From NCBI GenBank assembly GCA_031180665.1, contig JAPSLP010000006.1, positions 62,001-126,000 on the forward strand: a stretch of DNA of 64,000 nt, read 5' to 3'. Below the pieces are notes generated by a model, which saw only the letters and a list, made by a program, of their open reading frames with translations, made no database searches and was not told the origin of the DNA. The stretch is from Cupriavidus sp. (GTDB taxonomy: Bacteria > Pseudomonadota > Gammaproteobacteria > Burkholderiales > Burkholderiaceae). The position numbers and the translations under genes are program-made. Every line of letters starts with the position of its first letter. Within the stretch, counting starts at the first letter, position 1. This document shows positions 1-64,000 of this stretch, piece by piece.

Positions 1-804
1 TCGACCATTCCTGCCGCCGACATCTACGAGAACGAAGGCGTCGTGATGGTGACGCCGTCGGCCACCGCGCCGCAGCTGACCGAAGGCAAGAAGCGCAAGA
101 TGATCTTCCGCACGATCGGCCGTGACGACCAGCAGGGTCCGGCCGCCGCGCAGTACATCATCGGCAAGGTCAAGCCCAAGAAGGTTGCCGTGCTGCATGA
201 CAAGCAGTCGTACGGCCAGGGCATCGCCGCCTCGGTGCGCAAGGACCTGGAAGCGGCCAAGATCCCCGTGGTGCTGTTCGAAGGCATCAACGCCGGCGAT
301 TCGGACTACTCGGCTGTGATCACCAAGCTGAAGTCGCAGGGCGTGGACTTCGTCTACTTCGGCGGCTATCACCCCGAGATGGGCCTGCTGCTGCGCCAGG
401 CGCGCGAGCAGGGCGTCAAGGCGACGTTCATGGGACCGGAAGGCGTGGGCAACAAGGACGTCACCGCGATTGCCGGTCCGGCTTCCGAAGGCATGCTGGT
501 CACGCTGCCGGCCGACTTCTCGGCCGATCCGGCCAACGCGGCGCTGGTCAAGGCCTTCGCCGACAAGAAGCGCGATCCGAACGGTCCGTTCCAGATGCCG
601 GCCTACGCGGGCGTCAAGATCATCGCCGACGCCATCGCGGGCGCCAAGAGCACCGATCCGACCAAGGTCGCGGCGTACATGCACAAGAACGCCTTCCAGA
701 CCCCGATCGGCAAGGTGGAATACGACGCGCAAGGCGACCTCAAGTCGTTCAAGTTCGTCGTCTTCACCTGGCACAAGGACGCCACCAAGACGGCCGCCAA
801 CTGA
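1..804 (+). CDS. livK: Branched-chain amino acid ABC transporter substrate-binding protein, 5' truncated
   Basis: This periplasmic binding protein of the type I fold (LivK/LivJ group) would deliver branched-chain amino acids or related amides to the LivHMGF transporter encoded directly downstream. The reading frame is open from the first base of the window, so the signal peptide and N-terminus lie outside it; the first in-window Met (base 43) is internal. Visible family features include a YGQGIA segment following a VAVLHDKQ strand, a DFVYFGGYHPE hinge-region segment, and a C-terminal GKVEYDAQGD followed by a strand rich in F and V. The stop is at 802-804 and a strong terminator follows. The substrate cannot be deduced; leucine/isoleucine/valine is the default, but many Burkholderiales paralogues carry amides or aromatic acids. 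Confidence 0.92.
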   Translation, partial: STIPAADIYENEGVVMVTPSATAPQLTEGKKRKMIFRTIGRDDQQGPAAAQYIIGKVKPKKVAVLHDKQSYGQGIAASVRKDLEAAKIPVVLFEGINAGDSDYSAVITKLKSQGVDFVYFGGYHPEMGLLLRQAREQGVKATFMGPEGVGNKDVTAIAGPASEGMLVTLPADFSADPANAALVKAFADKKRDPNGPFQMPAYAGVKIIADAIAGAKSTDPTKVAAYMHKNAFQTPIGKVEYDAQGDLKSFKFVVFTWHKDATKTAAN

Positions 805-824
805 TCGCCGGCGCGGTCCGTGCC

Positions 825-856
825 AACGCCCCGTTCGTCACCGAACGGGGCGTTTT
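825..856 (+). terminator. Rho-independent terminator after livK
   Basis: Perfect 13-bp inverted repeat (825-837 with 842-854), 4-nt loop, running into TTTT. It lies 20 bases after the livK stop and 132 bases before livH. It probably makes the binding protein more abundant than the membrane components by partial termination. Confidence 0.85.
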
Positions 857-988
857 GATATGCCGGGCCGCTTCGATCGCGCCCTTCCCCGCGCGGGAGG
901 GGCCCGCCGCGACAGGCACGCCGGCCTCACCGAACCGGCCCCGACGGGCTGAACCCGGCCGACGTGCAGTACAGACGGGACGTACCCC

Positions 989-1915
989 ATGAACGAATTC
1001 CTACCTCAATTCACCCAGCAGCTGGTCAACGGCCTGACGCTGGGTGCGATCTATGCGCTGATCGCCATCGGCTACACGATGGTCTACGGCATCATCGGCA
1101 TGATCAATTTCGCCCACGGCGAGATCTACATGATCGGCGCCTATGTGGGCCTGGTGACGCTGACCGCCATCGGCGTGGCGGCCGGCTATCCGCTGCCGCT
1201 GGTGCTGGGCGCCGCGCTGCTGGTATCGGTGATCGTCACCGGCCTGTACGGCTTCGCGGTCGAGCGGGTCGCCTACCGGCCGCTGCGAGGCGGACCGCGG
1301 CTGGTGCCCCTGATCTCCGCGATCGGCATGTCGATCTTCCTGCAGAACTACGTGCAGATCGGCCAGGGCGCGCGCGACGTGTCGGTGCCGGTGCTGATCA
1401 GCGGCGCGCTCGAGCTCCAGATGGGCGGCGATTTCACGGTGACCGTGCCGTACTCGCGCCTGCTGATCGTCGGCGTGACGCTGGTGCTGATGATCGCGCT
1501 GACGCTGTTCATCGGCCACTCCCGCATGGGCCGCGCCTGCCGCGCTTGCGCCGAGGACATGCGCATGGCCAATCTGCTGGGCATCGATACCAACCGCGTG
1601 ATCTCGTTCACCTTCGTGCTGGGCGCGATGCTGGCCGCCGCGGGCGGCGTGCTGATCGGGCTGAGCATCGGCAAGCTGAACCCCTTCATCGGCTTCGTCG
1701 CCGGCATCAAGGCCTTCACGGCGGCGGTGCTGGGCGGCATCGGCAGCATTCCGGGCGCCATGCTCGGCGGCGTGCTGCTGGGGCTGGCCGAGACCTTCGC
1801 CTCGGGCTATATGCCGGCCGAATACAAGGACGTGGTTGCGTTCGGCCTGCTGGTGCTGATCCTGCTGTTCCGTCCCACCGGCCTGCTCGGCAAGCCGGAT
1901 GTGGAAAAAGTCTGA
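989..1915 (+). CDS. livH: Branched-chain amino acid ABC transporter permease LivH
   Basis: Inner-membrane permease of 308 residues, one of the two membrane subunits of the Liv importer. The sequence is hydrophobic throughout, with about eight membrane segments. It begins with the typical [34 protein letters not shown] block (about residues 11-46), which marks the LivH family, and carries the EAA-like cytoplasmic loop around [16 protein letters not shown]. Length matches E. coli LivH (308). The start ATG at 989 is preceded by a modest GGGA. The gene is followed after 10 bases by livM, whose Shine-Dalgarno overlaps the livH stop. Confidence 0.95.
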
Positions 1916-1925
1916 GGAGCGCGCC

Positions 1926-3166
<1,241 letters not shown>

Positions 3167-3170
<4 letters not shown>

Positions 3171-3943
3171 GTGCACAAAGCGCAGAACTGTTGAAAGTGT
3201 CCGGCCTGCAGATGCGCTTCGGCGGCCTGCTGGCGGTGGACGGCATCGATTTCAGCGTCCGCAACGACGAGGTGTTCGCCATCATCGGGCCGAACGGCGC
3301 GGGCAAGACCACGGTGTTCAATTGCGTCGGCGGCTTCTACAAGCCCACCGCCGGCGAGGTGATGCTGGACGACCGGCCCATCGCCGGCCTGCCGAGCCAC
3401 ATGGTGGCGCGCCAGGGGCTGGTCCGCACGTTCCAGAACATCCGGCTGTTCAAGAACCTGACGGTGGTCGAGAACCTGATGGTGGCCCAGCATCGCCGCG
3501 TCAAATCGGGGCTGCTGCACGGGCTGTTCGCCACGCCCGCCTATCGCCGCGCGGAGCGCGAGGCGCTGGGCCGCGCGGCCGAATGGCTCGACCGCATGGG
3601 CCTTCGCGCGGTGGCCAACCGCGAGGCCGGCACGCTGTCGTACGGCCACCAGCGGCGGCTGGAGATCGCGCGCTGCATGATCACGCAGCCGCGCCTGCTG
3701 ATGCTGGACGAACCCGCCGCGGGCCTGAACCCGCAGGAAAAGGTCGAGCTCAAGATGCTGATCGACCAGCTGCGGCGCGAGTTCGGCATCGCCGTGCTGC
3801 TGATCGAGCATGACATGAGCCTGGTGATGGGCGTGTCCGACCGCATTCTGGTGATGGAGCACGGCCGCCCGATCACCATCGGCAAACCCGAGGACGTGCG
3901 CAACGACCCGCGCGTGATCAAGGCATACCTGGGAGAGGACTGA
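3167..3943 (+). CDS. livG: Branched-chain amino acid ABC transporter ATP-binding protein LivG
   Basis: Cytoplasmic ATPase of 258 residues. Walker A is GPNGAGKT (residues 41-48); the signature segment is [13 protein letters not shown], a variant with Y-G-H where LSGG is usual, which is common in LivG; Walker B is [13 protein letters not shown]. The ATG at 3167 overlaps the livM stop, indicating translational coupling, and the stop overlaps the livF start (TGATG at 3941-3945). The open frame continues far upstream inside livM but only as a shadow. Confidence 0.95.
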
Positions 3944-4644
3944 TGCTGAAGCTGGAACAGGTCCATACCCATTACGGCGCCGTCGAGGCGCTGTGTGGCG
4001 TATCGATCGAGGTCAACCAGGGTGAGATCGTCACGCTGATCGGCAGCAACGGCGCGGGCAAGACCACGCTGATGATGACCATTTGCGGCAGCCCGCGCGC
4101 GTCCAGCGGGCGCGTACTGTTCGAGGGCCGCGACATCACCGGCTGCTCCACGCACGAGATCATGCGCATGGGCATGGCGATCTCGCCCGAGGGCCGGCGC
4201 GTGTTCCCCAGCCTGACCGTGCTGGAGAACCTGAAGATGGGCGCGTTCTTCGCGAAGCGCGAGGAGATCGAGGCGGGCATCGAGCATGTGTTCAAGCTGT
4301 TCCCGCGGCTGGAGCAGCGCGCCTCGCAGCGCGCCGGCACCATGTCCGGTGGCGAGCAGCAGATGCTGGCGATCGGCCGCGCGCTGATGAGCCGGCCGCG
4401 GCTGCTGCTGCTCGACGAGCCGACCCTGGGCCTGGCGCCGATGATCATCGCGCAGATCTTCGACATCATCCGCACCATCCGCGAGGATGGCGTGACGGTG
4501 TTCCTGGTCGAGCAGAACGCCAACAAGGCGCTGCAGGTGGCCGACCGCGGCTATGTGCTGGAAACCGGCAGGGTAGTGCTGGCCGACACCGGCGCGAACC
4601 TGCTGGCCAACGACCAGGTGCGCAACGCGTATCTGGGCGGCTAG
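3943..4644 (+). CDS. livF: Branched-chain amino acid ABC transporter ATP-binding protein LivF
   Basis: Second ATPase of the Liv importer, 233 residues (E. coli LivF 237). Walker A is GSNGAGKT (34-41), the signature is MSGGEQQMLAIGRAL, and Walker B is LLLLDEPTLGLAP. It starts inside the livG stop codon and is the last gene of the operon; a GC-rich hairpin follows. A second, separately encoded LivF lies at 62.6-63.3 kb. Confidence 0.95.
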   Translation: MLKLEQVHTHYGAVEALCGVSIEVNQGEIVTLIGSNGAGKTTLMMTICGSPRASSGRVLFEGRDITGCSTHEIMRMGMAISPEGRRVFPSLTVLENLKMGAFFAKREEIEAGIEHVFKLFPRLEQRASQRAGTMSGGEQQMLAIGRALMSRPRLLLLDEPTLGLAPMIIAQIFDIIRTIREDGVTVFLVEQNANKALQVADRGYVLETGRVVLADTGANLLANDQVRNAYLGG

Positions 4645-4683
4645 GGCCCGGTTTTTCGGGGCAAGGCACCGGAGCGTGCCACC

Positions 4684-4731
4684 GGCCCGGCCACCGCAGC
4701 CTACCGAGGCGGCGGTGGCCGGGCCGCTTTC
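4684..4731 (+). terminator. Probable terminator after livF
   Basis: Perfect 14-bp GC-rich inverted repeat (4684-4697 with 4712-4725), followed by GCTTTCCTTCC. The stem is strong but the T-tract is interrupted. Its position, 40 bases after the livF stop and before the feoA promoter, fits a terminator. Confidence 0.6.
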
Positions 4732-4806
4732 CTTCCGGCCGCCGCACGGGATTGCGCGCGGCACCCCACGCCAGTACGGCACATGGAGCGGGAGTGAATG
4801 CAGTAC

Positions 4807-4825
4807 AATGCAAACGATTCTCATC
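4807..4825 (+). promoter_or_regulatory. Fur-box-like operator upstream of feoA
   Basis: The 15-base core TGCAAACGATTCTCA (4809-4823) matches the 7-1-7 Fur consensus at ten of fourteen defined positions. It sits 82 bases before the feoA start, where the promoter would be expected. A related core (GAACGATTCGCA) lies before the TonB receptor at 30.3 kb. Iron-dependent repression of feo genes by Fur is established in many bacteria; binding here is inferred. Confidence 0.6.
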
Positions 4826-4906
4826 TACGCCCGCTGATTCATCACTAAGCAAGCGGTCAGGTAGTACCGGCGCCACGCCGGCAACCCGCCCGCGGGACCA
4901 AAGCAC

Positions 4907-5194
4907 ATGCGCTTGTCAGAATTGCCGCGGCGCACCGCGGCCATCGTACTGTCGGTCGACGACAGCACCCCAAACGATCCCATCGCCCGACGCCTGCGCG
5001 AACTCGGCTTCGTACCCGGCGAGGCCGTGCAGATCATCACCTTCGGCCCGTTCGGCAAGGACCCGCTGGTCGCCCAGGTCGGCAGCACGCGCTTTGCGCT
5101 GCGCCGCGCCGAAGCGGCCCGCGTGACGGTGCAGCCCGAGGGTGCACGCGCCGGCAATGCGGCCGATGCGCCCAATACAGCCAGTACCGCATGA
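4907..5194 (+). CDS. feoA: Ferrous iron transport protein A
   Basis: Small cytoplasmic SH3-like protein of 95 residues that assists FeoB-dependent Fe(II) uptake. It shows the usual FeoA arrangement: RRLRELGFVPGEAVQIITFGPFGKDPLVAQVGSTRFALRRAEAARV (about residues 27-75). A C-terminal tail of about 15 residues rich in A, N and T makes it longer than the usual 75-80. The ATG at 4907 is 82 bases after the Fur-like box. The stop overlaps the feoB start (ATGA at 5191-5194), so the two are translationally coupled. Confidence 0.93.
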   Translation: MRLSELPRRTAAIVLSVDDSTPNDPIARRLRELGFVPGEAVQIITFGPFGKDPLVAQVGSTRFALRRAEAARVTVQPEGARAGNAADAPNTASTA

Positions 5195-7104
5195 AGCGGA
5201 CCGATTCGAATTACGCCATGTCCGTCGCTACTTCTCCCGCCACTCCCGCTTCCGCCGCCACCGCGCAGGCGCCGCTGCGCGTCGCGCTGGTCGGCAACCC
5301 CAATTGCGGCAAGACCGCGCTGTTCAACCGGCTGACCGGCAGCCGCCAGAAGGTGGCCAACTACGCCGGCGTCACGGTCGAGCGCAAGGAAGGCTATTTC
5401 GTCGCGCCCTCCGGCCGGCAGGTCCGCATCCTCGATCTGCCGGGCGCCTACAGCCTGCACGCGACCAGCCTGGACGAGGCCATCACGCGCGATGTCTGTA
5501 TGGGCAACCGCGCCGGCGAGGCCAGGCCCGAGCTGCTGGTGTCGGTGGTCGATGCCACCAATCTGCGCCTGCACCTGCGCTTCGTGCTGGAACTTCGCCG
5601 CCTCGGCCTGCCGATGGTGGTGGTGCTCAATATGAGCGACGCCGCCGAACGCCGCGGCATCCGCATCGACCGCGACAAGCTCGCCGCCGCGCTGGGCGTG
5701 CCGGTGGTGCAGACGGTCGCCGTGCGGCGCGGTGGCGCCGCGGCACTGCTGTCGGTACTGGACGGCGCGCTGCCGTCTGCCCCGCCGCCTCTGCCGGCCC
5801 CCGCCGACGACTTCGACACGCATGCCGAGGTCAAGCGCCTGCTCGACGCGGCGGTGGCGATGCCGACCGCGTCGGCCAGCCTCGAAGATCGCATCGACCG
5901 CGTGGTGCTGCATCCCGTGTTCGGCCTGGCGATCCTCGCCGTGCTGCTGTTCCTGATGTTCCAGGCGGTGTTCTCGTGGGCCGAGCCGATCATGGAAGGC
6001 ATCGAGGGCGGCGTGGCCTATGCCGGCGAGCTGGTCGGCGGCCTGCTGCCCGACGGACTGCTGCGCAGCCTGATCGTCGACGGCCTGATCGCGGGCCTGG
6101 GCAGCGTGGTGGTGTTCCTGCCGCAGATCCTGATCCTGTTCCTGTTCATCCTGACACTGGAGGAATCGGGCTATCTGCCGCGCGCGGCCTTCCTGCTCGA
6201 TCGCCTGATGATGGGCGCAGGACTGTCGGGCCGATCGTTCATCCCGCTGCTGTCGAGCTTCGCCTGCGCGATTCCCGGCATCATGGCGACCCGCACGATC
6301 CAGGACCCGCGCGATCGGCTGACCACGATCCTGGTCGCGCCGCTGATGACGTGCTCGGCGCGGCTGCCGGTCTATGCGCTGCTGATCGGCGCCTTCATTC
6401 CGGCCGACACGGTGATGGGCGTGTTCAACCTGCAGGGGCTGGTGCTGTTCGCGCTCTATGTGGCCGGCATCGTCAGCGCGCTGGTCGTCGCCTATGCGCT
6501 GAAGTTCTTCCGCCGCGACCGCACCGAGCATCCGCTGCTGATGGAGCTGCCGGCCTACCGCATTCCGAATCCGCGCGACGTGGCGATCGGCCTGTGGGAA
6601 CGCGCCCGCATCTTCCTGTCGCGCGTCGGCAAGGTGATCCTGACGCTGACCGTGCTGCTGTGGTTCCTGGCCACCTTCCCGGCCCCGCCCGAAGGCGCCA
6701 CCCTTCCGCCGATCGACTACAGCTTCGCCGGCATGATCGGCCACGCGCTGGAAAAGGTGTTCGCGCCGGTCGGCTTCAACTGGCAGATCTGTATCGCGCT
6801 GGTGCCAGGTCTGGCCGCGCGCGAGGTCGCGGTCGGCGCGCTGGCGACCGTCTACGCGCTGTCCGGCAGCGAGGATACGGTGGCCGCGCAGCTGGCGCCG
6901 ATGATCGCGGCGCAGTGGTCGCTGGCCACCGCGCTGGCGCTGCTGGCGTGGTTCGTGTTCGCGCCGCAGTGCATCTCGACGCTGGCCGTGATTCGCCGCG
7001 AGACCAACTCGTGGAAGGTGATGGCGGCCTCCACGCTCTATCTCGCGGGCCTGGGCTACCTGGCGGCATTCGTCACCTATCGCGTGGCGCTGCTGTTCAG
7101 CTGA
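5191..7104 (+). CDS. feoB: Fe(2+) transporter permease subunit FeoB
   Basis: Inner-membrane ferrous iron transporter with an N-terminal G domain, 637 residues. This is shorter than E. coli FeoB (773) but usual for Burkholderiales. G-domain motifs: G1 GNPNCGKT (35-42), G3 DLPG (82-85), G4 NMSD (147-150). The membrane part carries the conserved GLSGRSFIPLLSSFACAIPG core with its Cys, and the paired Gate repeats. The ATG at 5191 overlaps the feoA stop; an in-frame ATG at 5218 is an alternative that would remove nine poorly conserved residues. Confidence 0.96.
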   Translation: MKRTDSNYAMSVATSPATPASAATAQAPLRVALVGNPNCGKTALFNRLTGSRQKVANYAGVTVERKEGYFVAPSGRQVRILDLPGAYSLHATSLDEAITRDVCMGNRAGEARPELLVSVVDATNLRLHLRFVLELRRLGLPMVVVLNMSDAAERRGIRIDRDKLAAALGVPVVQTVAVRRGGAAALLSVLDGALPSAPPPLPAPADDFDTHAEVKRLLDAAVAMPTASASLEDRIDRVVLHPVFGLAILAVLLFLMFQAVFSWAEPIMEGIEGGVAYAGELVGGLLPDGLLRSLIVDGLIAGLGSVVVFLPQILILFLFILTLEESGYLPRAAFLLDRLMMGAGLSGRSFIPLLSSFACAIPGIMATRTIQDPRDRLTTILVAPLMTCSARLPVYALLIGAFIPADTVMGVFNLQGLVLFALYVAGIVSALVVAYALKFFRRDRTEHPLLMELPAYRIPNPRDVAIGLWERARIFLSRVGKVILTLTVLLWFLATFPAPPEGATLPPIDYSFAGMIGHALEKVFAPVGFNWQICIALVPGLAAREVAVGALATVYALSGSEDTVAAQLAPMIAAQWSLATALALLAWFVFAPQCISTLAVIRRETNSWKVMAASTLYLAGLGYLAAFVTYRVALLFS

Positions 7105-7121
7105 GGCAGCCGGGAGCCATC

Positions 7122-7442
7122 ATGTCGCTCTATCACGTCATCGAATCCGTGCTGGTGCCGCTGATCGTGCTGGCATGCGCGCTGTCGGTGGCGGCGCGCT
7201 ATATGCCGCGCACGCGCGAGCGCGCCAAGGCCGCGCTGGCCGCCAGCCTCGGCGGCGCGCAGGCGCGCGGATGGCGCGCGCGGCTGGTGGCACGGCTCGC
7301 GCCGCAGGCGGTGGCGTCGGGCTGCGCCAGCGGTTGCGACAGCGGCGGCTGCAACAGCTGCGACAGCAATACATCGAGCCCGGCACCGGCCGCGCAGGAG
7401 AAACCGATCCGTATCGTGCGCAAGCCGCAGGGCAAGGGCTAG
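7122..7442 (+). CDS. Small Cys-rich membrane protein downstream of feoB (DUF6587-like)
   Basis: Protein of 106 residues with one N-terminal membrane helix (about residues 8-26), a basic stretch, and a Cys/Gly/Ser cluster with five Cys near the C-terminus (GCASGCDSGGCNSCDS, about residues 67-82). From memory it resembles the DUF6587 proteins that follow feoB in beta-proteobacteria; this assignment is not checked. It sits 17 bases after feoB and before a terminator, so it is the third gene of the feo operon and occupies the place of feoC in enterics. The Cys cluster could bind iron or an Fe-S centre, as proposed for FeoC, but that is inference. Confidence 0.75.
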   Translation: MSLYHVIESVLVPLIVLACALSVAARYMPRTRERAKAALAASLGGAQARGWRARLVARLAPQAVASGCASGCDSGGCNSCDSNTSSPAPAAQEKPIRIVRKPQGKG

Positions 7443-7486
7443 GCCGCGATACGCGACCACGCGCGCCGTAGCACGCCGTAGTAGAG

Positions 7487-7510
7487 AGGGCCAGCTTTTG
7501 CTGGCCCTTT
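7487..7510 (+). terminator. Rho-independent terminator of the feo operon
   Basis: Inverted repeat of 9 bp (7487-7495 with 7500-7508) around a TTTT loop, followed by a short T-run. It lies 45 bases after the last feo-operon stop. The rest of the gap to 7670 shows no gene. Confidence 0.75.
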
Positions 7511-7670
7511 GCTTTGGGTCAAACCGGTTCGCCTGTACCAGGGGCACACTGGACCTGGAATGTGCCACGCAGAAACGGGTACGCCAGCCCTTTTGCGAGC
7601 TGGCAGGAACGCCCCCAAGGCGCATTGCCATGGGGGCGTTCCGGTGGGTGCGCGGCACCCTTGCACGGCC

Positions 7671-9065
7671 TCAGATCGCGGTGCCAGCAATCGTCACCGA
7701 CAGCCGTTGCCCGCTCTTCCTGACGCTGCAGCTCGCGGTCAGCGAGAAGTCCCCCGGGGTCAACGGCGTCACGCCCACCTGGCCCGGATGCGTGGCCGGA
7801 GTGACAGCGATATTGCCCGCCTGCTGCCAGTCCCATGCCTCGCATTCGAGGAAGGTCAGCGCGTTGCCGCGATGCCTGACAGTCGCCGTGACCGGGATCG
7901 GTAGCGGCGGCATCGTCGCGATGCGCAGCGGTTGCGGGCCGTCGTAGACCAGCGCCCAGGTCGGCTGCTCGGTCACGGTCAGGCCGGCGCTCGGCGTGGC
8001 GTCGAGCGCCTTGCTGGTGGCGGTGATCTTCAACAGGCTCTGCAGCGGATCGGCCCCATTGGGACGGCTGGTGTTCAGCGTGAAGCCGCGCGCGCTCGCG
8101 GCGGGCTGGACCGACAGTGACGGCGAGGTGGTGGCGTACGACCATTGGCCATCGAACTGGGCCGTCGCATCGGTGCCGTCGCTGCGCATCACCCGCGCGG
8201 ACAGCGTTGCGGGATAGCCGTTCAGGATCGAGATGGCATCGATCGGCGCGCCGTTGCGCAGCAGCTCCAGCGTGTAGGCATAGCTGCCGTTCTTCAGCAC
8301 GACCACGGCGATCCGCGCGGCCAGCGCGATGCCATTGGGCGCCGTCACGCCGACCGTGACGGTGCCCTCGACCGTGCTGGTGGTGGACGGATTGACCCCG
8401 TGCAGCGTCGCGCGCTCGCGATCCGCACTGAGCTGTATGCCGGCGGCCAAGCTTGCCCAGGCCCAGTCGTGCACGGCGGCGGACACATCGACGCCGTCGC
8501 CATCGATCAGCGTGGCGCGGATCTGCCGGGTCTCGCCGTTGGCCAGCGTCAGCAGCGGATGCGAGATCGCGAGGCTGTAATGGTGGCTGGCGGCGACCGT
8601 GATCGTGGCCGTCTGCACCGGCAGCGCGATCGCCTTGCCGTCGGCACCGTTGACGGTCGCGGCGAGCTGCACGTTGACGGTACCCGGCGCGATGCCGGTC
8701 ACGACAGCGGCACCGGCGACGTCAGCGCTCGGTGTCACCGTCGCGACGGCCGGATCGGAAGAGGTCCAGGCATAGCTGGCCTGGGCAGTGACGTCCTTGC
8801 CGTTGCTGTCGACCACGACCGCTGCAAGCGTCAGCGTGCGGCCCACGCCGACCTGTCCCGCCGATTGCCCGAGTGTCACGGTATAGCTGACCGTCGTGGG
8901 CGACCCCGTGGACCCCGGTCCCGCAGATCCGCCCGAACCGGAGCCCGAACTCGGACCCGCTCCCGGGCCATCGCCACCGCCGCCTCCGCCGCATGCGGCC
9001 AGTACCATCGCTGTCAGCGTCGCCGCGACCCAGGCGAGCGCCTTCGACCCCGTTCCCGTTCTCAT
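7671..9065 (-). CDS. Putative lipoprotein with bacterial Ig-like (Big_2-type) repeats
   Basis: Protein of 464 residues with a lipoprotein signal: basic N-terminus, hydrophobic helix and lipobox LAAC with the modified Cys at residue 25, followed by a poly-Gly/Ser/Pro linker. The remainder is beta-rich with at least two Ig-like units; SYTVTLGQSAGQVGVGRTLTLAAVVVDSNGKDVTAQASYAWTSSDPAVATV (about residues 58-108) is characteristic of Big_2-type domains. It is expected to be anchored in the outer membrane or periplasm. No enzymatic motif is seen. It stands alone between the feo operon and leuA. Confidence 0.75.
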   Translation of the reverse strand: MRTGTGSKALAWVAATLTAMVLAACGGGGGGDGPGAGPSSGSGSGGSAGPGSTGSPTTVSYTVTLGQSAGQVGVGRTLTLAAVVVDSNGKDVTAQASYAWTSSDPAVATVTPSADVAGAAVVTGIAPGTVNVQLAATVNGADGKAIALPVQTATITVAASHHYSLAISHPLLTLANGETRQIRATLIDGDGVDVSAAVHDWAWASLAAGIQLSADRERATLHGVNPSTTSTVEGTVTVGVTAPNGIALAARIAVVVLKNGSYAYTLELLRNGAPIDAISILNGYPATLSARVMRSDGTDATAQFDGQWSYATTSPSLSVQPAASARGFTLNTSRPNGADPLQSLLKITATSKALDATPSAGLTVTEQPTWALVYDGPQPLRIATMPPLPIPVTATVRHRGNALTFLECEAWDWQQAGNIAVTPATHPGQVGVTPLTPGDFSLTASCSVRKSGQRLSVTIAGTAI

Positions 9066-9351
9066 GATGTCTCCCCGTTTGCTGGGCCAATGTCCCCCTT
9101 CAGGCTAGGCGCGACGCGCGCGCCGCTGTACCGGCCAGGCGGTGGACGATGACAGCCGTTTGCGTGCGGCAGCGCGCGTTCCGGTACGAGGCCGGCAGTC
9201 CGGCCTCATCCATTTGGCCGAGGCCGCTGCGTGGTGGCGCAACGCAGCAGCACCGATGCGCGCTTGACGAGTCGACGCTCGATGCACTACGCTTTGTGAC
9301 CTCTACACCGTCATCTCGTCGAATCCCGACACCCTCACACCAGCCAGCCCG

Positions 9352-9519
9352 ATGTCCGTTGCGCCGACCGTCCACCGCCAAGCCGCCGATGCCCTGCGCA
9401 TCGCCGCGTCGGTGCGCGCGCGTCGTGCGGCCGCCATCGATGGCCTCGGCTCGGTCCTTGCGCTCGCCTGCGCGCTCTCCTCGCTACAACTAGACCTACC
9501 GATCGGTTGCCGGGCCTAG
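9352..9519 (+). CDS. leuL: Putative leucine leader peptide (leuA attenuator)
   Basis: A 55-codon ORF (ATG 9352, TAG 9517) ends 160 bases before leuA. Its last third is rich in Leu codons (CTC, CTT, CTC, CTC, then CTA at 9484, 9490 and 9496). CTA is very rare in this GC-rich sequence, so three in fifteen bases is striking. A terminator-like hairpin follows directly. This is the arrangement expected of a transcription attenuator in which ribosome stalling at Leu codons allows leuA expression. The ORF has no clear Shine-Dalgarno, and a shorter start (GTG 9412) is possible. The gene symbol is by analogy only. Confidence 0.5.
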
Positions 9520-9555
9520 CGCCCCGTGGCAGTTCGGCAGCCTGTCGCCACTTTT
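9506..9555 (+). terminator. Putative leuA attenuator (terminator with competing stem)
   Basis: A 5-bp GC-rich stem (GTGGC 9526-9530 with GCCAC 9547-9551) runs into TTTT (9552-9555), seven bases after the leader stop codon. A competing pairing, 9506-9512 with 9535-9541 (7 bp including one G-U), would exclude the terminator. The terminator stem is short, so folding needs calculation. Confidence 0.42.
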
Positions 9556-9679
9556 CCGTTCGCATTGGCACGCCGCCATCGCCCTCGATTGCGGTCCTGA
9601 TCGGCATTCGATCGTTCGCTCGCCATGCGTCCCGCTTTTTCTTTTGTTATCGCGCTTCCCTCGCGAGGAGGACCCGTTC

Positions 9680-11365
9680 ATGCTGCGCAACCCCGCTGTC
9701 AAATACCGCCCCGCCGCCACCGTCGATCTGCCGGATCGCAGCTGGCCCAACCAGCGCATCGCGCGCGCGCCGATCTGGATGAGCACCGATCTGCGCGACG
9801 GCAACCAGGCGCTGATCGAACCGATGAGCGTGGCGAGCAAGCTGCGCTTCTTCGAACAGCTGGTGAAGATCGGCCTCAAGCAGATCGAGGTCGCGTTTCC
9901 CTCGGCATCGCAGACCGATTTCGACTTCGTGCGCATGCTGATCGAGCAGAACCGCATTCCCGACGATGTGACGATCGTCGTGCTGACGCAGGCGCGGGAA
10001 GACCTGATCCGCCGCACCATCGAATCGCTGCGCGGCGCGCCGCGTGCGGTCGTGCATCTGTACAACCCGATCGCGCCGGCGTTTCGCCGCATCGTGTTCG
10101 GCGCGAGCCGCGACGAAGTGAAGCAGATCGCGCTGGCCGGCACGCGGCTGATCCGCGAACTGACCGATGCGATTGCCGACACCGCGTGGACCTACGAGTA
10201 TTCGCCCGAGACCTTCAGCATGACCGAGCTCGATTTCGCGCTCGAAGTCAGCGACGCCGTGGCCGATATCTGGGAGCCGAGCGCGTCGCGGCCGATGATC
10301 CTGAATCTGCCGAGCACGGTCGAATGCAGCACGCCCAATGTGTTCGCCGACCAGATCGAATGGATGCACCGCCATCTCGCGCGCCGCGCCGACATCGTGC
10401 TGTCGGTCCATCCGCATAACGATCGCGGCACGGCGGTGGCGGCGGCCGAACTGGCGGTGATGGCCGGCGCCGATCGCGTCGAGGGCTGCCTGTTCGGCAA
10501 CGGCGAGCGCACCGGCAACGTGGACCTGGTGACGCTGGCCTTGAACCTCTACACGCAGGGCGTCGATCCGCAGCTGGACTTCTCCGATATCGACGAGGTG
10601 CGCCAGTGCGTCGAGCATTGCAATCAGCTGCCGGTGCATCCGCGCCATCCCTATGCCGGCGATCTGGTGTTCACGGCGTTCTCGGGCTCGCATCAGGACG
10701 CGATCCGCAAGGGCTTCGCGCAGCAGAAACCCGATGCCATCTGGGAGGTGCCGTATCTGCCGATCGATCCGGCGGACCTGGGCCGCAGCTACGACGCGGT
10801 GATCCGCGTCAACAGCCAGTCCGGCAAGGGGGGCATGGCCTATCTGCTCGAACAGGTGCATGGCCTGTATCTGCCGCGCCGGCTGCAGATCGAATTCAGC
10901 CGCGCGGTGCAACGCATGACCGACGAGACCGGGGCCGAGGCCAGCGCGGACGATCTGTATGCGCTGTTTCGCCGCGAATACCTGGATGTCGATGCGCCGC
11001 TGCGCTACGTGTCGCACCGGATGATGTCGGGTGTGGACGATCAGGTGGAGATCGAGGCGACGCTGGTGCAGGATGGCGCCACGCGCGTGGTGCGCGGCAA
11101 GGGCAATGGCCCGATCGACGCCTTCGTGCGCGCGCTCGGCATGCCGGTGCGCGTGATGGACTACCACGAGCACGCGCAATCGTCCGGTGCGGATGCGCGC
11201 GCGGCCTGTTATGTCGAGGTACGGGTAGGAGAATCAGCGACCGGCTTCGGCGCGGGGATCGACGCGAACCTGGTGACGGCGTCGCTGAAGGCGGTGGTGT
11301 CGGGGGTCAATCGGCATTTGCGGGCGGAGACGGGGCAGCGGGGTTCGGAGCAGCAGGCCGCTTGA
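9680..11365 (+). CDS. leuA: 2-isopropylmalate synthase
   Basis: First enzyme of leucine biosynthesis, condensing acetyl-CoA with 2-oxoisovalerate; 561 residues, the longer LeuA type. The catalytic TIM barrel holds DLRDGNQ (37-43) and the metal-binding HPHNDRG (244-250), with [12 protein letters not shown] (269-280). The C-terminal ~130 residues form the regulatory LeuA dimer domain. The frame is open from 9644, but the ATG at 9680 has a GAGGAGGA Shine-Dalgarno at the right distance. A leader ORF and hairpin upstream suggest attenuation by leucine. leuB, leuC and leuD are not adjacent; the aconitase-like pair at 27.6-29.5 kb belongs to another unit. Confidence 0.95.
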
Positions 11366-11401
11366 GATACGACGCTGGCCCCGGGACGCCGTAGGTTTGC
11401 T

Positions 11402-11540
11402 CCCCTCTCACGCTTGCGGGAGAGGGGCCGGGGGAGTGGGCAAGCGTCCCGCCCTGGCGATGCGGCGTGCGGTTTGCCAGCGCCGGTTGCCCTCTGCCCT
11501 ACCCCTCTCCCCTACCCCTCTCACGAAGGCGGGAGAGGGG
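11402..11540. repeat. Two REP-like palindromes after leuA
   Basis: Two copies of the same 8-bp inverted repeat, CCCCTCTC with GAGAGGGG: 11402-11409/11420-11427 and 11515-11522/11533-11540, with similar loops (ACGCTTGCGG and ACGAAGGCGG). They fill the convergent gap between leuA and amn. They resemble dispersed extragenic palindromes and may also stop transcription. Confidence 0.65.
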
Positions 11541-11570
11541 ACACCATGGGGATACCGACGGCATCGCGTA

Positions 11571-13049
11571 TCACCGGAATGCCGGCTCGTCGAAGCTGCG
11601 CAGCTTGCGCGAGTGCAGCGCTTCCACGCCGTTCTCGCGCAGGATGCGGATCGCTTCGAGGCCGATCGTCATATGCTGGCTGACGCGCTGGCGGTAGAAG
11701 GCGTTGGCCATGCCGCGCAGCTTCAATTCGCCGTGCAGCGGCTTGTCCGAGACGCACAGCAGCGTGCCGTAGGGCACGCGCAGGCGGAAGCCATTGGCCG
11801 CCACCGTCGCGCTTTCCATGTCGATCGCGATCGCGCGTGACTGGTTGAAGCGCGCGTACAGCGTCTTGGACTTCAATTCCCAATTGCGGTCGTCGGTCGA
11901 GACCACGGTGCCGGTCCGCATCCGCGTCTTCATTTCGTTGCCCGACAGCCCGGTCACGCGCGCCACCGCTTCCTGCAGCGCCACCTGGATCTCGGCGATC
12001 GGCGGCACCGGCACCCATGGCGGCAGGTCCTGGTCCAGCACGTGGTCGTCGCGCACATAGGCGTGCGCCAGCACGTAGTCGCCAAGCTGCTGCGAGCGGC
12101 GCAGGCCGCCGCAATGCCCCACCATCAACCAGCAATGCGGGCGCAGCACCGCCAGATGGTCGGTCATCGTCTTGGCGTTGGACGGGCCGACGCCGATATT
12201 GACCAGCGTGACCCCGAGCCGGTCCTCGCGCACGAGGTGATAGGCCGGCATCTGCGGCAGCGCGCGCGGATACAGTGCGAGATCGGGCTCGGCCTCGCCG
12301 TGGTTCTGCACGATATCGCCCGGCTCGACGAAGCGGATGTACTCGTCGCCATCGGCGCTGCTCATCAGCGAGCGGCCCAGTCCGACGAATTCGTCCACAT
12401 AGCGCTGGTAGTTGGTAAACAGCACGAAGCGCTGGAAGTGCTGCGGCGCCGTGCCGGTGTAGTGGTACAGCCGCTGCAGCGCCAGATCGACGCGCTCGGC
12501 GGGAAACAGCGACAGCGGCCAGGCCTCTCCGGGCACCGGTTCGTAGGTGCCGTTGGCAATCCCATCGTCGATGCGGCTGAGCTCGGGCAGCACGAACGAC
12601 GCCTCGAGTTCGCGGGCCTGGGTGTAGCTGATGTCAGTGGTCGAGGCCTCGATCACGAAGGGCAGCGGAATCGGCCGCCGGCTGGTGCCTACCACCACCG
12701 GCACGCGGTGATAGCGCATCAGCCGCTCGATCTGGTCGCGAAAGTAATCGGCAAACAGATCGGGCCGTGTCACGGTGGTGCCATAAACACCGGGATACGC
12801 CACGGTGCCCCATGACGGCCGGCTGTCGGTCACCATCGTCTCGATATTGACCGAGATGCCCAGATAGGGATAACAGGCATGCGCCGCCGAGGGCAGCGGC
12901 TCGCCGCGGGCGAAGGCATCGAAACGCGCGCGCACCGCGCCGACCGCGTTGTCGTAGATCTCGCCGATGCGCGCCAGGGCGGCTTCTGGGTCGGTGAACT
13001 CGGCCAACTGGTCGGCCGGGTGGGCGGAAGAGAAGATCGAGGCTTGCAT
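11571..13049 (-). CDS. amn: AMP nucleosidase
   Basis: Hydrolyses AMP to adenine and ribose 5-phosphate; 492 residues from the chosen start (E. coli Amn 484). The N-terminal half is the Amn-specific domain; the C-terminal half is a nucleoside-phosphorylase-like fold with NIGVGPSNAKTMTDHLAVLRPHCWLMVGHCGGLR, DDHVLDQDLPPWVP and IDMESATVAANGFR. A Met four codons upstream (13061) is possible but sits one base after the GGAG; the start at 13049 is 13 bases after it. The open frame reaches 13160 only because it runs through a dispersed repeat (13122-13192). Confidence 0.92.
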   Translation of the reverse strand: MQASIFSSAHPADQLAEFTDPEAALARIGEIYDNAVGAVRARFDAFARGEPLPSAAHACYPYLGISVNIETMVTDSRPSWGTVAYPGVYGTTVTRPDLFADYFRDQIERLMRYHRVPVVVGTSRRPIPLPFVIEASTTDISYTQARELEASFVLPELSRIDDGIANGTYEPVPGEAWPLSLFPAERVDLALQRLYHYTGTAPQHFQRFVLFTNYQRYVDEFVGLGRSLMSSADGDEYIRFVEPGDIVQNHGEAEPDLALYPRALPQMPAYHLVREDRLGVTLVNIGVGPSNAKTMTDHLAVLRPHCWLMVGHCGGLRRSQQLGDYVLAHAYVRDDHVLDQDLPPWVPVPPIAEIQVALQEAVARVTGLSGNEMKTRMRTGTVVSTDDRNWELKSKTLYARFNQSRAIAIDMESATVAANGFRLRVPYGTLLCVSDKPLHGELKLRGMANAFYRQRVSQHMTIGLEAIRILRENGVEALHSRKLRSFDEPAFR

Positions 13050-13121
13050 GGCGACGATCATACTCCGGAGCGTACGCGCCCTGCACACGACCGTACTGAC
13101 TACCGGGGATACGGTCCGCCA

Positions 13122-13192
13122 CGTCGTTCCCGCGCATGCGGGGCCCAGCGTCTTGCGCAAGCCGCCGGGTCCCCGCTTGCGCGGGGACGACG
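13122..13192. repeat. Dispersed palindromic repeat (GTTCCCGCG / CGGGGACGACG type), copy 1
   Basis: A pair of palindromic units begins CGTCGTTCCCGCG and ends GCGGGGACGACG, with a CGGGTCCCCGC segment in the second unit. It lies between divergently read amn and convergent Bug gene ends. Related copies lie at 59501-59533 and 62504-62574. It resembles a REP/BIME element. Confidence 0.65.
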
Positions 13193-13200
13193 ACCCTTGC

Positions 13201-14223
13201 TCACTCCGGCTGGATATTGGCGGCGCGGATGATGCGCCCCCACTTGGCCGATTCCTGCTGCTGGAAGGTCGCCAGTTCGGCCGGCGTGCTGGTGAAGATC
13301 TCGGTGCCGGTGCTGCGATAGAAGTTGCTGGCGCTCTGGCTGCGCGCCGCCTTGACCAGCAAGTCGTTGAGCCTGGCCACCACCGGCTGCGGCGTGCCTG
13401 CGGGCGTGTATGCCGCGAACCAGTAGCTCATCTCGTAGCCCTTGACGCCCGCCTCGTCGATGGTCGGCACGTCTGGCGCCAGCGGCGAGCGGGTCTTGCC
13501 CGACACGCCCAGCGCGCGCAGCTTGCCGCTCTTGACCTGCGGCAGGCCGGTGGCGGTATCGGTGATCATCATCTGGATCTGGTTGCCGAGCAGGTCGGTC
13601 ACCGCCAGCGGATTGCTCTTGTAGGGCACGTGCAGCAGCTGGACCTGCGCCATCTGCTGGAACAGTTCGCCAGCGATCCGCGATGACGAACTGCCGCTGC
13701 CGAAACTCAGCTTGCCCGGCTGCTGCTTGGCCAACGCGATGAACTCGCCCACGGTCTTCACCGGCAATTGCGGATTGACGACCATGATCTGCCCGCCCTT
13801 GCCCAGCGCGGTGATCGGCGTGAAGTCCTTGACCGGATCGTAGGGCAGCCTCTTGAACAGATGCTCGTTGGCCGCGTGCGTGGTGTTGGTCGTGATCAGC
13901 ACCGTATAGCCGTCGGGCGCGGCCTTGGCGACGTCGGAGGCGGCGATGAAGCCATTGGCGCCGGGCTTGTTGTCGACCACCACGGTGACCTTCGCATCGG
14001 TGGTCATGGCCTGGCCGATCGCGCGGGCCAGCTGGTCGGTGGCGCTGCCGGCGGCAAACGGCACGACGAAGCGGACCGGCTTGTCGGGGAATTCCGCGCG
14101 CGCCGGCGCGGACGTCAGCGACAGCGCGGCGAAAGCCGTCAGCGCGGCCAGCGCAGGCAGCAGCGTCTTCAGGCGCGGCATCGGCTGCGTTCGCGCCACG
14201 GTGGGCAGGAATCGGGATGGCAT
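13201..14223 (-). CDS. Bug/TctC-family tripartite tricarboxylate transporter receptor
   Basis: Periplasmic solute receptor of 340 residues. The signal peptide ends at APARA (about residue 42), followed by the family start FPDKPVRFVVPFAAGSATDQLAR. Further Bug features are KPGANGFIAASDVAKAAPDGYT, PYDPVKDFTPITALG, HVPYKSNPLAVTDLLGNQIQMM and LPDVPTIDEAGVKGYE-like segments. The ATG at 14223 has a strong AGAGGAG. It is the third gene of an operon with an AtuA-family protein and a small companion, so it probably captures that pathway's acid substrate. No TctA/TctB membrane subunits are nearby, which is usual for orphan Bug proteins. Confidence 0.9.
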   Translation of the reverse strand: MPSRFLPTVARTQPMPRLKTLLPALAALTAFAALSLTSAPARAEFPDKPVRFVVPFAAGSATDQLARAIGQAMTTDAKVTVVVDNKPGANGFIAASDVAKAAPDGYTVLITTNTTHAANEHLFKRLPYDPVKDFTPITALGKGGQIMVVNPQLPVKTVGEFIALAKQQPGKLSFGSGSSSSRIAGELFQQMAQVQLLHVPYKSNPLAVTDLLGNQIQMMITDTATGLPQVKSGKLRALGVSGKTRSPLAPDVPTIDEAGVKGYEMSYWFAAYTPAGTPQPVVARLNDLLVKAARSQSASNFYRSTGTEIFTSTPAELATFQQQESAKWGRIIRAANIQPE

Positions 14224-14281
14224 GGTGTGGTCTCCTCTGGGTGTTGTATGAATACGGGATGGGCCGATGGGCGGCACCGCG

Positions 14282-14629
14282 TCAGCCTCCATTGCGCAAG
14301 CGGGGCGGCAACGGCATCTCCAGCTGCAGCAGCAGGAAGGACAGCGCCTTGCCATGCGCGTCGAGATTGAGCGCATCGTTGACGCCGCCGTCGAGCACGC
14401 CGTCGAGGACGAAGTTCATCGCATGCAGGCTCGGCACGACGTAGCGCGTCACCGTGGCGGGATGGCGATGGCGAAACAGCGCGCGCACCGCGTCCTCGGT
14501 CACGTGTGCGAGCAGATGCGTGAAATCGCGCTCGTCGTAGGCGATCACGCTGATGTTGGAGCGGTCGCCCTTGTCGCCGGTGCGGGCATGGGCAAGGCGA
14601 TAGAGCGCAATGGTGTCGGGCGTCGTCAT
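14282..14629 (-). CDS. AtuA-associated small protein
   Basis: Protein of 115 residues beginning LYRLAHARTGDKGDRSNISVIAYDERDF, a sequence typical of the small domain that accompanies DUF1446/AtuA proteins (in some species the C-terminal part of a fused AtuA). The start (ATG 14629) lies two bases after the AtuA stop, so the pair is co-translated and probably forms one complex. The biochemical role is unknown. No signal peptide or membrane segment is seen. Confidence 0.8.
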   Translation of the reverse strand: MTTPDTIALYRLAHARTGDKGDRSNISVIAYDERDFTHLLAHVTEDAVRALFRHRHPATVTRYVVPSLHAMNFVLDGVLDGGVNDALNLDAHGKALSFLLLQLEMPLPPRLRNGG

Positions 14630-14631
14630 GT

Positions 14632-15996
14632 TCAGCCTTCGATCATGGTGTGGCGCGGCGACACCGCATCGCGCGGCACCAGGCAGGACATCGCGTTCAG
14701 CCGCGGACGCAGCGCCGTGCGCACGCCGCCGCCGCCCGCGGGTCCGCAGCAATACAGTGCATTGACCTCGCGCAGCAGCGCCTGCGCAACTTCCTTGTCT
14801 TCGTGTGCCAGCGCGGCGCGCAGCCGCACGTCCCGGCTTTGCGCTTCATCGGGCTGCAACGTGGACAGCCATGCGCCGCCATCGTCGGCCAGCACGCTGA
14901 GCACGCCGATCAGGTCGAGCCGCACCGGCGCTTCGTGGCCCAGCATCGCCATCCGCTTGCGCACGATGTCGCCGGCCAGCCGGGCGCGCGCCGCGGCGTT
15001 CGGGCCGGCGTAGGAGATCTCGCCCTCGGCGATCCACCCCCCTTCATGAAACAGGTTGGCCTTGAGTTGCCCCGGCCGTGCATGGCCGCCGATATTGCGT
15101 ACTGCGACCCGGTCCGGGCCCAGCTGCTCGACCGTGACCGCGCTGATATCGGCCACCACGTCCGGCGTCAGGTAGGCGGCGGGGTCGTGGACCTCGTACA
15201 GCAGCTGTTCCTTGACGGTACGCAGGTCGACGCAGCCGCCGGTGCCGGCCGCCTTGCCGACCACGATGTCGCCATCGCTGTCCAGCCGCACGATCGGATA
15301 GCCCAGCGCATGGACGTCGGGGACGTCCTTGATGCCGGGATCGGCAAAGTAGCCGCCGGTCACCTGCGCCCCGCATTCGAGCAGATGGCCGGCCATGGTT
15401 GCGCGCGCGATGCGGTCCCAATCCTGCCAGGACCATTTGAAATGCGCCATCGCCGGACCGACCGCGAGGGCCGGGTCGGCGACGCGGCCGCACACCACCA
15501 CCTGCGCGCCGGCTGCCAGCGCATCGGCGATGCCTTGCGCGCCGATATAGGCATTGGCGCAGACGAACCGGCGCTCGGGGAAGGCCTCGCCCAGGATGCC
15601 GGACAGAAGCGCACGGCCGGCCTCGCCGGACAGATCGTCGCCTTCCACCACGGCGACGCGCGGCCTGGGCAGGCCAAGCTCGGCCGCCAGCGCCTGCACG
15701 CGGCGCGCGGCGCCGCGCGGATTGGCCGCGCCGAAATTGCCGACGATCGGAATACCGTGCGCCAGGCACAGGCCCAGCACCGGGGCCAGCAGCGCATCGA
15801 GCAGTGGCTCATAGCCGTGCTCCGGATCGGCGCGCCGGGCCAGATGGGCCAGCGCCAGCGTGCGCTCGGCCAGCGTTTCGAAGATCAGCGCGGCTGGGCC
15901 ACCGTCGGCGATCAGCGTACGCACCACGGGAAGCGCGGCATCGATGCGATCGCCCGAGAAGCCGGCGCCGGAGCCGATCGAGAGGGAAGAAGCCAT
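14632..15996 (-). CDS. Acyclic terpene utilization AtuA family protein (DUF1446)
   Basis: Cytoplasmic protein of 454 residues. Family features are the N-terminal IGSGAGFSGDRIDAA, the GNFGAANPRGAARRV segment, and GQLKANLFHEGGWIAEGEISYAGPNA in the second half. AtuA is required for citronellol/geraniol degradation in Pseudomonas, but most DUF1446 proteins lie in unrelated acyl-CoA or hydroxy-acid operons, and no other atu genes are here. The start is uncertain: ATG 15996 gives the family-typical N-terminus, and GTG 16041 would add 15 residues. A divergent LysR gene and a Bug receptor complete the unit. Confidence 0.82.
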   Translation of the reverse strand: MASSLSIGSGAGFSGDRIDAALPVVRTLIADGGPAALIFETLAERTLALAHLARRADPEHGYEPLLDALLAPVLGLCLAHGIPIVGNFGAANPRGAARRVQALAAELGLPRPRVAVVEGDDLSGEAGRALLSGILGEAFPERRFVCANAYIGAQGIADALAAGAQVVVCGRVADPALAVGPAMAHFKWSWQDWDRIARATMAGHLLECGAQVTGGYFADPGIKDVPDVHALGYPIVRLDSDGDIVVGKAAGTGGCVDLRTVKEQLLYEVHDPAAYLTPDVVADISAVTVEQLGPDRVAVRNIGGHARPGQLKANLFHEGGWIAEGEISYAGPNAAARARLAGDIVRKRMAMLGHEAPVRLDLIGVLSVLADDGGAWLSTLQPDEAQSRDVRLRAALAHEDKEVAQALLREVNALYCCGPAGGGGVRTALRPRLNAMSCLVPRDAVSPRHTMIEG

Positions 15997-16103
15997 GGCG
16001 AGCGCGATATCGGCAGGACGACAGTTGGAAAACGGGACCACGCAAGTGCGTAGCCGGTCCTGGCATTCTAGGCACGATGGCCGATTCGGAAAAACGGATT
16101 ATT

Positions 16104-16115
16104 TAGATTAATCTA
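16104..16115. promoter_or_regulatory. Palindrome in the AtuA/LysR divergent promoter
   Basis: Perfect 12-bp AT-rich palindrome TAGATTAATCTA, 69 bases before the LysR start and about 107 bases before the AtuA start. It fits the T-N11-A form of LysR operators and is unusual for this GC-rich sequence. Confidence 0.5.
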
Positions 16116-16184
16116 GCGATTTACTGGATCAATCCCTGCACCATCCTCGGTCCGTTCGCCCTTCCATCGCCTCCCTTCGTCACC

Positions 16185-17111
16185 ATGAACCTGTCCGTCA
16201 AGCATCTGCGCGCCTTCGTCGCGCTGGCCCAGCAGCGCAACTTCACGCGCGCGGCGCAGGCCTGCCACCTGTCGCAGTCGGCGTTCAGCGCACTGATCCG
16301 CACGCTGGAGGAGCAGGCAGGCGCGCGTCTGTTCGAGCGCACCACGCGATTCGTCGAGCTCAGTGCCGAGGGTCGCCGCTTCGAGGAGGTGGCCGAGCGG
16401 CTGCTGGCGGATTTCGAGGACGCCTTCGCCGACTTGCGCGACCATGCGGAGCGCCGCAAGGGACGGGTCGCAATTGCCGCGCTGCCATCGATCGCCGCCG
16501 GCGATCTGCCGCCCGTCCTCGCCGCCTTTCGCGCGCGCTATCCGGGCATCGCGCTGGCGCTGCACGATGTGCTGGCCGACGGCTGTATCGATCTGGTACG
16601 GCGCGGCCGCGTCGACTTCGCGCTGGCGCCGGCGCCCGGCCAGGATGCGGACCTGAAGATCGAGCCGCTGGTGGCGGACTCCTTCCACGTGGTCTGCCCG
16701 GCCGATCATCCGCTGGCCTCGCGCCGCAGCATCGCGCCGTCCGCGCTTGCCGGACTGCCCTTCATCCATCTGTCGCGTACCAGCAGCGTGCGGCAGCATC
16801 TGGACGCCGCGCTGCATCCGGCGCGCCTCAATGGCGTGATGGAAGTCGAGCATCTCGCAACGGTGGCGGGGCTGGTCGCCGCGGGGCTCGGTGTCACCGT
16901 GGTGCCGTCGCTGGCGCTGTTCCAGTTCCAGCTGCCCACTCTGGCGATCCGCCCGCTGCGGCTCGAATCGCTGGTGCGCGACATCTGCCTGGTGCGGCTG
17001 CGCGACCGCGGCGATTCGGCCGCCGCCAGCGCGATGCTCGACTATGTGTACGCGCACTTTCGCAAGCGGCGCGGTACGCAGGATGCCGACCGGCGGACGC
17101 GTCAGAAGTGA
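16185..17111 (+). CDS. LysR-family transcriptional regulator
   Basis: Protein of 308 residues with an N-terminal winged helix-turn-helix (LRAFVALAQQRNFTRAAQACHLSQSAFSALIRTLEEQAGARLFERTTRFVELSAEG, residues 9-65) and a periplasmic-binding-like effector domain. It is transcribed divergently from the AtuA operon and has a palindrome in the shared promoter, so it is the likely regulator of that operon. Its last ten bases overlap the end of the convergent SDR gene. Confidence 0.92.
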   Translation: MNLSVKHLRAFVALAQQRNFTRAAQACHLSQSAFSALIRTLEEQAGARLFERTTRFVELSAEGRRFEEVAERLLADFEDAFADLRDHAERRKGRVAIAALPSIAAGDLPPVLAAFRARYPGIALALHDVLADGCIDLVRRGRVDFALAPAPGQDADLKIEPLVADSFHVVCPADHPLASRRSIAPSALAGLPFIHLSRTSSVRQHLDAALHPARLNGVMEVEHLATVAGLVAAGLGVTVVPSLALFQFQLPTLAIRPLRLESLVRDICLVRLRDRGDSAAASAMLDYVYAHFRKRRGTQDADRRTRQK

Positions 17112-17872
17112 GCGAGATAGCCGCCGTCGACGGCGAGGACGTGGCCGGTGATATAGGACGCCGCCGGCGAGGCCAGGAACACCGCGGCCCCCGCGATTTC
17201 GTCCGGCTGTCCCCAGCGGCCCAGCGAGGTACGGCGCTGCAGCCAGTCCTTCACGCCGGCGTCGCCGACCATCGGCTGGTTCGGCTCGGTGGCGAAGAAC
17301 CCCGGCGCAATCGCGTTGACGGTAACGCCATCGCGCCCCAGGTCCGCCGATAGCGAGCGCGTCAGCGCATCGAGCGCGCCCTTGGTGGCGGGATACAGCA
17401 CGTCGTCGCCACGCGCCACCTGCCCCGCGATCGAGCTGACATTGATGATGCGGCCATAGCCACCGCGGCGCATGCGCTTCGCCGCATGCCGGCACAGGTT
17501 GTACGGCGCGACCAGATTGGTCTCCATCATCGCGCGCAGATCGCCGGTATCGAGCTCGGCCATGGTTTGCCGATTGCGCGCGCCGGCGTTGTTCACGAGG
17601 ATGTCGAGCCGGCCATATTGGCTGTCGATGCCGTCGAACGCCTTCGCTACGGCGGCCTCGTCGGTAATGTCGAGCACCAGCGGATGCGCGCCCGCGCCGA
17701 GCGTGGCCACGGCCTGCTCGACACGCTGCGAATTGCGCGCGACCACCAGCACGGTGGCACCGGCGTCGATCAAGCCCTTGGCAATGGCGATGCCAAGGCC
17801 CTGCGCGCCGCCGGTGACGAGCGCCACGCGGCCGGCCAGGGAGAACGGATGGGAGGAGGGATGCGGGGACAT
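17102..17872 (-). CDS. SDR-family oxidoreductase
   Basis: NAD(P)-dependent short-chain dehydrogenase of 256 residues. Cofactor motif TGGAQGLG (20-27), NNAG (94-97), catalytic Ser in NVSS (144-147) and YPATK (Y160, K164). It resembles gluconate 5-dehydrogenase/3-oxoacyl reductase-like members, but the substrate cannot be assigned. It lies 28 bases after a LysR gene on the same strand, so the two may be co-transcribed. Confidence 0.9.
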   Translation of the reverse strand: MSPHPSSHPFSLAGRVALVTGGAQGLGIAIAKGLIDAGATVLVVARNSQRVEQAVATLGAGAHPLVLDITDEAAVAKAFDGIDSQYGRLDILVNNAGARNRQTMAELDTGDLRAMMETNLVAPYNLCRHAAKRMRRGGYGRIINVSSIAGQVARGDDVLYPATKGALDALTRSLSADLGRDGVTVNAIAPGFFATEPNQPMVGDAGVKDWLQRRTSLGRWGQPDEIAGAAVFLASPAASYITGHVLAVDGGYLAHF

Positions 17873-17900
17873 GCGGGGAATATACCGCAGTGGGTCCGGT

Positions 17901-18815
17901 TTATCCCTGTGGCGCCTGTCTGGTTTGTTCGATCAGCCAGTCGCGAAACGCCACCACCCGCGGATCGTCGCTGCTGCCGTTCGGATAGACGAGGTGATAC
18001 GCATAGTCCTGCGCCACGCTGACCCCGATGTCGAACAGCCTGACCAGCCGGCCGGCCGCGAGGTCGTTGGCGATCATCGGCAGTTCGATGAGACCGACCG
18101 CGCCGCTGTCCAGCACGGCCTGCACCACGTGCGTGGAATCGGCGAAGGCCATGCAGCGGCTGTCGTCGAAGTCGTCGATGCCGGCTGCCGCCAACCACAT
18201 CGGCCAGTCGGGCCAGACGATGCCATCGGTCCGGCAATCGACATGGCACAGCGTGTGGTGCAGCAGATCGCGCGGCTCGCGCAGCGGCGGGCCGGATTCG
18301 AGCAGCCTCGGACTGCGGATCGGTACCACCACCGTACCGAACAGCCGCTCGGCGCGCGCGCCTTCGTAGTGGCCCGCGCCGAACCGGATCGCGATGTCGA
18401 TATCGTCGGCCTCGAGGTCGCGGACCTGCTCGCTGATATCGAAGGTCAGCTCCAGGCCGGGATTTGCCGCGCGAAATTGCGGTAGCCGGGGCAGCAGCCA
18501 GTTCGACGCGAACCGCGCCTCGAGCGATATCCGCAGATGGCTGGCGCCGCGCGCCATGCGCCGGGCGCGCGCGGTGGCGCGGCGCAGATTGTCGAGCGCA
18601 TCGGCGGTGGCTTCGTACAGGACCGCGCCGGCGGGCGTCAGCTCGATGCTGCGGCTGGTGCGCGTAAACAGCGTGATGCCGAGCTGTTCCTCGATTTCCT
18701 TGATCTGGTAGCTGACCGCCGCGGGCGTCAGGCCGACCTCGTCGGCCGCGCGGGTGAAGTTCAGGTGTCGCGCCGCCGCTTCGAAGGTCCGGAGGGCACG
18801 CGTGCCCGGCAGCAT
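17901..18815 (-). CDS. LysR-family regulator, GcvA-like
   Basis: Protein of 304 residues. Helix-turn-helix: LRTFEAAARHLNFTRAADEVGLTPAAVSYQIKEIEEQLGITLFTRTSRSIELTPAG (about residues 8-63), the form typical of the GcvA/AmpR subgroup. The effector domain follows. It is upstream of and co-directional with the SDR gene. No Shine-Dalgarno is obvious at ATG 18815. No operator was recognised in the 177-base gap upstream, which holds no gene. Confidence 0.9.
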   Translation of the reverse strand: MLPGTRALRTFEAAARHLNFTRAADEVGLTPAAVSYQIKEIEEQLGITLFTRTSRSIELTPAGAVLYEATADALDNLRRATARARRMARGASHLRISLEARFASNWLLPRLPQFRAANPGLELTFDISEQVRDLEADDIDIAIRFGAGHYEGARAERLFGTVVVPIRSPRLLESGPPLREPRDLLHHTLCHVDCRTDGIVWPDWPMWLAAAGIDDFDDSRCMAFADSTHVVQAVLDSGAVGLIELPMIANDLAAGRLVRLFDIGVSVAQDYAYHLVYPNGSSDDPRVVAFRDWLIEQTRQAPQG

Positions 18816-18992
18816 GCGATTCGTCGATCTTGCAGCGAGATGGAATGGTCGGCCGAAAACTACCGATTTCTCGGCGAGGGGTCAATGCACGGGGAGTCGC
18901 GCCGGACTGGCGCGCAAAGAGAGAACGTGGTGCACGGGCACCGCCCTGCACCACGTATCGTCAGGCGATCAATGCAACGATTCGGGCCGGAA

Positions 18993-19505
18993 TCAGGGGA
19001 ACGCCGGCACAGCCGGGTCCATCCCCGCGAAGCGGGCTTCCGGATGCGAGCTGCGCAGCAGGGTTTCGATTTCCTCGCAACGGCCGCGCGGCACATCCAC
19101 GATCAGCAGGATCTTGCCGTCGGCGATATCGGCCTCGAAGGGCTTGAGCCGGCTGTTGGGCGCCGAGCTGCCGATCATGCTGGAGGCCCAGGCACCGAAC
19201 ACCGCGCCGAGCACGGCCAGCACGCCAACCAGGCCCCATTGCGGGGTATCGCCGACGATCGGGAACATCGCGACCACCACACCGGCAACCACGCCGACCG
19301 CACCGCCGATCATCAAACCCATCTCGGCAGCGTGAACGATATCGGAGGTCTGGAACAGATTGGCTTCATGCAGGCCGGTCATGTCCATGCCGTCGCGGGC
19401 GACGAAGTGAATATGCCGGTGTTCGACGCGGTTGATCAGCAGATCGTCCATGGTGCGACGAGCGCTGACCACGTCGGGCAATAACCAATAGATGCGTTTG
19501 CGCAT
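18993..19505 (-). CDS. DUF1269-like membrane protein
   Basis: Protein of 170 residues starting RKRIYWLLPDVVSARRTMDDLLINRVEHRHIHFVARDG, with a two-segment hydrophobic, Gly-rich hairpin at about residues 67-117 (MGLMIGGAVGVVAGVVVAMF and WGLVGVLAVLGAVFGAWASSM) and a C-terminal LLIVDVPRGRCEEIETLLR strand-helix. This layout matches DUF1269 proteins, whose function is unknown; the assignment is from memory. The Shine-Dalgarno GGAGG is well placed before ATG 19505. It appears monocistronic. Confidence 0.75.
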   Translation of the reverse strand: MRKRIYWLLPDVVSARRTMDDLLINRVEHRHIHFVARDGMDMTGLHEANLFQTSDIVHAAEMGLMIGGAVGVVAGVVVAMFPIVGDTPQWGLVGVLAVLGAVFGAWASSMIGSSAPNSRLKPFEADIADGKILLIVDVPRGRCEEIETLLRSSHPEARFAGMDPAVPAFP

Positions 19506-19666
19506 GACGGATTCCTCCGAGCGAGGTCCCGTCCGTGGGCTGCCGAGGCTGGCAGGTGGCGGCAGAATCCGCCAGCGGGGCGGGTTTTACTTTTGTACGC
19601 CACCAGGCTCGGAATCGCAAGCGCGGCCGTGAGGTGCGGCACACCGTGCCGGCGGCGCGTCACGTA

Positions 19667-19699
19667 GCCGTCACGCCAGCACCGGGCCGACGTGACGGC
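19667..19699. other. Hairpin after the Fap-like operon
   Basis: Perfect 9-bp inverted repeat (GCCGTCACG 19667-19675 with CGTGACGGC 19691-19699) with a 15-nt loop, 28 bases after the stop of the minus-strand barrel gene. There is no T-run on either side, so a terminator role is uncertain. Otherwise the 19506-19726 gap holds only the upstream region of the DUF1269-like gene. Confidence 0.4.
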
Positions 19700-19726
19700 G
19701 ATGACGCCAGGCGAGAGCCAAACCGC

Positions 19727-21151
19727 TCAGAACGTGATCGGCAGGCGCACGTTGACCTGCAGATCGGGCGTATCGCGCGTCAGCCCCGCGCCCACCGAGA
19801 TGTTGAGCGTATAGCGGTCGCTGAAGCGGTACGAATAGCCGACCAGCAACGAGCCCTGCGTGATCCGCACCGAGCCGGGCACGGTCTGCCCGTTCTGCTT
19901 GGTCGGCCAGATGATGCTCTGGTCGTAGCCGATGCTGAAGGACGCGCGCTCGTTCAGCGCCAGGCCCATGCCGAAGTTGAAGCCGAAGATGTCGCCCGGC
20001 TCGATCTTGCCCAGCGGCTCCTTCTGGCCGTTCAGCACGGTACGGCTGACGTTGTCGCGGCCGAAGTTGTGCAGATAGCTGAAGGTGCCGAAGAACACCG
20101 CCGGATCCGTCGGCAGCAGCCATGTGATACCGGGCTGGATCGCGTGGAAGCCGGTGCCGGTCGGCATGCCCAGCGGCAGCCCCGTGCCGGTGGTATTGCC
20201 GATGCAGCGCTGCACGCAATCGGTGACCACATCGAACGGGCTCTTGCCGGTATTGGACTTGTAGCGCAGCCAGCCGACGAAGTACGGCATGCGGTCGTTG
20301 CCGTAATTGAGCTGATAGCGCAGCGTCGCCTCGACATCGCCCAGTCCGCTGCCGCTCGAATTGAAGACGTTGTCGACCGCGGTGCCGGTGAACACCTCGC
20401 GGCTGATGGTCGAGCCCGAGCTATGCACGTACGGGACCTTGGCCTCGATTTCGAGCCGCTTGGTAATGCCGTAGCGGAAGGCGACCGACGCGACATAGGT
20501 CGACGTCTTGACCTCGCGCACATCGATCAGGCCGATCAGGATCGCCGGAATCACCGTATAGCCGACCAGCGCCACGCGGTTGTTGGACGAGTAGCCGTAC
20601 TGGAACGCCGGCTCGACCACCAGCCGGCCCGGAGGCGTCAGCACGCCGGGCTGATCGAAGATCGGCGCGATCTCCGGCGGGCGCGTATCGCGCTCCGGCG
20701 GCCGGCCGACCGGCTCCTGCGCCTGCGCGACCGTGGTGCTGCCGTTGGCGGGGCCCTGTGCCGGGGCTTGGGCCGGGGCTTGCGCCTGATTGACCGGCAC
20801 GTTGCGCGTATTCGGCAGGCCCGTGTTGCCGCTCGCGGCAGCGGGCGCCGTCGCCGCACCGGTCGCGATATCGGCCCCGGTCACGCCACCGCGCTGTCCA
20901 CCGCGCTTGTTGGCCAGCGCATCGACGCCGACGATGCTGCGCAGCTCGCGAATGGTGGCCTCTTGCTGGGCCATCGAGCGCTTCATTGCGTCGAGCACGG
21001 CGGCCTGTTCGGCGACCTCGCGTTTCAGGGCCTCCAGCTTGGCGGCCGTCGGTCCGTCGTCGGGCAGGTTCTGCGCGTGCGCCAATCCCCCCAGCAACAG
21101 CAAGGTCGAGCATCCCGCCTGCCGGATGCCCTGCATCGACCTTTTTCTCAT
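19727..21151 (-). CDS. Outer-membrane beta-barrel protein with N-terminal coiled coil (FapF-like pore)
   Basis: Protein of 474 residues: signal peptide ending LAHA (about 26), a heptad-rich helix at about 34-72 (AAKLEALKREVAEQAAVLDAMKRSMAQQ), a Pro/Ala/Gln-rich linker (about 85-165), then a beta-barrel of alternating strands ending in LPITF, with a terminal aromatic as in outer-membrane proteins. Coiled coil, linker and about 12-strand barrel is the architecture of FapF, the trimeric pore that exports Fap amyloid subunits in Pseudomonas. It is the last gene of an operon that also contains a C39 peptidase, as in fap operons. The homology is judged from architecture and context, not alignment. 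Confidence is high for an outer-membrane pore and moderate for FapF. Confidence 0.7.
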   Translation of the reverse strand: MRKRSMQGIRQAGCSTLLLLGGLAHAQNLPDDGPTAAKLEALKREVAEQAAVLDAMKRSMAQQEATIRELRSIVGVDALANKRGGQRGGVTGADIATGAATAPAAASGNTGLPNTRNVPVNQAQAPAQAPAQGPANGSTTVAQAQEPVGRPPERDTRPPEIAPIFDQPGVLTPPGRLVVEPAFQYGYSSNNRVALVGYTVIPAILIGLIDVREVKTSTYVASVAFRYGITKRLEIEAKVPYVHSSGSTISREVFTGTAVDNVFNSSGSGLGDVEATLRYQLNYGNDRMPYFVGWLRYKSNTGKSPFDVVTDCVQRCIGNTTGTGLPLGMPTGTGFHAIQPGITWLLPTDPAVFFGTFSYLHNFGRDNVSRTVLNGQKEPLGKIEPGDIFGFNFGMGLALNERASFSIGYDQSIIWPTKQNGQTVPGSVRITQGSLLVGYSYRFSDRYTLNISVGAGLTRDTPDLQVNVRLPITF

Positions 21152-21293
21152 GACTCTCCTCCCCCCGGATGGCGGACTGATTCAGGAGTCCGCGACCTGC
21201 TTTGCGTTGTTGCCATGCACCCCTGTGTGTCCGGATGCGACCGCTGCATCCGTTGCGTCTGCTTGCTTCCGTGTGGTTCCGTATGCGTTGGCT

Positions 21294-22169
21294 CTACCGC
21301 ATGCTCGCCGCCCGTTGCAGGGCGCTGTTCAATGCCGCGCCGGCGACCCCCGCGCGGAACGCCTGCAAGGTGTTCACGCCCGCATCGATGGTCAACAGGC
21401 TCTGGATCGACTGGTTGTTGAGCGAGTTCTGGATCACGGTCGCCGGCGTGCCCGCGAGCGCCCCCGCGTTGAAGCTGTTGCCCGGCCCGTTCTGGATCAG
21501 ATTGAGCAGGCCGTTGGTGGTAACGGAACCGGTTGCGGTGGCGATCACCGCCGGTGCCGGCATCGCGGGCGCGCCGGAAGACGATGAGGGCGATGGCGCC
21601 GCCACCGTGGCCGTGCCCGGCGTGGACGTGGACGTGCCTGGCTGTCCCGCGCTCGCCGAAGAGCTGGCGCTGCCGCTGCCGGGCGTCGACGTGCCCTGCC
21701 CCGCCTGGCCCAGCGCGTTGGCCGCCACCGAGCCCGCGTTGGCGGCGCTCTGCAGCGCAGTGGCGAGCCGCCCGGCCTGCTCCGCGGTGATGCGGCTGAC
21801 GTCGGGAATCACCAGGCTGGTCGATACCACCAGATTGCCGTTGATATAGACGGCGCGTTCGATGCCGAACGAAACCTGCAGGCCGCCGGTCTCGAAGCCG
21901 CCTCGCAGTTCTTCCAATCTTGCCGATGCGACCGGTTTCCATCCGGTCATGCCGCTGCGCGCGGCCGCGATGGCATCGTGATGCGGATCCGCGGCGGGGT
22001 GGGACGCCAGGCCGGCGTCCAGCCCCTCGTCGCGCGGGGCTTGCGCGCTCCACGCCTGGCCGGCGCAGGCCAGCCCCGCGCCGAGCAGCATCGCTGCCGC
22101 GGCCGAATTTGCAGCACCACGGGCAGCGCCGCGGCGCGCCGGCCGCGTAGTCATAGCTTGTCGATACAT
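21294..22169 (-). CDS. Secreted protein with internal LEELRGG motif, Fap-like operon
   Basis: Protein of 291 residues with an arginine-rich signal peptide (cleavage near AWSA-Q, residue 42). It carries LEELRGG (85-91), then a short beta-like segment (GLQVSFGIERAVYINGNLVV), a Ser/Thr/Gly/Pro low-complexity linker (about 155-205), and a C-terminal domain containing ATVIQNSLNNQSIQ. The same L-x-E-[IL]-R-G-G and TVIQN elements recur in the 159-residue protein two genes upstream. The gene begins 13 bases after the C39 peptidase stop. The motif resembles double-glycine leader sites cut by C39 proteases. No enzymatic motif is seen; a fibre subunit or chaperone role is inference. Confidence 0.65.
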   Translation of the reverse strand: MYRQAMTTRPARRGAARGAANSAAAAMLLGAGLACAGQAWSAQAPRDEGLDAGLASHPAADPHHDAIAAARSGMTGWKPVASARLEELRGGFETGGLQVSFGIERAVYINGNLVVSTSLVIPDVSRITAEQAGRLATALQSAANAGSVAANALGQAGQGTSTPGSGSASSSASAGQPGTSTSTPGTATVAAPSPSSSSGAPAMPAPAVIATATGSVTTNGLLNLIQNGPGNSFNAGALAGTPATVIQNSLNNQSIQSLLTIDAGVNTLQAFRAGVAGAALNSALQRAASMR

Positions 22170-22181
22170 GGTGACGGGTCC

Positions 22182-22922
22182 CTAGAAGTCTCCAGCGCCA
22201 TGTTTGGGCATGACGGTAAAGAACAGACTGTCCCGATTGACCCCCATCCAGTACGGCCCACTGGGTGCGACGCGCCAGTCCGAAGGCTGGTTGAAGCGCG
22301 CGAGATCGGTGCGGTTGTGGATCACGAACAGAAGACTACTGTCCCAGATCCGTTCGAAGTGTTCGCGAGACAACGCTCGCGTACCGAGCGCGGGATCGCC
22401 GACCAACACCCGATTGCCGCGTACGCCCTTGACCACGACGAAATGGTGGTAGCCGTTCTCGACCACCAGCACGATCGCCGGGACCTGGGTTTCCTCGAGC
22501 TTGGACAGCGGCAGTTCGAAGCCGTCGGCCATGAAGCCGCGCGATTCGAGGAAGCGCTTCATGTCCAGCAGCGAGAAGCCCTCGCGCTGGATCTTGGCGC
22601 GATCGCCGGTCAGGTACATCTGCTGGAACACTTCCGCTTCCGTGACCGGATGGCCGTACTGATAGGTGAGCAGGGTCGCCACTGCGGCCGAGCCGCAGCT
22701 GAAGTCGTACTGCTGCCGGATCGTGGTCTTGAAGCGTGCCTCCTTCAGGCTCACCGTCCGGATCTTGTAGTCGCTGCCGGCCGGTTGAAGCACTACCGTA
22801 TCGGCGGCGTGCGCCGGCACCATGGCCGACGCCAAGGCGAGCGCCGCCAGCGCGGCAAGGCGTAGCAGCTTGATGACCGGCTTGATCACCGGCTTCATGA
22901 CCGGCTTCATGGCCCCCTTCAT
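22182..22922 (-). CDS. C39-family cysteine peptidase (FapD-like)
   Basis: Protein of 246 residues: a lysine-rich N-terminus made of MKPV-type repeats, a signal peptide to about AHA (39), then a stand-alone C39 peptidase domain without ABC transporter parts. Catalytic residues are all present: Gln70 and Cys76 in RQQYDFSCGSAA, His160 in YHHFVVVKG, Asp176 in GDPALG. Stand-alone C39 peptidases are a defining member (FapD) of the Fap functional-amyloid operon. ATG overlaps the stop of the upstream 159-residue gene (ATGA), indicating coupling. Probable substrates are the two neighbouring proteins carrying LxE[IL]RGG sites. The peptidase would act in the periplasm if the signal is cleaved. Confidence 0.82.
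   Translation of the reverse strand: MKGAMKPVMKPVIKPVIKLLRLAALAALALASAMVPAHAADTVVLQPAGSDYKIRTVSLKEARFKTTIRQQYDFSCGSAAVATLLTYQYGHPVTEAEVFQQMYLTGDRAKIQREGFSLLDMKRFLESRGFMADGFELPLSKLEETQVPAIVLVVENGYHHFVVVKGVRGNRVLVGDPALGTRALSREHFERIWDSSLLFVIHNRTDLARFNQPSDWRVAPSGPYWMGVNRDSLFFTVMPKHGAGDF
22870..22905. repeat. 12-bp tandem repeat inside the C39 peptidase start
   Basis: Three tandem 12-base units (22870-22881, 22882-22893, 22894-22905) differing at one to two bases, with a degenerate fourth to 22917. They encode the MKPV/IKPV repeat in the positively charged n-region of the signal peptide, so slippage would lengthen or shorten it by four residues without changing frame. Confidence 0.75.
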
Positions 22923-23398
22923 GGTCCAAATCGCACGTTCAGAATCGTCGCGTTCTGGATCAGCGTGTTGGCGCCGGTGTTCTGTATCACCGTGGGCAGG
23001 CCGCTCGCATTGGCGAACGCCCCATCCGAAATGGCGTTGCTGCCCGTGATGACGCGGTTGGCGGTGTTGTCCGCCACCACGCCGGCCAGGCGCATGTCGT
23101 TGACCACCACTTCGGCGCCGCCGCGGATCTCGGCCAGCGCGTCGGTGCCAACCGGCTTGCCCAGGCCGGCGAGCACGGTGCCCGTCTGCCCTTGCGCCGA
23201 TGCATCGACCGTTGTCTGCGGTGTCGCAGCCACGGTGGTGTCCTTGCCGTTCTCATCCGGCATGCCGACCGTGGTCGGCATCGCGGCCATCGGGCTCGCC
23301 GCGTCTGGCGCGGCGGGCGGCTCTGCCGCGGCGTGCAGGCCGGGCCAGAGCAGGAATGCTGTCGTCAAAGCTCCGACAGCGGTGCGGACCGCTCGCAT
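22919..23398 (-). CDS. Small secreted protein with LAEIRGG motif, Fap-like operon
   Basis: Protein of 159 residues with a signal peptide (cleavage near HAAA, 25), a low-complexity Ala/Pro/Thr/Met stretch to about 75, LAEIRGG (88-94), and a C-terminal domain of about 65 residues ending LPTVIQNTGANTLIQNATILNVRFGP. The TVIQN element and the double-Gly motif are shared with the 291-residue protein. Cleavage after G94 would release a 65-residue Asn/Ile/Val-rich domain. The start ATG 23398 has an AAGGAGG Shine-Dalgarno; the longer open frame to 23506 is not used. It overlaps the C39 gene by ATGA. The protein is not recognised as any named family. Confidence 0.68.
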   Translation of the reverse strand: MRAVRTAVGALTTAFLLWPGLHAAAEPPAAPDAASPMAAMPTTVGMPDENGKDTTVAATPQTTVDASAQGQTGTVLAGLGKPVGTDALAEIRGGAEVVVNDMRLAGVVADNTANRVITGSNAISDGAFANASGLPTVIQNTGANTLIQNATILNVRFGP

Positions 23399-23534
23399 GA
23401 TGGTGCCTCCTTGTGTCCCGTCGAACGGGCGTCCCGACGCGAGGCCGGGACGCCCACTCCTGCAGAGCAACACCAACGCAAGGCGCGATGCCGGCGCGCC
23501 ATCCACGCGCCGGCATGCGCGCCCGCGCAGTGTC

Positions 23535-24926
23535 TTACCTGCCTACAGCCAGGTTGGCCTGGACCGTGACGGCCTGTTGCACCAGCGAGCCGAGGCCGCT
23601 GTTCTGGTTGGCGATCATGATGCCGGCCGCCGACTGCCCGACGCTGCTCATCGCGTTGGACATGTTGAACGTGCCCGCATCGGCCAGCGCCGCGCCGCCA
23701 GCACCACCGGCGCCGCCGGCCGCACCGTTGCCAACGCCGCCGGTACCGCCCGCACCCGCGCCACCGGCACCGCCGGCACCGCTGGCCGCACCAGCCGCGC
23801 CGACCGCGCCGTTGCCGGCGGTCGCGTTGCCATTGCTCGCGGTGGTGGTCGCGCCGCCATTGGTGGCATTGCCGCCGGCGCCGCCGTTACCGGCCACGCT
23901 GGTCTGCGCGCCGCCCGCGCCGCCGGTGCCCGTGCCGGCACCGCCCGAAGCGGTCGCCGCACCACCGGTGCCCGCGCCACCCGCACCGCCAGTACCGGTG
24001 CCAGCGCCGCCAGTGGCCGCCACTGCGCCAGTGGTACCAGCGCCGCCCGCTCCGCCCGCAGCGCCGGACGTGCCGCCCGCGGTCGTCACTGCGCCGCCGG
24101 TGCCAGCGCCGCCCGCACCCGCGGTGGTCGCCGTGGTGTCGGCGCCAGGACCGCGCGCGCCGCCGCCGCTCGAGCTGCTGCTGCCGCCCAGGCCGGCGCT
24201 CGCGCCGAGCGAGCCGCCCGAGGCCGCACCGGCACCGCCGCCATCGCCGCCGCCGGCCAGGCTGCCGCCGGTGCCGTTACCGCCGGCACCGGTACCGTTG
24301 GCACCGCGAGCACCGACGCCGACGCTGGCGGCCAAGGCGCCGCCACCGGTGCCGACGCCATTCGCGCCCCGGCCCGCGGTGCCGTTGGCGTTGCCGCCAT
24401 AGCCGCCGCGACCCGCCGTTGCGCTGCCGTTGGTGGCGTCGCCCGCGGTCGCATCGCCAATGCTGGCCATGCCGCCGGCACCGCCGTTACCGCCAGCGCC
24501 ACCATTGCCGCTGTTGCCGCCATCGCCGCCGGTGCCACCCATGGCATTGCCGCCCGTGCCCGTGCCACCGCGACCGCCGGCGCCGCCGCTGGCGTTACCC
24601 AGCTGACGAGCCACGTTGCCGATGTGGCTGACGGTCAGGCCGCTGACCGTGCCGTTCAGGCGCGTCATCGCGACTGCACGGCTCGTGTTGAAGGCATTGG
24701 AGAAGTTGGCGGTCGAGGTGGAGCCGTTGTTTGCCGCAGTCGTGCCCAGGCCCTCAGCCCATGCGCGTCCGCGGTTCTCCGAATTGGTCTTGGTCGTGGT
24801 GGTGGTGTCGTTGTCGGTGACGTTGACATTCACCGCCACGGCATCGTCGGTTGCGGTCTGTGCCAAGGCGTGCCCGGTCACCCCGAGGGTCAGGGCGACG
24901 GCGGACGCGAGTAAGGTCTTTTTCAT
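23535..24926 (-). CDS. Glycine-rich repetitive exported protein (putative fibre subunit)
   Basis: Protein of 463 residues. Signal peptide to HALAQ (about 23); an N-terminal Asn/Thr/Val-rich domain (24-110) with AVNVNVTDNDTTTTTKTNSEN; about 300 residues of GGAGG/GTGG/GNGG repeats (111-417); and a conserved-looking C-terminal domain (418-463) with NAMSSVGQSAAGIMIANQ and SLVQQAVTVQANL. It contains no Cys. It is the first gene of the operon and would be the most abundant product, as expected for a structural subunit exported through the FapF-like pore. Composition differs from canonical FapB/FapC (Asn/Gln/Ala repeats), and the Gly-rich part recalls PE_PGRS-like sequence. No enzymatic motif is seen. 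The Shine-Dalgarno is GGGAGC. Confidence 0.7.
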   Translation of the reverse strand: MKKTLLASAVALTLGVTGHALAQTATDDAVAVNVNVTDNDTTTTTKTNSENRGRAWAEGLGTTAANNGSTSTANFSNAFNTSRAVAMTRLNGTVSGLTVSHIGNVARQLGNASGGAGGRGGTGTGGNAMGGTGGDGGNSGNGGAGGNGGAGGMASIGDATAGDATNGSATAGRGGYGGNANGTAGRGANGVGTGGGALAASVGVGARGANGTGAGGNGTGGSLAGGGDGGGAGAASGGSLGASAGLGGSSSSSGGGARGPGADTTATTAGAGGAGTGGAVTTAGGTSGAAGGAGGAGTTGAVAATGGAGTGTGGAGGAGTGGAATASGGAGTGTGGAGGAQTSVAGNGGAGGNATNGGATTTASNGNATAGNGAVGAAGAASGAGGAGGAGAGGTGGVGNGAAGGAGGAGGAALADAGTFNMSNAMSSVGQSAAGIMIANQNSGLGSLVQQAVTVQANLAVGR

Positions 24927-25080
24927 ACATAGCTCCCAGGAGGATGTTCTCTGCGACTCAGCCCGGCGCCGCCCCCGTCAGACGGAAAATGAAGCGGTAG
25001 CCAGGTCATGGTCCGGCATTGGCCAAACCGAAGCGCCCTGCGCATATTCAGTGCCAGCCGCCGGCTCGGGCGCCGCTTTC

Positions 25081-25095
25081 CCTTGTAAAACAAGG
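25081..25095. promoter_or_regulatory. Inverted repeat CCTTGT-AAA-ACAAGG
   Basis: Perfect 6-bp arms around AAA, 155 bases upstream of the Gly-rich gene start. It is operator-sized; the binding protein is unknown. Confidence 0.4.
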
Positions 25096-25173
25096 CCAAA
25101 ATGGCCCTGTTGCGGTGCAAGATCCCACTATCGGTGCGATATGAGGAGCGAGAATCCTGTGAACCGGAACAGA

Positions 25174-25195
25174 CATGTCACATCGGTGTGACATG
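25174..25195. promoter_or_regulatory. Perfect 8-bp inverted repeat with 6-nt spacer
   Basis: Arms CATGTCAC (25174-25181) and GTGACATG (25188-25195) flank ATCGGT. The size and symmetry fit a dimeric regulator. It lies about 250 bases upstream of the Gly-rich gene and about 460 upstream of gntR. It resembles but does not match the CRP half-site order. Confidence 0.5.
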
Positions 25196-25657
25196 GACCG
25201 GAAAGTCGCCTGGAGCGCCAATTCCGGTGGTGCGAAAAAAATATGTTTATCGCCGGATAGTTAAGTCGGAATGCCGATAGAACCGGCCGAGGTGAGGTCG
25301 CGTTACGGATATGAAACGAAGAATCGAACGGGCCACGCCTGGTGTTTTTTTAAGCACGTCCTGCATTGGGGGGATGTTTCCGATGGTCCGCATCGCGGAT
25401 CATGAGCGGCCGCGCCGATCGGGGGGCTGCATGCGTCGCTTCCCGTGCCGGAAACGCATGCCGGAAAGCGGTCGCCGAATTGAAACGGGATTGTGTCGAC
25501 ATTGCGCCGACGTTGTTCCGACAACGCCCCGCGAAGCGCTTGCCACGCCAATGTGCGAATTCACACGGCGGGGCATATTGCGTTGTCACTATGTTCATGT
25601 CTGATTTAAAGTACATTAAACTAATTGCCGACCTGTCGTCGACTCGCAAGGGAAACC

Positions 25658-26440
25658 ATGAGTGAAGCCGTCGTTCCCCTGTATCACCAGATTTACGTGG
25701 TGCTGCGCCAACAGATTGTGGAAGGCCGTTTTGGCCAGGGGCCTCTGCCGGGCGAGATCGACCTGGCCAAGCAATTCCATGCATCGCGCGTGACCATGCG
25801 CCGGGTGTTCGACCGCCTGGTGCAGGAGGGGCTGGTGCGCCGTCATCGCGGGCTGGGCACCTTCGTCAACCCGCATCCGATCGCACCGGCCGCGAACGCG
25901 CCGCAGACTGTCAGCCTGCTGGACAACCTGCTCGACATGGGCCAGAAGACCTCGGTCAACGTGATCTCGATCGAGGAGGTGCATGCCGCGCCAGACGTCG
26001 CCGAATCGCTGTGCCTGCAGCCTGGCGACCCGGTGACCAAGGTGGTGCGCGTGCGCCATTACCACGGCGAGCCGCTGTCCCATATCACCGTCTACGTGCC
26101 TGCCGACCTGGGCCGCCATCTGACCCGCAAGGATCTGGAAACCACACCGATCCTGCGGCTGCTGGAGAACCGCGGCGGCCTGAAGCTGGGCCGTGCCACG
26201 CAGGTGTTGTCGGCCCGGCTGGCCGACGTGGTAGTGGCGCCGCTGCTGGAGGTGCCGGTCGGCGCCGCGCTGCTGGCTACCCGCCGCGTGGTGCAGGACA
26301 AATCCGGCCGGCCGATCCAGCTGCTGCTCGGACAGTACCGGCCCGACCGCTACGAATACCGGATGGAACTGTCGCCGGCCGGCGGCGACAGCGCCAACGT
26401 CTGGGTCGACAACGGGACCCGCACCAGCTTGCGCGACTGA
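25658..26440 (+). CDS. GntR-family regulator, HutC subfamily (UTRA domain)
   Basis: Protein of 260 residues. Winged HTH at about residues 8-72 (PLYHQIYVVLRQQIVEGRFGQG through FDRLVQEGLVRRHRGLGTFV) followed by a UTRA effector-binding domain (about 95-235). The frame opens at 25625, but ATG 25658 has a GGGA Shine-Dalgarno and gives the family N-terminus. It precedes, on the same strand, a Bug receptor and an aconitase-like enzyme, and is probably their regulator, sensing the acid they handle. Confidence 0.9.
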   Translation: MSEAVVPLYHQIYVVLRQQIVEGRFGQGPLPGEIDLAKQFHASRVTMRRVFDRLVQEGLVRRHRGLGTFVNPHPIAPAANAPQTVSLLDNLLDMGQKTSVNVISIEEVHAAPDVAESLCLQPGDPVTKVVRVRHYHGEPLSHITVYVPADLGRHLTRKDLETTPILRLLENRGGLKLGRATQVLSARLADVVVAPLLEVPVGAALLATRRVVQDKSGRPIQLLLGQYRPDRYEYRMELSPAGGDSANVWVDNGTRTSLRD

Positions 26441-26492
26441 CGCAGGCGCGCCATGCTGCGCGCTTTGACGATCAGACAAGGAGACTCGCGTC

Positions 26493-27632
26493 ATGCCGCT
26501 GCACCGAGCCAGCCGTTCCCTTTCTCCATCGGCCCACACCGCTGGGGTCGTCAAGACCCGCCGCGCCGCGCTCGGACTCGGCGCGGCAACGCTGCTGACC
26601 TCGCTGGCCAGGGCGACACCGCTGCTGTCGCTGCTCGCGACATCCGGCGCCGTGGCGGCGGCCAACGGGAGCGCCGGGCCAGCCGGCGCATCCGCGACGT
26701 CGGCGGCAGCTGGCACCCGGGCCTCCGCGCTTGCCCAGATCGCGGGGGGCAAGACCATCCGCATCCTGGTCGGCGCACCGGCCGGCGGCACCACCGATAC
26801 GCTGGCCCGCACCATCGCCGGCGAGATGGGCAAGCTGCTGAACCAGTCGGTGGTGGTCGAGAACCGACCGGGCGCCGGCGGCAATATCGCCGCGGACCTG
26901 GTGGCCCAGAGCGCGCCGGATGGCAGCACGCTGCTGATGAGCTTCACCAGCCATACCATCAACGCGACGCTGTACAAGAACCTCCCGTTCGATCCCGTCA
27001 CGGATTTCACGCCGATCACGCTGGTGGCCAGCGTGCCGAGCGTGCTGGTCGCCCATCCCTCGGTGCCGGCCAACAATGTCGCCGAGCTGATCCAGCTGGC
27101 AAAGTCCCGTCCCGGCAAGCTGAACTTCGGCATCGGTGCGGTCGGCTCGTCGGTGCATCTGGCCGGCGACATGTTCAAGATGATGACCGGCACATACATC
27201 GTCAATATCCCGTACAAAGGCACGACGCCGGCCGTCACCGACCTGCTGTCGGGCCGCGTCGAGCTGATGTTCGCCAGCACCTTGAACGTGTTGCCGCATA
27301 TCAAGGCCGGCAAGCTGAAGGCGCTCGGCGTGACCAGCCCGGCGCCGCTGCCGCAGTTGCCCGGCGTGCCGCCGATCTCGCAGACCGTCAAGGGCTTCGA
27401 GTCCAACGCCTGGTTCGGGCTGTTCGGCCCGGCAGGACTGCCGCCCGAAGTCACGCGGACGCTGTATCAGGCCGCGCGCCAGGGTCTGGAGACGCCGTCG
27501 GTCGCCCGGCGCCTGGAAAGCGACGGCGCACAGCCCGTCGCCAGCACGCCCGAGGCCTTCGGCGCCTTCGTCAAGGACGACATCAAGCGCTGGGCCACCG
27601 TGGTCCGATATTCGAGAGCCAAGGTGGAATGA
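26493..27632 (+). CDS. Bug/TctC-family solute receptor
   Basis: Protein of 379 residues with an unusually long N-terminal region (about 80 residues, Tat-like TRRAALGLG at 22-30, then Ala/Ser/Gly-rich) before the mature Bug domain, which begins KTIRILVGAPAGGTTDTLARTIAGEMGK. Other family features are VVVENRPGAGGNIAADLVAQSAPDG, PFDPVTDFTPITLVAS, PYKGTTPAVTDLLSGRVELMFAS and LPGVPPISQTVKGFE. The Shine-Dalgarno is AAGGAG. The stop overlaps the next gene (ATGA), so it is coupled to the hydro-lyase, whose substrate it probably binds. Confidence 0.9.
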   Translation: MPLHRASRSLSPSAHTAGVVKTRRAALGLGAATLLTSLARATPLLSLLATSGAVAAANGSAGPAGASATSAAAGTRASALAQIAGGKTIRILVGAPAGGTTDTLARTIAGEMGKLLNQSVVVENRPGAGGNIAADLVAQSAPDGSTLLMSFTSHTINATLYKNLPFDPVTDFTPITLVASVPSVLVAHPSVPANNVAELIQLAKSRPGKLNFGIGAVGSSVHLAGDMFKMMTGTYIVNIPYKGTTPAVTDLLSGRVELMFASTLNVLPHIKAGKLKALGVTSPAPLPQLPGVPPISQTVKGFESNAWFGLFGPAGLPPEVTRTLYQAARQGLETPSVARRLESDGAQPVASTPEAFGAFVKDDIKRWATVVRYSRAKVE

Positions 27633-28936
27633 GCCGCGCCGGCGCCGGGATCGCCCCGGCGCAAACCCTCGCACAGAAGCTGGTCGCCCGCGCCGCGGGC
27701 CTGGACAGCGTGACGCCCGGTACCGTGGTGACGTGCAAGGTGGATCTGGCGATGTCGCACGATTCCAGCGGACCTCGCCGCGTCGCGCCACTGCTGCGCG
27801 AGTTGGGCGCCAAGGTCTGGGACCCCGAGCGCTTCGTGGTCGTGACGGACCACTTCGTGCCGGCCGCGGATGCCGAGGCCGAAGCGATCGTGCGCTTCAC
27901 ACGGGACTGGGTGCGCGAGCAGCGCCTGCCGCATCTGATCGACAACGAAGGCATCTGCCACGTGGTGCTGCCCGAACGGGGCTACGTGCTGCCCGGCCAG
28001 TTCATCGTCGGCGGGGACAGCCACAGCCCGACCGGGGGCGCGTTCGGCGCGTATATGTTCGGCATCGGCGCCACCGAGATGGCGGGCGTGCTGGCCACCG
28101 GCGAGATCTGGCTGCGCGTGCCGCAGACCATCCGGATCGAATGGGACGGCACGCTGGCCGACGGCGTCTGCGCCAAGGACATCATGCTGTGCCTGTGCGC
28201 CCGGCTCGGGCTGGGCGGCGGTCGCTACGAGGCCATCGAATATGCCGGCGCGGCGGTGACCGCGCTGTCGATGCAGGAGCGGATGACGCTGACCAATATG
28301 AGCGCGGAGCTCGGCGCGCAGACGGGCCTGGTCGCGCCGGATGCCACCACGCTGCAATGGCTGCGACAAGCCGGCGTGACCGCCGCCACGCTGGCGCAGA
28401 TCGATCTGCCGCATTGGCGCAGCGATGCCGGTGCGCCGGTGCTGCAAACCCATCGCTTCGACGCCGCCGCCCTGGCTCCGCAGGTGGCCGCGCCGCACTC
28501 CCCGGCCAACGGCGCGCCGGTGACGCAGGCCCGGGGCCAAGCCATCGACCTCGCCTATCTCGGCGCCTGCACGGGCGCCAAGCTCGACGATCTGCGCATG
28601 GCCGCGCGGATCCTGCGTGGGCGCAAGGTCGCGCCGGGCGTCTCGCTGCTACTGGCGCCGGCCTCGCTGCGCGATCAGCAGCAGGCCGAGCGCGAAGGCA
28701 CGCTGGCGGCGCTGCTCGATGCCGGCGCGCAGCTGCTGCCCAATGCCTGCAACGCCTGCGCCGGCTATGGTCCCACCCGTTTCGCCGCGGGCACGCGGGC
28801 GATTGCCTCGACCGCGCGCAATTTCGCCGGGCGCATGGGCGATGCCGGCAGCGCAGTGTGGCTGGCCTCGCCGATGACGGTAGCGGCATCGGCGGTCACG
28901 GGCTCGATCACGGACCCGCGCACGCTGCTGTCATGA
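27629..28936 (+). CDS. Aconitase-family hydro-lyase, large subunit (LeuC-like)
   Basis: Protein of 435 residues. The three cluster Cys are C314 (GACTGAK), C374 and C377 (NACNACAG), the arrangement for a [4Fe-4S] aconitase-type dehydratase. VVTDHFVPAADAEAE, GGDSHSPTGGAFGAYMFGIGATEMA and NEGICHVVLPERG correspond to LeuC substrate and cofactor loops. It differs from biosynthetic LeuC in GACTGAK where GSCTNSR is usual. Coupled by ATGA overlaps to the Bug receptor upstream and the small subunit downstream, with a GntR regulator, it is more likely catabolic (2-methylcitrate, dimethylmalate, maleate or homoaconitate type) than leucine biosynthetic. The substrate is unknown. Confidence 0.85.
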   Translation: MSRAGAGIAPAQTLAQKLVARAAGLDSVTPGTVVTCKVDLAMSHDSSGPRRVAPLLRELGAKVWDPERFVVVTDHFVPAADAEAEAIVRFTRDWVREQRLPHLIDNEGICHVVLPERGYVLPGQFIVGGDSHSPTGGAFGAYMFGIGATEMAGVLATGEIWLRVPQTIRIEWDGTLADGVCAKDIMLCLCARLGLGGGRYEAIEYAGAAVTALSMQERMTLTNMSAELGAQTGLVAPDATTLQWLRQAGVTAATLAQIDLPHWRSDAGAPVLQTHRFDAAALAPQVAAPHSPANGAPVTQARGQAIDLAYLGACTGAKLDDLRMAARILRGRKVAPGVSLLLAPASLRDQQQAEREGTLAALLDAGAQLLPNACNACAGYGPTRFAAGTRAIASTARNFAGRMGDAGSAVWLASPMTVAASAVTGSITDPRTLLS

Positions 28937-29472
28937 CAGGGACCGGCATGGAGACGCCCCGCGATACCGCAGCCGACTCCCGGGCTGCTGGCCGCATCTG
29001 GCGCTTCGGCGACAACGTCGATACCGATGCGATGGCGCCCGCCACGCAGATGAAAGGCGGCATCGAGCAGATCGCGCGCCATTGCCTGGCGGGATTGCGT
29101 CCCGAATTTCCTGCGAACGTACGGCCGGGCGACCTGGTCGTCGGCGGACGGCACTTCGGCGTCGGCTCGTCGCGCGAGCAGGCGCCGCAGGCGCTGCGCC
29201 ATCTCGGCGTGGCGGCGGTGATCGCGCCATCGTTCGCCGGACTGTTCTATCGCAACGCCCTCAATCTCGGCCTGCCGACGCTGGTTTGCGCGGATACCGG
29301 CAGACTGCTCGATGGCGAGCTCGCGACGCTGGACCTGGAGAGCGCCGCCGTCGTGTTGCCCGATGGCAGCCGCGTGACGTGCGAGCCGATCCCGGCGTTC
29401 CTGCTCGACATGGTGCGCGCCGGCGGGCTGATTCCGCACCTGAAGCAGCGGCTCGCGCAGCAGCGCGCTTGA
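28933..29472 (+). CDS. Aconitase-family hydro-lyase, small subunit (LeuD-like)
   Basis: Protein of 179 residues corresponding to the swivel domain. Motifs: FGDNVDTDAMAPA (about 27-39), GDLVVGGRHFGVGSSREQAPQALRHLGVAAVIAPSFAGLFYRNALNLGLP (about 70-118); GSSREQ is the substrate-binding loop. ATG overlaps the large-subunit stop; a second ATG at 28948 is an alternative start. It forms a heterodimer with the preceding gene product by family precedent. The stop is seven bases from the convergent phosphoribosyltransferase. Confidence 0.87.
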   Translation: MTGTGMETPRDTAADSRAAGRIWRFGDNVDTDAMAPATQMKGGIEQIARHCLAGLRPEFPANVRPGDLVVGGRHFGVGSSREQAPQALRHLGVAAVIAPSFAGLFYRNALNLGLPTLVCADTGRLLDGELATLDLESAAVVLPDGSRVTCEPIPAFLLDMVRAGGLIPHLKQRLAQQRA

Positions 29473-29479
29473 ACGTCGC

Positions 29480-30175
29480 TCAGGAGCGCTGCGCGTTGCC
29501 GGCCTCGCGCAGCAGCGCCATCACCTCTTCGTCGGTGGTCTGCTCGAAATCCGAGTAATACGCGCCCACGGCGCCGAAGTCGTCCGGTACCCACAGCGAT
29601 ACGCATTCGTCGGCCGCATCCCGGAGCGAGGCCAGCCCTTCCACCGAAGCGACCGGCACCGCCGCAATGACGCGAGCCGCCCCGGCATGGCGCGCGCTCT
29701 CCAGGGCCGCGCGCATCGTCGCACCCGTCGCCACGCCGTCATCGACCAGGATCACGACCCGGTCGCGCATCGCCGCCACCGGCGCTCCGCCGCGATAGCG
29801 CTGCTGGCGCCGGGCGATCTCCCCCAACTGACGGCCGCGCTCCAGTTCGAAGGCACCGCTGTCGACGGCGCGGCGCGTCCACGCATCGTCGTTGGCGACG
29901 GTATGCGGCGGCGAGCCGGTGGCATCGCCCTCGACCACCGCCCCGAGTGCCAATTCGGGATAGCCCGGCGCGCCGATCTTGCGCACCAGCAGGATGTCCA
30001 GCGTGGCGCCCAGCGCGCAGGCCACCTCGAAGGCGACCGGCACGCCGCCGCGCGGCAGGGCCAGCACCAGCGGCGGCTGGCCCGCCTCTCGTTTCGCATA
30101 ACCAAGTTCGCTCAGGCGACGCGCCAGATGGACGCCGGCGTCGCGTCGATCGGCGAAATACGGCGGCAGCGGCAT
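29480..30175 (-). CDS. Phosphoribosyltransferase-domain protein
   Basis: Protein of 231 residues of the type I PRTase fold. The PRPP-binding loop is RVVILVDDGVATGATMRAALESAR (about residues 137-160), and LALPRGGVPVAFEVACALGATLDILLVRKIGAPGYPELALGAV at about 37-79 is typical of stand-alone PRTase-like proteins of unknown substrate. The Shine-Dalgarno AGGAGGG precedes ATG 30175. It has no functional neighbour: convergent with the hydro-lyase and divergent from the TonB receptor. It may act in base salvage or be regulatory. Confidence 0.85.
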   Translation of the reverse strand: MPLPPYFADRRDAGVHLARRLSELGYAKREAGQPPLVLALPRGGVPVAFEVACALGATLDILLVRKIGAPGYPELALGAVVEGDATGSPPHTVANDDAWTRRAVDSGAFELERGRQLGEIARRQQRYRGGAPVAAMRDRVVILVDDGVATGATMRAALESARHAGAARVIAAVPVASVEGLASLRDAADECVSLWVPDDFGAVGAYYSDFEQTTDEEVMALLREAGNAQRS

Positions 30176-30294
30176 CGCGGCCCTCCTGTCCTGTTGGTAC
30201 TCCCGGCGCGCGGCAAGGCGTCCGTGCGTACACGCGTGCCAATTAACCCTGTGACGCGGTCACCCTTTTATGTGCGGCCGACACATGCCGTTAC

Positions 30295-30325
30295 AATGCG
30301 AACCTTAACAAGAACGATTCGCATT
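30295..30325 (+). promoter_or_regulatory. Fur-box-like inverted repeat upstream of the TonB receptor
   Basis: AATGCGAA (30295-30302) and TTCGCATT (30318-30325) form an 8-bp inverted repeat with a 15-nt spacer. The segment AAGAACGATTCGCA inside it resembles the Fur-like core before feoA (both contain AACGATTC.CA). It lies 112 bases before the receptor ATG. Fur control of such receptors is established in general; here it is inferred. Confidence 0.5.
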
Positions 30326-30436
30326 TATCGTTCGTCAACTGAGCCTCCGACCCGCACGGATCGACGTCACGATCCGCGCCGCCGCACCGCGGCGGCCTTG
30401 CGCGGGCGTTCTGAAAAAATATAGACGGAACCGACC

Positions 30437-32665
30437 ATGCCACAGCGTGCAACCCCTCGCCGCGGCCGCCACCGCGGTCACGCCCTTCGCCTGACGACAC
30501 TCGCCCTGGGCCTGCAAGCCGCCGGCATGGTCTGGGCCCAGCAGTCCGCGCCCGCCGATGCGTCGGCGCCGGCTGCCGCCCCCGCCTCTGCTACCCCAGC
30601 CACCGCTTCCGCCACAGCCGCCGCCGAATTGCCGGCGGTCACCGTGCGAGCCACCAGCGACAACGAAACCGCCACCGGTCCGGTCTTTGGCTTCGTCGCC
30701 AAGCGCAGCGCCACCGCGACCAAGACCGATACGCCGGTCATGGAGACGCCGCAATCGATCACCGTGATCACGCGCGACCGCATCGAGGCGCAGGGCGCGC
30801 AATCGGTGCAACAGGCGATGGGCTATACCGCAGGCGTCCACGCGGGCCTCTACGGCAACGACAACCGCGGCGACTGGGGACGCTTTCGGGGCACCGATTT
30901 CACGCAATATCAGGACGGCCTGCTGAACGCCGTCGGCTTCTACAACAATGTCCGTCCCGACGTGGACGCGCTGGAGCGCATCGACATCCTGCGCGGCCCG
31001 TCGTCGATGCTGTTCGGCCAGGGCGCGGTCGGCGGCATCCTGAACCTGGTCAGCAAACGCCCGCAACCTGAAGCGGCGCGCGAGATCGGCGTCCAGTTCG
31101 GCAACAACAACCGCAAGCAGGTGCAGGCCGACCTGACCGGGCCGCTCGATGCGGACGGCAAATGGCTGTACCGCCTGGTTGCACTGGCGCGCGACAGCGA
31201 CACGCATGTCGACTTCGCCCAGGACAATCGCTATCTGATTGCGCCGTCCCTGACGTATCGGCCGAACAGCGATACGTCCTTTACGCTGCTGGCGAATTTC
31301 CAGCGCGATGACAGCAATACCACGGCAGGCTTCTTTCCGTGGAGCGGCATGCTGTTTCCGAACCCCGGCGGCCTGAAGATCCGAGACAGCTTCTTTGTCA
31401 GCGAGCCAGGATTCGACCGTTTCAAGGCAGAGCAGGCAGCGATCGGTTATCAGTTTGAGCACAAGGCGAACGAGGTGTTCACGATCCGCCAGAACGTGCG
31501 GTATTCGTATAGCACGGTGGACTACCGCAGCATTTACGCGAGCTTCAACAATGCTCAAGGCCCGTGGGTGCAAGGCAGCGACCGGCTGCTGAGACGCACC
31601 GTCTATTGGGACAACCCGCGGCTCCGGTCCTTCCTCGCCGACACCCAGGCACAGGCCAAATTCCGCACCGGCAGCGTGGACCATACCTTGCTGACCGGCA
31701 TGGATTATCAGCACGCCGATATCGACGGCCGCCGCGGGGCGGGCGGCAGCGCCGCGCCGATCGACATCGTCAATCCGGTCTACGGCAATTACGTCGCACC
31801 GACGCTGAACCACGTCAACCCGACCAAGCAGATCCAGACCGGCATCTACATGCAGGACCAGATGTCGTGGAACAAGTGGTTGTTGATGGTGGGCTTGCGC
31901 TACGACTGGTCGCGCGCCTCGCAAGTGAATACGCCGGCCGGCTCGCGCGACGACAATGAGCTGACCAAGCGTGCCGGGCTGATGTACCAAACGGACATCG
32001 GCCTGAATCCGTACATCAGCTATTCGGAGTCCTTCCAGGGTGTGCCGGGCACGAACCGGGCCGGCCCGCTCAAGCCGCTGCGCGGCAAGCAATGGGAAGC
32101 CGGTATCAAGTACCAGCCGCCCGGCAAGAACGCCTTGGTCACAATGGCCGTGTTCGATATGCGCGAGAAGAACCGTCGCGCATCCGGCATCGTCAACGGC
32201 ATGCCCGACACCGTGCAGATCGGCGAAGCGCGTACGCGCGGTTTCGAGATCGAAGCGCTCGCATCGCTGCGCAATCGCGTGGACCTGATCGCGAACTACA
32301 CCTACCTCGACACCCGCATCCTCGCCGGCAATCCCGCCGAAGTCGACAAGCGCATCGCCAGCATTCCCAAGCATATGGCTTCGCTGTGGGGCACCTACAA
32401 GTTCAACCTGTTCGACAAGCCGGGCTTCTCGGCCGGCGCTGGACTGCGGTACTTCAGCTCCAGCTACGACGGCACGGACCGCAACAAGGTCAGCGGCGCG
32501 ACGCTCGTCGACGCAGTACTGGCCTACGACCACGGCCCGGTCCGCGTCGCGCTGAACGTGAACAACCTGTTCGACAAGGAATACCTGACGACGTGCCTGT
32601 CGCGCGGCGACTGCTACTTCGGCGCCCGCCGGACCGTGGTGGGAAGCGTTACCTACCGGTTCTGA
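30437..32665 (+). CDS. TonB-dependent siderophore receptor
   Basis: Outer-membrane receptor of 742 residues. The signal peptide ends near VWAQ (about 35), then an Ala/Pro-rich stretch, a plug domain (about 95-205: TPVMETPQSITVITRDRI, ALERIDILRGPSSMLFGQGAVGGILNLVSKRP) and a 22-strand barrel ending in the terminal VTYRF. SYSESFQGV and NVNNLFDKEYL are TIGR01783-type siderophore-receptor features, nearest the ferrichrome/FhuA-like group by eye. There is no N-terminal signalling domain, so it is not a FecA-type surface regulator. No siderophore synthesis genes are adjacent, so it may take up a xenosiderophore. Confidence 0.93.
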   Translation: MPQRATPRRGRHRGHALRLTTLALGLQAAGMVWAQQSAPADASAPAAAPASATPATASATAAAELPAVTVRATSDNETATGPVFGFVAKRSATATKTDTPVMETPQSITVITRDRIEAQGAQSVQQAMGYTAGVHAGLYGNDNRGDWGRFRGTDFTQYQDGLLNAVGFYNNVRPDVDALERIDILRGPSSMLFGQGAVGGILNLVSKRPQPEAAREIGVQFGNNNRKQVQADLTGPLDADGKWLYRLVALARDSDTHVDFAQDNRYLIAPSLTYRPNSDTSFTLLANFQRDDSNTTAGFFPWSGMLFPNPGGLKIRDSFFVSEPGFDRFKAEQAAIGYQFEHKANEVFTIRQNVRYSYSTVDYRSIYASFNNAQGPWVQGSDRLLRRTVYWDNPRLRSFLADTQAQAKFRTGSVDHTLLTGMDYQHADIDGRRGAGGSAAPIDIVNPVYGNYVAPTLNHVNPTKQIQTGIYMQDQMSWNKWLLMVGLRYDWSRASQVNTPAGSRDDNELTKRAGLMYQTDIGLNPYISYSESFQGVPGTNRAGPLKPLRGKQWEAGIKYQPPGKNALVTMAVFDMREKNRRASGIVNGMPDTVQIGEARTRGFEIEALASLRNRVDLIANYTYLDTRILAGNPAEVDKRIASIPKHMASLWGTYKFNLFDKPGFSAGAGLRYFSSSYDGTDRNKVSGATLVDAVLAYDHGPVRVALNVNNLFDKEYLTTCLSRGDCYFGARRTVVGSVTYRF

Positions 32666-32714
32666 TCCGGCTCCGGAAGATGATCGACACTTGGGCTGAT
32701 GGACGAAGCCTGTT

Positions 32715-32742
32715 GCGCCGCCTTTGGGCGGCGCTTTTTTTT
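32715..32742 (+). terminator. Rho-independent terminator after the TonB receptor
   Basis: Perfect 8-bp GC stem (32715-32722 with 32727-32734), TTTG loop and eight T residues, 50 bases after the receptor stop. A textbook intrinsic terminator. Confidence 0.93.
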
Positions 32743-32769
32743 GTTGCGTAAGTCCACTGGGCGTGCTGC

Positions 32770-32994
32770 TTGCCTATCCATCGCGATGAGGTAATCCGGC
32801 GATGGAAGGAACATGTTCCGCAGTACAGGAAAGGCATGCAGGACGCTTTTGCCACCACCAGACCGAATCTGGACGCCGCGACGCGGCGGGCTGTGGAGCT
32901 GAGTCGCCGATTCACTGCCGAGACCGCGCCGGAACCGTACACGGGCGTGGGTGAATGGGTGACACGGCTGACAACCTTGAGAGTCAATCACTAA
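32770..32994 (+). CDS. Hypothetical short ORF, uncertain
   Basis: Open frame of 74 codons from a TTG (first ATG at codon 23). The translation (IRRWKEHVPQYRKGMQDAFATTR and onward) is basic and amphipathic, without recognisable motif, signal peptide or Shine-Dalgarno. It occupies the 355-base gap between the receptor terminator and the convergent hydrolase. It could be a genuine small protein, a fragment of a larger decayed gene, or chance. Confidence 0.25.
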   Translation: MPIHRDEVIRRWKEHVPQYRKGMQDAFATTRPNLDAATRRAVELSRRFTAETAPEPYTGVGEWVTRLTTLRVNH

Positions 32995-33020
32995 ACCTGC
33001 TGCCTCCGGTGCCCGGCACA

Positions 33021-33809
33021 TCAGCGCAGAAACACGCCGACCTCCGCCAAGAAGGCCGCGACCAGTTCCACATTCGACATATGCACGGCCGGCAGCACCG
33101 CCAGCTTCGCACCCGGAATCGCTGCTGCGATCTCCTTGCTATGCTTGGCCCGCGTCACCGTATCGAACTTCCCGCCGATCACCAGCGTCGGCCGCGGAAT
33201 CAGCGTAATGATCCGCCGCAGGTCCATATCCCGGACAGCGGCCAGCGCGCCGGCAATGCCGCGTGGGCTCGTCTCCAGCAGAACCTTGCGGAATGGCTCG
33301 ATGGCCGGATCGTTCTTCTCGCGCATCTCGACGGGGAACCAATTGCCCAGAAACGCCTCCGCGGTTTCGTTCGGCGTCGCGGTCAGGATCGTTTGAATGC
33401 GAGGCTCCCAATCCGCCGCCGGGCCGAGGTAGGCGGCGGTATGCGCGAGCACCAGGCGGTCGATTCGCTCGGGGGCGTGAACGCCCAGCCACTGCGCCAC
33501 CATGCCGCCCAGCGATTGTCCGAGAAAGTGGACGCGGTCGAGCTCCAGCGCATCCATCAGCTCGAGTGCGTCGCGCCCGAGTCGGTCCAGCGAATAGGCG
33601 CCGGCCGGCACATCGGAGGCGCCGTGGCCGCGCATGTCATAGCGCAGCACGCGAAAACGCTCCAGCAATGGCGGCATCACGCCGTCCCACATCGACATAT
33701 CCGTCGCGATCGAATTGGACAGCATCAGCACAGGACGATCGGTCTCGCCTTCGAGGCGGTAGGCAATCCGTTGGGCATCGCTGGTGGTGAAGGTCGCACG
33801 TGATTGCAT
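33021..33809 (-). CDS. Alpha/beta-fold hydrolase, 3-oxoadipate enol-lactonase-like
   Basis: Protein of 262 residues. Nucleophile elbow GQSLGG (about 94-99), oxyanion segment LSNSIATDMSMWDGVMP near residue 30, and RYDMRGHGASD. The catalytic His is likely in PAVHMSNVE near the C-terminus. The organisation resembles PcaD/3-oxoadipate enol-lactonases, but no other protocatechuate genes are present. The ATG at 33809 follows CAGGAGA; the open frame to 33842 is an unneeded extension. It is divergent from a LysR gene that probably controls it. Confidence 0.87.
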   Translation of the reverse strand: MQSRATFTTSDAQRIAYRLEGETDRPVLMLSNSIATDMSMWDGVMPPLLERFRVLRYDMRGHGASDVPAGAYSLDRLGRDALELMDALELDRVHFLGQSLGGMVAQWLGVHAPERIDRLVLAHTAAYLGPAADWEPRIQTILTATPNETAEAFLGNWFPVEMREKNDPAIEPFRKVLLETSPRGIAGALAAVRDMDLRRIITLIPRPTLVIGGKFDTVTRAKHSKEIAAAIPGAKLAVLPAVHMSNVELVAAFLAEVGVFLR

Positions 33810-33920
33810 CTCGGTTCTCCTGGATGGTTGAAAAAGGGCCAAACACAGGAACCATCGTAGGGTCGGACCGGATCTGAGAAAATTACAAAGTTTTCAAACT
33901 CTCTGTCAGGAACGTCGACA

Positions 33921-34844
33921 ATGTCCCGCTTCACGTTGCAAGACCTGCAGTGCTTCGACGCCGTCGTCCGGGAGCGAGGCTTCCAGGCGGCCGCGACCGT
34001 CCTGCATCGAACGCATCCTGCGGTGTTCGCGGCGGTGGCCAGGTTGGAGCGGCAGCTCGGATTGGCGCTGCTGGATCGCAGCGGGTATCGGGTCAGCCCG
34101 ACGGAAGCGGGACGCGCTTTCCATCGGCAAGCACAATCGCTGCTGCGCGAGCTCGATGCGCTCCAGCTTCATGCCGAGCAATTGGCGATGGGAGAGGAAA
34201 GCGAACTGCGCGTGGTGATCGGCGACCTGTGCCCGCCGTCGCAGACGCTGGGGCTGTTCAGCCCCTTCTTCGCGGAACATCCCGCAACGCGGCTGGACCT
34301 GCATGTCGAAGCGGTGACCGGGCCGTGGGAGCGCTTGTTCGACGGCGAGGCCGACCTGATCGTCCATCGCGTCGACAAGAGCGACACGCGCATCGAATGG
34401 CTCGACCTGTGCAAGATCGAGCTGGTGCCCGTGGTGGCGCCGGGCTTCCTGCCCTTTCCGGTCTCGCGTGCAATCCGCCCCGAACAACTACGCGCGCTGA
34501 CGCAATGCGTGATCCGCGACAGTGCGCGGTGTCCCGTGGCGCAGGAGCATTTCGTCGTCGCGGGCGCACCGCAATGCACGGTACCCGATCCCATGATGAA
34601 GAAGGAAATCATCCTGCAAGGCATGGCCTGGGGACACCTTCCGCACTTCCTGATCGAGCGGGAGCTGGCCGAAGGAAGGCTGTTGTCGATTGCCGGCCGC
34701 TATCTGCCCGGCCGTATCGAGGAACTGGTCGCCGCCCGTCGGCGCGACCGGCCGCACGGGCCCGTCGCGAATCGGCTGTGGGAGCATCTGGGCAAGGCGG
34801 CGCCGCGCTTTCGCCCGGCGCTTCGCCATGGCCCGAGTCGCTGA
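33921..34844 (+). CDS. LysR-family transcriptional regulator
   Basis: Protein of 307 residues. HTH: FTLQDLQCFDAVVRERGFQAAATVLHRTHPAVFAAVARLERQLGLALLDRSGYRVSPTEAG (4-64). The effector domain follows. It is divergent from the hydrolase with a 111-base, relatively AT-rich shared promoter (33870-33905), the usual place for its operator, although no clear palindrome was picked out. The C-terminus is convergent with the deacetylase gene, 24 bases apart. Confidence 0.92.
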   Translation: MSRFTLQDLQCFDAVVRERGFQAAATVLHRTHPAVFAAVARLERQLGLALLDRSGYRVSPTEAGRAFHRQAQSLLRELDALQLHAEQLAMGEESELRVVIGDLCPPSQTLGLFSPFFAEHPATRLDLHVEAVTGPWERLFDGEADLIVHRVDKSDTRIEWLDLCKIELVPVVAPGFLPFPVSRAIRPEQLRALTQCVIRDSARCPVAQEHFVVAGAPQCTVPDPMMKKEIILQGMAWGHLPHFLIERELAEGRLLSIAGRYLPGRIEELVAARRRDRPHGPVANRLWEHLGKAAPRFRPALRHGPSR

Positions 34845-34868
34845 GTACGCGAGGCCCTCACCCATCGG

Positions 34869-35819
34869 CTACGCAGCCGCAGTTGCCGCACGCGCCAACC
34901 AGTGACGGGCGATGGCATCGCGCCGCGCTATCCAGACGCTGCCGCGCGACTGCATATGCGCGAGCATCGCTTCGAGCGCCGCGATGCGGCCGGGCCGGCC
35001 CAGCATCCGCAGATGCAGGCCGATGGACATCATCTTGGGCGCGTGTGCGCCCTCGCGCCAGAGCCAGTCGAATGCATCGGTGACATAACCGGCGAAGTCG
35101 GCGGCACGCACGAAGCGGTTGCCGTGCTGGAACTGCATGTCGTTGGTATCGAACGCATAAGGCAACATCACATGCGGCCCGCGCGGGCCATGCAGCGTCA
35201 CGGGCAGATCGTCCCCATAGAAGTCGCTGTCGTAAAGGAATCCGCCCTCTTCCATCAGCAGCCTGCGCGTTCTCGGGGTCGACGCCGAGCGGGTATGCCA
35301 GCCCACCGGCCGTATGCCGGTGGCCGAATGGATCGCCGCGACAGTGCGGTCGATTGCCTCGCGCTCCTGCTGCTCGGACATCGCGACATGGCTTTCCCAC
35401 CGCCACCCATGTGCGGCGACCTCGTGGCCCCGGGCCACGGCATCGCGCGCCAATTCGGGCAGGCGCTCCACGGCTCGTCCGCAGGCACTGACCGTGATCG
35501 CGGCCCCCGCATCGGCCAGGCATTGCATGATGCGCCACCACCCCGCACGGGTCCCGTAATCGAAATGGCTCTGCAGGCAGGGATCGGGACGGCCTTCGAT
35601 CCGGTCGACCACTTCGTAGGTCGATTCGTTGCGCGCATCCCCTTCGGCGATCGACAGTTCGGCCCCTTCCTCGAGGTTCAGCACGAACGACACCGCCACC
35701 CTGGCCCCGTCGGGCCAATGCGGATGGGGCGGACGACCCGCGTAGCCGAGCAGGTCGCGCTGCGCGCCTGAAGCGGGTTCGTTGGGGTTCAGCGGTACGG
35801 CATCGCGGCCCATCGTCAT
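34869..35819 (-). CDS. Polysaccharide-deacetylase-fold protein, PuuE/allantoinase-like
   Basis: Protein of 316 residues, the size of PuuE allantoinases. NodB-fold features in the PuuE arrangement: VSFVLNLEEGAELS (43-56), SHFDYGTRAGWWRIMQCL, HEVAAHGWRWESH and GWHTRSASTPRTRRLL. The PuuE branch acts on cyclic ureides or imides rather than on chitin. Start ATG 35819 overlaps the Bug receptor stop (ATGA), with an internal ATG two codons on as alternative. It is co-transcribed with the Bug receptor and an amidohydrolase, consistent with N-heterocycle degradation. The substrate is not known. Confidence 0.83.
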   Translation of the reverse strand: MTMGRDAVPLNPNEPASGAQRDLLGYAGRPPHPHWPDGARVAVSFVLNLEEGAELSIAEGDARNESTYEVVDRIEGRPDPCLQSHFDYGTRAGWWRIMQCLADAGAAITVSACGRAVERLPELARDAVARGHEVAAHGWRWESHVAMSEQQEREAIDRTVAAIHSATGIRPVGWHTRSASTPRTRRLLMEEGGFLYDSDFYGDDLPVTLHGPRGPHVMLPYAFDTNDMQFQHGNRFVRAADFAGYVTDAFDWLWREGAHAPKMMSIGLHLRMLGRPGRIAALEAMLAHMQSRGSVWIARRDAIARHWLARAATAAA

Positions 35820-36811
35820 TCCGCCTGCAGCTTGCCGCTGCGCACCAGTTTCGCGTACCGGTCCAGTTCGCCGCGCAGGAAGGCGGCCGCTTCGGGCGGC
35901 GAGCCCGTGGCCGGTTCCGCGCCGAGCGCCTCGAAGCGGCTTCGTATGTCGGCGCTCGCGAGTACGGCGGCGATGTCTTGATTGAGCTTCTGCACGATCT
36001 CGCGCGGTACGCCCGACGGCGCGATCATCATGAACCAGGGCGCGAACTGGTAAGCGGGCATGCCGGCCTCGGCCATCGTCGGCACGTCGGGCAACAGCGG
36101 CGAGCGGCGCGGCGTGGTAACGGCAAGGGCCCGCAGCTTTCCGCTCTTGATATAGCCGACCGAAGAGACGACAGGGTCGATCATCATGTCCACCTGGCCA
36201 CCGACCAGGTCCGTCAGCGCCGGTGCGGCGCCCTTGTAGGGCACGTGAGTCAGAGCGACGTCGGCCAGGCTGGCAAACTGCGCGCCGCCGATATGGCTGG
36301 TCGAGCCGCTGCCCGAAGAGGCATAGGTCATCTTGCCGCCACCACGTCGCGCGAGTGCGACGAGCTCCGTCACGGAGCGCGCCTGCACTGCCGGATGGAC
36401 GGCCAGCACGCTGGGCAGCGTGGCGACCATTGCGACTGGCGTGAAGTCGCGCTCGGTGTCATAGCGCAACTTCGGATAGAGGCTGGGGTTGACGGCATGA
36501 CCGACTGTCACCAGCAGCAGCGTGTGTCCGTCGGCCGGGACCTTGGCCACGTACTCGGTGGCGATCCGCCCGCCCGCGCCGGGCTTGTTTTCGACCAGCA
36601 CCGGCTGCTTCCACGTCGCGCCGAGCTTGTCCGCGATGACGCGTCCGAACGTATCGGCCGCGCCGCCCGGCGGGAAGGGCACCACGATGCGTACCGGCTT
36701 GTCCGGAAAGCTGGCGGCCGATGCCGCTGCGGCATTGGCCGAAGCCATGCCGACTGTCAGCAGGGCGGCGCAGGGAAGAAGGCATCGGCTCAACAGAACG
36801 TGCAGCGTCAT
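35816..36811 (-). CDS. Bug/TctC-family solute receptor
   Basis: Protein of 331 residues. Signal peptide ending ANAAAASA (about 32); mature domain begins FPDKPVRIVVPFPPGGAADTFGRVIADKLG. Other signatures are VLVENKPGAGGRIATEYVAKVPADGHTLL, YDTERDFTPVAMVATLPS, HVPYKGAAPALTDLVGGQVDMMIDPV and LPDVPTMAEAGMPAYQ. It lies between the deacetylase (ATGA overlap) and the amidohydrolase (101-base gap, no gene), so it probably binds the substrate or a product of that pathway. Confidence 0.92.
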   Translation of the reverse strand: MTLHVLLSRCLLPCAALLTVGMASANAAAASAASFPDKPVRIVVPFPPGGAADTFGRVIADKLGATWKQPVLVENKPGAGGRIATEYVAKVPADGHTLLLVTVGHAVNPSLYPKLRYDTERDFTPVAMVATLPSVLAVHPAVQARSVTELVALARRGGGKMTYASSGSGSTSHIGGAQFASLADVALTHVPYKGAAPALTDLVGGQVDMMIDPVVSSVGYIKSGKLRALAVTTPRRSPLLPDVPTMAEAGMPAYQFAPWFMMIAPSGVPREIVQKLNQDIAAVLASADIRSRFEALGAEPATGSPPEAAAFLRGELDRYAKLVRSGKLQAE

Positions 36812-36912
36812 AGGGTCACCTGTGGCTGTGGAAGGAAGGAACGCCCCGGCTCGTTTGCAAGCGCCGTGCCATCGATGGCTGCATCACGGCACGACGCGAC
36901 AGTGCAACGGCG

Positions 36913-38289
36913 TCATGCCGCCGGTTCCCAGTATTCGCGGCCGACTCCCTGCCACAGCGCGCGACAGGCATGCTCGGCCTCACGGCATACCTCGTCGAGA
37001 TCCACGCGCGTCGGCACGCCGTCGTTCACCAGCACCTCGCCATCGACCACGACCATCCGGACATCCCTGCCCTGGCCGTTGTGAACGAGGTTGCCCAGCG
37101 GATTGACCAGCGGAACCAGATGCGGCCGGGCGAAGTCCAGCAGCACCAGGTCCGCGCGCTTGCCGACTTCCAGGCTGCCGATGCGGTCGGCGAGCCCGAG
37201 CGCGCGCGCACCGCCCATGGTCGCCATCTCGAAGACATGGCGCGGCTGCCAGTCGTCATCGACGCCTCCACGCTGCACGCGCGCCGTGACCAGGGCCCAG
37301 CGCATCAGCTCGATCATGTCCGCGTGCTGGGTATCGGTGGCCAGCGCGATATTGATGCCGGCGCGCTTGATGTCCGGCGTCGGGGCCAGGCGGCCGGAGG
37401 TGGCGTTGCACTTGGGAATATGGACCACATGTGCGCCCGCCTGGGCGAGCCTGCCGATGTCGTCCGCCGTCACATAGATGCAATGCCCGCCCATCAGGCG
37501 CGGCGTCAGCAACCCGGTCTCGGCCAATACCTCGGTCGACGTGCGCCCCGTGCGCGCCTTCACGCGCTCGACTTCCACCACGCTCTGGCCCAGATGCATA
37601 TTCACCCGCATGTCGCGCTCCTGTGCCAGCGTGGCGATCTCGCGCAGGAAGCCGTCCGAGCAGGTGTCGACGGCGTGAGCCGCAAGCTGGACCTGGACAC
37701 GGTCGTTGCCCTGCCAGCGAGCGGCCAGGTCCAGCGCCGACTGCAAGGTGCGCGAGCCAATCGCGGCGTCGTAGTGCCAGCGGCCTTCGGCGACCTGCGC
37801 GAAATCCACATCGTGGATGCGCCAGCTCGGCGCCAGCCGCACGCCCAGTTCGGCCATGGCCTCGGTGGTCACGTCGGCATGCACGAAGTTGTCGCCGATC
37901 AGCGTGGAGCCGAACAGCATCGCTTCGAGCGCGCCGAGCCGAGCCAACGCGCGGGCCTGCTCGGGATTGACCTGCGTGCCCTTCGGAATGCCGGGCGTAT
38001 AGGACGGCGCGAATCCCGCATCGGCGGCCACACCGCGCACCATCGACAGGATCGCGTGCGTATGCACATTGACGAGCCCGGGGATCAACACCTTGCCCGA
38101 TGCATCGACGACCCGCCGGACCTGGGCTCCCTCAGGCAGCGCCTTGCCGATAAAGGCGATCACGCCGTCGCGGACGGCAAGCGTCATGTCGCGCTGCGCA
38201 AGGTCGGCGCCGGGTGTGGTGCCAAGCAAGGTGGCGCTGGTGAATGCCAGGTCGAACACGGGCGCCGGCTGCAGGGATTCGATGGTCAT
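36913..38289 (-). CDS. Amidohydrolase-superfamily protein (cytosine/guanine/atrazine-deaminase type)
   Basis: Cytoplasmic metal-dependent hydrolase of 458 residues. Metal ligands: HTH in GLVNVHTHA (about 72-80), His in MRVNMHLGQS, His in GGHCIYV and Asp in ATDTQHADM. The N- and C-terminal beta-sandwich (KVLIPG; GSLEVGKRADLVLLDF) is typical of subtype III deaminases such as AtzA/TrzA, guanine deaminase and 5-methylthioadenosine deaminase. It heads the minus-strand operon with the PuuE-like protein and faces a GntR gene across a promoter with two palindromes. It could deaminate a purine or similar heterocycle; the substrate is not assigned. Confidence 0.87.
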   Translation of the reverse strand: MTIESLQPAPVFDLAFTSATLLGTTPGADLAQRDMTLAVRDGVIAFIGKALPEGAQVRRVVDASGKVLIPGLVNVHTHAILSMVRGVAADAGFAPSYTPGIPKGTQVNPEQARALARLGALEAMLFGSTLIGDNFVHADVTTEAMAELGVRLAPSWRIHDVDFAQVAEGRWHYDAAIGSRTLQSALDLAARWQGNDRVQVQLAAHAVDTCSDGFLREIATLAQERDMRVNMHLGQSVVEVERVKARTGRTSTEVLAETGLLTPRLMGGHCIYVTADDIGRLAQAGAHVVHIPKCNATSGRLAPTPDIKRAGINIALATDTQHADMIELMRWALVTARVQRGGVDDDWQPRHVFEMATMGGARALGLADRIGSLEVGKRADLVLLDFARPHLVPLVNPLGNLVHNGQGRDVRMVVVDGEVLVNDGVPTRVDLDEVCREAEHACRALWQGVGREYWEPAA

Positions 38290-38345
38290 GGACGGGTCTC
38301 GTTCTTTTAAGGACTACGGTCGATTCTGGTGCGGGCGCCTGTAGA

Positions 38346-38366
38346 TGGTGCGCCGCTTGCACCATT
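38346..38366. promoter_or_regulatory. Inverted repeat in the amidohydrolase/gntR promoter region
   Basis: Perfect 7-bp arms ATGGTGC (38346-38352) and GCACCAT (38360-38366), 7-nt spacer, including the TGGT...ACCA form favoured by FadR-type GntR regulators. It lies 57 bases upstream of the amidohydrolase start. Confidence 0.5.
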
Positions 38367-38392
38367 ACCGCACAACAATTCGTGCCGGTTTT

Positions 38393-38402
38393 GGTTAACC
38401 AT
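38393..38402. promoter_or_regulatory. Palindrome TGGTTAACCA, candidate FadR-type GntR operator
   Basis: Perfect 10-bp palindrome with TGGT/ACCA half-sites, 80 bases before the gntR start and 104 before the amidohydrolase. With the repeat at 38346-38366 it suggests two sites for the adjacent regulator controlling both operons. Confidence 0.5.
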
Positions 38403-38481
38403 TCTGGTTGACGATACTGCCGAACGCAAGAATAATTCCGCCATCGGTCCGCAACGCCGGCCGCTCACGCACGTCCCACGG

Positions 38482-39186
38482 ATGAGTACCGACCCTTCGC
38501 CCGACATCGAGCAACGCCTCTATCAATCGATCGCCAGCGCATTGATGGCCGGCAAGCTGCGCCCCGGCATGCCGTTGCGGGAGCGCAATCTCGCGGAGCT
38601 GTTCGGTACCACGCGCGGCGCGGTGCGGAAGGTGCTTGCCAGGCTGGGGCAGGAAGGCAAGCTCGAACTGCTGCAGAATCGCGGCGCCTTCGTGCCACAG
38701 CCGTCGCCGGAAGACGTGGCGGACATCTATGGCGCGCGTGCGATCGTCGAGGCGGGGCTCGTCGCCGCGCTGGCCATGCGCCTGGGCCAACGCGGTGGCC
38801 GGGGTGCCCTGGCACGGCTCAAGTCCCATGTGGAGGCCGAAGAGGCGGCTTGCCGGGCGCAGGACCGCGAAGCGTCGGTACGCCTGGCGGGCGAATTCCA
38901 CCTGAAGCTTGCCGAACTGGTCGGCAACGATTCGCTGCTTCGCTATCTCGAGCAATTGATCGCCCGCACGCAGCTGTTCGTCGCGCTGTACGAAGCGCGC
39001 GACGAGAGCCATTGCGCGCCCGACGAACACCGCCGGATCGTCGCCGCGCTCGACAAGGGCGATGTGGCGGCGGCTATCGCGACGATGAGCAGCCATCTGG
39101 CCGACGTCCAGGCGCGCGTGCTGGCGCATATGGCGCCGACTGCCGACATCGATCTCGCCGACGTGCTCGGCGCCCCGCTGGCCTGA
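38482..39186 (+). CDS. GntR-family regulator, FadR (FCD) subfamily
   Basis: Protein of 234 residues. Winged HTH (QRLYQSIASALMAGKLRPGMPLRERNLAELFGTTRGAVRKVLARLGQEGKLELLQNRGAFV, about 10-70) and an all-helical FCD effector domain, with metal-binding-type His in GEFHLKLAELVGN and H-x-R in DEHRRIVAALDKGD. The ATG at 38482 gives the family N-terminus; the frame is open upstream but without a good start. It leads the plus-strand operon toward the racemase, transporter and hydantoinase, and is divergent from the amidohydrolase operon, so it may control both. Confidence 0.88.
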   Translation: MSTDPSPDIEQRLYQSIASALMAGKLRPGMPLRERNLAELFGTTRGAVRKVLARLGQEGKLELLQNRGAFVPQPSPEDVADIYGARAIVEAGLVAALAMRLGQRGGRGALARLKSHVEAEEAACRAQDREASVRLAGEFHLKLAELVGNDSLLRYLEQLIARTQLFVALYEARDESHCAPDEHRRIVAALDKGDVAAAIATMSSHLADVQARVLAHMAPTADIDLADVLGAPLA

Positions 39187-39188
39187 TC

Positions 39189-39857
39189 GTGCGCTTCGTT
39201 CTGCTCAACCCCAATGCCAGCGTCGAGATGACCGCGCGCATGTGCGCGGTCGCACGCGAGGCGATGGGCCCCGGTCACACGCTGGAAGGCCACCACAACG
39301 CCGACGGCCCCGCAGCCATCCGTTCCGCCGCCGACAACGCGCTTGCCGTGCCCGGCCTGCTCGCGCTGGGAGCAAGACATCTGCACCGCTGCGACGCGGC
39401 AATCCTTGGCGTGTCGATGGACACCGCGCTGGGCGAACTGCGCCGGCAGGCAACGATACCGGTGGCCGGTGTGACCGAATCCGCCATGTTGCTCGGCTCC
39501 CAACTGGGCGCGCCCGTCGGGCTGGTCACGGTCGGTCCCGGCCTGGCGGCGCTATATCGCGACCTCGTGCGGCAGTACGGGCTGGGCGCCCGCCTGGCCG
39601 GCGTCATCGGGATCGAGGCGCCCGGGGCATACGGCGGCGCGACCGACGCCACCGTGGCCGACAAGCTGCGCGATGCCGTGCGTACCTTGCATCGCGTCCA
39701 TGGCGCGCGCGTGGTGGTCACCGTCGCCGCCGCGTTGTGCGGCTATGTGAACCTGCGCGATACCGACGTGCCGCTCTACGACGGCCTCGCGTGTGCCGCC
39801 CTGCAGGCATTGGCGCTTGCGCGGCTGCGTCAGGCCTCTCTTTACCCGGCCGGCTGA
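39189..39857 (+). CDS. Aspartate/glutamate/hydantoin racemase-family protein
   Basis: Protein of 222 residues with GTG start two bases after the gntR stop. It begins FVLLNPNASVEMTARM, the N-terminal signature of the hydantoin racemase group (compare the second member at 44.5 kb, MRILVLNPNTSEGITARLM). The expected first Cys is absent: the position after the third strand reads AAILGVSMDTALGEL. A candidate second Cys is in ALCGYVN. Lacking one Cys of the usual Cys/Cys pair, it may not be a racemase; lyases, decarboxylases and isomerases also use this fold. Confidence 0.75.
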   Translation: MRFVLLNPNASVEMTARMCAVAREAMGPGHTLEGHHNADGPAAIRSAADNALAVPGLLALGARHLHRCDAAILGVSMDTALGELRRQATIPVAGVTESAMLLGSQLGAPVGLVTVGPGLAALYRDLVRQYGLGARLAGVIGIEAPGAYGGATDATVADKLRDAVRTLHRVHGARVVVTVAAALCGYVNLRDTDVPLYDGLACAALQALALARLRQASLYPAG

Positions 39858-40197
39858 CCTCCTCGTTTTCCCTAGCGGGCCGTCCGAACCCGGCGGCCTT
39901 CCCCGCCTCGTACTGCGCCGCAGCCACGCCGCGCTCCTTCCCGCAAACCCTTGACCCGACTGCCTTGCGCGCCGACGGCGAGGCACGGAATCCGTGCGCC
40001 GCACCAAAATCCGGCATGCACATGCACCACTTTCGATAAACAATTTTGGCCTTGATTGTATGGCGGTTATTGGACTACTGTACGGGACAGTGAGACGCCA
40101 TGCGAGGGCCGTGCCGACGGCACGGATGCGGCAGTCCCACCCACTACGCCAACATGCCAACCGCCGACAGGCGGCCCCCTCCGGAGGAGAACGCATC
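39858..40197. other. Intergenic region before the MHS transporter
   Basis: A 340-base gap with no convincing gene. An AT-rich stretch (40036-40070) containing ACAAT (40041-) and ATTGT with a 10-nt spacer may be the promoter/operator of the transporter-hydantoinase operon. The two GntR proteins of the cluster are the obvious candidates to bind it. Confidence 0.4.
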
Positions 40198-41538
40198 ATG
40201 CAAGCAGTCAGTGTCGACGCAACCGCGCGTACCGCACAGGACCGTCCCCAATCGGTCGCGCGCGTCGCGGGTGCCAGCGTGGCGGGTACCACGCTGGAGT
40301 TCTACGACCACTTCATCTACGGATCGGCCGCCGCGCTGGTCTTTCCGAAACTGTTTTTCCCGCAGAGCGATCCGCTGACGGCGACGCTGCTGTCCTTTGC
40401 CAGCTACGGTGTCGCGTTTGTCGCGCGGCCGCTGGGCGCGGCGATCTTCGGCCACTTCGGCGACAAGTTCGGCCGCAAGTCCGTGCTGATCGTCACGCTG
40501 CTGATGATGGGCCTGGCGACCTTCGGCATCGGCCTGCTGCCGACCTACGGCAGCGTCGGCATGCTCGCGCCCCTGCTGCTGGTGCTGCTGCGCGTGATCC
40601 AGGGCCTGGCACTGGGCGGCGAATGGGGCGGCGCGGCCATCATGGTCAACGAGCTCGATCCGGAAGGCAGGCGGCGCGGACTGCTAGGCAGCCTGGTGCA
40701 GCTGGCTGCGCCGATCGGCCTGCTGCTGGCCAATGGCGTCTTTGCGCTGGTGACGTGGATGGTGTCGGAAGAAGCGTTCCTGAGCTGGGGATGGCGTGTG
40801 CCTTTCCTGCTGAGCGCACTGCTGGTCGCGGTGGGCATGTACATCCGTGCCAATGTGCGCGAGTCGGCCGTGTTCGAGAAGGCCGAGGCCCAGCACGCCG
40901 AAGCACGTGCGCCGATCGCCGAAGTGCTGCGCCACTACAAGAAGCAGCTGCTGATCGCCTTCGGCGCGCGCCTGGGCGGCGATATCGCCTTCTACGTCTT
41001 CACGTTGTTCCTGCTTTACTACGTGCCGACCAAGCTGGGCCTGCCCAAGAGCATCGCGCTCAATGCCGTGCTGCTCGGTGCCGTCGCTCAGATCCTGTTC
41101 ATTCCCGTTGCCGGGCTGCTGGCCGACCGCATCGGCCGCCGGCCCGTGCTGATGATCGGCGGCATCGGCGGCGCGCTGTGGGCATTCGCTTTCTTCGCCC
41201 TGGTGCATACGCTGAGCCCGGCGTTGATCATGCTGGCCTCGTTCATCGGCATGGTGCTGGTGTCCTTCATGTTCTCGCCGCTCGCTTCGTTCCTGCCGGA
41301 GCTGTTCGCGACCCAGGTGCGGGTCACGGGGGCGTCGCTGGGCTTCCAGTTCGCCGGCGTGTTCGGCGGCGCGCTGGCCCCGCTGATCGCCGTCGGCCTG
41401 CTGGACCGCTTCGGCAGCAGCACGCCGGTCGCCATCTACCTGGCCGTGGTGTGCGTGCTGATCGCCATCGCCGCGGGCGTCGCACGCGAAACCGCGCGGG
41501 CCCGCCTGTCCGACCTCGGCAACGAAGCCGCACGCTGA
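40198..41538 (+). CDS. MFS transporter, metabolite:H+ symporter (MHS) family
   Basis: Inner-membrane permease of 446 residues with twelve predicted helices. Signature of the MHS/ProP-ShiA group: SVAGTTLEFYDHFIYGSAAALVFPKLFFP at the N-terminus, GHFGDKFGRKSVL after helix 2, and RVIQGLALGGEWGGAAIMVNE around helix 4, with LADRIGRRPVLM as the second-half repeat. The ATG at 40198 is preceded by GGAGGA; the longer frame from 39994 is not used. Next to the hydantoinase and amidase, it likely imports their cyclic or carboxylated substrate. Confidence 0.92.
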   Translation: MQAVSVDATARTAQDRPQSVARVAGASVAGTTLEFYDHFIYGSAAALVFPKLFFPQSDPLTATLLSFASYGVAFVARPLGAAIFGHFGDKFGRKSVLIVTLLMMGLATFGIGLLPTYGSVGMLAPLLLVLLRVIQGLALGGEWGGAAIMVNELDPEGRRRGLLGSLVQLAAPIGLLLANGVFALVTWMVSEEAFLSWGWRVPFLLSALLVAVGMYIRANVRESAVFEKAEAQHAEARAPIAEVLRHYKKQLLIAFGARLGGDIAFYVFTLFLLYYVPTKLGLPKSIALNAVLLGAVAQILFIPVAGLLADRIGRRPVLMIGGIGGALWAFAFFALVHTLSPALIMLASFIGMVLVSFMFSPLASFLPELFATQVRVTGASLGFQFAGVFGGALAPLIAVGLLDRFGSSTPVAIYLAVVCVLIAIAAGVARETARARLSDLGNEAAR

Positions 41539-41587
41539 ACGAGCGCCGCGTGTGCCGCGCCAGAACAACAACCGTAATGAGATTCCC

Positions 41588-43024
41588 GTGAAACAGTTCG
41601 ACCTTCTGATCCGCAATGGCACGGTGGTGACCGCCAGCGACACCGTGCAATGCGACATCGCGATCGCCGGTGGCCGCATCGTGCAACTCGGCCACGATCT
41701 GGGCAGCGCCCGCGAGCAGATCGATGCCAGCGGCAAGCTGGTGCTGCCCGGCGGTGTCGATGCGCACTGCCACCTGGACCAGCCGATGCCCGATGGCCTG
41801 AAGATGGCGGACGATTTCGAGTCGGGCACCATCTCGGCCGCCTGCGGCGGCACCACCACGGTGATTCCGTTCGCGGCGCAGGAAAAGGGCCAGTCGCTGC
41901 GCGCCGCGGTGGCCGACTACCATCGCCGCGCCGAAGGACGCGCGGTGGTCGACTATGCCTTTCACCTGATCGTGTCCGACCCGACCGAGACGGTGCTGCG
42001 AGACGAGCTGCCCAGCCTGATCCGCAAGGGCTACACGTCGTTCAAGGTCTACATGACCTATGACGACCTGAAGCTGAACGACCGCGAAATCCTCGACGTA
42101 CTGACGGTGGCGCGCCAGGAAGGGGCGCTGGTGATGATCCACGCCGAGAATTCGGATTGCATCGCCTGGCTGACCGACCGGCTGGAGGCCGAGCAGAAGA
42201 CCGCGCCGCGCTTTCACGCCATCGCGCGGCCGATGGCGATCGAGCGCGAGGCCACGCACCGCGCCATCACGTTCTCGGAGCTGGTCGACGTGCCGATCCT
42301 GATCGTCCATGTGTCCGGGCGCGAAGCGGTCGAGCAGATCCGCTGGAGCCGCGCGCGCGGCATGAAGATCTTCGCCGAGACGTGTCCGCAGTATCTGTTC
42401 CTGACGGCCTCGGACCTGGACCAGCCCGGCTACCATGGCGCCAAGTGCGTCTGCAGCCCGCCGCCGCGCGACCGCGCCAACCAGGAGGTCATCTGGGACG
42501 GCCTGGCCGATGGCCTGTTCACGATCTTCTCCTCGGACCATGCGCCGTTCCGCTACGACGATCCGCAAGGCAAGCAGCCGGGCGGCCAAGAGGTGCCATT
42601 CCGCTATATTCCCAATGGCATCCCGGGGCTGGAAACGCGGCTGCCGCTGCTTTTCTCCGAGGGCGTCGGCGGCGGGCGCATTTCGCTGAACCAGTTCGTC
42701 GCGTTGACGTCGACCAACCCGGCCAAGCTCTACGGCCTGCATCCGCGCAAGGGCACCATCGCGATCGGCGCGGACGCCGATCTGGCAATCTGGGATCCGG
42801 AGCGCGAGGTGGTCATCCGCAACGCCGATCTGCACCACGCGGTCGATTACACGCCGTACGAAGGCACGCGCGTCAAAGGCTGGCCGATCACGACGCTGGT
42901 GCGTGGCAGGGTCGTCGCGCACGAGGGCAAGATGCAGGCGACGGCAGGGCATGGCGAGTTCCTGCCCTGCGCTTTGCCGGAGATGGCAAAGCCGCGCTAC
43001 CGCACTTCGGGAGGAAGCCTTTGA
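41588..43024 (+). CDS. Dihydropyrimidinase / D-hydantoinase
   Basis: Protein of 478 residues from a GTG start (41588), giving VKQFDLLIRNGTVVTASD as in the family. It hydrolyses cyclic amides such as dihydropyrimidines and 5-substituted hydantoins. Binuclear metal centre complete: H60 and H62 (DAHCHLD), carboxylated K153 (SFKVYMTYD), H185 (IHAEN), H241 (HVSG), D317 (SSDHAPF). The next gene starts inside its stop (TGATG). Genes pydB/C or a typical carbamoylase are missing; the following amidase may take the ring-opened product. Dihydropyrimidinase and D-hydantoinase activities cannot be separated by sequence alone. Confidence 0.93.
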   Translation: MKQFDLLIRNGTVVTASDTVQCDIAIAGGRIVQLGHDLGSAREQIDASGKLVLPGGVDAHCHLDQPMPDGLKMADDFESGTISAACGGTTTVIPFAAQEKGQSLRAAVADYHRRAEGRAVVDYAFHLIVSDPTETVLRDELPSLIRKGYTSFKVYMTYDDLKLNDREILDVLTVARQEGALVMIHAENSDCIAWLTDRLEAEQKTAPRFHAIARPMAIEREATHRAITFSELVDVPILIVHVSGREAVEQIRWSRARGMKIFAETCPQYLFLTASDLDQPGYHGAKCVCSPPPRDRANQEVIWDGLADGLFTIFSSDHAPFRYDDPQGKQPGGQEVPFRYIPNGIPGLETRLPLLFSEGVGGGRISLNQFVALTSTNPAKLYGLHPRKGTIAIGADADLAIWDPEREVVIRNADLHHAVDYTPYEGTRVKGWPITTLVRGRVVAHEGKMQATAGHGEFLPCALPEMAKPRYRTSGGSL

Positions 43025-44442
43025 TGTCCCATCCGAATCGCAGTCAGCAGGACAACGGCCGGGATGCCGACCTGCCTTATCCGGACGCCGCTGGCATCGC
43101 CGCCCAGGTCAACGCCGGCGAACTCGATCCCGGCGCGGTGGTGTCGGCGTTCCAGGCACGCATCGACGCGCGCAACGGTGAGCTCAATGCCGTCTTCGAG
43201 GAGCGCCGCGAGCTCGTCGACGCCGACGTCGCGCAACTGCGCGGCCGCCTGGCCGAGGGCGAACGGCCGCCGCTCGCCGGCGTGCCGGTGATCGTCAAGG
43301 ACGTCGTGTGGGTGCGCGGCCGGCGCGTGACGCAGGGCTCGCTGCTGTACCGCGACTTCGTCGCGCCCGAGGACGCCATCGCGGTCGAACGGCTGCGCAC
43401 GGCCGGCGCCATCGTGCTGGGCATGGGCAATACCTCGGAGTTCGCCTGCAAGGGCCTGACCACCAACAAGGTCTATGGCCTGACGCGCCATCCGCAGGAC
43501 ACCGCGCTGACGGCCGGCGGCTCGTCGGGCGGCTGCGCGGTGGCGGTGGCCGCCGGCATGGCGCCGCTGGCGCTGGGCACGGATGGCGGCGGGTCCAGCC
43601 GCCGGCCGCCCGCGCATGCAGGCGTGGTCGGCTTCAAGCCCTCCTTCGGCGCCATTCCAGATGCCGCTGGTTTCCCCCACGCATTTCCGGGTATCCAGGT
43701 GATGGCGCCGATCGCGCGCACCGTCGACGACGCGGCGCTGATGTTCCGCGCGCTGTGCGGCCCCGATCCGCGCGATCCCGATTCCATGGGCTTTCAGTGC
43801 GCTGCGGCCGAGCCGCTGGACGGGCTTCGCATCGCGGTCAGCCCGCGCCTGGGCCTGGACACGCCGGTGGACGACGATGTCGCCGAGGCGTTCGAGGCAG
43901 CGGTGGCACGCCTGCGTGCGGCAGGGCTGCGCATCGCCCGGCAGGATCCGGTCTGGCCTGAAGGGGCCGGCGAGGCGGCCTTGATGCCGCTGCAGCATGT
44001 CGGGCTGGCCAATCTGTATGGCGAGGCCTGGCGACGCGACCCGGATCGTTTCGATCCGGACATCGCGCGGCAGATCGAGCGCGGCTTCGCCTGGAGCGGC
44101 GCCGAGGTAGCGCACGCCCGCGAAGCAAGCCGCCGCATCGGCCTGGCACTGGCGGCGTTCTTCACCGACCATGACCTGTTGCTGAGCCCGACCACGCCGT
44201 GCGTGGCCTGGCCCAACGACCGGCTCGGCCCCGAGCGGATCGGTGGCATCGTCGTCGAACCGCGGGCGCATGCCGTGTTCACGCCGTTCTTCAACCATGC
44301 CCAGGCGCCGGCGATCTCGGTCCCGTGCGGCACCGGGCGCGCCGGCCTGCCGGTCGGCTTGCAGATTGCCGGCCCGCGCGGCGCCGACTGGCGCGTACTG
44401 GCGGCTGCCCGGCTGGTCGAACAACTGCTGTCGGCCGGCTGA
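43024..44442 (+). CDS. Amidase-signature-family amidase
   Basis: Protein of 472 residues of the amidase signature family (Ser-cisSer-Lys). K92 in PVIVKDVVW, GGSSGG (165-170) and the nucleophile region GTDGGGSSRRP (about 185-195). It starts in the hydantoinase stop (TGATG) and is followed after 50 bases by a hydantoin racemase. It could cleave an N-carbamoyl or amide product of the hydantoinase. It is related to GatA and aryl-acylamidases in fold only; GatB/GatC are not here. Confidence 0.9.
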   Translation: MSHPNRSQQDNGRDADLPYPDAAGIAAQVNAGELDPGAVVSAFQARIDARNGELNAVFEERRELVDADVAQLRGRLAEGERPPLAGVPVIVKDVVWVRGRRVTQGSLLYRDFVAPEDAIAVERLRTAGAIVLGMGNTSEFACKGLTTNKVYGLTRHPQDTALTAGGSSGGCAVAVAAGMAPLALGTDGGGSSRRPPAHAGVVGFKPSFGAIPDAAGFPHAFPGIQVMAPIARTVDDAALMFRALCGPDPRDPDSMGFQCAAAEPLDGLRIAVSPRLGLDTPVDDDVAEAFEAAVARLRAAGLRIARQDPVWPEGAGEAALMPLQHVGLANLYGEAWRRDPDRFDPDIARQIERGFAWSGAEVAHAREASRRIGLALAAFFTDHDLLLSPTTPCVAWPNDRLGPERIGGIVVEPRAHAVFTPFFNHAQAPAISVPCGTGRAGLPVGLQIAGPRGADWRVLAAARLVEQLLSAG

Positions 44443-44492
44443 AACGGCCGCCGCCCGCGCCTGGCCAACCCGCGAATCCATTCCAAGACATC

Positions 44493-45236
44493 ATGCGCAT
44501 CCTTGTCCTGAATCCCAATACCAGCGAAGGCATCACGGCACGGCTGATGGCCGCCGGCAGCGATGCCGCCGCGCCCGGTACCGAACTCGTGCCGCTGACC
44601 GCGCCTCGCGGCGTGCCCTATATCGCCACGCGCGCCGAGGCGCAGATCGGCGGCGCGATCGCGCTGGAGATGCTTGCCGAGCATCATGCGAGCGTCGATG
44701 CGGCGATCATCGCGGCCTTCGGCGATCCGGGCCTGCTCGGCGCGCGCGAACTGTTCGATCTGCCAGTGGTCGGCATGGCCGAAGCCGCGATGCTGAGCGC
44801 CTGCATGCTGGGGCGGCGCTTTGCCATCGTCACCTTCGCTCGCGCACTGGGCCCGTGGTATGAGGAATGCGTCGACATGCACGGACTGCGCGGCCGGCTG
44901 GCCGGCATCCGCATGCTCGACGACGCGTTCGCGTCGGTATCGGACGTACAGGACGAGAAGGAAGCGTTGCTGGTGGCGCTGGCCAACCGCGCCGTCACCG
45001 AGGACGAGGCCGATGTGGTGATCCTTGCCGGTGCGCCGCTGGCCGGGCTGGCGGCGCGGGTGCGCGACCGCATCCCGGTGCCCGTGGTCGATCAGATGGC
45101 CGCTGCCGTCAAGCAGGCGGAGGGGCTGGTTGCGTTGAACACGCGCAAGGCGAGCGCCGGCACGTTCCGCCGGCCCGATGCCAAGCCCACGCAGGGCTTG
45201 CCCGATGCCCTCGCGGCGCGCATCGAGCACCGTTAG
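44493..45236 (+). CDS. Hydantoin racemase / Asp-Glu racemase family protein
   Basis: Protein of 247 residues. RILVLNPNTSEGITARLMAAG is the hydantoin racemase signature. The usual first Cys position reads AAFGDPGLLGARELFDLPVVGMAEAAMLSACMLG, where GDPG matches the racemase family but Cys is replaced by Gly/Phe context; the second Cys region reads VVILAGAPLAGLA, without Cys. The catalytic residues therefore differ from classical HyuA/HyuE racemases, although the fold assignment is firm. It is the last gene of the transporter-hydantoinase-amidase operon, convergent with a GntR gene 66 bases away. Confidence 0.82.
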   Translation: MRILVLNPNTSEGITARLMAAGSDAAAPGTELVPLTAPRGVPYIATRAEAQIGGAIALEMLAEHHASVDAAIIAAFGDPGLLGARELFDLPVVGMAEAAMLSACMLGRRFAIVTFARALGPWYEECVDMHGLRGRLAGIRMLDDAFASVSDVQDEKEALLVALANRAVTEDEADVVILAGAPLAGLAARVRDRIPVPVVDQMAAAVKQAEGLVALNTRKASAGTFRRPDAKPTQGLPDALAARIEHR

Positions 45237-45302
45237 CCATCAGGCGTTAGGAGTTAGTGGTGGGGCCGCAGAAGGCGCCCGCTGCATCCGCGCCGCGCCG
45301 GG

Positions 45303-46046
45303 CTAGACGGAGGCGAACACCGCCTCCAGGTCGATCTCTTCGTCGGCCGGCGCGTCAAGGTGCAGCGTGCTCTCGACATGCGCCAGATGCTCGGTCATCA
45401 GCGTGGCCGCGCGCTCGCTGTCCCCGGCCTCGAGCGCATCGAGAATGTCGTCGTGTTCGTGATGGGGGCAGGACGGCACGCCCGGCGCATCGTACAGCGC
45501 GATGATCAGGCAGGTCAGCGAGCACAGCTCCCGCAGATACTTGCCGAGGTACTGGTTCTCCGACAGGTCGGCCAGGCGCGCATGGAATTCGCCGGACAGG
45601 CGGATGATCGTGCGCCGGTCGTTCTTGCGCCGCGCCTGCGCCTCGTCGCGGGTGATGGCGCGCAGCGGACGCAGGCGCTCCCGCGTCATGCCGCTCGCAA
45701 GGTCGCGCGCCAGTTCGGGCTCGATCAGCCGACGCGCATGCAGGACCTGGCGGGCCTCCTGTACGCTCGGGCTGGAGACGAAGGTGCCGCGGTTCGGATA
45801 CACCGTCACCACGCCCTCGTGAGCGAGCTTGGTGAAGGCCAGCCGCACCTTGGTCCGGCTCACGCCGAACACGCTCGCGAGTTTCTCCTCCACCAGCTTG
45901 GTGCCGGGCGGCAGCCGATGCTCCCAGATCGCCACGAGGATGCGCTCGGCGATCTCCTCGACCTGGATGCCGGACACGGCCCTGCCGTCGTCCAGCGGTT
46001 CGGCCGGGCTGTCGGTGTCGAGGCGGACGGCTTTCGCTCGAGGCAT
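45303..46046 (-). CDS. GntR-family regulator, FadR (FCD) subfamily
   Basis: Protein of 247 residues: an N-terminal tail (1-27), winged HTH (EIAERILVAIWEHRLPPGTKLVEEKLASVFGVSRTKVRLAFTKLAHEGVVTVYPNRGTFVSSPS, about 31-95) and FCD domain with GEFHARLADLSENQY and HEHDDILDAL metal-site residues. It lies between the hydantoinase operon (convergent) and the MFS gene (same strand, 115-base gap upstream, no gene). It is either the second regulator of the ureide cluster or a regulator of the nic transporter arm. Confidence 0.88.
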   Translation of the reverse strand: MPRAKAVRLDTDSPAEPLDDGRAVSGIQVEEIAERILVAIWEHRLPPGTKLVEEKLASVFGVSRTKVRLAFTKLAHEGVVTVYPNRGTFVSSPSVQEARQVLHARRLIEPELARDLASGMTRERLRPLRAITRDEAQARRKNDRRTIIRLSGEFHARLADLSENQYLGKYLRELCSLTCLIIALYDAPGVPSCPHHEHDDILDALEAGDSERAATLMTEHLAHVESTLHLDAPADEEIDLEAVFASV

Positions 46047-46161
46047 GATGGGATCGGATACAGGCGGTTGAAGTGCCTATTGTACGGCGGCTGCAACGCG
46101 ACTGTATATCGCTGCCGCTCCACCGGCCGCCGCAGCGGCCGTATGCCATCCCGCCTGGCCC

Positions 46162-47472
46162 TTACCGATTGACCGTCTTCGCGGGCATCGCCAGCACGAG
46201 CAGGCAGCTGCCCAACAGGCAGACGGCGAACAGGATCAGCCCGGCGCTGGGGCTGTTGAAGGTGTCCTTCATCCAGCCCAGCAGATACGTCGCCGCAAAC
46301 CCGCCCAGATTGGCGATCGAGCAGGCCAGCGCAATCCCGGCCGCGGCGGCGGTGCCGCTCAGGAAGGTCGAAGGCAGGCACCAGAACACCGGGAAGGTTG
46401 CCACGATGCCGACGTTGGCGAGCGTCAGCAGGGCCAGCGTGGCGCCGGTGTGGCCCGTGACGAAGGTACTGGCGACCAGCCCGAAGGCGCCAAACAGCAC
46501 CGGCACCACGATATGCCAACGGCGTTCCCGGGTGCGGTCCGAGTGGGCGCCGTTGATCAGCATGGCCACCACCGCCACGGCATGCGGAATCGCGGTCAGC
46601 AGGCCGATATGCAGCGGACTGGCGACGCCCGAATCGCGGATGATGGTCGGCATCCAGAAGCCGATCGAATACGTTCCCATCAGCAGGCACATGTCGATCA
46701 CGCCGAGCATCCAGACCCGGCGGTCGGTGAAGGCAGCCCTGAGCGAGTGGTGGTTCTCGACCAGCACGTCGGCCTCGAGATTGCGTTGCAACGTGCGTTT
46801 CTCGTTGGCATCGAGCCATTTGGCCGAGTCGATATTGTCCGGCAGGTAGAAGAACACCATCACGCCGAGCAGCACCGAGGGCAGCGCCTCCAGGAAGAAC
46901 AGCCATTGCCAGCCGGCATAGCCATGGACGCCGGAGAAGGCCGTCATGATCCAGCCCGAGATCGGACTGCCGATCATGCTCGCCAGCGGCAGCCCGATCA
47001 TGAACAGCGCGATGATCTTGCTGCGCCGATGCGTGGGATACCAGTAGGTCAGGTACAGCAGCACACCGGGCAGGAAGCCCGCTTCGGCCGCGCCGAGCAG
47101 GAATCGCACGATATAGAACTGCGTGGGCGTGGTGACGAACATGGTGGCGCCCGACAGCAAGCCCCACGTCACCATGATGCGGGCGATCCACAGGCGCGCG
47201 CCAACCTTCTGCAGCACCAGGTTGCTGGGCACTTCGAACAGGATGTAGCCGACGAAGAACAGCCCGGCGCCCAGGCCGTAGACGGTCTCGCTGAACTTCA
47301 GGTCGTCCAGCATCTGCAGCTTGGCCAGGCCGACATTGATGCGGTCCAGATAGGCGGCCAGATAGCACAGACAGAAGAACGGAATCAGGCGCCATGTCAC
47401 CTTGCGGTAGACATCCGGTTCCGTCGTTGGGGCCAGCACGCCGGCCGTTCCTTGAGGGTACTGATACGACAT
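46162..47472 (-). CDS. nicT: MFS transporter, ACS family; candidate nicotinate permease
   Basis: Inner-membrane permease of 436 residues with twelve predicted helices. Signatures of the anion:cation symporter group: YRKVTWRLIPFFCLCYLAAYLDRINVGLAKLQM (about 22-54), EVPSNLVLQKVGARLWIARIM, and a central loop of about 50 residues. The ATG at 47472 follows AAGGAG. It lies downstream of nicC-nicA-nicB on the same strand, 173 bases after nicB; in P. putida the nic cluster contains an MFS transporter nicT of this class. The nicotinate assignment rests on position, so the gene symbol is provisional. Confidence 0.75.
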   Translation of the reverse strand: MSYQYPQGTAGVLAPTTEPDVYRKVTWRLIPFFCLCYLAAYLDRINVGLAKLQMLDDLKFSETVYGLGAGLFFVGYILFEVPSNLVLQKVGARLWIARIMVTWGLLSGATMFVTTPTQFYIVRFLLGAAEAGFLPGVLLYLTYWYPTHRRSKIIALFMIGLPLASMIGSPISGWIMTAFSGVHGYAGWQWLFFLEALPSVLLGVMVFFYLPDNIDSAKWLDANEKRTLQRNLEADVLVENHHSLRAAFTDRRVWMLGVIDMCLLMGTYSIGFWMPTIIRDSGVASPLHIGLLTAIPHAVAVVAMLINGAHSDRTRERRWHIVVPVLFGAFGLVASTFVTGHTGATLALLTLANVGIVATFPVFWCLPSTFLSGTAAAAGIALACSIANLGGFAATYLLGWMKDTFNSPSAGLILFAVCLLGSCLLVLAMPAKTVNR

Positions 47473-47645
47473 CTTCGCTCCTTGCTTGGTCTACCTTTGG
47501 GTGCTGGCGCCAACACCGTCCCCGCCTCGGCGTCGATGACGCAAGGTGCGGAGTCGGCATGACTGGGGTCCGATGCAGTGCGTGCTGCATCGTGATCGGG
47601 AATTCGTGGGCGGGCGCTGGTTGAGTGGCGGCGACCTCTTGGACC

Positions 47646-50600
47646 TTATTGCCCGCGATGCGAGCCATTGGCAGCGGTGGACGCCGTGGCGCGGATCCGC
47701 GCCACGGCTTCGCCCACGCCTTGCCAGGCCGCTTTGTCCGGCGCGAAACGGGCGCGCAGGTAATGCACCAGTTCGGCGACCTGCCGGTCGTCGAAGCTGT
47801 CGGCAAAGCCGGGCATATGGCCCAACGCATTCGATGGCGGCGCCGCAATGCCTTTGAGCACGGCCTGGATCACGTTGTCCGGCTTGTCGCCGTGCAGATT
47901 GGTGTTCAGGGCCAGCGACGGCTTGACGCCGAACATCGGCACGCCCTGCTCGGATTGATGACAGACCGCGCAGGCGCTCTGGTAGAGCCGGTCGGCGGGG
48001 CCGGTCATCGTGCGGGCCAACGTCGCGCTGCGCTGCTCCAGTGCACGCGCCTGCCGCTCCAGCGTGGCGGTATCCGGCGGCGGCGGGTTGAACGAGGCGA
48101 CGTAGTGGGCGATTGCACGGACATCGCTCTCTGGCAATTGCCCCAGCTCTTCGACCACCGGCGCCATCGGTCCGGCCGCGGCGCCATGGCGCGGCGAGTA
48201 GCCCGTGCGCAGGTACTGGAACAGGTCTTCCTCGGTCCAGGGCACCGGCGCACGCGACAGCGAGGTCAATGCCGGCGCTTCCCACCCTTCGGCCTCGCCG
48301 CCGGTCAGGTATGCCCGGCCGCCCTTCTCTGCCCCGAAGGCATTGCGTGGCGAATGGCAGGCGCTGCAGTGGCCCAGCCCTTCGGCCAGATACGCACCGC
48401 GATTCCATTGCACGGAGCGCGACGGGTCGGGCTGGAAGGGCTCGTTGCGATGGAACAGCAGGTTCCAGCCCGCCATCAGCGGTCGCAGATTGAAGGGGAA
48501 TGCCAGCTCGGTCTTTGGCGCCGGGGCACGCACCGGCTCGGCCGACATCAGGTACGCATACAGCGCGCGCATATCGCTCTCGCCGATCTTGGCGAAGGCG
48601 GTATAGGGAAAGGCGGGATACAGCCGGCGTCCGTCGCGATGGATGCCTTCGCGCATCGCACGCTCGAACGCGGCGTACGACCAGTTGCCGATGCCGGTGT
48701 CGACGTCGGGCGTGATATTGGTGCTGTAGATGGTGCCGAACGGCGTCTCGAGCGGCAGGCCGCCGGCATGCTTCGCGCCGTTGGGCGCGGTGTGGCAGAC
48801 CGCGCAGTCGCCGGCCGCCGCCACCAGGCGGCCGCGTTCGATGGTTGCGGCGGAATAGAAGCCCGGCTCCGGCGGCGCGACCGGCGCGATCGCGGATCGC
48901 CATGGCATCGCGGTGGCGCACAGGCCGGCGATGGCCGCGCCGGCCGCGAGCAGCCAATTGCGTTTGTGCCCTGCCGGCCGGCGCTCGGCGCGCTCCCCCG
49001 CGAGCGCAAGGCGGACGCGTTCGCCGCTGAACGGCGGTTCGCGCAGCCGCACGCCGGTGGCGTCAAAGATCGCATTGGCGATCGCAGCGGCGGCGGGCAG
49101 GGTCGCGGCGGCACTGCCACGCAGACCCGCGGTCGTCGCCAGGCCGCCGACGACGCGGACCTCTGGGGCCGGCATGCCGACCGTCGCGGGCAGCGCGGGG
49201 GCGTCATGACCCGCTGCGGGCCAGCGATCGAACGACGGTGCTCCGGCCGTCAATCGCCGCGTCGCCTCGGCGATATCGTGTTCCAACGCCGGCGCAGCGT
49301 CCCGCGCGCTAAAGGGCGAAGGCGACGGCGTGGACGCGGCGCTGTCGTGACCGAGCGTGACCCGTGTCACGCTGACTTCGCCGCTGAACGCATCGACCTC
49401 GACGTCGGCGACCCACGCTGCCCAGCTCTGAGTCGGCCGCTCGCCTTCGGCATCGAGCACGCTGGCGTAGGCAAAGCCGCGCCCACGGCGCACCGCCGCC
49501 GACGCCTCGCGGGACGCAATGCGTTGCGCGGGCGCCTGCCATTCGGCCTGCCACTCGGCCTGCCGGGCCACCTGCCGGACCAGGGCCGCGCCGCGCTCGT
49601 CCTGCAGATGGTTCAGGCGCAGCGCGACCGGGTCGACGCCCGCCAGGGCAGCCGCCTCGTCCAGATGGGACTCGCGCGCAAATACCTGCGCGACGGCGCC
49701 TGCCAGGGGATGGATGGCGATGGCGGGCATCGTGCGTCCGGTGTCGGCCAATACCGCTTCGAGATGGTCGATCTGATACGGCGGCACCAGCCCGGCGCCA
49801 TCGTCCCCGTCGACATCGGACACGGCGGACGGCGTACCGGTCTGGAGCGATGCCAGCGGCCGAGCCAGGTCGGGCATCGCCGTGGCCGTGACCTGGTAGG
49901 CGCAGATCGCGGCGGCATCGCCGTTTCGTTCGCTACCTGCGGTTGCGCTCGCGATGCGGGTCGTGATCCATCCCGCATCGTCGAATGCGGCTGCGTCGAA
50001 GCGGACCCGCACCGGTGCACCGACCGCCTGCGCCAGTAGCGCGGCATCGGCGGCGGCATGGTGGGACACGCTCGCCTGCGCCGCGCCGCCGGTCATATCC
50101 GCGATGTCTGCGCCGTCGTGCCAGCAGATCAGCGTGACGGCAGTCTCCGCAATCTCCAGCAACTTCGCCAGTTCGGCGCGCAGTGCACCGGGGCGGCTGT
50201 CCGGCAGCCAGACCCGCAGCTGGCCGTCGCGCCAGTCGGCGATCGCGGTGGCCTCGGGCGGGGAAATGCCGGCCAGCGGCCAGCGATAGTCCTGTTCGAG
50301 CCGCGAGCTCGCGGCGGCCAGCGCCGAGGCCGCATCGCCATGCGAGGCGAGGACACGACGCCGGCGCGGGGCCCGCTGGTCGGTACGCGCGCCGGCATCC
50401 GACCATACCGGCCGCAATGCCGCCGCCCCGGCAGCCGCCTGCGCGGGCGAGCGCGCCACCACGGCCAAGAAGCTGCCGCGCGAGACCACCGCGACCACAT
50501 CGGCCACCGCGCGTGCCGCCTCGGCATCGAAGCGGCGCAGCGCCGCACCGTGCGGATGGCGTGGCCGGAGCACTTCGCCGAACAGGCATTGTTCGCGCGC

Positions 50601-50678
50601 GGGCGGTGGAACCAGCATCGTCCCGCCTGCTCCGTCGGCGATCTCGCCGCGGCCGGCACCCCATGCCAGATCGTTCAT
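47646..50678 (-). CDS. nicB: NicB-like nicotinate dehydrogenase subunit: degenerate molybdenum domain plus three cytochrome c domains
   Basis: Protein of 1010 residues. Residues 1-560 are a shortened xanthine-dehydrogenase-type molybdenum domain lacking the KVDLGTG-type first part; 565-590 is a membrane helix; three haem-c motifs follow: CAVCH (about 625), CSACH (about 770), CAVCH (about 903). It would pass electrons from the hydroxylase to the respiratory chain. In an ungapped match to the 57.1 kb molybdenum protein, the catalytic Glu (E730 there) is Ala523 here, so the molybdenum domain appears inactive. P. putida NicB carries both functions in about 1,190 residues. ATG 50678 overlaps the nicA stop. 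Confidence 0.85.
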   Translation of the reverse strand: MNDLAWGAGRGEIADGAGGTMLVPPPAREQCLFGEVLRPRHPHGAALRRFDAEAARAVADVVAVVSRGSFLAVVARSPAQAAAGAAALRPVWSDAGARTDQRAPRRRRVLASHGDAASALAAASSRLEQDYRWPLAGISPPEATAIADWRDGQLRVWLPDSRPGALRAELAKLLEIAETAVTLICWHDGADIADMTGGAAQASVSHHAAADAALLAQAVGAPVRVRFDAAAFDDAGWITTRIASATAGSERNGDAAAICAYQVTATAMPDLARPLASLQTGTPSAVSDVDGDDGAGLVPPYQIDHLEAVLADTGRTMPAIAIHPLAGAVAQVFARESHLDEAAALAGVDPVALRLNHLQDERGAALVRQVARQAEWQAEWQAPAQRIASREASAAVRRGRGFAYASVLDAEGERPTQSWAAWVADVEVDAFSGEVSVTRVTLGHDSAASTPSPSPFSARDAAPALEHDIAEATRRLTAGAPSFDRWPAAGHDAPALPATVGMPAPEVRVVGGLATTAGLRGSAAATLPAAAAIANAIFDATGVRLREPPFSGERVRLALAGERAERRPAGHKRNWLLAAGAAIAGLCATAMPWRSAIAPVAPPEPGFYSAATIERGRLVAAAGDCAVCHTAPNGAKHAGGLPLETPFGTIYSTNITPDVDTGIGNWSYAAFERAMREGIHRDGRRLYPAFPYTAFAKIGESDMRALYAYLMSAEPVRAPAPKTELAFPFNLRPLMAGWNLLFHRNEPFQPDPSRSVQWNRGAYLAEGLGHCSACHSPRNAFGAEKGGRAYLTGGEAEGWEAPALTSLSRAPVPWTEEDLFQYLRTGYSPRHGAAAGPMAPVVEELGQLPESDVRAIAHYVASFNPPPPDTATLERQARALEQRSATLARTMTGPADRLYQSACAVCHQSEQGVPMFGVKPSLALNTNLHGDKPDNVIQAVLKGIAAPPSNALGHMPGFADSFDDRQVAELVHYLRARFAPDKAAWQGVGEAVARIRATASTAANGSHRGQ

Positions 50679-51184
50679 TGCGGCTCCGCCTGTTCGCCGG
50701 CCTGCCGCAGCAATAGCGCGGCGCGCTTTACCGCGCGGACGATCTCGACATGCGTGCCGCAGCGGCACAGGTTGAAGCGCAGCGCTTCGCGAATCTGCTC
50801 GTCGGTGGGATCGGGATGCATCGACAGGAAAGCCTTGGCGGTCATGATCATGCCGTTCAGGCAATAGCCGCACTGCGCCGCCTGTTCCTCGATAAAGGCT
50901 TGCTGCACCGGGTCCAGCCGCTCGCCGTGCGCGAGTCCTTCCAGCGTCGTCACCGCATGCCCCACCGCGGCCCTGACCGGCACCACGCAGGAACGCGCCG
51001 CGATGCCGTCGATCAGCACCGTGCAGGCCCCGCACTGGCCCAGCCCGCAGCCATACTTCGGCCCGTTGCATTCCAGGTCGTTGCGCAGGATATGGAGCAG
51101 CGGCGTAGCGGGGTCGGCGCAGACCGACCGTTCGGTGCGATTGACGTTCAGCGAGAGCTGGCTGGGGGGGCGGGACACGCTCAT
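50675..51184 (-). CDS. nicA: Nicotinate dehydrogenase small subunit, [2Fe-2S]
   Basis: Protein of 169 residues with two [2Fe-2S] clusters of the xanthine-dehydrogenase family: plant-type C46, C51, C54, C66 (YGCGLGQCGACTV...SC) and C105, C108, C140, C142 (QCGYCLNG...LCRCGTH). It takes electrons from the molybdenum centre during hydroxylation of nicotinate to 6-hydroxynicotinate and passes them to the cytochrome subunit. ATG at 51184; stop overlaps the nicB-like start (ATGA 50675-50678). It lies 112 bases after nicC. Confidence 0.9.
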   Translation of the reverse strand: MSVSRPPSQLSLNVNRTERSVCADPATPLLHILRNDLECNGPKYGCGLGQCGACTVLIDGIAARSCVVPVRAAVGHAVTTLEGLAHGERLDPVQQAFIEEQAAQCGYCLNGMIMTAKAFLSMHPDPTDEQIREALRFNLCRCGTHVEIVRAVKRAALLLRQAGEQAEPQ

Positions 51185-51296
51185 GGGGATGGCTTGGCTT
51201 GGGGCGGCAATGCGCGGTTGCCGCGCCTGCGGGATTCACTGTTCATCGCCGGCCGAACCGCGCCGGCGGGCCCGAAGACCCGCGCAAGGCCTGCGC

Positions 51297-52631
<1,335 letters not shown>

Positions 52632-52741
52632 TCACTGCGCCAAAAGCGGGAAATCATGCACCGCCCGCGCTTTCCATTCGTTGAGTACTTACTAAAATGG
52701 TGCATCCGGCACGGCGCTGGAAACGGTTGTCCTAATACAGT

Positions 52742-52749
52742 GTGTACAC
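52742..52749. promoter_or_regulatory. GTGTACAC palindrome, nicE side
   Basis: The same 11-mer GTGTGTACACT on the plus strand (52740-52750), 72 bases before the nicE GTG start. The two sites are placed almost symmetrically, one for each divergent operon. The remainder of the 52482-52820 gap contains no gene. Confidence 0.6.
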
Positions 52750-52820
52750 TACAATGGCCTGACACAGGCAAGACGGCTCGCCGTAGCGCCCCCCCTCTCT
52801 ACTGACAAACGGAGTCGACA

Positions 52821-53573
52821 GTGCAGAAAGTCTTCCGGATCGGCCAGATCGTGCCGAGCTCCAACACCACCATGGAAACCGAGATCCCCGCGATGCTGGC
52901 GGCGCGCCAGCTGGTTCGGCCGGAACGCTTCACCTTCCATTCGAGCCGGATGCGGATGAAGACGGTCAGGAAGGAGGAGCTCGCCGCGATGGACGCCGAG
53001 TCGGACCGCTGCGCGGTCGAACTCAGCGATGCGCGGGTCGACGTGCTCGGCTACGCCTGCCTGGTGGCGATCATGTCGATGGGGCGCGGCTATCATCGCG
53101 TGTCGGAAGAACGGCTGCAGTCGCGCACCGCCGAGAACGACGGCACCGCGCCGGTGGTGACCAGCGCCGGCGCACTGGTCAACGCGCTGAAGGTCATCGG
53201 TGCCAGGCGCATTGCGCTGGTCGCCCCCTATATGAAGCCGCTGACCGAGCTGGTGGTCGACTACATCCAGAACGAGGGTTACGAGGTGGTCGACTGGCGC
53301 GCACTGGAGATACCGGACAACCTCGAAGTCGGACGCCACGATCCGAACCGGCTTCCGGACATCGTCGCGCAGATGAATACGCGCGACGTCGATGCCGTAG
53401 TGCTATCCGCCTGCGTGCAGATGCCTTCGCTGCCGGTGGTCCAGAAGGTCGAGGCGATGACCGGCAAGCCGGTGATCACCGCCGCGATCGCGACGACCTA
53501 CGCGATGCTCAAAGCGCTGGACCTGGAGGCGGTGGTGCCGGGCGGCGGCACGCTGCTGTCGGGCGCGTACTGA
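52821..53573 (+). CDS. nicE: Maleate isomerase (maleate cis-trans isomerase)
   Basis: Protein of 250 residues of the Asp/Glu racemase superfamily, converting maleate to fumarate as the last nic step. Both catalytic Cys are present: C80 in GYACLVAIMS and C198 in LSACVQMPS. The N-terminal IGQIVPSSNTTMETEIPAML is the maleate isomerase signature. GTG start at 52821 with GGAG upstream. First gene of the plus arm, 13 bases before nicD. Confidence 0.93.
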   Translation: MQKVFRIGQIVPSSNTTMETEIPAMLAARQLVRPERFTFHSSRMRMKTVRKEELAAMDAESDRCAVELSDARVDVLGYACLVAIMSMGRGYHRVSEERLQSRTAENDGTAPVVTSAGALVNALKVIGARRIALVAPYMKPLTELVVDYIQNEGYEVVDWRALEIPDNLEVGRHDPNRLPDIVAQMNTRDVDAVVLSACVQMPSLPVVQKVEAMTGKPVITAAIATTYAMLKALDLEAVVPGGGTLLSGAY

Positions 53574-53585
53574 GCGGGGGCCGTC

Positions 53586-54416
53586 ATGACAGCGTCCTTT
53601 CCCTACGGCGGCAACGTCTTTGCCAACGGCATCCGCCAGCACTACCTGCGCTATGGCGGAACCGGCGAAGGCCGCGATGCGCGCGACCCGGTCATCGTCG
53701 TGCCCGGTATCACCAGCCCGGCGATCACCTGGGGCTTCGTCGGCGAACGCTTCGGCCGCCAGTTCGATACCTATGTGCTCGATGTACGCGGGCGCGGGCT
53801 GTCCGAGGCCGGCGACGCGCTCGACTACAGCCTCGATGCGCAGGCGGCCGACGTGATCGCCTTCGCCCAGGCGCTCGGCCTGCAGCGCTACAGCGTGGTC
53901 GGCCATTCGATGGGCGCGCGCATCGGCCTGCGGGCCGCACGCGCCAGGCCGGCCGGGCTGGTGCGACTGGCGATGATCGACCCGCCGGTGTCCGGCCCCG
54001 GCCGCCGTCCCTATCCCTCGCAACTGCCCTGGTATGTCGATTCGATCCGGCTGGCGCGCCGCGGCATCGATGTCGACGGCATGCGCACCTTCTGCCCGAC
54101 CTGGACCGAGGCGCAGCTGCGGCTGCGCGCCGAATGGCTGCATACCTGCGACGAGCGCGCGGTGGTGGCCAGCTTCGACGGTTTCCACCAGGACGACGTG
54201 CATGCCGACATGCCGCATGTCGCCGTGCCGGCGCTGCTGATGGTCGCGGGCCGTGGCGATGTGATCCGGCCCGAGGATGTCGAGGAAATCCGCGGCCTGA
54301 TGCCGCAGCTGCAGGTCGCGCGCGTGCCCGACGCCGGCCACATGATTCCCTGGGACGACGAGGCGGGTTTCTATCGCGCCTTCGGCGATTTCCTCGGCGC
54401 GCCGCTGCACGCATGA
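53586..54416 (+). CDS. nicD: N-formylmaleamate deformylase
   Basis: Alpha/beta hydrolase of 276 residues converting N-formylmaleamate to maleamate and formate. The triad is S108 (GHSMGA), D132 (MIDPPVSG) and H252 (AGHMIPWDDE), offset by seven residues from the triad reported for P. putida NicD (S101, D125, H245). HN-loop region VVPGITSPAITWGFV. The ATG at 53586 lies between nicE and nicX, matching the pathway order. Confidence 0.92.
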   Translation: MTASFPYGGNVFANGIRQHYLRYGGTGEGRDARDPVIVVPGITSPAITWGFVGERFGRQFDTYVLDVRGRGLSEAGDALDYSLDAQAADVIAFAQALGLQRYSVVGHSMGARIGLRAARARPAGLVRLAMIDPPVSGPGRRPYPSQLPWYVDSIRLARRGIDVDGMRTFCPTWTEAQLRLRAEWLHTCDERAVVASFDGFHQDDVHADMPHVAVPALLMVAGRGDVIRPEDVEEIRGLMPQLQVARVPDAGHMIPWDDEAGFYRAFGDFLGAPLHA

Positions 54417-54453
54417 GCGCGCACCGACACCATTCACCGAGCAAGGAGAACGC

Positions 54454-55533
54454 ATGCCGGTAAGCGATCATGATCTGACGCAAGCCTGGAAGCAGGTGCT
54501 GACGCTGTCGAAGCTGCAACCGGGCCAGAGCGTCACCGTGCTGACCAGCGCCGCCACGCATCCCCAGACGATGCGCACCGCGCTGCTGGCGGCCTCGTCG
54601 ATGGGCGCCATCGTCAACCGGCTGGATCTGCCGCCGGTCAATGCCGAGAAAGCGCTGAGCCGCGATTCGCTGGCCTATCTCGGCACCACGCCGCTGACCG
54701 GCAATCCGGCCGCCATCGCCGCGCTCAAGGCGAGCGACCTGGTGCTCGACCTGATGACCCTGCTGTTCTCTCCGGAGCAGCACGAGATCCTCGCCACCGG
54801 CACCAGGATCCTGCTGGCGGTCGAGCCGCCCGAGGTGCTGGTGCGGCTGGTGCCGACCGAAGCGGACCGCACGCGCGTGCGCGCGGCCACCGCCCGCCTG
54901 TCGCGGGCGCGGGAGATGCATATCGTCTCCGACGCCGGCACCGACCTGCGCTGCGCGCTCGGCGAATTTCCCGCGATCAGCGAGTACGGCTTCGTCGACG
55001 AACCCGGACGCTGGGACCACTGGCCCAGCGGCTTCGTGCTGACCTGGCCCAACGAAGGCGGCACCAACGGCCGCATCGTGCTGGACCGCGGCGACATCCT
55101 GCTGCCGATGAAGTCCTATCTGCAGGCGCCGATCGATATCACGGTCGAGAACGGCTACGTCACGTCGATCGATGGCGAGCTCGATGCCGAGCTGCTGGCC
55201 GACTACATGGCCTCGTTCAACGACCCCGAAGCCTATGCGATGTCGCACATCGGCTGGGGCCTGCAGCCGCGGGCGCGCTGGTCCACGCTGGCGATGTACG
55301 ACCGCGAGGCGACCATCGGCATGGACGCGCGGGCCTACGAGGGCAACTTCCTGTGCTCGTTCGGCCCGAACAACGAGGCCGGGGGCAGCCGCACCACCGC
55401 CTGCCACATCGACATTCCGGTGCGCCATTGCACCGTCCGCCTCGATGGCGAGACGGTGGTGGAGCGTGGCCGCGTGATGGATGGCGGCGCACCGATGCAA
55501 CATGCATTCGACTATCGAAACGACGGAGCCTGA
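54454..55533 (+). CDS. nicX: 2,5-dihydroxypyridine 5,6-dioxygenase
   Basis: Fe(II)-dependent extradiol-type ring-cleavage dioxygenase of 359 residues producing N-formylmaleamate. H265, H318 and D320 are all present (SHIGWGL, CHID), the same positions proposed as iron ligands in P. putida NicX (from memory). Leucine aminopeptidase-like M29 fold is known for the family. The Shine-Dalgarno AAGGAG precedes ATG 54454. The stop is directly followed by nicF. Confidence 0.93.
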   Translation: MPVSDHDLTQAWKQVLTLSKLQPGQSVTVLTSAATHPQTMRTALLAASSMGAIVNRLDLPPVNAEKALSRDSLAYLGTTPLTGNPAAIAALKASDLVLDLMTLLFSPEQHEILATGTRILLAVEPPEVLVRLVPTEADRTRVRAATARLSRAREMHIVSDAGTDLRCALGEFPAISEYGFVDEPGRWDHWPSGFVLTWPNEGGTNGRIVLDRGDILLPMKSYLQAPIDITVENGYVTSIDGELDAELLADYMASFNDPEAYAMSHIGWGLQPRARWSTLAMYDREATIGMDARAYEGNFLCSFGPNNEAGGSRTTACHIDIPVRHCTVRLDGETVVERGRVMDGGAPMQHAFDYRNDGA

Positions 55534-55534
55534 C

Positions 55535-56167
55535 ATGCAGGATGCAGTGTCGACGTACCAGCGCCAGGGCTTTGGCGCGACCATGGAGATCGCCGCGCCG
55601 TTCGGCCTGCTGATCATCGACTTCGTCAACGGCTTCGCCGATCCGGCGGTGTTCGGCGGCGGCAATATCGCCGAGGCGATCGCCAACACCGGGCCGCTGT
55701 TGGCCGCCGCGCGCGAACAGCGCTGGCCCATCGCGCATACGCGCATCGTCTTTGCGGACGACGACGCGGACCGCAATGTCTTCACGCAAAAGGTGCCGGG
55801 CATGCTGACGCTGAAGGAAGCCAGCCACAACAGCGCGATCGTGCCCGAGCTGGCGCCGCGCGACGGCGAACTGGTGGTGCGCAAGACCGTGCCGTCGGCG
55901 TTCTTCGGCACGTCGCTGGCGGCGTGGCTGGCGCACCGCGGCGTGCGCACGCTGCTGGTGGCAGGCTGCGTGACCAGCGGTTGCGTGCGCGCCAGCGTGG
56001 TCGACGCGATGTCGCACGGCTTGCGCCCGCTGGTGCTGTCCGACTGCGTCGGCGATCGCGCGTTGGGACCGCATCAGGCCAATCTGTTCGATATGGAACA
56101 GAAGTACGCCACCGTGATGCCGCGCGACGAGGCGCTGGCCGCGATCGCCGCGGCGCAGGACCGCTAG
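55535..56167 (+). CDS. nicF: Maleamate amidohydrolase
   Basis: Isochorismatase-like amidase of 210 residues, hydrolysing maleamate to maleate and ammonia. Catalytic triad D29 (LLIIDFVNG), K117 (VVRKTVPSAFF), C150 (VTSGCVRAS), at the positions described for P. putida NicF. ATG 55535 is two bases after the nicX stop; the open frame upstream to 55481 lies inside nicX. It ends the plus arm nicE-nicD-nicX-nicF, convergent with a TetR gene. Confidence 0.93.
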   Translation: MQDAVSTYQRQGFGATMEIAAPFGLLIIDFVNGFADPAVFGGGNIAEAIANTGPLLAAAREQRWPIAHTRIVFADDDADRNVFTQKVPGMLTLKEASHNSAIVPELAPRDGELVVRKTVPSAFFGTSLAAWLAHRGVRTLLVAGCVTSGCVRASVVDAMSHGLRPLVLSDCVGDRALGPHQANLFDMEQKYATVMPRDEALAAIAAAQDR

Positions 56168-56207
56168 GGGCTGGAACGGCCGCCGGAGATCGCCGATGCG
56201 CCCCGCT

Positions 56208-56990
56208 TCAACTGGCCGCCGCCACGCGCGCGTTCTGCGCGTTCTGCGCGCTCTTGCGCGCCGGCTTGCGCGCGGCCTTGGCGGGGCGGGATGCCGCCGG
56301 CCCGTCCCCTGCGGGCTGCTCCGCGGCGATGGCGGGCCGGCAGACCGCGTTGAGCACAGTGTGCTGCATCACCTCGCGCCAGTGCTCCAGTGCGGGCTTG
56401 CTCATCATCGGCTCGCCGAGGAACGCGCTCAGCGTGTGGTGGTTGGAGTTGTAGAAGTAGCCCAGCGAGGCGATCACCAGATAGATGTCGCGGGCGCGCA
56501 CCTCGGGCCGGAAGTGGCCGCCGGCCTTGCCGCGCTCGAGCACGCCGTCGAGCACCGACAGCGCATAGCTGGAGATTTCCTTGAGCCGGCCGGACTTCTT
56601 CGCGTGCCGGCCCTGGCTGATATTCTCGCTGGTCAGGATCGCGACGAACTCGGGGTGGTCCAGATAGTAGTGCCAGACGAAATCGGTCAGCTGCATCAGC
56701 GCGCGCACCGGATCGTCCGGATCGAGCTCCAGCGCCTGCTCGGCCTCGTTCAGCTGCGTGTAGATGGTCTCGAGCACTTCGACGAACAGCTTTTCCTTGC
56801 TGCCGAAGTAGTAGTAGATCATCCGGTCGTAGGTCTTGGCGAGCGACGAGATGCGCTCGACCCGTCCACCGTCGTAGCCGCGCTCGGCGAAGACCTTGAT
56901 GGCCGCCTTGAGGATCTTGGCGCGCGTATCCTGGGCTTGCCGGGCCCGCGTGCCGGCCGCTGCCCTGGTTCTTGCCGTCGCGGTGGTCAT
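56208..56990 (-). CDS. TetR-family transcriptional regulator of the nic locus
   Basis: Protein of 260 residues. HTH at about residues 20-66 (DTRAKILKAAIKVFAERGYDGGRVERISSLAKTYDRMIYYYFGSKEKLFVEVLE), an effector domain, and a C-terminal Ala/Pro/Lys tail from about 225. ATG at 56990; frame open upstream to 57575 but inside the divergent molybdenum gene. It is divergent from the second molybdenum subunit with a 139-base gap, and convergent with nicF. In P. putida the TetR-type NicS regulates nicAB; by position this could be its counterpart, which is not proven. Confidence 0.87.
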   Translation of the reverse strand: MTTATARTRAAAGTRARQAQDTRAKILKAAIKVFAERGYDGGRVERISSLAKTYDRMIYYYFGSKEKLFVEVLETIYTQLNEAEQALELDPDDPVRALMQLTDFVWHYYLDHPEFVAILTSENISQGRHAKKSGRLKEISSYALSVLDGVLERGKAGGHFRPEVRARDIYLVIASLGYFYNSNHHTLSAFLGEPMMSKPALEHWREVMQHTVLNAVCRPAIAAEQPAGDGPAASRPAKAARKPARKSAQNAQNARVAAAS

Positions 56991-57129
56991 GTCGTCGGTT
57001 GCGAGGATCTGGCGTTGCGAAGCTGCCAGTATAACTGTCGAAGGTACACGCAGCCGCACACCTTGCGGCCCATGCGAGACCATTGCCGCGCCATGGCGGC
57101 GCGCCCGCCATCGATGGGAAACGAAGCCG

Positions 57130-59496
57130 ATGCCGATGCACGACGATGACTCTCCACGCGCCCTGAGAGCGGCGCTGTCGCAGGCCCGCGGCGTGCTGCT
57201 GATCACGCGCGCGGCACAGGCGGCGCCCAAACCCGCGCCCGGCCAGCCCGGCGCGGCATCCGACCATGTGCCCGCGCTTGCGGAGGTCTTCGTCGCCGTC
57301 TGCGCGGACGGCGAGGTGCTGGCCTTCAATGGCCACGTCGATCTGGGCACGGGCATCCGCACGGCGCTCGCGCAGATCGTCGCGGAAGAACTGGACGTGC
57401 CGCTCGCGTCGGTTCGCATGGTGCTCGGGCATACCGATGCCACGCCGAACCAGGGTCCGACCATTGCCAGCGCCACCATCCAGATATCGGCGCAGCCGCT
57501 GCGGCGGGCCGCGGCGCAGGCGCGCGCGTTCCTGCTGGCGCGGGCCGCCGAGCGCCTGGGTGCGGCGGTCGACAACCTCGTCGTCGAGCAGGGGCACGTC
57601 CGGGTCCATCAGGCGGGCAGCGATACACCGGCCGAAGCGGGCCTTCGCTACGGTGCGCTGCTTGGCGACGAACACATCGAACTGACGCTCGCCGACCAGG
57701 TCGCGACCAAACCGGCGAGCGCCTATCGCGTGGTCGGCAAGGCCGCGCCGCGCGTCGATATTCCGGCCAAGGCCACCGGCGCGCTGACTTTCGTCCATGA
57801 CGTGCGCGTGCGCGGCATGCTGCATGGCCGCGTGATCCGTCCCCCGTATGCGGGACGCGATGCCGGCGACTTCGTCTGCCGCAGCCTGATCTCGGTGGAC
57901 CGGGACTCGATCCGCGATGTGCCGGGCGTGATCGATGTGGTGACGATCGGCGATTTCGTCGGCGTGGTCGCGCAGCGCGAGGAGCAGGCCATCGAAGCGG
58001 CCCGCCGGCTGCGCGTGCATTGGCGCGCCGCGCCGCCATTGCCGCCGCTGGACGATCCCGAGCCCGCGCTGCGTGCCAATCCCGCCAAACGGCGCGAGCT
58101 GCGCGCGGACGGCGAGCGCGGGCAGGCGCGGGCGCAGGCCGCCACCACCCTGGAGCGCAGCTATGTATGGCCCTATCAGATGCACGCGTCGATCGGCCCC
58201 TCCTGCGGTGTGGCGCACTGGCGCGAAGATGGAGACAACGAAGGGCGACAGGACGCGGGCGGCAGCGCCCTGACGGTCTGGTCGGGCACGCAGAATCCCC
58301 ATGTGCTGCGCATCGACCTGTCGCGCCTGACCGGCCTCGACGAGGGCCGGATCGAAATCGTGCGGATGGAAGCGGCCGGCTGCTATGGCCGCAACTGCGC
58401 GGACGACGTCTGCGCCGACGCCGTGCTGCTGTCGCGCGCGGTGGGCCGGCCGGTGCGCGTGCAGCTCTCGCGCGAGCAGGAACATCTGTGGGAGCCCAAG
58501 GGCGCCGCGCAGCTGATGGACGTGCAGGGCGCACTCGGCGCCGATGGCGCGCTGCTGGGCTACGACTTCGTCAGCCGCTATCCGTCGAACGACGCGCCGA
58601 CGCTGGCGCTGCTGCTGACCGGCAGGATCGACCCGGCGCCGCGCACGCTGGAAATGGGCGACCGCACCGCGGTGCCGCCCTACGGCTACGCGCACACGCA
58701 CATCGCCTGCGACGATACGCCGGCCATCGTCCGCGCCGCCTGGCTGCGCGGCGTGTCGGCGCTGCCCAATACCTTCGCGCACGAGTCCTTCATCGACGAA
58801 CTGGCACACGAGGCGGGTGCGGACCCGCTGGCGTTCCGGCTGCGGCACCTTGGCGACGAACGTGCGGCGCAGTTGCTGCGCGCGGTCGCGAAAGAAGCGC
58901 TCTGGCGCGAGGGCGAACGCGGCACGCGCGGCATTCCCGATGCCGACGGCAGGCTGCGCGGCCGCGGCATCGCCTATGCCCGCTATATCCACAGCAAGTT
59001 TCCTGGCTTCGGAGCGGCGTGGTCGGCCTGGGTCGTCGATCTGGAGGTCGAGCCCGACAGCGGCAGCATCCGCGTGCTGCGCGTGGTGGTCGGCCAGGAC
59101 ACCGGCATGATGGTCAACCCCGACGGCGTCCGCCATCAGGTGCATGGCAATGTGGTGCAGACCCTCAGCCGCTCGCTGAAGGAGCAGGTGCGCTTCGACG
59201 CCGATGGCGTGGCGAGCCGCGAATGGGGCAGCTATCCGTTGCTGACCTTCCCGGAGCTGCCGCCGATCGAGGTGGTACTGATGCCGCGCCAGGACGAGGC
59301 GCCGCTGGGCGCCGGCGAGTCCGCCTCGCTGCCGGGCGCGCCGGCCCTGGCCAATGCGCTGTTCGACGCCACCGGCCTGCGGCTGCGGCGGCCGCCGTTT
59401 ACGCCGGAATCGGTCCGCGCGGCGTTGGCCGAAGCGGAAGGGAAATTGTCGCCATCGCGAACGCAGCGGCCCAGTGTCTCTGCGCTTGTCGGCTGA
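57130..59496 (+). CDS. Molybdenum-binding subunit of a xanthine-dehydrogenase-family hydroxylase; probable catalytic nicotinate dehydrogenase subunit
   Basis: Protein of 788 residues, without haem motifs. The intact molybdopterin domain includes FNGHVDLGTGIRTALAQIVAEELDVPLASV (about 65-95), NQGPT (107-111), ARMEAAGCYGRN-like RMEAAGCYGRNCADDVC, GVSALPNTFAHESFIDELA, VVGQDTGMMVNPDGV and GAGE with active-site E730. The sequence matches the N-terminal part of P. putida NicB in style. It likely completes a three-component hydroxylase with nicA and the cytochrome protein at 47.6 kb. It is not contiguous with them and is divergent from TetR. ATG 57130 is chosen; ATG 57136 is close by. The last residues are Ser/Arg-rich. 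Confidence 0.85.
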   Translation: MPMHDDDSPRALRAALSQARGVLLITRAAQAAPKPAPGQPGAASDHVPALAEVFVAVCADGEVLAFNGHVDLGTGIRTALAQIVAEELDVPLASVRMVLGHTDATPNQGPTIASATIQISAQPLRRAAAQARAFLLARAAERLGAAVDNLVVEQGHVRVHQAGSDTPAEAGLRYGALLGDEHIELTLADQVATKPASAYRVVGKAAPRVDIPAKATGALTFVHDVRVRGMLHGRVIRPPYAGRDAGDFVCRSLISVDRDSIRDVPGVIDVVTIGDFVGVVAQREEQAIEAARRLRVHWRAAPPLPPLDDPEPALRANPAKRRELRADGERGQARAQAATTLERSYVWPYQMHASIGPSCGVAHWREDGDNEGRQDAGGSALTVWSGTQNPHVLRIDLSRLTGLDEGRIEIVRMEAAGCYGRNCADDVCADAVLLSRAVGRPVRVQLSREQEHLWEPKGAAQLMDVQGALGADGALLGYDFVSRYPSNDAPTLALLLTGRIDPAPRTLEMGDRTAVPPYGYAHTHIACDDTPAIVRAAWLRGVSALPNTFAHESFIDELAHEAGADPLAFRLRHLGDERAAQLLRAVAKEALWREGERGTRGIPDADGRLRGRGIAYARYIHSKFPGFGAAWSAWVVDLEVEPDSGSIRVLRVVVGQDTGMMVNPDGVRHQVHGNVVQTLSRSLKEQVRFDADGVASREWGSYPLLTFPELPPIEVVLMPRQDEAPLGAGESASLPGAPALANALFDATGLRLRRPPFTPESVRAALAEAEGKLSPSRTQRPSVSALVG

Positions 59497-59500
59497 ACAA

Positions 59501-59533
59501 GCCGCTGGGTTCCCGCGTTCGCGGGAACGACAG
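59501..59533. repeat. Dispersed palindromic repeat, copy 2
   Basis: GCTGGGTTCCCGCG followed by TTCGCGGGAACGACAG: an inverted repeat related to 13122-13192 and 62504-62574. It lies between the molybdenum subunit and nicR, which converge, and could act as a bidirectional terminator. Confidence 0.65.
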
Positions 59534-59549
59534 CCTTTGCGTTCGGACG

Positions 59550-60044
59550 CTACGCCCCCGGCTCACGCTCGTCGAACTCGCTCATCTTCTTGAGCAGATA
59601 GGTGATGGCGACGCGTTCGGCCGGGTTCAGGTCGCCGAAGGTCTGTTCGGTGATCTGGTGCGCGAAGGGAATGGTCTCGTCGATCAGCGCCAATCCGGCC
59701 GGCGTGACGGTGACCACCACCTTGCGCCGGTCGCTGGGGTCGTGCGACACCGCGATCAGCTCGCGCGCCTTCAGCCGCTCGATGATGCCGCGCACCGTGG
59801 CCTGGTCGATCGCCGTGGCGCGCACGATCTCGCTGAGCGAGCATGACTGCCGTTCCTTGACCGCACACAGCACGACAAACTGCGCCGCGGTCAGCTGCGA
59901 ATCGGGAATGGTCTGCTGGAAGATCGCGACATGCCGCTGATAGGCCCGCCGCAACAGGTGGCCGACCTGATCGGTGAAATCGTAGGATGGGGCCGGCGTC
60001 TTGTTCTTGTTGGATGACGAGGTGGGCACTTTGCGTGGCGGCAT
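59550..60044 (-). CDS. nicR: MarR-family regulator, NicR-like
   Basis: Protein of 164 residues with a MarR winged helix (about residues 50-115; ATAIDQATVRGIIERLKARELIAVSHDPSDRRKVVVTVT). Segments YDFTDQVGHLLRRAYQRHVAIFQQ and AERVAITYLLKKM correspond closely to P. putida NicR as remembered, which represses the nicX operon until 6-hydroxynicotinate or 2,5-dihydroxypyridine is present. ATG at 60044; the N-terminal extension of the open frame is not needed. It is convergent with the molybdenum gene. The GTGTACAC sites in the nicC/nicE region are its best candidate targets. Confidence 0.85.
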   Translation of the reverse strand: MPPRKVPTSSSNKNKTPAPSYDFTDQVGHLLRRAYQRHVAIFQQTIPDSQLTAAQFVVLCAVKERQSCSLSEIVRATAIDQATVRGIIERLKARELIAVSHDPSDRRKVVVTVTPAGLALIDETIPFAHQITEQTFGDLNPAERVAITYLLKKMSEFDEREPGA

Positions 60045-60232
60045 GGGAAAGAATGTTGCGCAGAGTATATCGGCCACGGCCTCGATACGGGGCCTTCGCC
60101 GCCGCTTTCCGCGCCGCCGTCGCGGGCATTTCGCAGGCATTTCCACCGATCTCCGGCCGATTTGACCGTCCGTGCGCAGGCGCGCAGTATCATGGGGCCT
60201 TCCACACGACGCAGCACCCCCACACCGCTCTC

Positions 60233-62470
60233 ATGTCAGCCGTCATCCCGGGGCATCTGGCCAAGCCCGATACCTCCCACATGGTCCGCTTCTACGACGA
60301 GGATTCGATCCTTCTGGCGGACGTGCGCGAGTTCGCCGACGAGGCCTTGCGCTGCGGCGGCAGCGCGATCCTGATCGCCACCGAGGAGCATCTGGACGCC
60401 CTGCTGCCGCTGCTGCGCGGCCTGGGTCCCGGACGCGGCGACCGCCCCTGGTACACCGGCAATCTGGTCACGCTGCCGGCGCAGGCGACGCTGGACCGCT
60501 TCATGGTCGACGGATGGCCCGACGAGCAGCGCTTCCTGGCAAGCGTGGGCGAGCTGGTTGCCGCCGAAGCGCGGCGCGCTCCGCCGTTGCACGCCTTCGG
60601 CGAGATGGTGGCGCTGCTGTGCGAGCAGGGCATGCACGACGCCGCGCTGCGGCTCGAGGAACTGTGGAACGATCTGATCCGGCGCCACGGCTTCAAGCTG
60701 CTGTGCGCGTACCCGCATCGCGTGTTCGCCAGCGCCGAGCAGGCGCGGCACTTCCGCTGCGTCTGCGACGTGCACACCCACTTCTACGCCACCGCGGCCG
60801 GCAAACCGCCGGACATCGCCGACGGCGCCCTGCGCGCCGCGGTATGGCAGCAGAAGGCGCTGGCGCTGGAGAACGAAGTCAAGCGCCTGCGCGAGGCCGA
60901 AGCCACGTTGCGCCGGCGCGAGATCGAGCTGACCGACTTCCTCGACAACGCCGCCGAGGGCGTGCACCGCGTGGCGGCCGACGGCACCATCCTGTGGGCC
61001 AACCAGGCCGAACTGGAGATGCTCGGCTATCGCTACGACGAGTATGTGGGGCGGCCGATCACCGACTTCCACGTCGACGCCCCGGTCATCGAACACATTC
61101 TGGAGAGCCTGAAGGCGGGCGAGACGCTGTACGACCAGCCCGCCCGGCTGCGCTGCAAGGACGGCAGCATCAAGCCGGTGCTGATCCACTCGAACGGCTG
61201 CTTCGAGGACGGCAAGCTGCGCTACACGCGCTGCTTCACGCGCGACGCCAGCGACCGCGTCGCGCGCGAGATCGCCGAGCAGCAGCGCGAACGCCTGCTG
61301 CGCGAACTGGAGCGCGCCAGCCAGGCCAAGGACGAGTTCCTGGCGATGCTGGGGCACGAGTTGCGCAATCCGCTGTCGCCGATCGTGACCGCGCTGCAGC
61401 TGATGCGCCTGCGCGGTTCCACCGAGACCCAACGCGAGCGGGCCATCATCGAGCGCCAGGTCGATCATCTGGTGCGGCTGATCGACGATCTGCTCGACGT
61501 CTCGCGCATCACGCGCGGCAATATCGAGCTGAAGGTCGAGACGGTGCAGCTCGTCGACGTGCTGACCAAGGCCGTCGAGATGGCAAGCCGGCTGCTGGAG
61601 CAGCGCAGCCATCGGCTGATCCTGGATGTCGATCGCACGCTGGTCTGGCAGGGCGACCCCGTGCGCCTGGCGCAGGCGGTCGCCAATCTGCTGACCAATG
61701 CCGCGCGCTATACCGATATCGGCGGCGAGATCCAGCTGTCGGCACGGCGCGATGGCAAAGCCAGCGAGGATAGCGGCGGCGGCAACGGCAACGTTGAGCG
61801 CAGCGAGGGCACCATCGTGATCCAGGTGCGCGACAACGGCATCGGCATCGGCGTCGAGATGCTGCCCCATCTGTTCGACCTGTTCTATCAGGGGCCGCGC
61901 AAGATCGACCGCCAGGAGGGCGGGCTGGGCATCGGCCTGGCGCTGGTCAAGAACCTGGTCGAGCTGCACGGCGGCAGCGTCGCGGCGACCAGCGAAGGAC
62001 CCGGTCGGGGCAGCGAATTCACGATCCGGCTGCCGGCGCTCGCCCGGCCCGAACTGGTCGCCGCCGCGCACCGCGAGGAACCGCCCGCCGTGGTGGCCGC
62101 CGGCGATGCGCGCCGCGTGCTGCTGGTCGACGACAACGTCGATTCGGTGCAGGCGCTGGCCCAGCTGCTGACGGCCTACGGCCACCAGGTCGAAGTGGTC
62201 TACGACCCGGTCTCCGCCCTGCGCGTCGTCGAACGCTTCGCGCCCGATGTCGCGGTGCTCGACATCGGCCTGCCGGTGATGGACGGCTACGAGCTGGTGC
62301 ACCGGCTGCGCGAGGCGCTGGGCGAGCACCCGTGCCGCTTCGTCGCGCTGACCGGTTACGGGCAGGACACCGACCGGGATCGGAGCAAGGCCGCCGGCTT
62401 CGGCCAGCATCTGGTCAAGCCCGTCAGCCCCGACGCGCTGCTGCGGCTGATCGAGGACACCGGGCGTTGA
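60233..62470 (+). CDS. MEDS-PAS hybrid sensor histidine kinase
   Basis: Protein of 745 residues with, in order: MEDS domain (about 15-200; HMVRFYDEDSILLADVREFADEALRCGGSAILIATEEH), short coiled coil (215-235), PAS domain (about 238-350), HisKA with H375 in LAMLGHELRNP, HATPase_c with N box (NLLTNAARYTD) and G boxes (RDNGIGIG, GLGIGLALVKNL), and a receiver domain with D677 (VAVLDIGLPVMDG). No membrane segments, so cytoplasmic. No Shine-Dalgarno is obvious at ATG 60233. The cognate output protein is not adjacent. The receiver and CheY-like end suggest phosphorelay. Confidence 0.9.
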   Translation: MSAVIPGHLAKPDTSHMVRFYDEDSILLADVREFADEALRCGGSAILIATEEHLDALLPLLRGLGPGRGDRPWYTGNLVTLPAQATLDRFMVDGWPDEQRFLASVGELVAAEARRAPPLHAFGEMVALLCEQGMHDAALRLEELWNDLIRRHGFKLLCAYPHRVFASAEQARHFRCVCDVHTHFYATAAGKPPDIADGALRAAVWQQKALALENEVKRLREAEATLRRREIELTDFLDNAAEGVHRVAADGTILWANQAELEMLGYRYDEYVGRPITDFHVDAPVIEHILESLKAGETLYDQPARLRCKDGSIKPVLIHSNGCFEDGKLRYTRCFTRDASDRVAREIAEQQRERLLRELERASQAKDEFLAMLGHELRNPLSPIVTALQLMRLRGSTETQRERAIIERQVDHLVRLIDDLLDVSRITRGNIELKVETVQLVDVLTKAVEMASRLLEQRSHRLILDVDRTLVWQGDPVRLAQAVANLLTNAARYTDIGGEIQLSARRDGKASEDSGGGNGNVERSEGTIVIQVRDNGIGIGVEMLPHLFDLFYQGPRKIDRQEGGLGIGLALVKNLVELHGGSVAATSEGPGRGSEFTIRLPALARPELVAAAHREEPPAVVAAGDARRVLLVDDNVDSVQALAQLLTAYGHQVEVVYDPVSALRVVERFAPDVAVLDIGLPVMDGYELVHRLREALGEHPCRFVALTGYGQDTDRDRSKAAGFGQHLVKPVSPDALLRLIEDTGR

Positions 62471-62503
62471 CGCCCCTGCACGCTCCCGACAACATCCAGG
62501 CCG

Positions 62504-62574
62504 CCGTCGTTCCGGCGCAAGCGGGAATCCAGTGTCATTGGGAGCCGCTGGGTCCCCGCCTTCGGGGGACGACA
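62504..62574. repeat. Dispersed palindromic repeat, copy 3
   Basis: Begins CCGTCGTTCCGGCG...GCGGGAATCCAG, then GCTGGGTCCCCGCC...GGGGGACGACAAGG: two palindromic units of the same family as 13122-13192 and 59501-59533. It lies between the kinase and the convergent livF, where it may also terminate transcription. Confidence 0.65.
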
Positions 62575-62603
62575 AGGCTCGCCGCTGACTGGAGTCCGGC
62601 TTC

Positions 62604-63320
62604 CTAGACGGCGAGATAGTTGCGCCGCACCTCGTCGTTGGTCGCCAGTTCCGCCATGGTGCCGTGATAGCGGATATGGCCGTTCTCCAGCACGTAGGCG
62701 CGATCGCTGACCAGTTCGGCGAAATGCAGGTTCTGCTCGGACAGCAGGATCGCCATGCCCTCGCGCTTGAGCGCCAGGATCATGTTGGCCATCTGCTCGA
62801 CGATCACCGGCGCCACGCCTTCGGACGGCTCGTCGAGCAGCACCAGATAGGGATTGCCCATCAGCGTGCGCGACACCGTCAGCATCTGCTGCTCGCCGCC
62901 GCTCATCTGGCCGCCCGGACGGTGCGGCATCTCCCCCAGATTGGGAAATAGCGAGAACAGCTTCTGCGGCGTCCATTCGACCGCATCCGGACGCGGCGGC
63001 TGCTTGCCGATCTCGAGATTCTCCATCACCGTCAGGTCGGTGAAGATGCGCCGGTCCTCGGGCACGAAACCCATGCCCATGCGGCTGATCTGGTACGGCT
63101 TGGCGCGCGCCAGGTCGCGGCCGCGGAAGCGGATGCTGCCGTGCGCACGCTCGAGCAATCCCATCAGCGCCTTCATCGTGGTCGACTTGCCGGCGCCGTT
63201 GCGGCCCATCAGCGCGACCACCTCGCCGCGCCGCACTTCCAGCCCGACATCGAACAGGATATGCGCGCGGCCATAGAAGGCGTTCAGGCCGCTCACTTCC
63301 AACAGCGTGTCGGCGTTCAT
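62604..63320 (-). CDS. livF: Branched-chain amino acid-type ABC transporter ATP-binding protein LivF (second system)
   Basis: ATPase of 238 residues. Walker A GRNGAGKS (39-46), signature QMSGGEQQMLTVSRTL, Walker B YLVLLDEPSEGVAP, H-loop region ILLSEQNLHFAELVSDR with Q in place of H as is common in LivF. ATG overlaps the livG stop (ATGA). It belongs to a second Liv-type importer that continues beyond the window. Sequence differs clearly from the livF at 3.9 kb, so the substrate is probably different. Confidence 0.92.
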   Translation of the reverse strand: MNADTLLEVSGLNAFYGRAHILFDVGLEVRRGEVVALMGRNGAGKSTTMKALMGLLERAHGSIRFRGRDLARAKPYQISRMGMGFVPEDRRIFTDLTVMENLEIGKQPPRPDAVEWTPQKLFSLFPNLGEMPHRPGGQMSGGEQQMLTVSRTLMGNPYLVLLDEPSEGVAPVIVEQMANMILALKREGMAILLSEQNLHFAELVSDRAYVLENGHIRYHGTMAELATNDEVRRNYLAV

Positions 63321-64000
63321 GCCGAGCCCTCCTGCGTCTGTACCGATCCGCGCCGGCCGGCCTGGGTTTCGAAGGTCTTGCCGGTGCCGAAATACACCTC
63401 GCGCACCTTCGGATCGTTGCGGATCGCCTCGCCATCGCCCTCGGCGATCAGCTGGCCGCGCGCCAGCACGATCATCCGGTCCGCATAGGCAAACACGACA
63501 TCCATGCTGTGCTCGGTAAACAGCACCGACAGCTGGTGCCGCACGACCAGCTGCCTGGTCAGCGCCATCAGTGCCCGGCGCTCCTCAGGCGCCATGCCGG
63601 CGGTCGGCTCGTCCATCAGCAGCAGCCGGGGGCGGTTGGCCAGCGCGATCGCGAGCTCCACGCGCTTGACGTCGCCATAGGCCAGCACGCCGCAGGCGCG
63701 CCGGGCCTGGCTTGCCATGCCGACCTGCTCGAGCAGCGCCATCGCTTCGTCGCGATGGTGCTCGCGCACCGGGCGCCACAGCTGGAACAGCTTGCGCTCG
63801 CGCGACAGGATCGCCATCTGCACGTTCTCGACCACCGTCATCGAGCCGAAGGTCGCGGCGATCTGGAAGGTCCGGCCAACGCCGAGCCGCCAGATATCGC
63901 GCGGCCGCATGCCGGCGATCTCGTGCCCGTCGAAGCGGATCGAGCCCTGGTCCGGCTTGAGCTGGCCATTCAGCATGTTGAAGCAGGTCGATTTGCCGGC
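63317..64000 (-). CDS. livG: Branched-chain amino acid-type ABC transporter ATP-binding protein LivG, truncated by window end
   Basis: Only the C-terminal 227 codons are in the window; the first visible residues AGKSTCFN are the end of Walker A. Signature LAYGDVKRVELAIALA and Walker B LLLMDEPTAGMAP are seen, with H-loop TEHSMDVVFAYADR. The stop overlaps the livF start, as in the first operon. The remaining residues and any livHM genes lie beyond 64000. Confidence 0.93.
   Translation of the reverse strand, partial: AGKSTCFNMLNGQLKPDQGSIRFDGHEIAGMRPRDIWRLGVGRTFQIAATFGSMTVVENVQMAILSRERKLFQLWRPVREHHRDEAMALLEQVGMASQARRACGVLAYGDVKRVELAIALANRPRLLLMDEPTAGMAPEERRALMALTRQLVVRHQLSVLFTEHSMDVVFAYADRMIVLARGQLIAEGDGEAIRNDPKVREVYFGTGKTFETQAGRRGSVQTQEGSA

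What the first reader, a model, noticed from the sequence alone, without database searches (positions are those of the whole stretch)
19727..24926. Divergent Fap-type exported-fibre operon with a Gly-rich subunit
Five minus-strand genes form one probable operon: Gly-rich repeat protein, 159-residue secreted protein, stand-alone C39 peptidase, 291-residue secreted protein, and an outer-membrane pore with N-terminal coiled coil. In Pseudomonas fap operons a C39 peptidase (FapD) and a coiled-coil pore (FapF) accompany the amyloid subunits FapB/FapC. Here those two hallmarks remain, but the candidate structural protein is Gly-rich rather than Asn/Gln-repeat and has no C-terminal Cys pair. It may be a new branch of the Fap system or a separate matrix-fibre system using the same export logic.
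Basis: partly seen in the sequence, partly recalled or inferred. Interest (0 to 1): 0.78.

Follow-up and report, generated by a model that had tools for sequence, protein, structure and literature searches.

The report
Fap sister operon, double-glycine processing sites
A Cupriavidus gene cluster closely related to, but distinct from, the Pseudomonas amyloid-fibre export system carries, in the proteins next to its protease, a conserved cutting signal that suggests what this class of protease cuts, a question still open for the Pseudomonas system.

Summary
The five genes exist as described and form a conserved unit. The pore is a FapF homologue; the peptidase falls in a clade separate from true FapD, and NCBI's FapD and FapF equivalog cut-offs are not met. 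All five genes are linked in 73 of 80 named loci. So this is a sister system of Fap, not fapABCDEF itself.

The 159-aa and 291-aa proteins each carry, roughly 50-70 residues after an apparent Sec signal, the classical C39 'double-glycine' motif (LAEIRGG, LEELRGG). [LM]-x3-[R/S/T/C]-G-G is present in 80/80 and 78/78 of the named relatives, against 4% and 6% of shuffles; more distant 159-aa relatives vary (12 of 19 keep GG). A similar site often follows the coiled coil of the pore. True FapE has the motif with Arg/Lys as last residue. FapD's substrate is described in print as unknown or suspected, so this is a direct, testable candidate.

The Gly-rich protein is not only Gly-rich: its C-terminus carries a Fap-like Gln/Asn module shared with the 159-aa protein. 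An RpoN-type promoter, as reported for fap, precedes the operon. Cleavage, export and fibre formation are inferred, not shown.

The parts
25042..25056 (-). RpoN (sigma-54) -24/-12 promoter-like site TGGCACTGAATATGC, 130 nt before the Gly-rich ATG
   Evidence: TGG[CT]A[CT]N6TGC within 300 nt upstream in 45 of 67 analysable named relatives against 2.4% of random windows (pattern fixed after the window site had been seen); fap in P. fluorescens PF07 has a -24/-12 promoter placed by 5'-RACE (PMC9207406 passages)
23535..24926 (-). Gly-rich secreted protein, 463 aa, probable main fibre/matrix subunit
   Evidence: no Pfam or NCBIfam match at E 1
23538..23669 (-). C-terminal Fap-like Gln/Asn module of the Gly-rich protein (residues 420-463)
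   Evidence: hhalign to the C-terminus of the 159-aa family E 3e-8, probability 94%
22919..23398 (-). 159-aa secreted protein, probable minor/nucleator subunit; predicted mature part 65 aa
   Evidence: matched by an iterated FapB profile
23117..23137 (-). double-glycine processing site LAEIRGG (residues 88-94) in the 159-aa protein
   Evidence: [LM]-x3-[RSTC]-G-G in 80 of 80 named relatives, also when limited to the stretch before the Gln/Asn module; shuffles 3.75%; FapE-trained matrix 2 of 2000 shuffles as good
22928..23050 (-). C-terminal Gln/Asn module of the 159-aa protein (residues 117-157)
22182..22922 (-). stand-alone C39 cysteine peptidase with signal-like N-terminus; Q70, C76, H160, D176 kept
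   Evidence: PF03412 8.9e-25; these residues invariant in 14 aligned relatives; profile matches double-glycine peptidases 6mpz and 4ry2
21294..22169 (-). 291-aa secreted protein, FapE-like; predicted mature part 200 aa
   Evidence: hhalign to FapE family: C-terminus E 3.4e-8, probability 95%; site region E 2.8e-5, probability 48%. A FapE profile searched by HMMER does not match it
21897..21917 (-). double-glycine processing site LEELRGG (residues 85-91) in the 291-aa protein
   Evidence: R89, G90, G91 are the only invariant columns besides M1 in 16 diverse relatives; L-x3-R-G-G in 78 of 78 named relatives
21360..21476 (-). C-terminal Gln/Asn module of the 291-aa protein (residues 232-270)
   Evidence: hhalign 159-aa family against 291-aa family E 2.2e-13
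19727..21151 (-). FapF-like outer-membrane pore: modelled helix 35-78 (coiled coil), disordered linker, beta barrel (177-472)
   Evidence: 5o67, 1.1e-27; AF2 model and Foldseek: first 18 rows all FapF chains, best E 2.4e-21, TM-score 0.78 by target and 0.50 by query
20897..20917 (-). possible third processing site LANKRGG (residues 79-85) between coiled coil and barrel
   Evidence: [LMIVF]-x3-R-G-[GRKTA] in the linker of 47 of 73 named pores, shuffles 3.7%; 16 of 17 Cupriavidus-group pores; not significant in this one pore by the FapE matrix (402 of 2000 shuffles)

Best explanation
A sister of the Fap amyloid-export system that uses canonical double-glycine processing in the periplasm. Proposed path: all five proteins cross the inner membrane by Sec (inferred). 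The peptidase works in the periplasm, as FapD was shown to do. It cuts the 159-aa and 291-aa proproteins after LxxxRGG, releasing a 65-aa and a 200-aa mature subunit (inferred from the conserved motif), and may also cut the pore between its coiled coil and barrel, resetting or gating the channel (weaker inference). The Gly-rich protein, in which no such site stands out, goes out uncut. Outside, the shared C-terminal Gln/Asn module of the three proteins, related to the Fap repeat, would stack into the fibre core; the 159-aa protein would nucleate and the 291-aa one would anchor or cap, while the Gly-rich stretch decorates the fibre (inferred). Transcription is likely RpoN-dependent, as for fap.
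For: Pore = FapF homologue. Peptidase = C39 with catalytic residues kept, in a clade of its own beside FapD (100/99 and 99/96). Linkage 73 of 80. Motif 80/80 and 78/78 with shuffles 4% and 6%, and 15 of 230 other secreted genes; the site is the most conserved part of the 291-aa family. A matrix trained only on true FapE sites finds both window sites (2 and 1 of 2000 shuffles as good). Some relatives carry two or three copies of the site. AF2 puts a short helix at residues 82-89 of the 291-aa protein just before the cut (low-confidence model). Gln/Asn module shared. RpoN-type site 45 of 67. In an E. coli secretion assay of the fap operon, FapD C38A abolished FapC secretion, and in Pseudomonas sp. 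UK4 FapE was the only Fap protein with complete N-terminal processing by mass spectrometry (PMC5557850 passages).
Against: No cleavage, export or fibre was observed; everything past homology is inference. In 7 of the 19 diverse 159-aa relatives aligned the GG is not kept (RGR, RGT, RGM, RAM, SGR, RAK, SGR). True FapE has Arg/Lys as last residue in the 31 examined (30 by regex, one by eye), which is not the canonical GG. The pore site is absent by regex in 26 of 73 named pores and 24 of 29 true-Fap pores, and 23 of 230 other secreted genes match that looser pattern. The AF2 model of the 291-aa protein is poor (mean pLDDT 55.6). The link of the 291-aa protein to FapE rests on profile-profile comparison; HMMER with a FapE profile does not find it. 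No signal-peptide predictor was available.
Confidence: 0.72

Rival explanations
1. It is simply a diverged fapABCDEF operon with the same parts and mechanism, and the double-glycine sites are an inherited Fap feature, not a new variant.
For: Collinear peptidase-FapE-pore order, homologous pore and peptidase, FapE-like gene with site, FapB profile match to the 159-aa protein, RpoN-type promoter.
Against: Peptidase in a separate clade; FapD/FapF equivalog cut-offs not met (138 of 330 and 139.7 of 700 bits); profiles of FapA and FapC match no gene of the window; three same-genus genomes (G001, G021, G023) hold a Fap-clade peptidase locus as well as this one; last site residue Gly, not Arg/Lys.
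Confidence: 0.2
2. The 65-residue mature product is a secreted microcin-like or autolysis peptide, as proposed for the Neisseria nap island (C39 NapP, FapF-like NapF, double-glycine peptides), and not a fibre part.
For: Same pairing of C39, FapF-like pore and double-glycine substrates (PMC11798529 passages).
Against: Mature 159 product has pI 4.7 and charge -1.2, whereas NapA-C are cationic; its sequence is mostly a Fap-like Gln/Asn module shared with the Gly-rich and 291-aa proteins.
Confidence: 0.06
3. A protein matrix or sheath that is not amyloid: the Gly-rich protein forms a gel-like coat and the system merely shares Fap's export machinery.
For: Middle region is low-complexity with composition varying from Gly-rich to Asn/Ser-rich between genera.
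Against: C-terminal Fap-like module in the secreted proteins.
Confidence: 0.15

Closest known systems
Fap (functional amyloid of Pseudomonas) fapABCDEF
   Same: Sec-type C39 peptidase, FapF pore with coiled coil, FapE-like protein with an LxxxRG- site, Gln/Asn module, RpoN-type promoter
   Different: Peptidase in a separate clade; site ends GG not GR/GK; no FapA match; one module per protein instead of several repeats; main subunit Gly-rich; conserved 159-aa subunit with its own site
nap island of Neisseria (NapP, NapF, NapA-C)
   Same: C39 peptidase plus FapF-like pore plus double-glycine substrates
   Different: Naps are small cationic peptides linked to autolysis; no Gly-rich partner or FapE-like gene is mentioned in the passages read
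Fil putative pilus system (NCBIfam FilB, FilC)
   Same: C39 peptidase and a related barrel; the window peptidase scores almost as well against FilB (128 bits) as FapD (138 bits)
   Different: Pore scores 43.7 bits against FilC and 139.7 against FapF
Double-glycine peptidase domains of bacteriocin ABC transporters (6mpz, PCAT1 4ry2)
   Same: Catalytic fold and expected recognition motif
   Different: Here stand-alone and probably periplasmic; substrates first cross by Sec

Membership tests
Fap system | FapF pore homologue with N-terminal coiled coil | tested here: met
   5o67 1.1e-27; AF2 helix 35-78 and barrel, Foldseek FapF
Fap system | NCBIfam equivalog cut-offs for FapD (330 bits) and FapF (700 bits) | tested here: not met
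   138 and 139.7 bits; the FapD cut-off was reached in 0 of 369 sampled class genomes and the FapF one in 7 of 398 phylum genomes, so they are tight
Fap system | Peptidase within the FapD clade | tested here: not met
   Separate 100/99 clade of 30 rows; FapD clade 99/96 of 31 rows
Fap system | FapC with several Gln/Asn repeats | tested here: not met
   FapC profile matches no window gene; one C-terminal module and a Gly-rich middle
Fap system | FapA gene | tested here: inconclusive
Fap system | FapE homologue | tested here: met
   hhalign 3.4e-8 (probability 95%) and 2.8e-5 (48%); HMMER with a FapE profile gives no match
Fap system | Amyloid fibres on the cell surface | not testable with these tools
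   needs the bench
C39 double-glycine peptidases | C39 fold with Gln, Cys, His, Asp | tested here: met
   PF03412 8.9e-25; Q70, C76, H160, D176 invariant in 14
C39 double-glycine peptidases | Adjacent candidate substrates with a double-glycine leader | tested here: met
   80/80 and 78/78 named relatives; 12 of 19 in a more diverse 159-aa set
C39 double-glycine peptidases | Cleavage after GG | not testable with these tools
   needs protein chemistry
Fil pilus system | FilB and FilC over cut-off | tested here: not met
   128.1 of 475 and 43.7 of 630 bits
Neisseria nap island type | Small cationic double-glycine peptides | tested here: not met
   Mature 159 product charge -1.2 at pH 7

The most novel reading that the evidence does not exclude
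Two-stage maturation (Sec, then double-glycine cleavage in the periplasm) is the founding mechanism of the whole Fap superfamily. FapE in Pseudomonas keeps the same site, shifted from G-G to G-R/K, and is the long-sought substrate of FapD; in the sister system two subunits and the pore itself are cut by one peptidase.
Probability: 0.55. Interest if true: 0.78.

Novelty: new variant of a known kind. Interest (0 to 1): 0.64.

Why it matters
FapD's protease activity is needed for Fap secretion in an E. coli assay, yet its substrate is called unclear in 2017 and undetermined in 2018, and a 2025 review only says it is thought to process FapE and FapF (passages). The 2017 paper says Fap proteins lack canonical C39 sequences, though it points to GG and GA motifs in FapE and before the FapF barrel. 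The sister system shows the canonical motif in both genes flanking the peptidase in all 78-80 named relatives examined, and true FapE has the same motif in altered form. That turns an open question into a peptide-cleavage assay. It also describes a widespread second export lineage in Burkholderiales and Xanthomonadales.

Tried and rejected
Pfam and NCBIfam on the Gly-rich, 159-aa and 291-aa proteins: nothing useful (an SDR match to the 159-aa protein at 0.0041, 16.5 of 373 bits, is taken as chance). AF2 of the 291-aa protein: mean pLDDT 55.6, so no fold search was made. A link between the last site residue and single peptidase residues: the two classes are also two clades, so nothing can be concluded. 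FapE matrix on the window pore: 402 of 2000 shuffles as good, so the pore site rests on conservation alone. Other C39 loci (Fil-like and unassigned): of 17 looked at, clear leader-like motifs only in L115 and L182 and, in my judgement, weak matches in L164 and L187, so the motif does not come with every C39/pore pair. Annotation of Cupriavidus metallidurans CH34 at this place: none held. Lipoprotein reading of the 291-aa N-terminus: the Cys is not kept in L104. First-pass regexes for the last site residue gave wrong picks in some 291-like and 159-like proteins (also L243) and were replaced. Paper searches for earlier notice of these sites. In the passages I read of seven of the listed Fap papers the LxxxRG[GRK] site is not described; supplementary files could not be read, and PMC5557850 refers to a supplementary figure on GG/GA motifs in FapE. 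Only open-licence papers are held.
Full report
WHAT IS THERE. The window lies in an unnamed 5.47 Mb draft genome (G000:C88, 94 contigs, 92% complete) whose nearest named peptidase relatives are Cupriavidus. Five minus-strand genes, 24926 to 19727, encode a 463-aa Gly-rich protein, a 159-aa protein, a 246-aa C39 peptidase, a 291-aa protein and a 474-aa pore, with gaps of 136, -4, 12 and 142 nt. One such peptidase and one 159-like gene were found in this genome.

PEPTIDASE AND PORE. The peptidase matches PF03412 (8.9e-25), NCBIfam FapD (2.7e-40, 138 bits, cut-off 330) and FilB (128 bits, cut-off 475). The pore matches NCBIfam FapF (139.7 bits, cut-off 700) and solved FapF (5o67, 1.1e-27). Its AF2 model (mean pLDDT 68.6; most ten-residue blocks of the barrel region above 80) has a helix 35-78, a stretch of low confidence 75-169 and a barrel; the first 18 Foldseek rows are all FapF chains (best E 2.4e-21, TM-score 0.78 by target, 0.50 by query).

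LINKAGE AND KINSHIP. With profiles built on the unnamed loci L091-L190 (six of the 80 named peptidases are identical to one of those), the 159-like gene lies upstream in 80 of 80, the 291-like downstream in 78, a pore within 8 kb in 78 (56 same strand, 22 opposite), the Gly-type C-terminus in 76, and all in 73. A maximum-likelihood tree of 81 peptidases puts those with a 291-like neighbour (30 rows, window included) in one clade (100/99) and those of fap operons in another (31 rows, 99/96, one of them labelled 'other' because no FapE was called in its locus); the remaining 20 rows lie outside both. Peptidases of the Fap clade also occur in three genomes of the window's genus (L111, L112, L113) that hold this system too.

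THE DOUBLE-GLYCINE SITES. The 159-aa protein contains LAEIRGG (residues 88-94) and the 291-aa protein LEELRGG (85-91). The classical leader pattern, hydrophobic at -7 and -4 and G-G at -2 and -1, is recalled from general knowledge; that C39 enzymes usually cut at a GG motif is stated in PMC5557850 (passages). In the 80 named loci [LM]-x3-[RSTC]-G-G is found in 80 of 80 159-like and 78 of 78 291-like frames, against 3.75% and 6.3% of shuffles, in 15 of 230 other secreted genes and 54 of 776 other called genes of the same loci ('secreted' by my crude rule, and the gene finder also calls some spurious frames). Limited to the stretch before the Gln/Asn module it is still 80 of 80, and all 78 291-like frames have L-x3-R-G-G. 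In the 159-like proteins the residue before GG is Arg in 67, Ser or Thr in 12 and Cys in one. In 16 diverse 291-like proteins R89, G90, G91 are the only invariant columns besides the start Met; L85, F92, N248, I255 and R291 are nearly so. In 19 diverse 159-like proteins 12 have GG and seven read RGR, RGT, RGM, RAM, SGR, RAK or SGR. Two or three copies of the site occur in L203, L205 and L105. Eighteen of the 80 named loci are from the window's own group (L191-L208), so the counts are not independent events.

TRUE FAP. The FapE family aligns with the 291-aa family at both ends by hhalign (C-terminus 3.4e-8, probability 95%; site region 2.8e-5, probability 48%); HMMER with a FapE profile does not match the window protein. 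In 31 FapE-type proteins examined the residue after R-G is Arg in 19 and Lys in 11, and the one regex miss reads LATQTGK. A matrix trained on 26 different FapE sites, leaving the last residue free, scores the window sites so that 2 (159 aa) and 1 (291 aa) of 2000 shuffles do as well. Over the loci it exceeds 9 bits in 57% of 42 291-like and 38% of 42 159-like proteins, 9% of 98 pores, 3% of 249 other secreted proteins, 3% of 99 peptidases, 0 of 19 FapA and 0 of 15 Gly-type proteins. [quoted passage not shown] coli, that Fap proteins have no canonical C39 sequence but FapE has GG and GA motifs, that GG/GA motifs precede the FapF barrel construct, that the target is unclear, and that no peptides were seen in about the first 70 residues of FapE. 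PMC5135000 (passages) notes a double-glycine motif in FapF.

THE PORE. [LMIVF]-x3-R-G-[GRKTA] occurs between coiled coil and barrel in 47 of 73 named pores (16 of 17 in the Cupriavidus group, 31 of 56 elsewhere) against 3.7% of shuffles; 23 of 230 other secreted genes match this looser pattern in their N-terminal part, and 5 of 29 true-Fap pores do. In the window it reads LANKRGG at 79-85, just after the modelled helix. By the FapE matrix alone it is not significant (402 of 2000 shuffles).

THE STRUCTURAL PROTEIN. Its C-terminal part (alignment columns for residues 415-463) aligns with the C-terminus of the 159-aa family (3e-8, probability 94%), and only weakly with FapB (0.0015, 7%) and the 291-aa family (0.014, 1%). 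The 159-aa and 291-aa families share the module at 2.2e-13, and the 159-aa family matches FapB at 4e-5 (probability 70%); an iterated FapB profile also matches the window 159-aa protein. In other genera the large protein in the same place has similar ends and a middle that ranges from about 30% Gly to Asn/Ser-rich. The Gly-type proteins carry the double-glycine motif in 3 of 41, like the background.

REGULATION. TGGCACTGAATATGC lies 130 nt before the first ATG. TGG[CT]A[CT]N6TGC, a pattern set after the window site had been seen, occurs within 300 nt upstream in 45 of the 67 named loci that could be examined (of 80; 4 without the gene, 9 at a contig edge), 30 of 51 outside the Cupriavidus group, against 80 of 3350 random windows and 15 of 3350 shuffles. 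In P. fluorescens PF07 fapA-E has a -24/-12 promoter placed by 5'-RACE and is down-regulated without RpoN or the adjacent activator BrfA (PMC9207406, abstract and passages). A regex for such activators finds one in 17 of 31 fap-type, 11 of 42 type-II and 2 of 27 other loci, and in 10 of 80 named loci. Four neighbours checked by Pfam all have Sigma54_activat and VpsR domains, including one the regex missed (L120), so the counts are low. The regex finds none in the window; the genome has two VpsR-domain genes over cut-off elsewhere.

MECHANISM AND STANDING. Shown by sequence: homology, linkage, motif conservation, shared module, promoter-like site. Inferred: Sec targeting, periplasmic location, cleavage, export, fibre. 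The system works like Fap but fails three membership features tested (equivalog cut-offs, FapD clade, multi-repeat FapC), so it is filed as a sister variant. On checking, facts were mended but none called for a change of the odds.

Noticed in passing
L139:4673-5086, L142:4306-4728, L145:6657-7073: In these three loci a separate secreted 137-140-aa coiled-coil-like protein lies between the 291-like gene and the pore; the pores of L139 and L145 also keep a long helical N-terminus of their own.
   Followed up: no
L115:3246-5962: In a same-genus genome a short C39/pore pair sits beside small secreted proteins, one with LSATEMESVEGS, resembling the Neisseria nap arrangement.
   Followed up: no
L203, L205, L105 (291-like genes): Two to three copies of the double-glycine site with similar flanks in one protein.
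   Followed up: partly
L116:11757-11966: A 69-aa ORF upstream of a fap-type operon begins MNDISLDDQVLSRQRGG, a double-glycine-like start without an obvious N-terminal signal peptide.
   Followed up: no
window 18993-19505: A 170-aa gene directly after the pore (weak DUF1269 likeness, below cut-off); a 170-aa gene stands in the same place in 13 of the 18 Cupriavidus-group loci L191-L208. Probably only shared gene order.
   Followed up: no
window 22461-22463 (peptidase residue V154): The FapD class has Asp/Glu at this position, six before the catalytic His, in 26 of 30, while the sister class has mostly Asn or Val; it could relate to Arg/Lys against Gly in the substrate but is confounded by clade.
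   Followed up: partly
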